DNA from: Candidatus Kerfeldbacteria bacterium CG15_BIG_FIL_POST_REV_8_21_14_020_45_12
GTDB lineage: Bacteria > Patescibacteriota > Patescibacteriia > UBA9570 > XYC2-FULL-38-9
Direction of reading: 5' to 3'
Assembly: GCA_002781785.1 (NCBI GenBank)
Contig: PFGC01000020.1
Span: forward strand, 1 to 42,083
DNA length: 42,083 nt
Below the pieces are notes generated by a model. That model made no database searches, had not been told where the DNA came from, and saw only the letters and a list, made by a program, of their open reading frames with translations. The translations under genes were made by a program, and so were the position numbers. This document shows positions 1 through 42,083 of the stretch, in pieces (position 1 is the first letter of the stretch; each line of letters starts with the position of its first letter).

Positions 1-1
1 T

Positions 2-796
2 GAGCCGGTAATATACGGAGTCATGAGTTACGCCACCGGCGAGTGGCCTCCGCAGGAAAAAAATAACTGGAAGATGCTAAAAGTAATACGAGCGATGGCA
101 AAGGCTCACCGCTTGGCCTATGGTGAGATCAAAGCAGAGATGCATAAGCAGAGACGTAAGGCCCACGTTGGCATTGCCAAAAATATGATCGATATATCAA
201 GCTATAATCACCGGGTCATTGATTATATATATGTCAGGCTCTCAGAGTATTTTTGGAACGAGTTATTTTATCGCTGGACCAAACGCTCTCACGATTTCCT
301 CGGGGTCAATTACTATTTTCACCAGCGCGTTAGACGCAAACGCGGCGGAGGTTTTATCTTTGTCGATGTTAGAAAAGAGGAGGGGAGAGAAAGTTCAGAC
401 CTTGGCTGGGAAGTTTTTGCACCTGGTCTGTTTGAGATTCTGATGAATCTAAAGAAGTACAAACTTCCAATTTATATAACCGAAAATGGAATTGCTACAG
501 TAAATGATGACAAGCGATCCCGCTTCATTGTCGCGCACACTAAGGAGATCTATCATGCCATTCAGGCTGGTGCCAAAGTTAAGGGGTATTTTCACTGGTC
601 GTTATTAGACAACTTTGAGTGGGATAAGGGGTTTGAGCCAAGATTTGGTCTCGTCGCCATAAATTACGGAACGCTGAAGAGGACTATTCGCGACAGCGCT
701 TACGTCTATGCGCGTATTGCCAAGGAGAATGCCATTTCTCATGACCTACTCAGATTCATCGGACACGGAGCTCCAAAAGAACATCAGGAGCAATAG
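2..796 (+). CDS. Glycoside hydrolase family 1 (beta-glucosidase-like), 5'-truncated by window edge
   Basis: The frame is open to the left edge (codon 2-4 GAG, then CCG: 'EPVIYGVMSYATGEWPP', matching the GH1 (N)EP...G.WPP region). Also 'DFLGVNYY', 'YITENG' (nucleophile motif) and 'WSLLDNFEW..GFEPRFGLV'. Confidence 0.9.
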   Translation, partial: EPVIYGVMSYATGEWPPQEKNNWKMLKVIRAMAKAHRLAYGEIKAEMHKQRRKAHVGIAKNMIDISSYNHRVIDYIYVRLSEYFWNELFYRWTKRSHDFLGVNYYFHQRVRRKRGGGFIFVDVRKEEGRESSDLGWEVFAPGLFEILMNLKKYKLPIYITENGIATVNDDKRSRFIVAHTKEIYHAIQAGAKVKGYFHWSLLDNFEWDKGFEPRFGLVAINYGTLKRTIRDSAYVYARIAKENAISHDLLRFIGHGAPKEHQEQ

Positions 797-799
797 TCT

Positions 800-1822
800 A
801 TGCCTCGGCACACCAAGAGACACATTAAATTATTTATCTGGTTTCCCATTGTCACTCTTATAGTGGGCGTAAGCTTTTGGTTTTGGAGTCAGTATGGTAA
901 CAATCCCTACCCCAATTATTCTATTCAGTATGGCACGACCTTTAGTAGTAAATATGCTAAAGAGCTAGGTCTAGATTGGCAAGCTGCTTATATTGCAACT
1001 CTAGATGATTTGGGAGTTAAGCACTTGCGGATACCAATCTACTGGGACGAAGTGGAAACTGAGCCAGGTGTATATATTTTGACTCACGTTGAGTGGATGT
1101 TAAACGAAGCTGCGGGTAGAGGAGCGGATGTTACTTTAGTGGTTGGGAATAGAGTTCCTCGTTGGCCAGAGTGTCACCCTCCGATCTGGACGATCAATTT
1201 ATCCGAATCAGAGGTTAACCAAGCTGAAGCCAGGCTCGTTCGGGAGGTCGTCACCACCTTCAAGGGGCATCCTGCCCTCAAGCGCTGGCAAGTTGAGAAC
1301 GAACCATTTCTCAGTGTCTTCGGTGAGTGTGAACCACCTAACGATACCCACATTGCTGCTATGTCCCAACTTGTCCATGATCTTGATCAGCAGCATGAAA
1401 TTATGATTACCGATAGCGGAGAGTTGAGTAGTTGGACGAAGGCCGCCAGCGGCGCTGATGTGCTTGGAATTAGTATGTATCGAGTAACTTGGAATTCTTT
1501 TTGGGGATATTTTTATTATCCAATACCTCCAGTCCATTACTCTGCCAAAGCCAAGTTAGTTGAACCGCTGGTCAATAAAGTCATTGTTTCAGAGCTTCAA
1601 GTTGAACCTTGGCCTCCAGGACTACTAACGGCAACTCCGCTAGCAGAACAATTTAAATCCATGAATCAGGAGAGAATTAACGCTAATATAGATTTTGCTA
1701 GACGAACTGGGTTTTCCGAAGTATACCTTTGGGGCACTGAATGGTGGTACTGGTTAAAAACCGAGCAAAATTCACCAGATATTTGGAATAATGGAAGGCA
1801 AATATTTGAATCAAGTCGGTAG
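800..1822 (+). CDS. Membrane-anchored clan GH-A glycoside hydrolase (cellulase/beta-galactosidase-like)
   Basis: N-terminal signal-anchor helix (LFIWFPIVTLIVGVSFWFW), 'HLRIPIYWDEVE', 'RWQVENEP' (acid/base NEP) and 'VSELQVEPW' (candidate nucleophile Glu). Confidence 0.7.
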   Translation: MPRHTKRHIKLFIWFPIVTLIVGVSFWFWSQYGNNPYPNYSIQYGTTFSSKYAKELGLDWQAAYIATLDDLGVKHLRIPIYWDEVETEPGVYILTHVEWMLNEAAGRGADVTLVVGNRVPRWPECHPPIWTINLSESEVNQAEARLVREVVTTFKGHPALKRWQVENEPFLSVFGECEPPNDTHIAAMSQLVHDLDQQHEIMITDSGELSSWTKAASGADVLGISMYRVTWNSFWGYFYYPIPPVHYSAKAKLVEPLVNKVIVSELQVEPWPPGLLTATPLAEQFKSMNQERINANIDFARRTGFSEVYLWGTEWWYWLKTEQNSPDIWNNGRQIFESSR

Positions 1823-1848
1823 CCATACTATTAAAATCGCTAACAATC

Positions 1849-1857
1849 TGATATAAT
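1849..1857 (+). promoter_or_regulatory. Extended -10 promoter (TGATATAAT) immediately upstream of the antiporter ATG
   Basis: TGnTATAAT ends at 1857 and the ATG is at 1865, so the predicted transcription start is at or next to the start codon. Confidence 0.6.
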
Positions 1858-1864
1858 CTCCCCC

Positions 1865-3565
1865 ATGGATGCCATTTTTTTTGAAAGCATATTCTTTGAA
1901 GTAAGTGCCGTTCTGGTTGTCGGAACCGTTTTTGCTGCTGTTGCAGTATTTATGCGTCAACCGACTATCCCAGCTTACATTTTGGCCGGAGTAGTTATCG
2001 GGCCAGCTGTTTTGAATATTCTTCATAATGCAGACTTGCTCAACGCTTTAGCCGAGTTTGGTATCGCATTTTTACTTTTCCTAGTTGGCATAGAGCTGGA
2101 CTTGCGCAAGTTAATGAAAACGGGTCGAGTGTCCATTGTTTTGGGATTTGTGCAGATGGGTTTTTCGGTAGGTTTCGGTTATGTGCTTATTAGAATGCTT
2201 GGCTTTCACAGTTCAGAGGCAGCCTTTTTAGCATTGGCTCTCGGTTTTTCTAGTACCATTGTGGCTGTTAAAATTCTGGGTGAACGCAAGGAAATTCACA
2301 CCATGTATGCACAAATTGTCATAGGCCTCCTTTTGACACAAGACTTCATAGCTATCCTTCTTCTAATTTTGTTAAATGTCTTTGGTGGTTCTGGTATTGA
2401 GTCTAGCCTTGGCACTGCCATAGGCGTGGCCTTTGTGAAAGGAGCGGTTATCGTGCTAGCAGCTATAATTGCCTCACGTTACGTTCTGGGTCCACTTTTT
2501 AAATACTTCGCCAGATCTGACGAGCTACTTTTTTTGGGTTCAATTTGTTGGTGTCTAATTTTTGCAGCAACCGCCCATGTACTAGGCTTTTCAATTGAGC
2601 TTGGAGCCATTGCTGCCGGACTTAGCCTATCATTTCAACCTTACAGCGTGGCTATTGGCAATCGAATTAAGTCTCTTCGTGATTTCTTTCTACCATTTTT
2701 CTTCGCTGTCTTGGGTGGTCAGTTGGTCTTTAGTGGAACAGAGTCAGTCTTCATGCCCACTTTAGTTTTGTCCACTTTGGTGCTAGTAATTATGCCAGTC
2801 ATAGTTATCGGAGCCTTGATGTATTTCGGTTATCGAGCTCGAACAAGTTTTCAAGCCGGCATGGCTATTGGTCAGGTTAGTGAATTTTCATTTATTGTTA
2901 TGAGTTTGGGTTTTTCGGCAGGAATTATATCTCGTGATATCGTAGCTCTAGTTGCCTTGATCGGATTAGTCACAATGACTTTGTCTAGTTATATGATGAA
3001 GTACTCGGAGCATCTTTATGTTTATATACGTCCAATCCTAAAACGCTTTGAGAGGAGCACCGTTAGACTTCAAGATGATACCGAGGGTGAGCGACTAAAA
3101 GGTCATGCTATTATTTTTGGCTACAGCACCATGGGCTCAAAAGTACAACAGTTATTTGTGCGCATGGGGCTACCAACTTTGGTTGTAGATAATAATCCAG
3201 ACGTTATTGATCAACTACAAAGGAAGAAAATACCGGAATTATACGGAAACCTTAATGACACTGATATTCTAGCAGAGGCAAATATTTCTCAGGCCAAATA
3301 TGTTGTTACTACTGTTCCAAGCACAAATGTCGTACGTGGACTTTTGGAGTGGGTACAAAAAAATAACCTAACTTGTACAGTAATTGTTACAGCCTTTGAA
3401 ATAGACGATGCCCTTAGGTTCTATGAAATGGGGGCTGATTTTGTGCTGTACCCAACCTTTATCAGTGCAGATTATCTGGATGATTTACTGACTAGCAAGC
3501 AACTGGTTCGTAAGCGCAAGAGGCACATTGGTGAAATGAAAAAGCTAAAAGAGCTGACGATATGA
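1865..3565 (+). CDS. CPA2/KefB-type cation:proton antiporter with C-terminal TrkA-N (RCK) domain
   Basis: Multi-TM protein with 'FLLFLVGIELDLRKL' and 'LALGFSSTIVAVKIL' followed by the RCK Rossmann segment 'AIIFGYSTMGSKVQQLF'. Confidence 0.9.
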   Translation: MDAIFFESIFFEVSAVLVVGTVFAAVAVFMRQPTIPAYILAGVVIGPAVLNILHNADLLNALAEFGIAFLLFLVGIELDLRKLMKTGRVSIVLGFVQMGFSVGFGYVLIRMLGFHSSEAAFLALALGFSSTIVAVKILGERKEIHTMYAQIVIGLLLTQDFIAILLLILLNVFGGSGIESSLGTAIGVAFVKGAVIVLAAIIASRYVLGPLFKYFARSDELLFLGSICWCLIFAATAHVLGFSIELGAIAAGLSLSFQPYSVAIGNRIKSLRDFFLPFFFAVLGGQLVFSGTESVFMPTLVLSTLVLVIMPVIVIGALMYFGYRARTSFQAGMAIGQVSEFSFIVMSLGFSAGIISRDIVALVALIGLVTMTLSSYMMKYSEHLYVYIRPILKRFERSTVRLQDDTEGERLKGHAIIFGYSTMGSKVQQLFVRMGLPTLVVDNNPDVIDQLQRKKIPELYGNLNDTDILAEANISQAKYVVTTVPSTNVVRGLLEWVQKNNLTCTVIVTAFEIDDALRFYEMGADFVLYPTFISADYLDDLLTSKQLVRKRKRHIGEMKKLKELTI

Positions 3566-5034
3566 GCCAGGCAGTTGAGCCAAAGGGTCAGATCAAAGCA
3601 GATTCAACTGCAGAGGGCTCGTCCTCCCAGTTTGCGCTGCCTTCGCATTTACTCAAGAGTAAACTAAGGCCATGGGTAATTATCGGAACCTTTATTCTGT
3701 TCGCGCTAATAATAATAGCGCCGACACCAGACGGTCTTAGTCGAGTGGGGCAAAATGCCATCGCTATCTTTGTTCTATGCTTAATTTTCTGGGTCAGCAA
3801 CGCTATTCCGCTCATGATAACGAGCATGCTTGCCATTATTCTATTGCCTCTTCTTAACGTGATGGAGGCGAAGGCAGCCTACGCCTTATTTGGAAATCAA
3901 GCTGTCTTTTTTATTCTCGGCGCTTTCATTTTAGCTTCGGCTGTGATGCAATCCGGCTTAAGTTTAAGGATCGCCCTACGGCTGCTGCAGTATTTTCAAG
4001 CCACAAGACAGCGGTTACTGTTTGGTTTACTGGTGCTCCCAGCTGGGCTTTCTATGGTGATGTCAGAACACGCCGTTGCTGCCATGATGTTCCCGGTAGT
4101 TTTAGAAATGTGCGTGGTACTAAAGTTTGAACCGGGCAATCGATCAGCTTTAACGATGATGCTGGCCATGACTTGGGGTTGTATTATTGGTGGAATAGGC
4201 ACTTTTCTAGGGGGTGCTCGGGCGGTCTTGGCAGTTGGTATTCTCGAGGAGACCACCGGTATATCAATTGGATTCCTGGAATGGGCTCTGGCGGCTATTC
4301 CTATCGTTATACTAATGCTGGGAGTTGCCTACTTACTGCTTCTGTTTATTTCACGTCACGAACCAAAAACCTTTTCCGGAGCTAGAGAGCTTCTACAACA
4401 AAAGCTGACCAACCTCGGTAAGCGTACCCGGCGCGAAACCTACGTCGGACTGCTAATGATTATTACCATCCTGGCTTGGGCCACCGTCGGGCATTACTTT
4501 GGTCTAGCCAATATAGCCTTGGCCGCTGTGGTTGTGGCCTTTATCTTTAAGTTACTGAGCTGGAAACAGGTAGAAAAAGATGTGAATTGGGGAATCATTC
4601 TGATGTATGGAGGGGCGATAGCGCTTGGATTTACACTTGATCAATCAGGGGCTGCTAGCTGGCTAACACAGCTTATCCTTGGTGATGGAGTTATGACGGG
4701 AATATTCCTGGTCTTCATACTGGCAGTTATAGGTACAGTTCTGACCGAGGGTATTAGTAACAGTGCGGTTGTCGCGCTAATGATGCCGATTGCTATTGCT
4801 TTAGCTGCTCAAAATGGAGTAGATGTCAGAACTGCAACATTGGCACTAGCCATCCCCAGCGGATTAGCCTTTATGCTGCCAATTTCTACGCCAGCAACAG
4901 CGATTGCCGTATCGTCTAAGTATGTAACTGCCAGAAACACCATGAGCACTGGCATAATATTGAATTCAGTTGCCATTGGCCTATTTGTGCTGGCCGCCCT
5001 CTTGTATTGGCCGTCAATTGGGTTTACAGTCTAA
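3562..5034 (+). CDS. SLC13/DASS-family anion (Na+-coupled carboxylate-type) transporter
   Basis: 490 aa multi-TM; 'VSNAIPLMITSMLAIILLPLL', 'MSEHAVAAMMFPV', 'TEGISNSAVVALMMPIAIAL', 'LPISTPATAIAVSSKYV'. ATGA overlap with the upstream gene. Confidence 0.85.
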   Translation: MSQAVEPKGQIKADSTAEGSSSQFALPSHLLKSKLRPWVIIGTFILFALIIIAPTPDGLSRVGQNAIAIFVLCLIFWVSNAIPLMITSMLAIILLPLLNVMEAKAAYALFGNQAVFFILGAFILASAVMQSGLSLRIALRLLQYFQATRQRLLFGLLVLPAGLSMVMSEHAVAAMMFPVVLEMCVVLKFEPGNRSALTMMLAMTWGCIIGGIGTFLGGARAVLAVGILEETTGISIGFLEWALAAIPIVILMLGVAYLLLLFISRHEPKTFSGARELLQQKLTNLGKRTRRETYVGLLMIITILAWATVGHYFGLANIALAAVVVAFIFKLLSWKQVEKDVNWGIILMYGGAIALGFTLDQSGAASWLTQLILGDGVMTGIFLVFILAVIGTVLTEGISNSAVVALMMPIAIALAAQNGVDVRTATLALAIPSGLAFMLPISTPATAIAVSSKYVTARNTMSTGIILNSVAIGLFVLAALLYWPSIGFTV

Positions 5035-5036
5035 CT

Positions 5037-5759
5037 ATGACCAAGCTTCACACAGAATTGAACAATACTGACACCTTGCGAGGAAAGGCAATGAATTCAC
5101 TGCGAGAGGTGGTTTTTGGGCTGGAAGACGGTATCGTATCAACACTCGGTTCCATCACCGGAATTGCCGCTGCGACACACAACTCTTTTTTCATCATTTT
5201 GGCCGGATTTGTCATTATTTTCGTAGAATCTTTGTCGATGGCTGCTGGAACCTTTCTGGCCTCAAAAACAGATAGAGAGATGAATCAACGCATTATTGCT
5301 GAAGAGAGGGCAGAAATAGATAGTGACCCTGAAGGACAAAGGCAAAAACTCTCCGACCATTATCGCGCTAGAGGATTTAATGATGAAGAAATCAGCATTT
5401 TAGTTAACCGAATAACTCAAAACAAGGATCTGTGGTTGGAAGAAATGGCTCACAAGGACCTTGGTGTCAGCGTTGATCCGTCTCATACTCCTGGCTTGGA
5501 CGGAGTTTTTATGGGAGTTTCCTACGTGATTGGTGGTTTTGTATCTTTAATACCCTACTTCTTTTTGGAGGCTGCCACAGCAATCCCTCTTTCCATTGGC
5601 GCCTGCGTAATCGCTTTATTTGCCGTAGGTTGGGTTAAGGGCTACCTAGTTAGAGTCAATGCTGTTAAGAGTGGTCTGGAGATGCTGTTAATTTCACTAT
5701 CGGCTGTAGCCGTGGGTTATGGTGTAGGACAAGTCATTAGCTACTACTTCGGGGTATGA
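5037..5759 (+). CDS. VIT1/CCC1-family metal transporter
   Basis: 'LREVVFGLEDGIVSTLGSITGIAAAT', 'ESLSMAAGTFLASKT' and an internal Glu-rich helical segment. ATG at 5037 preferred over the ORF-track start at 5007, which overlaps the upstream gene. Confidence 0.88.
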   Translation: MTKLHTELNNTDTLRGKAMNSLREVVFGLEDGIVSTLGSITGIAAATHNSFFIILAGFVIIFVESLSMAAGTFLASKTDREMNQRIIAEERAEIDSDPEGQRQKLSDHYRARGFNDEEISILVNRITQNKDLWLEEMAHKDLGVSVDPSHTPGLDGVFMGVSYVIGGFVSLIPYFFLEAATAIPLSIGACVIALFAVGWVKGYLVRVNAVKSGLEMLLISLSAVAVGYGVGQVISYYFGV

Positions 5760-6433
5760 ACATGGCAGCGCGCCTGCTTCCACTGCTGATATTTATCGTT
5801 GCTATACCCATCGTCATTATTTTGTTTGCAAATGATTCTCCAGAAGTAAGAATAGGACTGACTCACTATATTCTAATCGCTCTTTTTTTATTTCCAGTAA
5901 TCGTCGCTTACATCATTATTCTAGTAGTGGCTTTTCACCCTACTGCTTACAACTTTCAGCCCCATCCTGAAGACGAAGAAAAAAAAATTGACCCCATTCA
6001 TCATGCCGCTATTGGATTGATGATCGCACTGCTGCAAGATTTGTCTAATGGTCATGTCGAAGATTCTCGTTTTTATAGACCAGAATTGCAACAAATGCTG
6101 GCATACGAACAACAGCAATACCGAATCTATTTCGATCGCGGCTATCATTTTGTGTTTCAGTTTCACAACGATGATCACTATGAAACACACTTGTTCTCAA
6201 AGTTAAGTGATGATGAAGTTATTATTGAACTCGAGGGTTTGTTCGACTACTATTTTGAGCGCAATGGTGAGCGCCACCGTACTCCTCACGGCTATGACAC
6301 TACTGAGCCACTATTGCGGTGTCCTGCCAGGGTTCGTTGTCGTTTACAGCGACTGAACCAAACTGCTCCCTGGCAACTGGCTGGATTTAGTGAAAATATT
6401 CGTGGAGGACAGCTAGGATTAGCCACTCAATAA
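5756..6433 (+). CDS. Hypothetical protein with two N-terminal TM helices and a soluble C-terminal domain
   Basis: ORF translationally coupled (ATGA) to the VIT1-like gene; N-terminus has two hydrophobic segments. Confidence 0.6.
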   Translation: MNMAARLLPLLIFIVAIPIVIILFANDSPEVRIGLTHYILIALFLFPVIVAYIIILVVAFHPTAYNFQPHPEDEEKKIDPIHHAAIGLMIALLQDLSNGHVEDSRFYRPELQQMLAYEQQQYRIYFDRGYHFVFQFHNDDHYETHLFSKLSDDEVIIELEGLFDYYFERNGERHRTPHGYDTTEPLLRCPARVRCRLQRLNQTAPWQLAGFSENIRGGQLGLATQ

Positions 6434-6436
6434 TCT

Positions 6437-7279
6437 ATGAAGGTCCATGGGGCAGAATCAGGTTTTCGTCGCATCCGGGCAGTTGACTTGGCTCCTGTCG
6501 AGATTAATCATGAGAAAAACTATTTAAGCACTGAGGCTCTTGAAGAAAAGTTAGGTCAGATTAAAGCAAATTTAAAAACCTGGGGTCGCTGGGCTTGGGG
6601 CTTGAGTGAGACAACAGATCTTGCGGTTGTATCTCTTGAAGGGCTGACTCAAGTGCAACTCTTCGAGGGCCGAGACAGTGGCTTGGTAGAGGGGACGATC
6701 GAAGGCCTAAGAGCTACTTTAGATAATATTCATGGTGACGGCACTATTAATAACTACCGGATTGAATCAGCTGAGATTTGTAGAATCGCGGCCGGCCTTC
6801 TGTTGCTGGACCCAAGCCTAGTCGACCGCCTGCCAATTTTAAAGATTCTAGGAAAGCGCACATTTATTAGTGACCTTATTGAGAGCGTGCCTTCCTGGGC
6901 GGTTACAGATTCTGCCAATGAACTTTTAGCTGAGCAGATCCTCGAGCCTAAGCGCCGTCAACACCACAAAAACATGCGATATGATAGTATTTGCTTAAAA
7001 TTATCGGAGCAGCCTAATGTCTCTCCTGTCGATCGCCTCTATCTCTTGTCGACCTGGCAGGTGGTAAATGGAGGTGGGGTAGATCAGTTTTTGACAGCCA
7101 ATGACCGTAGCCTACTAAACTCGATGCGCTCTTCGACTGCTGCCAATCCATTTGAAAGCGCCCGCCTGGCCAGACTGCTTTTGGCGGATAGTATAAATAT
7201 AAATCAGCCTGGCTTACTAGAAATTACCCATAAGGCAGCCGGTTCAATTCAAACACTGCCAAGCCGTCCGATAGTCTAG
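6437..7279 (+). CDS. Hypothetical protein, 'RAV'-motif family (see findings)
   Basis: N-terminus 'FRRIRAVDLAPVEIN' resembles 'VQRMRAVNLEPEEKN' of the 15728 ORF. Helical protein with 'LLLLDPSLVDRL'-type segments. Confidence 0.6.
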   Translation: MKVHGAESGFRRIRAVDLAPVEINHEKNYLSTEALEEKLGQIKANLKTWGRWAWGLSETTDLAVVSLEGLTQVQLFEGRDSGLVEGTIEGLRATLDNIHGDGTINNYRIESAEICRIAAGLLLLDPSLVDRLPILKILGKRTFISDLIESVPSWAVTDSANELLAEQILEPKRRQHHKNMRYDSICLKLSEQPNVSPVDRLYLLSTWQVVNGGGVDQFLTANDRSLLNSMRSSTAANPFESARLARLLLADSININQPGLLEITHKAAGSIQTLPSRPIV

Positions 7280-7286
7280 TTTTTCT

Positions 7287-7314
7287 TTGCACTTGGCCAA
7301 AAAACTGTTATAAT
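7287..7314 (+). promoter_or_regulatory. Sigma70-type promoter for glyS
   Basis: TTGCAC (7287-7292), 16 nt spacer, TATAAT (7309-7314). Confidence 0.75.
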
Positions 7315-7343
7315 ATGCCCTAGTTAAGGGTAAGTTTATTGTG

Positions 7344-7358
7344 TATTTTTGCGTATGA
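7344..7358 (+). promoter_or_regulatory. 5'-UTR/start-codon element TATTTTTGCGTATGA (copy 1)
   Basis: 15 nt identical to 27708-27722; includes the ATG. Confidence 0.5.
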
Positions 7359-8731
7359 AAGCTATTTCTATTGAAGACATTATCTCCCTAGCCAAGCGCC
7401 GGGGGTTCGTATTTCCATCCTCAGAGATTTATGGGGGTTTTGCTGCAGTTTACGATTACGGGCCTTATGGCGTAGAGCTAGCTAATAATATTAAAGCTGC
7501 TTGGTGGAAGGCCATGGTCCAGCAACGTGAGGATATCGTCGGACTCGATTCAAGTATCACCATGAGCCCACGAATCTGGGAGGCCAGTGGTCACGTTGGG
7601 GGGTTCGCTGATCCGCTGACAGAGTGTCGACAGTGTCACACTAGGCATCGTGTTGACCATTTGCTCGAAGATATTAAAGTTCAAGCTGACGAGAAAATGA
7701 GTGAGCCCGAAATTAACTCGCTGTTTGACGAGCACAAATCTAAACTAAAGTGTCCTAGCTGCGGCAAGAGCGATTTTAGCGCAGTAAAAAAGTTTAATCT
7801 GCTAGTAAAAACCAATCTAGGTAATTTTACTGGAGACATGGATGATCCAGTTTACCTTAGAGGAGAAACTTGCCAGGGTATTTATGTTAACTTTAAAAAT
7901 GTCCTAGACTCAAGCCGAGTGCGAGTTCCCTTCGGCATAGCTCAAATTGGCAAGGCCTTTAGAAATGAAATAACCGCCCGACAGTTTATATTTCGAACAC
8001 GAGAATTCGAGCAAATGGAAATGCAATTCTTTTGCTCCCCGGACGATGAAATGAATCAATATGAAAAATTGCGTGAGGCTCGGTGGCAGTTTTACCTAGA
8101 CCTCGGCATTCAGCCTGAAAATCTACGTTGGCATAAACACGAGAATCTAGTCTTCTACGCGAAGGAGGCGTACGACATTGAATATAACTATCCTTTTGGC
8201 TGGAAGGAATTGGAGGGAGTGCACGCGCGAGGTGATTATGATTTGACGCAACACGCTAAACACTCTGGTCAGGCCTTAACCTACACCGATCCCCATACTA
8301 ATGAACAGTACGTGCCACATATTGTTGAATCATCAGTTGGCGTTGGCCGCACCATGTTGATGGTCCTGGCTGATTCATACAAGGTTGAACAAACCGAGGC
8401 AGGGGAGAGGACTGTTCTGAAGCTGCCAAAGAAACTAGCGCCTATACAAGTGGCAGTTTTTCCACTACTTCGCAATAAACCAGAGCTCGTAGCCAAAGCT
8501 AGAGAACTGTTCAATCAGTTAAAAGTTCAGTTTATGTGCGAGTTTGATGATAACGGAAACATTGGTAAGCGCTACCGTCGCCAGGACGAAATTGGCACGC
8601 CATATTGTGTTACGGTTGATTTTGAAACCCTTGAAGACAATGCCGTAACTCTGCGTGACCGTGACACTATGGTGCAATCCCGCGTTCCTCTGTCTGAACT
8701 AATAGCCCTCTTAGCTGAAAAATATTCATAA
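7355..8731 (+). CDS. glyS: Glycyl-tRNA synthetase, class II dimeric type
   Basis: 'AKRRGFVFPSSEIYGGFAAVYDYGPYGVELANNIK', 'AFRNEITARQFIFRTREFEQMEMQFF', C-terminal anticodon-binding domain. Start corrected from TTG 7349 to ATG 7355. Confidence 0.95.
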   Translation: MKAISIEDIISLAKRRGFVFPSSEIYGGFAAVYDYGPYGVELANNIKAAWWKAMVQQREDIVGLDSSITMSPRIWEASGHVGGFADPLTECRQCHTRHRVDHLLEDIKVQADEKMSEPEINSLFDEHKSKLKCPSCGKSDFSAVKKFNLLVKTNLGNFTGDMDDPVYLRGETCQGIYVNFKNVLDSSRVRVPFGIAQIGKAFRNEITARQFIFRTREFEQMEMQFFCSPDDEMNQYEKLREARWQFYLDLGIQPENLRWHKHENLVFYAKEAYDIEYNYPFGWKELEGVHARGDYDLTQHAKHSGQALTYTDPHTNEQYVPHIVESSVGVGRTMLMVLADSYKVEQTEAGERTVLKLPKKLAPIQVAVFPLLRNKPELVAKARELFNQLKVQFMCEFDDNGNIGKRYRRQDEIGTPYCVTVDFETLEDNAVTLRDRDTMVQSRVPLSELIALLAEKYS

Positions 8732-8738
8732 CTAGTTC

Positions 8739-10025
8739 ATGAAACAATACACTCTGCCTAACGGCATTCCAGTTATCTTAGATCAAATGACAGGCACGGA
8801 TGTTGTCACCGCTTTGGTTTTATTCAAGGTTGGCTCTCGTCATGAAACTAAGTCTATTAATGGCATTTCACATTTTTTGGAACACCTATTTTTTAAGGGA
8901 ACCGAGCACCGGCCAACCACTTTAGACATCTCACGTGAACTTGATGGAGTAGGGGCCGAGTTCAATGCCTTCACTAGCAAAGACTACACCGGTTACTACG
9001 TAAAAGTAGCTAGTCGTCATACGGCACTGGCTGTGGATATTTTGGAGGACATCCTGTTTCATCCAATTTTTGATCCCGCTGAGATTGATCGAGAACGTGG
9101 GGTTATTATAGAAGAGATCAACATGTATGAGGACAATCCGATGGCGACAGCTGAGGAGCTGTCAGAGGAAATGTTGTTTGGCGCAAATCATCCACTAGGC
9201 TACCGCATTGCCGGACCTAAATCCAACATCAATAAGATTACTCGCAAGCAAATCATGGATTATCGCGACACCTATTATCATCCAGATAACATGATTGTGG
9301 TATTGGCCGGTGGTTTACCGAAGGACACTTTGCAGATTATTAGACATAAGTTTGAACAAGCGCCGGAATCTGATCACAAAACTCCCAAGCAGAAGTCATT
9401 TAAATACGCGCAGCGTAGTAGTCGATTTCACTTGGAGCATAAGCCTACAGCCCAGGCTCATTTGGCTTTAAGTTTCCCTGCTCCACAGTATAAGGCAAAG
9501 TCAGTTTACGCGGCCCAGGTCTTGAGTACAATCCTAGGTGGCAACATGAGCTCTAGATTGTTTATTAATGTCCGAGAGCGACAAGGCCTTTGTTATTACA
9601 TTAGGTCTGGTGTTTCACCCTATGAGGATACCGGTGCTTTTACCATTCAAGCCGGCTTTGATACGACTCGCATCCAGCAGGCTGTTGAAGCCATTATGGC
9701 TGAGTTATCTGCTTTGCGAGATGCTGGGATTGAGGGTCATGAATTGAAAAACGCTAAGGAGTACCTACGCGGCAAAGTTAGCATTGCCATGGAAGATTCT
9801 GAAAGCATTGCAAACTGGTGGGGAAGACAGTGGCTTTTTTCTGAGATGATCGGTAGACCAGCCGTCTCCTCTAAAGATTACTTGAGAAAAATAAACGCAG
9901 TGACTATATCTGAGGTTAATAAATTGGCTAAGGATTTATTCATTTCCAGCCATGCTAACTTAGTTGTTATTGGTCCTTACTCAAAGCGTCAAGAGCAATC
10001 CCTCAAAAAATACCTCAATTTCTAA
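8739..10025 (+). CDS. M16-family zinc peptidase (pitrilysin/mitochondrial processing peptidase-like)
   Basis: Inverted zinc motif 'HFLEHLFFKGT' (HxxEH), 'ERGVIIEEINMYEDNP'. Confidence 0.93.
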   Translation: MKQYTLPNGIPVILDQMTGTDVVTALVLFKVGSRHETKSINGISHFLEHLFFKGTEHRPTTLDISRELDGVGAEFNAFTSKDYTGYYVKVASRHTALAVDILEDILFHPIFDPAEIDRERGVIIEEINMYEDNPMATAEELSEEMLFGANHPLGYRIAGPKSNINKITRKQIMDYRDTYYHPDNMIVVLAGGLPKDTLQIIRHKFEQAPESDHKTPKQKSFKYAQRSSRFHLEHKPTAQAHLALSFPAPQYKAKSVYAAQVLSTILGGNMSSRLFINVRERQGLCYYIRSGVSPYEDTGAFTIQAGFDTTRIQQAVEAIMAELSALRDAGIEGHELKNAKEYLRGKVSIAMEDSESIANWWGRQWLFSEMIGRPAVSSKDYLRKINAVTISEVNKLAKDLFISSHANLVVIGPYSKRQEQSLKKYLNF

Positions 10026-10034
10026 TTGACCAAT

Positions 10035-11159
10035 ATGGCGAGACTAAAGCAAGAAATAAGTATGGCTGACCATAGCCTAAAGGGAAAGCTGCCTGAGGAG
10101 CGTACAATTTCTGTTAGTGTTCGCACGATTTTAAAGATAATTGGAGTTTTAGCGGCCATCTTTTTTCTGTTTTTTATCCGTGACGTGATTGGGTTAGTTT
10201 TTGTGGCCATTGTATTTGCCTCAGCCTTGGATCCTTGGGTGGACAAGATGGAGCGCTTTAGAATTCCACGTGGCATGTCTATATTACTGATGCTGGTGAT
10301 TATGTTGGCTGTGGCGGTTGGGGTTATTTATTTGTTGATTCCACCGCTAGCCAGTCAGGTTGGCGATATCATTGGATCGCTTGCCAAGCAAGCCCCACAA
10401 ATTGATAGTTTTTATCAATCACTTACGGGCCGAGAGGATGCCTCAGTACTAAAACAGATGCAGTCATTTCTGATCTCGATAAATTCTTCTATTGGCAGCA
10501 TATCCTCAGGGTTCTTTAGTGCCATTTCAGGATTCGTTGGTGCCATCGCAACCTTAATCATCGTGATGGTCATTACTTTCTACATGACGATTGAGGAGGA
10601 TGGGTTAAAAAAATTCGTGCGCTCGATCGCCCCAATTGAGTACCAGCCGTACCTAGTTCAAAAAACCAATCGTATTCAGGTGAAGATGGGTGGATGGTTG
10701 CGCGGACAGTTGATTCTAATGTTTATTATTGGCTCACTTACTTACGTGGGTTTACTTATTCTAGATGTCCCATATGCCCTGGTGCTAGCTATCTTTGCAG
10801 GTCTAGCTGAGTTTGTTCCCTTCTTAGGGCCACTGATTGCAGCTGTGCCTGCAGTCTTTTTCTCTTTTTCTGACTCGCCTTGGAAGGCCTTTGGGGTAGT
10901 TATCTTTTATATTGTATTACAGCAGCTTGAGAATCAAGTGATAGTTCCAAAAGTCATGCAAAAGGCGGTGGGCTTAAATCCGATAGTGGTAATTATTGTT
11001 ATGTTAATTGGCGCCAAAGTAGCTGGACTTGTCGGAATACTTTTAGCCGTCCCCGCTACCACAATCGCCTGGATATTTTTTGCAGATATTTTTGAGAGAA
11101 AAATTGAGGATGACAACAGGCTAGAATTTCCAACTGGAGATGTTAAAGATCCGTCATGA
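10035..11159 (+). CDS. AI-2E family transporter (PerM-like permease)
   Basis: Multi-TM; 'FAGLAEFVPFLGPLIAAVPAV', 'QLENQVIVPKVMQKAVGLNPIVVII'. Start could also be ATG 10062. Confidence 0.9.
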   Translation: MARLKQEISMADHSLKGKLPEERTISVSVRTILKIIGVLAAIFFLFFIRDVIGLVFVAIVFASALDPWVDKMERFRIPRGMSILLMLVIMLAVAVGVIYLLIPPLASQVGDIIGSLAKQAPQIDSFYQSLTGREDASVLKQMQSFLISINSSIGSISSGFFSAISGFVGAIATLIIVMVITFYMTIEEDGLKKFVRSIAPIEYQPYLVQKTNRIQVKMGGWLRGQLILMFIIGSLTYVGLLILDVPYALVLAIFAGLAEFVPFLGPLIAAVPAVFFSFSDSPWKAFGVVIFYIVLQQLENQVIVPKVMQKAVGLNPIVVIIVMLIGAKVAGLVGILLAVPATTIAWIFFADIFERKIEDDNRLEFPTGDVKDPS

Positions 11160-12610
11160 AAAATCAATTTTACGTCACAACATCGATTCCTTACGTAAAT
11201 GGCAACCCGCACATGGGTCACGCCCTAGAGTTTTTATACGCCGATGTCATAGCTCGCTATTACCGTCTGAAAGGGTATGACGTCCGTTTAACCACCGGTA
11301 CAGATGAGCACGGTCAAAAAGTACAGCGAGCCGCTGAAGCAGCGGGCGTTGAACCAGCAGCTCAGGCCGGCGTAGAGGCTGAACATTTTAAACGCTTGCT
11401 GGAGGCCTATAACTGTCAATATGATGACTTTGTTAGGACCACTGAGCCACGTCATGAGAAATCTGCTCATGTTTTTTGGCAGAAAATGGTTGATTCAGGT
11501 GATATTGAAAAGGGAGTTTATGAGGGGTTGTACTGCGTCGGCTGTGAAGCTAATAAGACAGAGAAAGATTTAATTGATGGTAAATGTCCAATACACGAAA
11601 AAACCCCTGAGCCAATCTCAGAAGAAAACTATTTTTTCCGGCTTTCTCGTTATGCTGATAAACTTCTGGCTTTTTATAATGAAAATCCTGACTTCATTTA
11701 CCCAGCTTTCAGGATGAAGGAAATGCGCGAGATTATCGCTAGCGGTTTAGAAGATGTTTCTATTTCACGCGACAAAAGTAGATTGTCGTGGGGCGTGTCA
11801 GTTCCAAATGATGACAATCAAGTTATGTACGTATGGTTTGAAGCTGTTATGAACTACGTTACTAGCGTTGGCCACGGGGTAGATGATGCTGAGTTCACTA
11901 AATGGTGGCCAGCGGATTTGCATATCATCGGTAAAGATATTAACCGATTCCATACCATTATGTGGCCAGCTATGTTGATGGCAGCAGGCCTAGACTTACC
12001 ACAAAAAGTTGGTGTTCATGGATTTATTACAGTCGATGGCAAAAAAATGAGTAAAAGTTTGGGGAATGTGATAGATCCATTTGCCCTTGTGGCTCAGTAT
12101 GGTGTAGAACCCATTCGCTATTTTCTACTTCGAGAAATGCCCTTTCAAGATGACGGGGATTTTTCCTACGAAAGATTAGAGGCTCGTTATCAGGCAGACC
12201 TTGCTAACGGTATCGGAAATCTTCTTTCTCGAGTAAGCAACATGATTGAGAAATACTCTCAGGGTGATCTTGATCCAAGTCCCCAAGAGTTGGATTATGG
12301 CAAAGCAGCGGCCATGCAGTACCATGACCTAATCCAGAAGCTAGAGTTTTCCAAAGCCCTTGATGTTATTTGGGGATTAATAGACGAGGCTAATGAACTA
12401 ATTGAGCAGGAAAAGCCCTGGGACTTAGCCAAAACCGACACTGATAGATTGCAGGTTATACTAGCGCAGTTGCTTTACTCACTTGAGCTTGTGACAGAGT
12501 GGCTAGAGCCGTTTATGCCAGAGACTGTACATACGATGCGCTCGGTTTTACAACGCCGTCCGATGGTAAAGGCAGAGCCATTATTTCCCCGTCTTGAGAT
12601 TACTAAGTAG
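11156..12610 (+). CDS. metG: Methionyl-tRNA synthetase
   Basis: 'YVNGNPHMGHALEF' (HIGH-like), 'DGKKMSKSLGNVIDP' (KMSKS), zinc-knuckle 'CVGCEANKTEKDLIDGKCPIH'. Confidence 0.97.
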   Translation: MKNQFYVTTSIPYVNGNPHMGHALEFLYADVIARYYRLKGYDVRLTTGTDEHGQKVQRAAEAAGVEPAAQAGVEAEHFKRLLEAYNCQYDDFVRTTEPRHEKSAHVFWQKMVDSGDIEKGVYEGLYCVGCEANKTEKDLIDGKCPIHEKTPEPISEENYFFRLSRYADKLLAFYNENPDFIYPAFRMKEMREIIASGLEDVSISRDKSRLSWGVSVPNDDNQVMYVWFEAVMNYVTSVGHGVDDAEFTKWWPADLHIIGKDINRFHTIMWPAMLMAAGLDLPQKVGVHGFITVDGKKMSKSLGNVIDPFALVAQYGVEPIRYFLLREMPFQDDGDFSYERLEARYQADLANGIGNLLSRVSNMIEKYSQGDLDPSPQELDYGKAAAMQYHDLIQKLEFSKALDVIWGLIDEANELIEQEKPWDLAKTDTDRLQVILAQLLYSLELVTEWLEPFMPETVHTMRSVLQRRPMVKAEPLFPRLEITK

Positions 12611-12616
12611 AGCTCT

Positions 12617-13168
12617 ATGATTCTCAACATCATCATCATAGTTTGGCTGGGCATATCCTTATTTAGTGGACTAAAACTCGGCTTTGTCTATAAAGCTGGA
12701 ACTACTATTGGTTTTATTTTTGGAGTTTGGCTGTCCAGTAGGTGGACGCCAGGCGTTGCTAGTTGGCTTGGTGGGTCACCTCTGACCGTCGCTTTAGTTT
12801 TTCTATTTTTTCTCTCCATTATGTCAAAGCTATTTGGAGGGGTTGCTTGGCTATTAGATAAGGTATTTAAGATACTAGCTCTGTTGCCTGGATTGAAGAG
12901 TTTTAATCGGGTGCTAGGTGGATTACTTAGCGTGCTATTGTCCTGCTTCATTATTAGCGCCGGTCTATTTATTGCCGTGTCATTCTCAGAAGCTGACTAT
13001 GAGAACAATTCTTCAACTATCTCAGCGAGTGCAGAAGGCCCAGCTTTGGCTAATGCCATTAATGAGTCGAGTATGGCTCGCTCGCTTTTAACTTTGAAGA
13101 TTTTTTACCAACCCTTGCTCTCAGACGTGCTGGCTACTTACCTGACTGATGAAAAAACGTCAGAATGA
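12617..13168 (+). CDS. CvpA-family membrane protein
   Basis: Four hydrophobic segments, short-loop arrangement 'LGISLFSGLKLGFVYKAG'. Confidence 0.65.
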   Translation: MILNIIIIVWLGISLFSGLKLGFVYKAGTTIGFIFGVWLSSRWTPGVASWLGGSPLTVALVFLFFLSIMSKLFGGVAWLLDKVFKILALLPGLKSFNRVLGGLLSVLLSCFIISAGLFIAVSFSEADYENNSSTISASAEGPALANAINESSMARSLLTLKIFYQPLLSDVLATYLTDEKTSE

Positions 13169-14049
13169 AATTTGTTGATACCCACGCCCACGTTAATTTT
13201 CGAGCATTTTCTGAGGACGCTGACCAGGTTATCCAGACTGCCCTCGTTAGTGGTGTTAACATGATAAATGTTGGTACAAACTTTGCCACCAGTCAGCGAT
13301 CAGTTGAAATTGCCGAACGGACCCCAGGTATGTGGGCTGCTATTGGATTACACCCAATTCATTTAGCAAAAGACATAACCGAGACTGCTAAGTTTTCAGG
13401 AGAAGAATACTCGTTTACAACAAAGTCAGAATTATTTGATAAGAGAAAGTTTTTTGAATTAGCCCAAAGTCCATCCGTCGTGGCCGTTGGTGAATCTGGA
13501 TTGGACTACTTTCACTTAGAGGACTTCAAGCACCCCGACATGACTGCTGAACAATTTGTCGAGAGACAAAAAGAGACGCTTTATGAAATTCTAGGTTTTG
13601 CGCGGGAAATAGAACGACCTCATATATTTCATTGTCGTGACGCCTACGACGAGTTTGCAGATATTGTTAGGCAATTTGGTGATAATAGCGATGGGGGAAG
13701 TGTTGGAGCTGGGGTTCGTGGCGTCGTTCACTGCTTTACGGGAAGTTGGGAGCAAGCTGAAAAGTTACTTGAGCTTGGATTATATATTGGCTTTACCGGC
13801 ATAGTCACTTTTCCAAATGCTCAGTCTCTTCAGGATATCGCTCGGCGCGTACCACTTGACCGCCTGTTAATAGAAACCGATTCGCCGTATTTAGCGCCAC
13901 AAGCTGTCCGAGGACAACGCAATGAGCCTAGTCATGTTATCCACGTAGCTGAGAAAATTGCTGAGCTAAAAGGCCTGTCTCTTGAGGAGGTAGCTCTAGC
14001 TACCACCCAAAACGCCATTTCACTGTTTCAGCTTCCGCTTACTATCTGA
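13165..14049 (+). CDS. TatD-family metal-dependent hydrolase
   Basis: 'FVDTHAHVNF', 'AIGLHPIH', 'VGESGLDYF', 'HCFTGSWEQAEKLL', 'LLIETDSPYLAP'. Confidence 0.93.
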   Translation: MKFVDTHAHVNFRAFSEDADQVIQTALVSGVNMINVGTNFATSQRSVEIAERTPGMWAAIGLHPIHLAKDITETAKFSGEEYSFTTKSELFDKRKFFELAQSPSVVAVGESGLDYFHLEDFKHPDMTAEQFVERQKETLYEILGFAREIERPHIFHCRDAYDEFADIVRQFGDNSDGGSVGAGVRGVVHCFTGSWEQAEKLLELGLYIGFTGIVTFPNAQSLQDIARRVPLDRLLIETDSPYLAPQAVRGQRNEPSHVIHVAEKIAELKGLSLEEVALATTQNAISLFQLPLTI

Positions 14050-14061
14050 TATCATATCAAT

Positions 14062-15024
14062 ATGGAAAATATAATTGTTTTAACACTAATAGCTCTAGCT
14101 GCCATTAATCTGGTAGGTATAATTATCATTTTCCGCCGTGTTAATAAGGGCGATAGCTCAAAAGATGCTGGTATTGGCATGATGAATCAAAATATTCAAG
14201 GCATGCAAGATAGACTAGACAAGGTGTCTCTTGGACTTAATGAGAGGCTCGACAACGCTGCTCGAGTCATCGGCGAGGTAAATAAGGAGCTAGGTACTAT
14301 GCAGGAAATTGGCCGGAGCATGAACGCGCTGCAGGATTTTCTAAAGAGTCCTAAACTACGTGGAAATATCGGTGAGCAGGTCCTAAAAGACATGCTTGAT
14401 CAGTACTTCCCCCAAAAACTTTATCAGATGCAGTACAAGTTCACTGAAGGGCAAGTGGTTGATGCTGTTCTTAAAACTGACAATGGGATCATTCCGATAG
14501 ATGCTAAGTTTCCCATGGAAAACTACCAAAGGATGGCCGCAGAAGAGGGAACTGAGGCGCGCGAGCGTTACTCTAGAGAGTTTATCAAGGATGTTAAAAG
14601 ACACGTTGATGCCATATCAAAGAAATATATTCTACCTGATGAAGGAACAGTCGATTTTGCAATTATGTATGTTCCGGCCGAGTCCGTTTATTATGAGATA
14701 ATTCGAAATGATTCTGAGTTAAATGCTTACAGCATTTCCCGCAAGGTGCTTTACGTTTCACCTAATTCATTCTATTATTTTCTTCACATCCTCATGATGG
14801 GAATGCAGGAAAAGAAGATGGCAGAAGCTGCTAAGGAAATGATCGCTTCAATTAGAGGAATTCAAAAAGATGCCGTTCGTTTTGGAGAGACTTTGGGAGT
14901 TCTGAATCGTCACATTACTAACGCGAAGTCAGCTCTAGATCGCACTTCCTCAGATTATGATAAATTGTCTGGTAAAATTGAGCGGATAGACCACTTTGAA
15001 GATCAAAATCAATTAGAGCAATGA
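14062..15024 (+). CDS. rmuC: RmuC-like DNA recombination protein
   Basis: N-terminal TM helix, coiled coil, 'LRGNIGEQVLKDMLDQYFP', 'IPIDAKFPMENYQRM', 'YVSPNSFYYFLHIL'. Confidence 0.9.
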   Translation: MENIIVLTLIALAAINLVGIIIIFRRVNKGDSSKDAGIGMMNQNIQGMQDRLDKVSLGLNERLDNAARVIGEVNKELGTMQEIGRSMNALQDFLKSPKLRGNIGEQVLKDMLDQYFPQKLYQMQYKFTEGQVVDAVLKTDNGIIPIDAKFPMENYQRMAAEEGTEARERYSREFIKDVKRHVDAISKKYILPDEGTVDFAIMYVPAESVYYEIIRNDSELNAYSISRKVLYVSPNSFYYFLHILMMGMQEKKMAEAAKEMIASIRGIQKDAVRFGETLGVLNRHITNAKSALDRTSSDYDKLSGKIERIDHFEDQNQLEQ

Positions 15025-15725
15025 GCGAACTAACCACAAATGAGTTGTTTGACCTGACTCACACCAAGCACGCTGAGCTTTTTGATGATGTTGAGTACGC
15101 TTGGGAGGTAATCCCTCTTATAGAGCAGTATCTGGAATATATTCAAAAGAGTCCAAAAATTCAAGGAACTGTTAGTAAGCTAGCTGTCATTGAGGGGAAA
15201 GTCAGTCTTGGTAAGGGCTCAGTCGTTGAAGCGGGAGCTGTTATTCACGGTCCGACAATTATTGGAGAGAACACAACTATTCGCTCTGGAGCCTTGATTA
15301 GAGGAGGAGCTATCATCGGAGACAATTGCATGGTGGGAAATAGTACAGAAATAAAAAACGCTCTGCTATTTGACGGAGCGATAGCTCCTCATTTTAACTA
15401 TATTGGAGATACCGTATTGGGTTATAAGGTTCACCTAGGGTCCAGTGTGGTTATTTCCAACCTAAAGACCCCACCAGGTGAGATAGTAGTATCGACTCTA
15501 CAGCAGACCTATAATACTGGACTTACAAAATTTGGTGCCTTGATTGGCGACGAAACGGAGATTGGCGCCAATGCTGTACTAAACCCCGGAACCGTTATTG
15601 GAAAACGCTGCATAATTTATCCGCTGGCTCTGATTAGAGGAGTTGTGACGACTGACTCAATTGTTAAAGTGAGGCAGCAGCACGAGGTGGTAACTAGAAG
15701 ACAGACTGAGTTTTCACTTGATTAA
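15021..15725 (+). CDS. Left-handed beta-helix (hexapeptide repeat) protein, GlmU C-terminal-like
   Basis: Hexapeptide repeats ('GKVSLGKGSVVEAGAVIHGPTIIGENTTIRSGALIRGGAIIGDNCMVGNSTEIKNALLFDG'); no nucleotidyltransferase domain. Confidence 0.85.
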   Translation: MSELTTNELFDLTHTKHAELFDDVEYAWEVIPLIEQYLEYIQKSPKIQGTVSKLAVIEGKVSLGKGSVVEAGAVIHGPTIIGENTTIRSGALIRGGAIIGDNCMVGNSTEIKNALLFDGAIAPHFNYIGDTVLGYKVHLGSSVVISNLKTPPGEIVVSTLQQTYNTGLTKFGALIGDETEIGANAVLNPGTVIGKRCIIYPLALIRGVVTTDSIVKVRQQHEVVTRRQTEFSLD

Positions 15726-15727
15726 CC

Positions 15728-16693
15728 ATGAGGCGACCTAGACGATCTGAGCCAGTTCAGAGAATGAGGGCTGTTAATTTAGAGCCTGAAGAAAAAAATC
15801 CAAACGAAAGGCCTTTTAAAATAGAAGATCTGATTGATGATGATGTTTGGGATGAAATTGATATTGGAGTATCTAAAATACGAAGAAAAAGCTCTGCGTC
15901 AGCTTTATATGAAAAGTATACTTACTACGTGCTCAAGGCATTTCCAGATAAACGTGACCTCCTACGGCTTGATGACAAGGCTTGGGAAATAATGCTACCC
16001 AAGGCCATTCGCTATATCACTGGGGAGCCAATTATTGAAGGCCAAGAACCTGGTAGGACCCCCTATCACATAGACCAATTCTTGGAAGTTGGTAGAGCTC
16101 TAGTCTTGGTAGATCCTGACAGGTTCTTAGGAGAGGTGCGGTCGGCTTGTCCAGATTTAACCAAGGCATTTTCTGAGGGATATAATGTGATTAAAAATAA
16201 TACTGACGATCCTGTTGTTGGCATGTCACCTTCGGTAACAAGTATGATGGCAGAGTATCTGGCGAATTGGAAGCTGTTAGACCCGGCAGTAGTCGAAACT
16301 CTGGTCGATGATGAGTTATGGGCAAACATGAAAGCTCAGTTAGAATTTTTTTCCAGGAAAGACACCATTCTTGAAGAGCATGCCTGGAGTGAGTGGTTAA
16401 TACTGGCCTCCGCTATGAGAATTTTAAGGCCTGGCCAATTTGAAGCTGATCAAATCCTAGATCCAAGCTCTGTGCGCAGTATTTGGGAGGACCTGCTTGC
16501 TCAGCGTGAAAAAAATCTTAGCGAGCCAGAGCAAGCTCAGTGGGTAATGTTAGTTAGCATTATAGAGTCGGCTGCCAATTTAATGCTGATAACTGCAGGA
16601 GAGGTTACTATTTCAGCTCCCGGAAAACTTTACGTTGGAGACAAGAAACGTATTGAAAATAAACAGTCTCTGCCTAAGAGAAAAACAATATAA
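15728..16693 (+). CDS. Hypothetical protein, 'RAV'-motif family
   Basis: 'MRRPRRSEPVQRMRAVNLEPEEKN' N-terminus; helical body with repeated 'LVLVDP/WKLLDP'-type segments. Confidence 0.6.
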   Translation: MRRPRRSEPVQRMRAVNLEPEEKNPNERPFKIEDLIDDDVWDEIDIGVSKIRRKSSASALYEKYTYYVLKAFPDKRDLLRLDDKAWEIMLPKAIRYITGEPIIEGQEPGRTPYHIDQFLEVGRALVLVDPDRFLGEVRSACPDLTKAFSEGYNVIKNNTDDPVVGMSPSVTSMMAEYLANWKLLDPAVVETLVDDELWANMKAQLEFFSRKDTILEEHAWSEWLILASAMRILRPGQFEADQILDPSSVRSIWEDLLAQREKNLSEPEQAQWVMLVSIIESAANLMLITAGEVTISAPGKLYVGDKKRIENKQSLPKRKTI

Positions 16694-16697
16694 ATAC

Positions 16698-17120
16698 ATG
16701 TCCATTGAGTCAGTTAAAGGTCCTCGGAGGCCTCTAATCCCACCAGTCGAAGCAATTGACAAGTCTCGGACAGGTGTCGCCAAAAGGCCTCACGCTAAGG
16801 CAGAGGGCGCCGCTAACACGGATTCAGAGACGACGCCTGATTCAGGTGTTAGCTTTGAGTCGTCACCGCTCAGGCAAGAGCTTGAAAGTCTTCAGGCACA
16901 ACTGCCAGTTGATCAACAGTTTACAATCATAGACGGGCTCTATGCCGGACAATGTGTAGTGATACGTAGTCATGGAATTGCCCAGCGACAAATCGGCTAC
17001 CGTGATGGTGGATTACCTATAACTGAAACTGTAGCCGTGGCTTGGGCGTCTACCGAGGCAGAGCCAGATCAGCTTATTGCCATAAACGGTCAACGTCGCT
17101 ATATAGATACGACACCTTAA
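16698..17120 (+). CDS. Hypothetical protein
   Basis: ORF 16635-17120; ATG at 16698 just after the upstream stop is the likelier start. Disordered N-terminus, small beta-rich C-terminus. Confidence 0.5.
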   Translation: MSIESVKGPRRPLIPPVEAIDKSRTGVAKRPHAKAEGAANTDSETTPDSGVSFESSPLRQELESLQAQLPVDQQFTIIDGLYAGQCVVIRSHGIAQRQIGYRDGGLPITETVAVAWASTEAEPDQLIAINGQRRYIDTTP

Positions 17121-17147
17121 TCCAGCATCATCAAATAGAGGAAAACA

Positions 17148-17179
17148 AAAAACACGCTGATCTAGTCAGCGTGTTTTTA
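17148..17179. terminator. Bidirectional intrinsic terminator between convergent operons
   Basis: AACACGCTGA (17151-17160), TCTAG loop, TCAGCGTGTT (17166-17175), flanked by A-run and T-run on the two sides. Confidence 0.88.
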
Positions 17180-17195
17180 AAGATATGATCCCTTC

Positions 17196-17615
17196 TTAAC
17201 TACGCCACTTCTTTCCTACCGCCAATTTGGCGCGCTCTTTTTGCAAGAGTCTTTGCAGGTTGTTGTAGGTAGTGATATCCATCTCTTCTTGTGTTTCAAG
17301 TTCTTTAGCAAGTTCGGCGGCTTTTTTCTCAGACGCTTCCACATCAATGTCGTGAGCGTGATCTGCAGCATCAGCCAGAATAACCAAGGTGTTGTTTGAT
17401 ATTTCCAAAGTACCGAATGATACTGCCAGTGGAAACTCCTTGTCACCGTCCTTGATTAATAGTTCACCAGCCATCAGGATAGAAACCAACTGTGAGTGAT
17501 TTGGCAATACAGTGATTTCTCCATCCTGAGTATTAACCACTACCTGGTCAACAGGCTGATCAAACAACGTCTTAACTGGGGTCAGTAGCTTCAGTTGTAG
17601 CCTATCGGTAGACAT
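17196..17615 (-). CDS. atpC: F1Fo ATP synthase epsilon subunit
   Basis: 'LKLLTPVKTLFDQPVDQVVVNTQDGEITVLPNHSQLVSIL'; last gene of the atp operon. Confidence 0.92.
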   Translation of the reverse strand: MSTDRLQLKLLTPVKTLFDQPVDQVVVNTQDGEITVLPNHSQLVSILMAGELLIKDGDKEFPLAVSFGTLEISNNTLVILADAADHAHDIDVEASEKKAAELAKELETQEEMDITTYNNLQRLLQKERAKLAVGKKWRS

Positions 17616-17620
17616 TATGG

Positions 17621-19943
<2,323 letters not shown>

Positions 19944-19963
19944 ACAGTAAAAGGATGGTTGCG

Positions 19964-21496
19964 TTAGCTCTGTTTCTCAATGAAGTAGCTCTGATCTGCC
20001 GTTGATGCAAACTCAGCTACAACGCTCTTCAGTTTTTCTTCCCAAGTCTCATCATACATTAACTCCTCTCGAATCTCGGTAAACAGGTCGCCGGCATTAT
20101 TTTCAATATACTCCATCAAGCCAGCTATGAAAGGCTGGACTTTTTCAACTTTAACATCACTCAGCATTTCGTTTGTAGCCACATAAATTTGAATGACTTG
20201 GCGTTCAACTGGAACTGGACTGTACTGACTTTGTTTTAAGAGTTCCTCTAAGCGTCTACCCAAATCAAGCTGTCTCTTAGTAGCTGCATCAAGGTCAGAG
20301 CCAAATTGAGCAAAGGCTTCCAGTTCGCGGAATTGAGCCAGTCCCAAACGCAGGGTTCCAGCTACCTTCTTCATCGCCTTAATCTGAGCTGCTCCACCTA
20401 CACGTGAAACGGATAGTCCCACATTAATAGCCGGTCTAAAACCTTTGTTAAAAAGGTCTGATTCTAGATAAATTTGACCATCGGTAATAGAAATAACATT
20501 AGTTGGAACGTAGGCAGACACGTCACCACCTTGAGTCTCGATAATAGGTAGAGCAGTCATAGATCCAGCTCCCAACTTGTCATTCAACTTAGCCGATCGC
20601 TCAAGTAACCTTGAATGTAGGTAGAAAACGTCACCTGGGAAAGCCTCGCGGCCCGGTGGGCGGCGTAGGATCAGTGAAATGTGTCTATAAGCTACAGCGT
20701 GCTTAGAAAGATCATCATAAATGATCAAGGCGTGCTTACCTTTATCCATGAAGTATTCTCCCATTGAACAGCCTGCATAGGGCGCTAGGTAGTTCATAGC
20801 TGCTGCTTCAGAGGCTGTGGCTGAAACCACAATCGTGTATGCCATAGCGCCAGCCTTCTCAAGCCTAGAAACTATCTGAGCTACTTTATTTTCTTTTTGT
20901 CCTATAGCGACATAAATACAAACGATATCCTCTCCTTTTTGATTGAGGATAGTATCAATTGCTACCGCAGTTTTTCCAGTCTGACGGTCACCAATAATCA
21001 ACTCACGTTGACCACGACCAATTGGCACCATGGTGTCGATAGACTTAAGTCCTGTCTGCAGTGGCTCATGAACTGATTTACGGCTCATCACTCCAGGGGC
21101 AATTCGCTCCATTGGGTATCTTTCTGAGGAATCCAGAGCACCCTTACCGTCCTTAGGATTTCCTAGTGGATCCAAAACTCGACCGATTAGTCCATCACCA
21201 ACTGGCACAGACATGAGCTCGCCAAGGGCCTTGATGGTCATGCCCTCACCGATATCGGTGTATTCACCAAGTACCATAATTCCACACATACCTTCCTCCA
21301 AGTTCAACACGACTCCGCGCACGCCATTATCAAATTCAACCATCTCGGCAGCTCCAACATCAGCCAGGCCAACTGCCTTGACAATACCATCTGAAATCTC
21401 AACTACGCGGCCAATTTTTTCTTCAGTAATATCGGCTTTGTACTCTGAGATTGTTTTCTTGAGGTGTTCAACGACCGTATCTTTTTGTCCCGTCAT
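19964..21496 (-). CDS. atpA: F1Fo ATP synthase alpha subunit
   Basis: '[28 protein letters not shown]', '[28 protein letters not shown]'. Confidence 0.97.
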
Positions 21497-21500
21497 AACT

Positions 21501-21896
21501 TTAGTTCGAGTGAATTAGTTGAGCGAGTTTTCGCAGCTGTCCTCGCAGAGATAGATCCCACCGTTTATTAGCAGTTTCTATCTGTATGCCACCGATAATC
21601 GATGGGTCATTTTCTCTATCAATTTTTACCTTTACCTCTGGAAGAACCTGCTTCACGTGCTTGGCGATTATTTCATCAGGAATGTCATGAGCACTTCTGA
21701 CAGTTACTTGGGTAACTCCTTGACTGGCCAGCTCAGTTTCCTCAACTAGCCTTACAATATCAGGTAGCAGTCTCATCTTTCCGTCCTGTCTAATCAGCTT
21801 CAACATTTTTTCAGAGACACCAGGCCACTCAGCTGGTGGTACAGCGGATAGCTTTTCGTACCAGGCTTGAGCATATTGTGAGGCAGAGGCTTTCAT
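21501..21896 (-). CDS. atpH: F1Fo ATP synthase delta subunit
   Basis: Position between atpF and atpA; '[32 protein letters not shown]'. Start at 21896 fits '[16 protein letters not shown]'. Confidence 0.85.
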
Positions 21897-21897
21897 A

Positions 21898-22392
21898 CTA
21901 TTTAACCTCTGCGACAATTCTCTCAATGTACTTGGTGTCGGCAGTCACATCAAGCTTGTCCATTAAGACTTTCTCGGTAGCAGCCAGCACTAACTCAACG
22001 GCCTGTTCTTGAGCCTCGCGCAACATTCTCTCACGCTCGTCATGGATCTGTTGCTTTGCCCTTTGGGCAATACCAACCAGGTCAGTCTTATTTTTTTCTA
22101 ACAAAGCAGCAGCCTGCACCTGGGCTTGCTCCTTAGCACGTTGAATTATCTCCTGGGCCTGCTTGTGGCCATCAGCAACCATCTTTTCATACTCTGATTT
22201 TGCTTCAACCAGCGCTTGCTGCGCAGTTTCAGCGTCTTTTACTCCTTTTTCAATCTTCTCAGTTCGATCTTTCACAAACTTCAAGATTGGCTTGTATCCC
22301 AACTTGAATAATACTGCGTACAACACGGCAAAATTTACCAAGTTGAACAGCAGATTTTTCAGGTCGATTCCAAATGCGTTAAATAGTTCCAT
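21898..22392 (-). CDS. atpF: F1Fo ATP synthase b subunit
   Basis: N-terminal TM helix followed by a long charged helix; position in operon. Confidence 0.92.
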   Translation of the reverse strand: MELFNAFGIDLKNLLFNLVNFAVLYAVLFKLGYKPILKFVKDRTEKIEKGVKDAETAQQALVEAKSEYEKMVADGHKQAQEIIQRAKEQAQVQAAALLEKNKTDLVGIAQRAKQQIHDERERMLREAQEQAVELVLAATEKVLMDKLDVTADTKYIERIVAEVK

Positions 22393-22455
22393 AGGTTCAA
22401 GTAATCAATACCCTTCTGCCCACTTACGGGCGTAACTGGGCAGTGAGGCTATTGG

Positions 22456-22686
22456 CTAGAAAGCGAACAGAATCAAGAATGTAATAACCAGAGCGTAGAT
22501 CGAAGTTGACTCCGTAATAGCCATACCAATGATCATGCGCGTGAACAACTCGTCCTTAATGCTTGGGTTTCGACCCATAGCTTCAAGTGCCTTACCGGCA
22601 ACAATTCCTTCACCGATTCCGGGTCCAATTGCTCCAATACCGATGGCGAGTCCAGCGGCCAGAAGTTTCGCAGCTTCAACGTCCAT
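22456..22686 (-). CDS. atpE: F1Fo ATP synthase c subunit
   Basis: 76 aa helical hairpin 'AIGPGIGEGIVAGKALEAMGRNP...GMAITESTSIYALVITFLILFAF'. Confidence 0.97.
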   Translation of the reverse strand: MDVEAAKLLAAGLAIGIGAIGPGIGEGIVAGKALEAMGRNPSIKDELFTRMIIGMAITESTSIYALVITFLILFAF

Positions 22687-22783
22687 AATTTTTACCTTTT
22701 TACTTAGTTATATTTTATATCGTGGGAAGTGTCCCGATCGAGCCACCACTGTCGGTGAATCAATCGCGCCACTCCTGTCAAGA

Positions 22784-23548
22784 CTAACTCGCCGTCTCGG
22801 TCGTTTTTTCTTTAGTAATAATAGCCATTTGAAAAAATATCACTATCAGGATCGGGAAGACAAAGGCCTGAATAACAGAACTTAGTAAGCCTAGCATCCA
22901 AAAGGGAATTGGTATAAAGAGCGGTGCAATTGATAGCATTACTGCGGAAATAACTTCTCCGGCAAATATATTTCCGAATAAACGAAAGGACAGGGACACA
23001 ATTTTGGCTATTTCACCAATGATATCCAATAAGCCAAGGGCGAAGTTTAGACACCTTTCCATGATATTACCACCAGAAAAATTGAAAAACTTGCCGGCGT
23101 AGCCAAAGAAACCACCGCTCACTATTGCAATCAATTGCCAGATAATGAAATTAGCGAAAGTTAGGACAAAAATCAGGGAATAATTGGTAGCAGGAGACCT
23201 GTATAAAGGTGCGTCGGAAACCGTAATAACTCCAAGACCTGGTATAAAACTAAACAAATTTGCGCACAGGAAAAACAGCGCCAAAGTAGCAAACATCGGA
23301 AACGCCCTGGCGGTTAATTTTTCATCTTTAAAGATGCCGTGTACAAAATCCCAAGCTCCCACTACGAAAGTTTCAATAAATAGCTGTAACCGACCTGGAA
23401 CTTCCTTTAATCTGCGGGCCGTAAACACAAAAACTACCATCAAGATTATCGCAATTAGCGATGTCCATAACATGGAGTTAGTAACACTGAAGCCTGCTAC
23501 ATCGAACAAGGTTTCAGGTTTTAGACTAATTTCAATTTGTGCTGCCAT
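22784..23548 (-). CDS. atpB: F1Fo ATP synthase a subunit
   Basis: 'VSLSFRLFGNIFAGEVI' with the essential Arg; C-terminal 'QAFVFPILIVIFFQMAI'. Confidence 0.96.
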   Translation of the reverse strand: MAAQIEISLKPETLFDVAGFSVTNSMLWTSLIAIILMVVFVFTARRLKEVPGRLQLFIETFVVGAWDFVHGIFKDEKLTARAFPMFATLALFFLCANLFSFIPGLGVITVSDAPLYRSPATNYSLIFVLTFANFIIWQLIAIVSGGFFGYAGKFFNFSGGNIMERCLNFALGLLDIIGEIAKIVSLSFRLFGNIFAGEVISAVMLSIAPLFIPIPFWMLGLLSSVIQAFVFPILIVIFFQMAIITKEKTTETAS

Positions 23549-23551
23549 TTT

Positions 23552-23824
23552 TTAAAGGTTGCGAGCGTGTTTTTCCGTATTGCGGAAAATGAGCACGTTT
23601 GAAACCACTAGAGCCAAGAGAAAACTCACAACCACAATGACTCTACTGTCAAACATTTTGCCTAACAACCAACCGATGCCGCCGAATAGCACCATCGGAC
23701 CAAAGATATAGCCCGTAGTGATTCCGACCAGAGCCAAGGCCCGTCCATAGACGTTTTTCCCTGTGTTTCCGGCCGATTGCTGCTGTTCCGCTGCCTCGGT
23801 TGTTGTATGGTCTTCTGTACTCAT
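23552..23824 (-). CDS. AtpI/AtpZ-like small membrane protein
   Basis: Two TM helices with 'FGGIGWLLGKMFD', first gene of the atp operon. Confidence 0.75.
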   Translation of the reverse strand: MSTEDHTTTEAAEQQQSAGNTGKNVYGRALALVGITTGYIFGPMVLFGGIGWLLGKMFDSRVIVVVSFLLALVVSNVLIFRNTEKHARNL

Positions 23825-23836
23825 TTTTGCGCAACA

Positions 23837-23865
23837 ATTCTACGAGTTATTTAAGAAACCGTCAA
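23837..23865 (-). promoter_or_regulatory. Sigma70-type promoter of the atp operon
   Basis: Minus strand TTGACG (plus 23860-23865), 17 nt, TAGAAT (plus 23837-23842). Predicted leader only about 5 nt. Confidence 0.75.
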
Positions 23866-23923
23866 CGTTATTTTAAACCCTGGCATGTGGACAACAATTC
23901 CTTAACTGGCTTCCATGGCGCTC

Positions 23924-23952
23924 TTTACAAAAGAATAGCCCTCCCATAGAAT
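23924..23952 (+). promoter_or_regulatory. Sigma70-type promoter of the CBS/NhaD operon
   Basis: TTTACA (23924-23929), 17 nt, TAGAAT (23947-23952). Confidence 0.6.
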
Positions 23953-23982
23953 AGGGCTGGCTTATCCGCCAATTAATATCCT

Positions 23983-24453
23983 ATGCTAGTCAAGGATCAC
24001 ATCAGGCGAAATATCATCACGCTTCCAGATACAGCTGACTTTCGTCAGGCGCTGGAAACCATGGTTGAACACAAAACTAACGGACTCATCGTAGTTGATT
24101 CCGAGATGAAACCAGTTGGAGCGATAGACTCATTTTTGTTAATAAGGACCATGGTCCCAGATTACCTGAGACTAGATCCAAGTTTGGCTCAGTTTGAACC
24201 GGAGGGAGTTTTCTACAAACTAGTATCCTCAGCTTTAAACAAGCCAGTGAAAGAGATAATGCAGGAACTTCACGGTGTTAGAGTTAAAGAGAATGACCCT
24301 ATGATCTTAGCTGCTACTTTGGCCGCTAAGCATAGCTACCGCTACATTCCAGTTTGCGATGACGATGATAAGCTGGTTGGACTGGTGTCCAGGACCGACA
24401 TCAAGCGCGCCATGGCAGAACTTCTTAATATCAACGACACTCCAAAAACCTAA
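23983..24453 (+). CDS. Two-CBS (Bateman) domain protein
   Basis: 'VEHKTNGLIVVDSEMKPVGAIDSFLLIR' and 'HSYRYIPVCDDDDKLVGLVSRTDIKRAMAEL'. Confidence 0.88.
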   Translation: MLVKDHIRRNIITLPDTADFRQALETMVEHKTNGLIVVDSEMKPVGAIDSFLLIRTMVPDYLRLDPSLAQFEPEGVFYKLVSSALNKPVKEIMQELHGVRVKENDPMILAATLAAKHSYRYIPVCDDDDKLVGLVSRTDIKRAMAELLNINDTPKT

Positions 24454-24459
24454 GACTAT

Positions 24460-25722
24460 ATGCAATTTGCGCTAGCCGTCTTCATATTTGTCATCGCCTA
24501 CGCTGTTATTGTATCTGAAAGAATCCACCAAACTACAATAGCTATAGCAGGTGGCGTGCTCATGGTGGTACTGGGCGTCATTAATCAGGAAATGGCCTTT
24601 GCGGCCATTGACTGGAATACCATTGGTTTGTTGATTGGCATGATGGTGATTGTCTTAATCACCAAAAAAACCGGCCTCTTCCAATACGTAGCAATTAGAG
24701 CAGCTAAGGTTGCCAAGGGAGATCCAATAAGAATCATGATATACCTAGCCCTACTGACGGGCTTTTTTTCTGCTCTTCTGGACAACGTGACTACTATCTT
24801 ATTGATTGCACCTGTAACCTTTGTTATTGCTGATAATTTGAAGATAAATCCACTGCCCATTATTATCGCCGAGATTATCTTCTCTAATGTTGGTGGTACC
24901 GCCACTCTCATTGGTGGTCCGCCTAACATATTAATCGGATCAGCCGCCGGTCTTACCTTTGTAGATTTCTTGCTCAACCTAGCTCCGATCGCCCTAATAA
25001 TTTCCTTACCATCTCTCTTAATTATTTGGTTATTTTTTAGGAATCAACTAAAGACCACCGAGGAACTCAAGAACAGTATTATGCGTTTTGATGCCAGCAC
25101 ATCAATTACTGACGTGGCTCTCCTGAGAAAATCCCTCTTTGTGCTAGCGGTAACCATGATCGGCTTCCTGGTGCACGCCTCCCTAGGGCTCGAACCAGCT
25201 ACAGTGGCGCTATTTGGCGCTGGTTTGCTTTTGGTGATTACAAATACCCATCCTGAAGAGGTTTTAAAAGAAGTTGAGTGGACCACAATTATTTTCTTCT
25301 CTGGTTTATTCATATTAGTGGCAGGCATCGAACACGTTGGTTTGATAGATATGATGGCTGAAAAAGTCCTACATTTTACAGCTGGCTCAATGACCGCTAC
25401 CACACTGACTATTCTGTGGGCCTCCGCTGTATTCTCCGCCTTTATTGATAACATTCCATTTGTTGCTACGATGATACCATTGGTCCAGGACCTCGGTCGC
25501 TCTGGTTTGGATATTAATCCGCTGTGGTGGGCCTTAGCGCTCGGCGGTCAAATTGGCGGTAACGCCACCCTAATCGGCTCTGCTAATAACCTGGTTGCAG
25601 CGGGCCTGACAGAAAAGGCCGGGTATAAACTTGGATTCAAGGAATATATGATAGTTGGATCTTCGGTAACTTTTGTATGTATGTTGATATCAACTGTCTA
25701 CGTCTGGTTGCGTTACCTTTAA
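24460..25722 (+). CDS. ArsB/NhaD-type ion transporter (putative Na+/H+ antiporter)
   Basis: 'SNVGGTATLIGGPPNILIGSAAGLTFVDF' and 'GGQIGGNATLIGSANNLVAAGL' duplicated signature; about 11 TM. Confidence 0.88.
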   Translation: MQFALAVFIFVIAYAVIVSERIHQTTIAIAGGVLMVVLGVINQEMAFAAIDWNTIGLLIGMMVIVLITKKTGLFQYVAIRAAKVAKGDPIRIMIYLALLTGFFSALLDNVTTILLIAPVTFVIADNLKINPLPIIIAEIIFSNVGGTATLIGGPPNILIGSAAGLTFVDFLLNLAPIALIISLPSLLIIWLFFRNQLKTTEELKNSIMRFDASTSITDVALLRKSLFVLAVTMIGFLVHASLGLEPATVALFGAGLLLVITNTHPEEVLKEVEWTTIIFFSGLFILVAGIEHVGLIDMMAEKVLHFTAGSMTATTLTILWASAVFSAFIDNIPFVATMIPLVQDLGRSGLDINPLWWALALGGQIGGNATLIGSANNLVAAGLTEKAGYKLGFKEYMIVGSSVTFVCMLISTVYVWLRYL

Positions 25723-25725
25723 GAC

Positions 25726-26208
25726 ATGGCAGAGCACAAGGCGACAGCTTTATTGATAACTTGCATGGACTATAGATTTGTAGATTCCTTCTACAAAGAG
25801 GCTCATGCTTTGGGCATTGAACATTCCTATGACCGCGTAGCAATCGCCGGAGACATTAAAAATGTTGTCAGGCCGAGTAAGCCGGGGGACGCTGAGTTGA
25901 TTCTTAGGCAGATTGAAATTAGCAAAGAACTACACGATATCGAAGAGGTTGTGATAATTTCGCATCAGAATTGTGGTGCCTATGGTGAGCTAGCTGGGTT
26001 ATCAGCAGATCAAGAGCTATCTGTTCATACGCAAGATTTACTAGCAGCCCGAGAAATTATTATCAGTCGAGTTCCTGGTATCCGCGTCCTAACATTTTTT
26101 GCGACACTTAAAGAAGGTGATCACAACAATATTATGGCTTTAAAGAAATTACTTCATGATAGTACCTCAGGAAATACACGATCAACTTACCAGCAAGCAG
26201 TGGTATAG
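25726..26208 (+). CDS. Beta-carbonic anhydrase-like protein
   Basis: 'CMDYR' (CxDxR) and 'HQNCGAYG' (HxxC) candidate zinc ligands and Asp-Arg dyad. Confidence 0.72.
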   Translation: MAEHKATALLITCMDYRFVDSFYKEAHALGIEHSYDRVAIAGDIKNVVRPSKPGDAELILRQIEISKELHDIEEVVIISHQNCGAYGELAGLSADQELSVHTQDLLAAREIIISRVPGIRVLTFFATLKEGDHNNIMALKKLLHDSTSGNTRSTYQQAVV

Positions 26209-27631
26209 ACAGCGCTTTGACGGCACCCCCCTTTTTTTGTATAGCATCGCTGCTGCAGAAATGATCCCCGACAGTAGGCGTCCAGCCGGTAGCCAAGCCG
26301 ATATCCAAGTTGGTTTTTTTGAGAATGAAAAAGCAGACTGGTATTTTGATGTAGCTGAAATTGACCGCGGCGCCGGAAGTTTGGTGCAACTAGCACTCAA
26401 GAACCCAAATGTAGTTACAGAATTTCTGCACGCCTGGAAGTTAGATGAAAGTCGTTTTGAGAAATTTTGTCTAAAGGCAGTGAGTCACTTTAGCTTACCT
26501 GACTTATCAGACGAAGCCTTACTAGCCCTTTGGAAAAAATACCAACAACTTGGAAACAAACGCTTCAGCTCCAGTGCAATTATAGATTACTTTGCCTTAG
26601 GCACTGATCGGTTAATAGCCGATAAAATTCGTGATGAAGTTGGAGAGACTGATAGTGAAACAATCTTTGCCCAGATATTTAGTGCTCTAACTGCTCCAGT
26701 TTATCAATCCTTTATAAACGAAGCAGAGATAGATTTACTAAAAATAGCCGCCGGAGATTCTACTGAGACAGTTGAGCAGTATCAGCAGAGGTATTTTTGG
26801 ACAAAGAATAACTACGCTACAGCTACCGATTTGCCAGTCAGTCACTTTGCAGAGGAAATTAAAGTATGGAAGCAAAGCGCTAATGACCTCAAGCACCATT
26901 ACGAAAGATTAGTACTGCTTCCTGAACAAAATCGTCGAACCAAGCATGACTTGATTGAAAAATACGACCTATCTCCGCACCTCCGTACTTTGATTAGCAT
27001 GACCGAAGATTTTACTTGGTGGCAAGACGAGCGCAAGAAGGCGACTATGCTCAATATTCACGTTGGCATGTTTTTATTGACAGAGATTTCCAAGCGAATT
27101 TCAATAGACTGTGATTTATTACTTTATGCTTTAGCGCCAGAAATATCTGCTCTCATCGGTGGTAATGGCCCGACAGCCAATGATCTAGCTGAGCGCAGGA
27201 GAGGCAGCGTTTATCTATTCACCCCTGAGCACAGTGTGGTGTTGACTGGAGCGGAGGTAGTGGCGGAAGTAAAGAAAATAATGACTCCAGATCCAGCTTA
27301 CGATGTGCCGGGTGACATTAGAGGTTTAATCGCCAACACGGGCAAGGTTCGTGGCACGGCTAAAGTTTTAAGTTCAGTAGATCAAATCAGTAAGATTAAG
27401 GATGGTGATGTCTTGGTTGCTGTTATGACCCGGCCTGATTACGTGCCTGCCATGAAGCGAGCCTCCGCGATTGTGACTGATGAAGGAGGGATTACTAGCC
27501 ATGCTGCGGTGGTAAGCAGAGAATTAGGAATACCTTGTATTATTGGAACAAAATTTGCAACGACTGTTTTTTCAGATGGCGATACCATTGAGGTAAACGC
27601 CAATCACGGCTGGGTTAGAAAGATCGCCTAA
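26156..27631 (+). CDS. PEP-utilizing-enzyme mobile (phosphohistidine swivel) domain protein lacking an ATP-grasp domain
   Basis: C-terminus 'AIVTDEGGITSHAAVVSRELGIPCIIGTKFATTVFSDGDTIEVNANHGWV'. The N-terminal ~370 aa show no PEP synthase nucleotide-binding signature. Start overlaps the upstream gene by 53 nt. Confidence 0.82.
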   Translation: MIVPQEIHDQLTSKQWYRQRFDGTPLFLYSIAAAEMIPDSRRPAGSQADIQVGFFENEKADWYFDVAEIDRGAGSLVQLALKNPNVVTEFLHAWKLDESRFEKFCLKAVSHFSLPDLSDEALLALWKKYQQLGNKRFSSSAIIDYFALGTDRLIADKIRDEVGETDSETIFAQIFSALTAPVYQSFINEAEIDLLKIAAGDSTETVEQYQQRYFWTKNNYATATDLPVSHFAEEIKVWKQSANDLKHHYERLVLLPEQNRRTKHDLIEKYDLSPHLRTLISMTEDFTWWQDERKKATMLNIHVGMFLLTEISKRISIDCDLLLYALAPEISALIGGNGPTANDLAERRRGSVYLFTPEHSVVLTGAEVVAEVKKIMTPDPAYDVPGDIRGLIANTGKVRGTAKVLSSVDQISKIKDGDVLVAVMTRPDYVPAMKRASAIVTDEGGITSHAAVVSRELGIPCIIGTKFATTVFSDGDTIEVNANHGWVRKIA

Positions 27632-27647
27632 TTTTGACGATTAGGCG
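27625..27647 (+). terminator. Perfect 8-bp hairpin at the stop codon, likely terminator
   Basis: CGCCTAAT-TTTGACG-ATTAGGCG; includes the TAA of the upstream gene; only a weak T tract follows. Confidence 0.5.
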
Positions 27648-27660
27648 TTAATTTGCCTCT

Positions 27661-27689
27661 TTGCAAAAAACAAAAAAAACTGCTATAGT
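27661..27689 (+). promoter_or_regulatory. Sigma70-type promoter
   Basis: TTGCAA (27661-27666), 17 nt A-rich spacer, TATAGT (27684-27689). Confidence 0.7.
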
Positions 27690-27707
27690 CGGATCAACGA
27701 TATATAA

Positions 27708-27722
27708 TATTTTTGCGTATGA
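27708..27722 (+). promoter_or_regulatory. 5'-UTR/start-codon element TATTTTTGCGTATGA (copy 2)
   Basis: 15 nt identical to 7344-7358. Confidence 0.5.
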
Positions 27723-28030
27723 CTGACGCAGTTCCAAAATATCTTAGCGACAATGTTTTTGTTGAGCTAGGCTTGGCCAATCTATCTCTAGATCGTAAAC
27801 TGGTCATGCTTGAGCAAATGAACGAGGTTGTTCATAAGCGAGCCATGCTAAGAGTGTTAGAGCAATTACCAGAAGAAGCGAAACAAGACTTAGATTCTTT
27901 TACCGATCTGTCTCAAGCTGATCAGGCCGATCGGTTGCTTGCTTATGTACCAAATCTGGCTGCCATTCTTTTAGAAGAGGTAGATCAAGTGAAGACACAG
28001 ATGAAAGCCATTCGGGTAACCACTGAATGA
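27719..28030 (+). CDS. Small helical hypothetical protein (possibly DUF5663-like)
   Basis: 'LGLANLSLDRKLVMLEQMNEVVHKRAMLRVLEQLPEEAKQDLDSF'. Start corrected from TTG 27713 to ATG 27719. Family name is from memory. Confidence 0.6.
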   Translation: MTDAVPKYLSDNVFVELGLANLSLDRKLVMLEQMNEVVHKRAMLRVLEQLPEEAKQDLDSFTDLSQADQADRLLAYVPNLAAILLEEVDQVKTQMKAIRVTTE

Positions 28031-28037
28031 TTTGGGG

Positions 28038-28235
28038 ATGTCTGAGGAGATTGGACAAAAACTGTCAGATAAAGAACTTAAAGAAGTGCTTGGTCGAATG
28101 GTTGACGCTTTTAACGAGTTTCATGAGCAAATGCGCGAGTTAGAAAAGAGGCAGCAGAATGTTATTGAGCATATTCAAAAAAGGATAGACGGCGAAAAAT
28201 TAGAAGATCTGAAAAAAAAGCTTGAACAAATGTAA
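28038..28235 (+). CDS. Small coiled-coil hypothetical protein
   Basis: 'VDAFNEFHEQMRELEKRQQNVIEHIQKRIDGEKLEDLKKKLEQM'. ATG at 28038. Confidence 0.55.
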   Translation: MSEEIGQKLSDKELKEVLGRMVDAFNEFHEQMRELEKRQQNVIEHIQKRIDGEKLEDLKKKLEQM

Positions 28236-28237
28236 TT

Positions 28238-31200
28238 ATGGCTGAGCCAATGCGACAAACTGAGACTCATGATCAAGTTCCTGAGTCAGTAGAATTGGTC
28301 GAAGACAAGGCTTTGACGCCGGAAATCGTCGAGTCAGTTCCTGGTCAATTGGAGGAGCGGGCTAGTGTACGAGTTTTAGAGTTTAAGCAGCGTGGTGCCG
28401 GATCAGCTGAAGTAGCCAACCCCTCAGAGCAAAGTGATCTAGCGAGTCTAGAAGGGGCTGTCCATGCGGTTGAGCAGCAGTTATATAAAAAGCTGGAAGC
28501 TGCCAGGGTTCGTCTACAAAGCGCCAGAGAGGCCAGCGCTAAGGTTAAATTTTGGGATCGCTCAGCCATGCGCGAAGCCAAGGCTGACGTTGAGGAGGCC
28601 ACAGAGGACTATCAATCGCTGATGACAGAACACCAAGACTCGCGGGCTGCCCAGTTAATACAGCGTCGTGAGCAGAGGGTTCAGGCTGAGCGCGATAATA
28701 GGCAGCGCAAGAGTTTATTTAGTCGAGTTGGACAACGCCTTACCAAGGACGCTGGCAGAGTACTGAGTGAGGATGCTCAAGCCCAAGAGAGGCTCACTAA
28801 TGTTACAGAGCAGTACGATGAAGCCGCTGCTGAGGTTGTTGCAGATCACATTAGTTTGGCGCTTCAAGAGATGGGAGCTTTAGCAGATCAACGCGCTATT
28901 GCCGAGCATGCAGAAACTAACGCCATTTATCAAGCCTATAAAAGCTTGAGCGAAATGAATCTTCAGGCAGTTTTAAAGTCGCTAGGAACTGACTGGGAGC
29001 CGTCTAGTTGGAGAGGTCGTTTAGCAGCCAAGGGGCTTAACGCTAGACTGCTAGTCAATTTATCACTTGTAGGAGGTGGATTAGTGGCAGGTGCTACTGG
29101 GTTTGGAGCTGCTGCTGGTGGCTTGCTAGTAACCAAGCGTTTATTATCTGGCCTAGCCTCTGGCTCTGGAACTTTTGACTTGGCGGGAATGCTACGCCAA
29201 AGAAAGTTGAATAAAGAGGTGGCTAAACGTTTAGATAAGGAGAGTCCTGCCAATCTTTCTACAGAAGATTTAAATAACTATATTGCCCAACTAGAATCAG
29301 CCGCTATTGTGAATGGTCGCAGGCCTACGATGGACAGGATGTACCAACGCTTGCAATCAGAGCGCGGTCGTCGTTGGAGTGCAGATCATCAATCAGAAGG
29401 CTTGGCCCCTCCAGAGAAAGCGGCCGACGCCATGCAGCAAGAGCTTGCCAGTATGATGCAAGATGCCGATAAACGCTTTCTTGATTTTGAAAGAGGTGAT
29501 CGTGATGCACAGGCTAGGTTTAAGGTGTATGGAGCTGCAGTTGGTGTTCTTATAGGCAGCGGTGAGCATGTTAGATTATTAAAGGGGTTAGTTGGAACAG
29601 CTTACGCCGCTGAGCCCGGGGCCGACGCTTTTATTGCTGCGCTTGAGGCTGGCAGCTTGCCTGATGGATTTACTATTGACGGAGCTCAGGCCGCCTTGAA
29701 ACATCTTGTGGAAATTAGTTCTACAACTTCACTCGGAGATATGAAAATGTTGTTAGTTGACGGTGGGACTATTGTCCAAAATGGAGACACCTTAGGTTTT
29801 CAAATGGCAACAGGGGAGTTGATTTCACTTGATTCACCGGAGGCGTTTGCTCGCGTGCCACAGCTTTCTGAGTTACTTAGCGCTGCAGACTCATTAGAAA
29901 CACCTGCTGAATTAGCAGAAGTTCCATTATCTACTGATGTTCAGCCACCTGCGGTAGATGTTGTGCATTCTGTACCCGCCGGCGATGTTCGTGTAGGAGA
30001 TATCACCGAACTTACTGCTGACAAAATTTCCGGGGCAGACACTGTTCATTTTACGGTCGATGGCACTGGAGTAACCTTAGATTACAAAGATGGTGTTTAC
30101 GAATTTGTTAGAGACAACGCTAATGCCAGAGGCATTAGGCCAGGTGTGGTAGTTGATGGTTTCGATAGGTTAGCTAAGGCTCACGCGGGGAGAGCGGATT
30201 CATCTTTTGTTTTTGGAACTAGCGTTCGTCTATCAAGGTATAGCGACATGTTGAAGGTTATTGAACAGATGCGCGAGGCAGGTCTTGCCGATACGCCTCA
30301 GTTCGCCAGCTTACAGACTCAAATCGCCGCTGAGTCCGCTAGCATTACACACGATTATGGGAATGTGCTAGTGAGTCCAATTATTGCGCCTGAGGCGCCT
30401 GCGGCTTCAGCTATTCCTGACAAGCTTCCGGGCACTTCAACAGCCACTGCAAGCACTGACTTGAGAGGTAGCGACCTTGCTCACGATAGCCTTGATTCCA
30501 CCCCAGTTCCGACATCACATTTTGACACGGCCACTGGAGGCTTCACCATGACACAAGGTGCTGAGGGATACACCTTCACCTTTCCTGACCCTAGCACTCA
30601 CTTCAGCCCAGGTCTGGCCCGAGACGACTTTATCGATATTGCTAAGGCTCATGCCGAAAAAGGTAGCTCGGGTTTTGTTATAGGGACGCAAATGAGTTTT
30701 GGAAGGCTTGAGCAATTACTACAGGCTAACCAAGCTCTGGAATCAGCCGGGCTAGCCAATCAACCTCAGCAAGTTGCTTTAGCCGCTGAAATTCAAAGCC
30801 ACATTAATTCTATGGCTCGTGAATACGGTAATGTTTTTAATTCTGACTTAATGGGCCATCCTGGCATGCCGGACACAGTGCGTACTCCAAACTTTGCTGC
30901 CTTAGCCTACGAGAAGCTTCCTGATCTCACTGGCGCTAGAGCTGTGGAGCGTGCAGCTGACTGGCAGGAGTCAGGTAAAACGCCCAGTGGTTTATTTGAT
31001 GATGAGTGGGACAGGGCCACTAAACGGGCCATCAGCCCAGTAACTCCAGGCAAGGTAGTTGATGGCTTTGCTCGTGGAGTACGCGGTACAGACGACAGTT
31101 TAAATAGAACTCTAGATGTCGGTGCTTACAAAGCTCAAGATTGGGTTGACGATAACATTGCTCCAAATACTGACCCCACAGCTCAACTACCAGTAGATCA

Positions 31201-31831
31201 AGAAACTCTTCCCGGTTGGCGTCCAGAGGACGCTCCATCTGCTCGAAAAGCGGCTAAGGCAGCTATGCAAGCAGATAGACAAACAGCACACCAGGAGGTG
31301 GTTGAGAGTGCTCGAGAGATAGCTGAGCTTGAGGATCAGGTCTTCAAAATTCCAGAACATATTAATCCAGAAACTGTAGCCCAATTCGAGGCAACGGGCA
31401 CCCTTCACAGTGGTGATACTACTGCCGTTTTTGAGCACATTCGGGGGAAACGTTTTTCAGTGACCTTAACGGAGATGCCGGATCAGGAGTCAGCTGTGAC
31501 TAGTTATTTGGGCGACGATTACCGCGAAGTTATTCGGAGAAATCTGCACCTACATACAATTCATGATGCCAGGCCTATGATAGTTGAGGTAGAAGGTCAT
31601 ACACGAAAATTAGCTGGCCTGCTTGAGATCAAAAAAACAATGATCGAAAATGGACTAACTAAAACCCCTCAGTTCAGAGTATTAGATAAAGCCATCGATC
31701 AGACACAACGTGATGTTACCCAATACGGACGAGTAATGTGGGACGACCCTGGCTACGGTAAGATGTCCGCCCAGCAAATTCGATCTCTGTTTATTTCTAC
31801 GGGAACTGGCAGTCCGCCGTCTCGCCGTTAA
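28238..31831 (+). CDS. Large (1197 aa) hypothetical protein: coiled-coil N-terminus, Gly/Ala-rich hydrophobic segments, three diverged C-terminal repeats
   Basis: Single long ORF, no recognised enzymatic motif; see repeat features. Confidence 0.85.
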   Translation: MAEPMRQTETHDQVPESVELVEDKALTPEIVESVPGQLEERASVRVLEFKQRGAGSAEVANPSEQSDLASLEGAVHAVEQQLYKKLEAARVRLQSAREASAKVKFWDRSAMREAKADVEEATEDYQSLMTEHQDSRAAQLIQRREQRVQAERDNRQRKSLFSRVGQRLTKDAGRVLSEDAQAQERLTNVTEQYDEAAAEVVADHISLALQEMGALADQRAIAEHAETNAIYQAYKSLSEMNLQAVLKSLGTDWEPSSWRGRLAAKGLNARLLVNLSLVGGGLVAGATGFGAAAGGLLVTKRLLSGLASGSGTFDLAGMLRQRKLNKEVAKRLDKESPANLSTEDLNNYIAQLESAAIVNGRRPTMDRMYQRLQSERGRRWSADHQSEGLAPPEKAADAMQQELASMMQDADKRFLDFERGDRDAQARFKVYGAAVGVLIGSGEHVRLLKGLVGTAYAAEPGADAFIAALEAGSLPDGFTIDGAQAALKHLVEISSTTSLGDMKMLLVDGGTIVQNGDTLGFQMATGELISLDSPEAFARVPQLSELLSAADSLETPAELAEVPLSTDVQPPAVDVVHSVPAGDVRVGDITELTADKISGADTVHFTVDGTGVTLDYKDGVYEFVRDNANARGIRPGVVVDGFDRLAKAHAGRADSSFVFGTSVRLSRYSDMLKVIEQMREAGLADTPQFASLQTQIAAESASITHDYGNVLVSPIIAPEAPAASAIPDKLPGTSTATASTDLRGSDLAHDSLDSTPVPTSHFDTATGGFTMTQGAEGYTFTFPDPSTHFSPGLARDDFIDIAKAHAEKGSSGFVIGTQMSFGRLEQLLQANQALESAGLANQPQQVALAAEIQSHINSMAREYGNVFNSDLMGHPGMPDTVRTPNFAALAYEKLPDLTGARAVERAADWQESGKTPSGLFDDEWDRATKRAISPVTPGKVVDGFARGVRGTDDSLNRTLDVGAYKAQDWVDDNIAPNTDPTAQLPVDQETLPGWRPEDAPSARKAAKAAMQADRQTAHQEVVESAREIAELEDQVFKIPEHINPETVAQFEATGTLHSGDTTAVFEHIRGKRFSVTLTEMPDQESAVTSYLGDDYREVIRRNLHLHTIHDARPMIVEVEGHTRKLAGLLEIKKTMIENGLTKTPQFRVLDKAIDQTQRDVTQYGRVMWDDPGYGKMSAQQIRSLFISTGTGSPPSRR
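30031..30377 (+). repeat. Protein-level repeat copy 1 in the 1197-aa protein
   Basis: 'HFTVDG...LAKAHAGRADSSFVFGTSVRLSRYSDMLKVIEQMREAGLADTPQFASLQTQIAAESASITHDYGNVLVS'. Confidence 0.8.
30529..30846 (+). repeat. Protein-level repeat copy 2
   Basis: 'GFTMTQ...IAKAHAEKGSSGFVIGTQMSFGRLEQLLQANQALESAGLANQPQQVALAAEIQSHINSMAREYGNVFNS'. Confidence 0.8.
31450..31752 (+). repeat. Protein-level repeat copy 3 (most diverged)
   Basis: 'RFSVTLTEM...HTIHDARPMIVEVEGHTRKLAGLLEIKKTMIENGLTKTPQFRVLDKAIDQTQRDVTQYGRVMWDDP'. Confidence 0.65.
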
Positions 31832-31847
31832 TTGACCTAACTCTCAG

Positions 31848-34760
31848 ATGCCGGCATCTTCGCAAAGCACCATTCTGGATGGTTTGAATCATGAACAAGA
31901 GACGGCCGTCGTCCACAAGACTGGGCCGCTACTTATAATTGCCGGAGCCGGCACCGGAAAGACTACTGTAGTGACACGTCGGATCGCTCAACTGATTACC
32001 TCCGGAGAAGCTCGGGCTGACCAAATCCTAGCCCTCACCTTTACTGATAAGGCTGCTGGAGAAATGGAAGAGCGGGTAGATGCACTACTGCCCATGGGTT
32101 ATCTTGATTTATGGGTATCTACGTTTCATGCTTTCGGTGAGCGTGTTTTAAAAGACCATGCGCTGGATATTGGTCTATCAAATGACTTTAGGCTCTTAAC
32201 GGATACCGATCAGTGGTTATTACTACGAAGTCATATCGACGAGTTTGAGCTTGATTACTACAAACCCAAAGGCAATCCAACTAAATTTGTGCAGGCGCTA
32301 ATATCACATTTTTCCAGACTTAAAGATGAGGACATCACCCCCGCGCGCTACCTAGCCTACGCTAAGAATTTAAACAGCAGAGTATCACCTCTGTTAGAAA
32401 AAAAGGCTCGCACCGATGAAGAGCAGGCCCAGGTTGATGAGGCGGCTAGAGTTACCGAAGTTGCCGCAGCTTATGAACGTTACCAGCAGCTACTGCGTGA
32501 GGAAAATGCCATGGATTTTGGGGATTTAATTGTAGAGACCATTCATTTGTTTAATGAGAGGCCAGCCTTGCTTGATAAATTTCGTAAGCAGTTTAAGTAC
32601 ATATTGGTCGACGAATTCCAGGACACCAATTTCGCTCAGTACGATTTGATAAAGCTGTTGGCAGCACCTGAGAATAATTTAACCGTTGTAGCCGACGATG
32701 ACCAGTCCATTTACAGATTTCGTGGAGCATCGATGAGTAATATTGTAATTTTCAAAAAAGATTTTCCTGAGGCCGAAGAAGTTTCTCTGGTGCAAAACTA
32801 TAGATCAGCTCAGGAAATTTTGGACTTGGCACACAGCTTTATTCAGAGTAACAATCCTCACCGACTCGAAGTTTCTTTAGATATTGATAAGCGCCTCAAA
32901 AGCAACACTAAGGAGTCGGCTGTTATTGAACATCTTCATAGCCAGTCACTCACGGGCGAGGCTCAGCTGGTTATGAAAAAGATTCTAGAGCTTAAAGAAG
33001 CTCGTCCTGAGACCTCCTGGAGCGATTTTGCGATCTTGGTAAGAGCTAACGATTCGGCCCAGGCCTTCATTCCATATCTAGAACGAGCCAATGTGCCATA
33101 TCAGTTCCTAGCATCAAAAGGGCTATTCACCAAGTCAGTCATTCTAGATATTATCGCTGTACTTAAGTTACTCGATGACTATCACGAATCCAGAGCTATG
33201 TACCGCTACCTCACGCTAGATTTGTGGGGAATAGCCCATGAGGACGTTTTGGCTATTATGCAACACGGTAGTAAGTACACTGAATCGATTTATGAAACCT
33301 GCCTTAATGTTCAAGAGGTACCAAGTGTTTCTGAGGCTGGACGTTTACAGGTAGAAAAACTACTGGGGCATTTAAAAACACTTACCAAGGAGGCTCGTTA
33401 TAAATCCGTTGGCGAAATTATTTTAATGTTCCTTGAGCAGTCAGGCTATCTTAAACTTATCACTAACCAAGAAGAGTCCTTAGCCACGGAGAATATTCTG
33501 TATCTCAATCAGTTTTACAAGTATGTTGAGGCTTTCGAAAAGGCTCACAGTGAAAAAACGGTTCGTAATTTTGTATTCGAGCTCGTGGCTATGATAGAAG
33601 CTGGCGAGCAGGGTAGACTCTTGCCAGACCTGGATGAGGGGCCGGAGTCAGTAAAAATTATGACAGTGCACGCCGCTAAAGGGCTTGAGTTTGAGTGTGT
33701 ATTTGTTGTAAACCTAGTTGATAAAAGGTTTCCAGCGATCGGGCGCAAGGAAGCTATTCCAGTTCCAGAAGATCTTGTTAAAGATGTGCCACAAGGGGAT
33801 GGTGAATGGCATTTAGAGGAGGAGAGGCGGCTATTTTATGTGGCCATAACTCGAGCTAAGTCCGGACTGTTTTTGACCAGTGGTGAAGATTACGGCGGTG
33901 TCCGTAAGAAAAAACCCTCTCGCTTTTTAGTAGAGGCTGGATTTGTAGACACCAGACCTGAGCCAACCGGAGAGGTTGTCTTTCAGCCTGTTAGTCATGT
34001 TTCACCTGAGCTGGCGAGCCGAGAGCGATCTTACCTGCCGGACACATTTAGCTTCACCGATCTTGATACTTACGATGTTTGTCCTTGGAAATATCGCTTT
34101 CGCTATGTTTTGAAGGTGCCATCCAAATCCGGTTACCAAGCCTCATTCGGAAAAGCTGTACATAATACTTTGTATGAGTTCTTTCGCCGCATGAAAGAAC
34201 ATCCCAGCAAGATCGCACCAACCTTGTCAGATCTCCTTGAAATATATGAAGCTAAGTGGATAGACGAATGGTTTAATAGCAAAAAACAACGCGATAACTA
34301 TAAAACCAAAGGGGCTCAAATGCTGGAAGAATTTTACGATTTACATAAAGCTGCTTGGCCATCCGTGTTGCATCTTGAGGAGCGTTTTCGAGTTCCTTTG
34401 GGTGAATATACGATCAAGGGGGCGATAGACCGGGTCGATACTGTTGAGGGTGGGGTAGAGGTGATTGATTATAAAACAGGCACGCCCCCTAAGACCGGTA
34501 AGAAGGATCAGAAGCAGCTTTACCTATACGCCTTAGCCCTCCAACAAATCTTTGAGGAAGCACCTACCAAGCTGACTTACTACTTTCTCGAAAATAATAT
34601 TGAATTATCCACGGATTTTGATGCCGAGAAAATGCAGTCAGTTCAGGAATGGGCCCTGCAGATTATTGAGAAAATTCAATCAGCTAACTTTGAGCCGACG
34701 CCTAGTCAGCAAGTCTGTAAACATTGCGACTACCGAGAAATCTGCGAATATAGAAAGTAA
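31848..34760 (+). CDS. UvrD/PcrA-family SF1 helicase fused to a C-terminal PD-(D/E)XK nuclease with a Fe-S-type Cys motif
   Basis: 'IAGAGTGKTTVVTRRIAQLI', 'ILVDEFQDTNFAQYDLI', 'VADDDQSIYRFRGAS', 'MTVHAAKGLEFECVFVV', then 'GAIDRVDTVEGGVEVIDYKTG' and 'YDVCPWKYRF...QVCKHCDYREICEYRK'. Confidence 0.93.
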   Translation: MPASSQSTILDGLNHEQETAVVHKTGPLLIIAGAGTGKTTVVTRRIAQLITSGEARADQILALTFTDKAAGEMEERVDALLPMGYLDLWVSTFHAFGERVLKDHALDIGLSNDFRLLTDTDQWLLLRSHIDEFELDYYKPKGNPTKFVQALISHFSRLKDEDITPARYLAYAKNLNSRVSPLLEKKARTDEEQAQVDEAARVTEVAAAYERYQQLLREENAMDFGDLIVETIHLFNERPALLDKFRKQFKYILVDEFQDTNFAQYDLIKLLAAPENNLTVVADDDQSIYRFRGASMSNIVIFKKDFPEAEEVSLVQNYRSAQEILDLAHSFIQSNNPHRLEVSLDIDKRLKSNTKESAVIEHLHSQSLTGEAQLVMKKILELKEARPETSWSDFAILVRANDSAQAFIPYLERANVPYQFLASKGLFTKSVILDIIAVLKLLDDYHESRAMYRYLTLDLWGIAHEDVLAIMQHGSKYTESIYETCLNVQEVPSVSEAGRLQVEKLLGHLKTLTKEARYKSVGEIILMFLEQSGYLKLITNQEESLATENILYLNQFYKYVEAFEKAHSEKTVRNFVFELVAMIEAGEQGRLLPDLDEGPESVKIMTVHAAKGLEFECVFVVNLVDKRFPAIGRKEAIPVPEDLVKDVPQGDGEWHLEEERRLFYVAITRAKSGLFLTSGEDYGGVRKKKPSRFLVEAGFVDTRPEPTGEVVFQPVSHVSPELASRERSYLPDTFSFTDLDTYDVCPWKYRFRYVLKVPSKSGYQASFGKAVHNTLYEFFRRMKEHPSKIAPTLSDLLEIYEAKWIDEWFNSKKQRDNYKTKGAQMLEEFYDLHKAAWPSVLHLEERFRVPLGEYTIKGAIDRVDTVEGGVEVIDYKTGTPPKTGKKDQKQLYLYALALQQIFEEAPTKLTYYFLENNIELSTDFDAEKMQSVQEWALQIIEKIQSANFEPTPSQQVCKHCDYREICEYRK

Positions 34761-34762
34761 AG

Positions 34763-35224
34763 ATGAGATCACCAAGAAAAATAGAATTTTCACCAAGAGC
34801 TCGCGCTGTCGAAGCGGTAGAACTTGTGACCGGTCCCATCTGGAACTCTTGGCGGCCAGAGACCATTGTCTCAGAGCAAAAGTGGCTGACTATTAGACAG
34901 CAAGTAGAGGAAGATATCGCTCAGCCTATTATTGATGAACAAGGCGATGATCCTTTGGGTTACATGACAGATGAGGGGATGTCGGTTGGATTTTACGAAG
35001 ATGTAGCCAAGGACACCAAGAATGCCGTTAAGTATTTAGGCCTGTTTGCACCAAATATTGTTAAGCCATGGCTCGGGGACCCTAACCCGCTTCCATTTGA
35101 AGCCAGTGAAACCCAAGAAGATGAATACGAAGAAGAAGACCCACTTCCATACTCGTCCATCATTCAGGAAATAGCAGAAGCAGAAGGTGGTCCGACGGCA
35201 GATATTTTTATTTCAGCCCCATGA
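34763..35224 (+). CDS. Hypothetical protein, N-terminus resembling the 'RAV' family
   Basis: 'MRSPRKIEFSPRARAVEAVELV'; acidic C-terminus; in-frame continuation past the TGA (see findings). Confidence 0.5.
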   Translation: MRSPRKIEFSPRARAVEAVELVTGPIWNSWRPETIVSEQKWLTIRQQVEEDIAQPIIDEQGDDPLGYMTDEGMSVGFYEDVAKDTKNAVKYLGLFAPNIVKPWLGDPNPLPFEASETQEDEYEEEDPLPYSSIIQEIAEAEGGPTADIFISAP

Positions 35225-35275
35225 CTGCTGATTGATAAGTCAATTCCAAGACCTAGTGTAGAGGAGCTGGATTCT

Positions 35276-35755
35276 GTGGTCCTAAAAAGGATTGAATCAG
35301 CTAGCGAGGCTGTAGTTGGAACTTATCGATTTGTAGAGGAGTACGTTCTGGGTGTAGCAGAGTCAGTAATTCTTAGGCAAATGCTAGCTGGACTCAATAG
35401 AGACCATCCGTTTGAACTGCAGATATTTGAAGAAGCTTTAGCCGAAAAACTTAGAGAATCTAATGCTAAACAAGTCTCAGTTTTATCTATCAGGCAGCTA
35501 CTTCAGGCCGCGTCACTCTTTGCGATTATCTCTCCCAAAATTCTAAGCGTCATACGTGAGTGCAGTTTTATAACTGAAGCTGCTTTACAAAGTCTACAGC
35601 GAAGACTAGACCTATCGGCGGACACGACAATAATAAACTATCTTCTAGCACACAACATAGAAAGGGTAGACTTGGTGCCAGGGGGTAGCTTCGAGATTAT
35701 CTACGGCGGTTCAATGCTTGAGATACCCGATCTTCCTGCTCGCAGCGCCATATGA
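35276..35755 (+). CDS. Hypothetical protein; same frame as 34763-35224 across one TGA
   Basis: ORF from GTG 35276; the frame is open back to 35225. Helical. Confidence 0.45.
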   Translation: MVLKRIESASEAVVGTYRFVEEYVLGVAESVILRQMLAGLNRDHPFELQIFEEALAEKLRESNAKQVSVLSIRQLLQAASLFAIISPKILSVIRECSFITEAALQSLQRRLDLSADTTIINYLLAHNIERVDLVPGGSFEIIYGGSMLEIPDLPARSAI

Positions 35756-35809
35756 GCTAGAGGTAAGCTCTCACCATTACTACCTTCAATTCTAATCTAA
35801 ATAGAAGCA

Positions 35810-35838
35810 TTGTAGTTAAGGTCAATAAATGGTATAGT
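35810..35838 (+). promoter_or_regulatory. Sigma70-type promoter upstream of the 35848 gene
   Basis: TTGTAG (35810-35815), 17 nt, TATAGT (35833-35838). ATG at 35848 implies a leader of only a few nt. Confidence 0.65.
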
Positions 35839-35847
35839 ATCGCAACT

Positions 35848-36303
35848 ATGACGCTTAAGCGCTATCTTCTAACTATGGGGCTAACCACTCTGATTTGCTG
35901 GGTGGCCTTTATTGTTGTGCTTTTCAGAATTGATCCAGACACTGGCGGAACCATAGGGCTATTGCTATTTTTTACCTCCATGTTTTTTGCTGCCTGGGGA
36001 ACGCTAAGTCTTATTGGCTTTCTAGTTCGTTTTCTGCTGTTTCGTAACACGGTTCCTTTTAGATATATTGGAACCTCCTTACGACAAGCACTTTGGTTTG
36101 CCACATTGCTGTGTTTAACGCTATTCTTGGTTAGTCAAGAGTTACTAAGTTGGTGGATGACAATCCTGCTCATTATAGGTCTTTGCGTCTTGGAGGCGTT
36201 CTTTTTAGCCAGATCGCTAGAAGCCAGATATGACAAAAGACGAGCAGCCCGAGCTGAAAAAAGGCACACCAGAGCTGAATCTAAAGCCGAACACATCAAA
36301 TGA
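35848..36303 (+). CDS. Hypothetical membrane protein (4 TM) with basic C-terminus
   Basis: Four hydrophobic segments; C-terminal 'RYDKRRAARAEKRHTRAESKAEHIK'; overlaps the pheS start. Confidence 0.7.
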   Translation: MTLKRYLLTMGLTTLICWVAFIVVLFRIDPDTGGTIGLLLFFTSMFFAAWGTLSLIGFLVRFLLFRNTVPFRYIGTSLRQALWFATLLCLTLFLVSQELLSWWMTILLIIGLCVLEAFFLARSLEARYDKRRAARAEKRHTRAESKAEHIK

Positions 36304-37358
36304 AACAATCACTTTCCAAAATTGAATCAGCCTTCCTAGAAGAAATTTCACAGGTCAGCGACGCAGATAAGATTGAAGAGATTAGAGTATCCTATTTAGG
36401 TAGAAAAGCTGGCCAGCTGACAGTGCTTTTGCGTGGACTTAAAGATTTATCAATTGAGGAGAAGAAGTTAATAGGACCAGCTGCAAATCTACTTCGCCAA
36501 AAAATTGAGTCGACTCTAACGGAAGCTCTACAAAAAGCAGGTTCGAGCGCAGTGCCCGAATTCGATCTCAGTTTACCTGGTAAAATTTCACAGGATAAAA
36601 GTTTAGGGCACTTACATCCCATTACCCAAATTAATAGGGAGTTAATAAGAATTTTTCAATCGATGGGTTTTCAGGTTCTGGAAGGTCCTGAACTTGATAA
36701 TGATTACTATAATTTTGAAGGGTTGAACTTTCCATTTGATCATCCAGCCCGTGATATTCAAGATACCTTCTTTATTGATTCAAAAATTACACGCGAAGAG
36801 CCTCGAGATTTTACCAGGAACGACTGGGTTATGCGCACTCAAACCTCAAATATGCAGGTGAGAGTGCTGGAGCAAGCCGAGCCACCTGTGCGCTGCATTA
36901 TTCCCGGGAGAGTATTTAGAAACGAGGCCATTGACGCTACACATGAACATACCTTTTATCAATTGGAAGGTTTTGTAGTTGATGAAAATATTAACATAGG
37001 TCAATTGGTTTGGACCTTGAAAGAAATCTTTCGTCAGATATTCAAACAAGAAGTAAAACTACGATTACGTCCAGGGTTTTTCCCGTTCGTTGAACCAGGC
37101 TACGAAGTAGATATGTTTTGCGTGTTTTGTGGCGGAAGTGACGTTAGCTGCAAAGTTTGCAAAGGACTTGGCTGGGTGGAAATGCTTGGAGCAGGCATGA
37201 TTCATCCCAACGTTTTAGCAGCAGCCGGGTATGACGCTGGGCGTTACACCGGATTTGCTTTTGGAATCGGCACAGGACGTCTAGCCATGCTTAAATATAA
37301 TATTCCTGATTATCGACTCTACATGCAGGGCGATCTTCGATTCTTAGAGCAATTCTAG
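36300..37358 (+). CDS. pheS: Phenylalanyl-tRNA synthetase alpha subunit
   Basis: 'HPARDIQDTFFID', 'RTQTSNMQVRVLE', 'HEHTFYQLEGFVVDENI', 'GAGMIHPNVLAAAGYD', 'GFAFGIGTGRLAMLKYNIPDYRLYMQGDLRFLEQF'. Confidence 0.97.
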   Translation: MKQSLSKIESAFLEEISQVSDADKIEEIRVSYLGRKAGQLTVLLRGLKDLSIEEKKLIGPAANLLRQKIESTLTEALQKAGSSAVPEFDLSLPGKISQDKSLGHLHPITQINRELIRIFQSMGFQVLEGPELDNDYYNFEGLNFPFDHPARDIQDTFFIDSKITREEPRDFTRNDWVMRTQTSNMQVRVLEQAEPPVRCIIPGRVFRNEAIDATHEHTFYQLEGFVVDENINIGQLVWTLKEIFRQIFKQEVKLRLRPGFFPFVEPGYEVDMFCVFCGGSDVSCKVCKGLGWVEMLGAGMIHPNVLAAAGYDAGRYTGFAFGIGTGRLAMLKYNIPDYRLYMQGDLRFLEQF

Positions 37359-37365
37359 TAACTAT

Positions 37366-39738
37366 ATGATTTATTCCTATAATTGGTTACGAGAGTACGT
37401 AGCTGACATTCCTGAGGCAAAAAAACTAATGACTGAGCTTAGTCTCCATTCCGTTGAGGTTGAGGAAATAGATGAAGGTGGTATCGAGCTGGGCAATGTT
37501 GTGGTGGGGGAATTGATAGAGCGGCGCACTCATCCAAACGCTGATTCCCTGAACATTGGAATTTTTGATGTCGGCGAACCTGAGCCCAGGCAAATTATTT
37601 TTGGTGGAGTAGCCGCGCTAAAAGTAGGCGACAAGTTACCGGTTGCGCTAGCGCCAACTATTATTCCTGACGAGATTAAAATTAAAGAACGAAAACTCAG
37701 AGGCGAGTTATCTCAGGGCATGTGTTGCCTAAAGTCAGAATTAGGAATTCTCGATCGTGAGGAGGCCGTACATTTTTTTGAGCCAGATGTAATTAATGGA
37801 ACTCCAATAATTGGAGTTTTACCACTCAATGAAACAGTCATTGATATTGATAATAAGTCGATGACTCATCGGGCTGATCTGTTCTGCCACACCGGAATAG
37901 CTAGAGAGATATCAGCTGTCTTCAACCTATCTTTAAACTTACCAAAAACGGCGCCTCTACCTAAGGTAAAGCCAACGCTGGACATTAAGATAGCAGACAC
38001 CAACGATTGCCCTCGCTACATTGGAATTGAACTATCCGTTAACTTAGGTAAGTCACCTGACTTTATTTCTCAGCGTTTGCAGGCGTGTGGGGTCAAATCA
38101 ATCAATAATGTTGTTGATATCACCAACTACATTATGCTTGAGTTTGGCGAGCCCACTCATGCCTTTGATGCTGATAAGTTATCTGGAAATTCCATTGAAG
38201 TTCGTCGAGCCAGAACAGGGGAGACCATTGCCACGCTGGATCACGAGACCAAAACACTTACTGAAGACGTTTTACTGATTACAAACAATGATAAAGCCAT
38301 CGCTGTAGCTGGGGTCATCGGTGGGACAGAGTCAAGTGTCACTGATACTACAACTCGAATTATTCTGGAAGTAGCTAATTTTTCAGCCTTAACCGTTCGC
38401 CGTTCGGCCAAGATTGTGGGGCTGCGAACGGATGGCGCCTTGCGGTGGGAAAAAGGCCTATCTCCTGAGTTAGCCGAGCCAGCTGCCGCTCGTGCCGTTG
38501 AGTTACTTCTTGAGTATGCCGGCGCCAAAGTCATCGGTCTGACAGATGTGTATCCGAAGAAGCCGGAACTTACTCAAATATCCTTAAGCGCTGATTACCT
38601 ATCTCGGCTGTCTGGATTTGAATTCGAACCGAAGGTTGTACAGAAATTATTGACCGCACTTGGTTGTAAGGTGGTTACTAAGAAGTCTAAAACTGGTAAA
38701 GTTTACAACGTTGAAATTCCTTGGTGGCGAACTGACTTAGTAATTCGCGAGGATTTAGTTGAAGAGATTGTAAGGCTATACGGCGTAAACAAAATTCCAG
38801 AGCAGCAGTTAATAGGAGCTCTTAGTGTCCCTAATCAAGATCTAGAGCTTGAAATAATTTCAAAGATTCAGGATCACCTAGTGAGGTGTGGGTTAACAGA
38901 GACTTACAATTATTCATTTTACGGAGCGGACGATATTATAAAAATGGGGTGGGACGATCAAGTCGATCACTTGAGTATTCAGAATCCATTGTCCGAGGAC
39001 TTGAGGTATCTCCGCACTTCTATCCTGCCTCGCTTGCTAGACAATATTCGAACCAATCAAATGCAATCTTCATCGATTCAGCTCTTTGAGGTGGGCCATT
39101 TATATTTTTCGGATAGAGAAGTTAGACAATTAGCGTTAGTTATCAGTGGTGGCGCTGAGCCATACCGTGTCGCTCGAGGTCTGGCCGAAAGTCTGCTGTC
39201 TGCTTTGAATATAAATTTCACAACCTCTGTTATTGTTGAAGAGGCAAGCAAATGTCCTCGTTGGGGCATGTATCAGGGTAAGCAAGCTCTGCGATTTGAG
39301 TCTGCTGGAGAAAAGTTGGGCACCGCTGGAATATTGTCAGCCCAAGTCCAAAGCAATTGGGATATTCTAAGGGGAACCGCCTTCGTGACCTTGTCTATTC
39401 CAATCCTAGCCAAATATAGCTCGACCAAGCGCGCGATGCGACCGATTTCAATATTTCCGTCTGTCCCGTTAGACTTATCAGTTATCGTCGACGAATCTGT
39501 ACCCTGGGGTGATATTGAGGCTGTTGTGCGGAGTCATGGAAGTGACCTGCTTCAGTCTATTGAGGTTATTGATATATATCGAGGAGAGGCCATTCCAGTA
39601 GGAAAAAAGAGCTTGTCATTTAGGGTTATTCTCCAGTCTCAGCAGCAAACTTTAGAGATGTCAGCCATGGAAAAATGGCGAGATGGACTAGTTGTTGACT
39701 TGGGGAAAAAACTAGACGCCACCCTGCGGGATAAGTAG
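37366..39738 (+). CDS. pheT: Phenylalanyl-tRNA synthetase beta subunit
   Basis: N-terminal 'YSYNWLREYV', EMAP-like tRNA-binding domain, 'NNVVDITNYIMLEFGEPTHAFDADKL', C-terminal FDX-ACB 'RPISIFPSVPLDLSVIVDE'. Confidence 0.97.
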   Translation: MIYSYNWLREYVADIPEAKKLMTELSLHSVEVEEIDEGGIELGNVVVGELIERRTHPNADSLNIGIFDVGEPEPRQIIFGGVAALKVGDKLPVALAPTIIPDEIKIKERKLRGELSQGMCCLKSELGILDREEAVHFFEPDVINGTPIIGVLPLNETVIDIDNKSMTHRADLFCHTGIAREISAVFNLSLNLPKTAPLPKVKPTLDIKIADTNDCPRYIGIELSVNLGKSPDFISQRLQACGVKSINNVVDITNYIMLEFGEPTHAFDADKLSGNSIEVRRARTGETIATLDHETKTLTEDVLLITNNDKAIAVAGVIGGTESSVTDTTTRIILEVANFSALTVRRSAKIVGLRTDGALRWEKGLSPELAEPAAARAVELLLEYAGAKVIGLTDVYPKKPELTQISLSADYLSRLSGFEFEPKVVQKLLTALGCKVVTKKSKTGKVYNVEIPWWRTDLVIREDLVEEIVRLYGVNKIPEQQLIGALSVPNQDLELEIISKIQDHLVRCGLTETYNYSFYGADDIIKMGWDDQVDHLSIQNPLSEDLRYLRTSILPRLLDNIRTNQMQSSSIQLFEVGHLYFSDREVRQLALVISGGAEPYRVARGLAESLLSALNINFTTSVIVEEASKCPRWGMYQGKQALRFESAGEKLGTAGILSAQVQSNWDILRGTAFVTLSIPILAKYSSTKRAMRPISIFPSVPLDLSVIVDESVPWGDIEAVVRSHGSDLLQSIEVIDIYRGEAIPVGKKSLSFRVILQSQQQTLEMSAMEKWRDGLVVDLGKKLDATLRDK

Positions 39739-39773
39739 GCTAATATCAGCCTAGAATCAGTCAGTAACCTGAT

Positions 39774-41876
<2,103 letters not shown>

Positions 41877-41885
41877 ACCAAAAAC

Positions 41886-42083
41886 ATGGAGGAATTTCTC
41901 ATTCTAATTCCCAAAATGATCTGGCTAATGCTGCCAGCAGGTGTGGCAAACATGTCACCTGTTTTGATACAGAATCACCTTATGGCTATAGCCAAGCCAG
42001 TTGATGGAGGTAGAACGCTTGGAGGAAAACCTCTGTTCGGTGACCACAAAACCTGGAGGGGTTTATTTGTTGCTACCCTTTCC
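41886..42083 (+). CDS. CDP-archaeol synthase (CarS/DUF46)-like membrane protein, 3'-truncated by window edge
   Basis: My translation: 'MEEFLILIPKMIWLMLPAGVANMSPVLIQNHLMAIAKPVDGGRTLGGKPLFGDHKTWRGLFVATLS', matching the PA.(V/I)AN..PVL...PID.G....GKTWRG pattern. Confidence 0.65.
   Translation, partial: MEEFLILIPKMIWLMLPAGVANMSPVLIQNHLMAIAKPVDGGRTLGGKPLFGDHKTWRGLFVATLS

What the first reader, a model, noticed from the sequence alone, without database searches (positions are those of the whole stretch)
22456..22686. ATP synthase c-subunit carries a two-carboxylate Na+-type ion-binding signature
Seen in sequence: helix 1 reads P-G-I-G-E (P22xxxE26) and helix 2 reads T-E-S-T-S-I-Y (E59, S60, Y64). 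The 33-residue spacing between the two carboxylates equals that between Gln32 and Glu65 in the Ilyobacter/Propionigenium Na+ c-subunits. Established knowledge: P-x3-Q/E on helix 1 plus E-S/T...Y on helix 2 marks Na+-coordinating c-rings, and the Fusobacterium nucleatum c-ring has Glu at both positions. Inference: this organism's ATP synthase may be Na+-coupled or dual Na+/H+. A KefB-type antiporter, an SLC13-type transporter and an ArsB/NhaD permease in the same window fit an Na+ economy.
Basis: partly seen in the sequence, partly recalled or inferred. Interest (0 to 1): 0.75.

Follow-up and report, generated by a model that had tools for sequence, protein, structure and literature searches.

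The report
Sodium-type ATP synthase rotor in CPR
A tiny uncultured bacterium's ATP-making motor has all the parts of a known sodium-binding rotor, so it probably moves sodium rather than protons, and close relatives seem to swap this part of the motor between sodium and proton versions, which a simple salt-protection test could check.

Summary
AtpE lies at 22456-22686 on the minus strand (76 aa), inside a normal atpI-B-E-F-H-A-G-D-C operon, and is the only c/K-type subunit found in this Patescibacteria (CPR) genome. It aligns without a gap between the two carboxylates to the Fusobacterium nucleatum Na+ rotor (3zk1).

The Na+ reading is likely (about 0.72) but unproven. A two-carboxylate rotor with E-T-M instead of E-S-T (Burkholderia N-type) is H+-specific. 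The neighbouring transporters are not diagnostic.

New support: across 137 parsed CPR loci, E/Q26 always goes with S/T60 (25/25, against 7/112), and T61 occurs only with it. In a closer set the stator subunit a splits cleanly into Na-type and H-type (23 against 20 rows, 100/99 support). F1 of the same genomes does not (7 changes, AU p 5e-115). An atpI-B-E cassette therefore seems to be exchanged under resident F1. One relative (G528) carries both cassettes in tandem before a single F1.

The rotor is a new member of a known kind; the cassette exchange is the novel part.

The parts
22456..22686 (-). atpE, c-subunit (76 aa): E26, I57 (backbone), E59, S60, T61, Y64 = all F. nucleatum / I. tartaricus Na+-site positions
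   Evidence: Pfam PF00137; AlphaFold2 hairpin pLDDT 97, TMq 0.88, rmsd 1.1 to 3zk1
22609..22611 (-). codon of E26 (helix-1 carboxylate, F. nucleatum Glu32 equivalent)
22504..22512 (-). codons of E59-S60-T61 (Glu65-Ser66-Thr67 equivalents)
22495..22497 (-). codon of Y64 (Tyr70 equivalent)
22784..23548 (-). atpB, stator subunit a (254 aa), Na-type clade; R189, N193, E198 and Q227 kept, G220 where H-type CPR stators have E (E. coli His245 position)
23552..23824 (-). atpI-like small membrane protein in front of atpB (no Pfam hit; assigned by position and by similarity in kin)
21898..22392 (-). atpF, subunit b
   Evidence: position and similarity to kin
21501..21896 (-). atpH, subunit delta (ATG start chosen; the ORF opens with TTG at 21926)
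19964..21496 (-). atpA, alpha
19041..19943 (-). atpG, gamma
17621..19018 (-). atpD, beta (ATG start chosen; the ORF opens with TTG at 19078)
17196..17615 (-). atpC, epsilon
   Evidence: Pfam PF02823
11156..14049 (+). MetRS - CvpA-like - TatD genes, the neighbourhood also found ahead of the atp operon in a same-class relative (G528); here the operon is inverted relative to it
   Evidence: window; G528

Best explanation
AtpE forms the rotor ring of the only rotary ATPase detected in this CPR bacterium. Its site is of the F. nucleatum two-carboxylate Na+ type: E26 stays protonated and donates a hydrogen bond to E59, while Na+ is held by E26, E59, S60 and the I57 carbonyl, with a water held by T61 and with Y64 bracing E59. 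Only Na+ is carried over the membrane when Na+ greatly exceeds H+. No primary Na+ or H+ pump of five searched families was found, so the enzyme most likely runs mainly as an ATP-driven Na+ pump that charges the membrane for Na+ symporters. Shown here: sequence, alignment, predicted fold, co-inheritance with a distinct stator, absence of the five families. Inferred: ion, protonation, direction.
For: All ligand positions match 3zk1/1yce without a gap between them. The predicted hairpin matches 3zk1 at TMq 0.88, rmsd 1.1. E/Q26, S/T60 and T61 vary together in CPR c-subunits. The stator a is of a separate class that goes with this rotor: 23 Na-type against 20 H-type rows split by one branch, 100/99, while F1 rejects that split (p 4.5e-115). 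It is the single PF00137 hit in the genome. PF03030, PF03977, PF00361, PF03116 and PF00115 are absent from the own genome, whose completeness is 93.7%. F. nucleatum chemistry is from PMC3692424.
Against: The two-carboxylate B. pseudomallei N-type ring (E30, E61, T62, M63, Y66) had been predicted Na+ but is H+-specific (PMC5376962). M. acetivorans is reported to use both ions (PMC3692424). F. nucleatum itself prefers H+ intrinsically and uses Na+ only when Na+ is in excess; the habitat and Na+ level here are unknown. Kin-aware association of ligands is under-powered. The stator mark at a220 is not Na+-specific: solved chloroplast H+ stators also have G there. In its own order the site varies (Q-ESI, Q-ESL, E-ETP, M-DSL, I-EA).
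Confidence: 0.72

Rival explanations
1. The rotor carries H+ (or both ions with H+ dominant). The second carboxylate and S60/T61 are ancestral ligands that now only tune the pKa of E59.
For: B. pseudomallei N-type is two-carboxylate and H+-specific; M. acetivorans is reported dual; all characterised rings are intrinsically H+-selective (PMC3692424); ligands vary within the window's order.
Against: The H+-specific N-type ring has M at the Thr67 position, whereas the window has the complete E-S-T set of F. nucleatum. H-type CPR rotors have hydrophobic residues at 26 and 61 and mostly A at 60, and a different stator class.
Confidence: 0.24
2. The motif is incidental: a polar helix-1 residue with no role at the ion site.
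For: Glycine-rich helix 1 (PGIGEG) also occurs as PGVGQG in chloroplast H+ rings.
Against: Position-exact match to two solved Na+ rings, co-variation of rotor positions and of the stator.
Confidence: 0.04
3. For the wider pattern: the clean Na/H split of subunit a is convergence forced by the rotor, not exchange of a gene cassette.
For: a and c touch, so parallel change is expected; tree methods can be misled by it.
Against: a differs over its whole length (38.9% between the two a genes of one genome). The AtpI gene, not known to lie in the ion path, follows a and c, with a break before b in L229. A tatD gene travels along. One genome has both cassettes in tandem.
Confidence: 0.12

Closest known systems
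Fusobacterium nucleatum F1Fo-ATP synthase c11 ring (PDB 3zk1/3zk2), two-carboxylate Na+ rotor
   Same: Glu at both positions 33 residues apart, E-S-T and Tyr on helix 2, ungapped alignment between them; TMq 0.88, rmsd 1.1, 46% identity
   Different: One extra residue in helix 1 before the GPGIGE motif and a shorter N-terminus (76 against 89 aa); organism without the Na+-pumping decarboxylase family searched; function untested
Ilyobacter tartaricus / Propionigenium Na+ c-ring (PDB 1yce)
   Same: All helix-2 ligands and spacing
   Different: Gln instead of Glu on helix 1
Burkholderia pseudomallei N-type ATPase c17 ring (two-carboxylate, H+-specific)
   Same: Two Glu and a Tyr at matching positions (PMC5376962)
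   Different: E-T-M instead of E-S-T; N-type operon order; measured as H+-specific
Chloroplast/cyanobacterial H+ c-ring (3v3c, 2wie)
   Same: Fold, P-x3-Q on helix 1, Tyr; chloroplast stator has G at the a220 position
   Different: E-A-L on helix 2, no Ser/Thr ligand next to the Glu; H+ coupled
[quoted passage not shown] Falkowbacteria MAGs (PMC6146748) and motif-based Na+-F-ATPase calls in the ProAD database (PMC11738941)
   Same: Same kind of motif-based inference, also within CPR
   Different: In the passages read these reports do not describe the two-carboxylate site, the matching stator class or cassette exchange

Membership tests
F-type ATP synthase c-subunit (PF00137) | Two-helix hairpin with helix-2 carboxylate, in an atp operon | tested here: met
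   PF00137 75.9 bits over a cut-off of 24; hairpin model pLDDT 97; operon I-B-E-F-H-A-G-D-C
Two-carboxylate Na+ rotor (F. nucleatum type) | Glu on helix 1 aligned to Glu32 | tested here: met
   E26, ungapped to E59
Two-carboxylate Na+ rotor (F. nucleatum type) | Glu65-Ser66-Thr67 and Tyr70 on helix 2 | tested here: met
   E59 S60 T61 Y64
Two-carboxylate Na+ rotor (F. nucleatum type) | Na+ protects the site from DCCD/NCD-4; Na+-dependent ATP synthesis or hydrolysis | not testable with these tools
   needs protein
Two-carboxylate Na+ rotor (F. nucleatum type) | Glu32 and Glu65 oxygens within about 2.7 A, Na+ density | tested here: inconclusive
   Overall fold matches; atomic distances and the multi-subunit ring were not available
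N-type ATPase | atpD-atpC precede atpB, atpQ/atpR present | tested here: not met
   F-type order with atpD-atpC last; feature from PMC5376962
V/A-type Na+-ATPase (K subunit) | NtpK-type subunit in the genome | tested here: not met
   only one PF00137 match in the own genome

The most novel reading that the evidence does not exclude
[quoted passage not shown] Two old and discrete Fo types (a Na-type and an H-type atpI-B-E cassette, rotor plus matching stator) have been exchanged repeatedly by recombination ahead of atpF, under a resident F1 that follows organismal kinship. Genome G528 has both cassettes in tandem (I-a-c-b H-type, then I-a-c-b Na-type) with a single F1: either a caught intermediate or an enzyme that can be built with either ion specificity. 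The window's operon is a member of the Na-type class.
Probability: 0.62. Interest if true: 0.78.

Novelty: new member of a known kind. Interest (0 to 1): 0.6.

Why it matters
CPR bacteria are usually assumed to use, or borrow from their host, a proton gradient. A complete Na+ rotor site, co-inherited with its own stator class, says that a group of them probably run on sodium. If the atpI-B-E cassette exchange holds, a long-standing question (did Na+ and H+ coupling switch by point mutation or by exchange of parts?) becomes testable on natural pairs with closely related F1 and different Fo, including one operon that holds both.

Tried and rejected
The neighbouring transporters as evidence for a Na+ economy: family membership confirmed, but not diagnostic, so not used. 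The stator residue a220 as a Na+ marker: 0 of 26 Na-type against 40 of 40 H-type rows have E, but solved chloroplast H+ stators also have G and one Na-type row (L352) has E; it marks the polar-helix-1 rotor class, not Na+. Cassette exchange inside the window's own order: subunit a rejects the family grouping (p 0.003) but F1 does not reject WIN+L238 (p 0.41), so it is not shown for the window itself. Membrane pyrophosphatase as the Na+ source: present in some Na-type kin, absent from the own genome. Literature searches for a described atpI-B-E exchange or a tandem-Fo operon found none in the open library, which is not proof of absence. P. modestum subunit-a mutants were remembered but no readable source was found, so not used.

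Full report
WHAT IS THERE. It is the c-subunit in a compact operon read right to left: atpI-like (23824-23552), a (23548-22784), c (22686-22456), b, delta, alpha, gamma, beta, epsilon (to 17196). The own genome (1.22 Mb, 64 contigs, 93.7% complete) has one PF00137 match only, so no second F-type or V-type rotor was found. No tool named the class.

THE SITE. Against the solved Na+ rings, E26, I57, E59, S60, T61 and Y64 fall on F. nucleatum E32, V63, E65, S66, T67 and Y70 with no gap between E26 and E59; I. tartaricus differs by Gln on helix 1. The roles of these residues, including the water near Thr67 and the proton kept on Glu32, are from PMC3692424. AlphaFold2 gives a hairpin at pLDDT 97, TMq 0.88 and rmsd 1.1 to 3zk1. 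Coordinates of the model were not available, so the E26-E59 distance was not measured.

IS IT MORE THAN CHANCE. I parsed c-subunits from 137 CPR loci (parsed). They fall into two kinds: hydrophobic 26, mostly with E-A, and I/L/V at 61; and E/Q at 26 with E-S or E-T and mostly T at 61. E/Q26 with S/T60: 25/25. Without E/Q26: 7/112. T61: 17/25 against 0/112. The Fisher p of 2e-21 ignores kinship; the tree-aware contrast has about four of five pairs in agreement and none against, which cannot reach significance. The parsed set is biased towards better matches to the query, so the share of Na-type genomes in the phylum is not estimated.

THE STATOR GOES WITH THE ROTOR. In the alpha+beta tree the E/Q-type enzymes sit in about five separate places among H-type ones. 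In the subunit-a tree all CPR E/Q-type rows are one clade with one mixed row (99/97). Named conflicts are rejected from both sides: F1 rejects L229+L222+L224 as a clade (p 1e-8); subunit a rejects L229 with its Moranbacteria F1 kin (p 7e-65) and L222/L224 with Falkowbacteria L169 (p 3e-53). These groups were chosen after seeing identities, so the p-values are optimistic. In a denser, closer set subunit a splits 23 Na-type from 20 H-type rows by one branch (100/99, 100% of bootstrap trees) while F1 needs seven changes (at least four on starred branches), and F1 rejects Na-type as one side of a branch (p 4.5e-115).

WHERE THE BREAK LIES. Gene by gene, L229 (G282) resembles L222/L224 in AtpI (42-45%), a (65-67%) and c (87-89%), but from b onward resembles Moranbacteria (L146: b 51, delta 35, alpha 76, gamma 59, beta 82, epsilon 45). 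The three share an upstream tatD gene that the Moranbacteria kin examined lack at that place. The window has MetRS-CvpA-TatD near its atp operon and same-class G528 has them directly ahead of it, so a donor of that class for a tatD-atpI-B-E segment is plausible (inference). G282 and the Moran-like f146 genomes are in one order.

A GENOME WITH BOTH. G528 (99% complete, 131 kb contig) has MetRS, CvpA-like, TatD, then I-a-c-b of H type (c: I26, E-A-I; a 65% to Falkowbacteria), then I-a-c-b of Na type (c: E26, E-S-T; a 61% to L229), then one delta-alpha-gamma-beta-epsilon. Its two a genes are 38.9% identical and join the H and Na clades respectively. In its family of 12 genomes, seven others were read as H-type, G597 was not read but matches as weakly as they do, G567 has a Na-type c only, and two had no hit. 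This looks like a snapshot of exchange, but it is one MAG and could be misassembled.

MECHANISM. Most likely a Na+-translocating F-ATPase with a constitutively protonated E26. None of membrane pyrophosphatase, Na+-decarboxylase beta, complex-I/Mrp-type antiporter subunit, Nqr/Rnf or haem-copper oxidase was found in the own genome; other pumps were not searched. I therefore infer net ATP-driven Na+ export rather than ATP synthesis.

CAVEATS. A two-carboxylate rotor can be H+-specific (PMC5376962); that ring lacks the Thr67 equivalent, which the window has. Chloroplast H+ enzymes share P-x3-Q on the rotor and G at the a220 position. In the window's own order the site drifts, and cassette exchange is not shown for the window itself.

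NOVELTY. The rotor is a new member of a known kind. Na+-coupled F-ATPases have already been proposed for two soda-lake Falkowbacteria (PMC6146748) and are called by motif in ProAD (PMC11738941). The stator/rotor cassette exchange and the tandem-Fo operon were not found described in the open library.

Noticed in passing
L316 (G528:C11:10500-24500), 3318-7534 of its reverse complement: One atp operon with two complete Fo modules in tandem (H-type I-a-c-b, then Na-type I-a-c-b) ahead of a single F1.
   Followed up: partly
L317 (G540:C9:14000-28000), 3703-3930 and 5347-5601: Extra E-type c gene (IIESVAIY) upstream of atpI-B, besides the normal c (ICESTGIY): a possible mixed-c rotor.
   Followed up: no
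L229, L222, L224: Hybrid atp operons: related tatD-atpI-B-E on Moranbacteria-like F1 (L229) or Falkowbacteria-like F1 (L222, L224), with the break between atpE and atpF in L229.
   Followed up: yes
L036 / L239 (G385): c-subunit of the window's order with M26 and Asp (D59-S60) instead of Glu: an unusual site.
   Followed up: no
L051, L082, L130 (I26, FAESLAIF) and L074, L084, L088 (V26, LTETIAFY): CPR c-subunits with Ser/Thr after the helix-2 Glu but a hydrophobic helix-1 residue: half-sites that could test which ligand matters.
   Followed up: no
window 28238-31831 (+): 1197-aa protein with no Pfam match, just ahead of a UvrD/PDDEXK helicase-nuclease (31848-34760).
   Followed up: no
G339:C5:42785-44758 and G339:C9:138065-140011: Two different membrane pyrophosphatases (PF03030) in one CPR genome with a Na-type rotor.
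   Followed up: no
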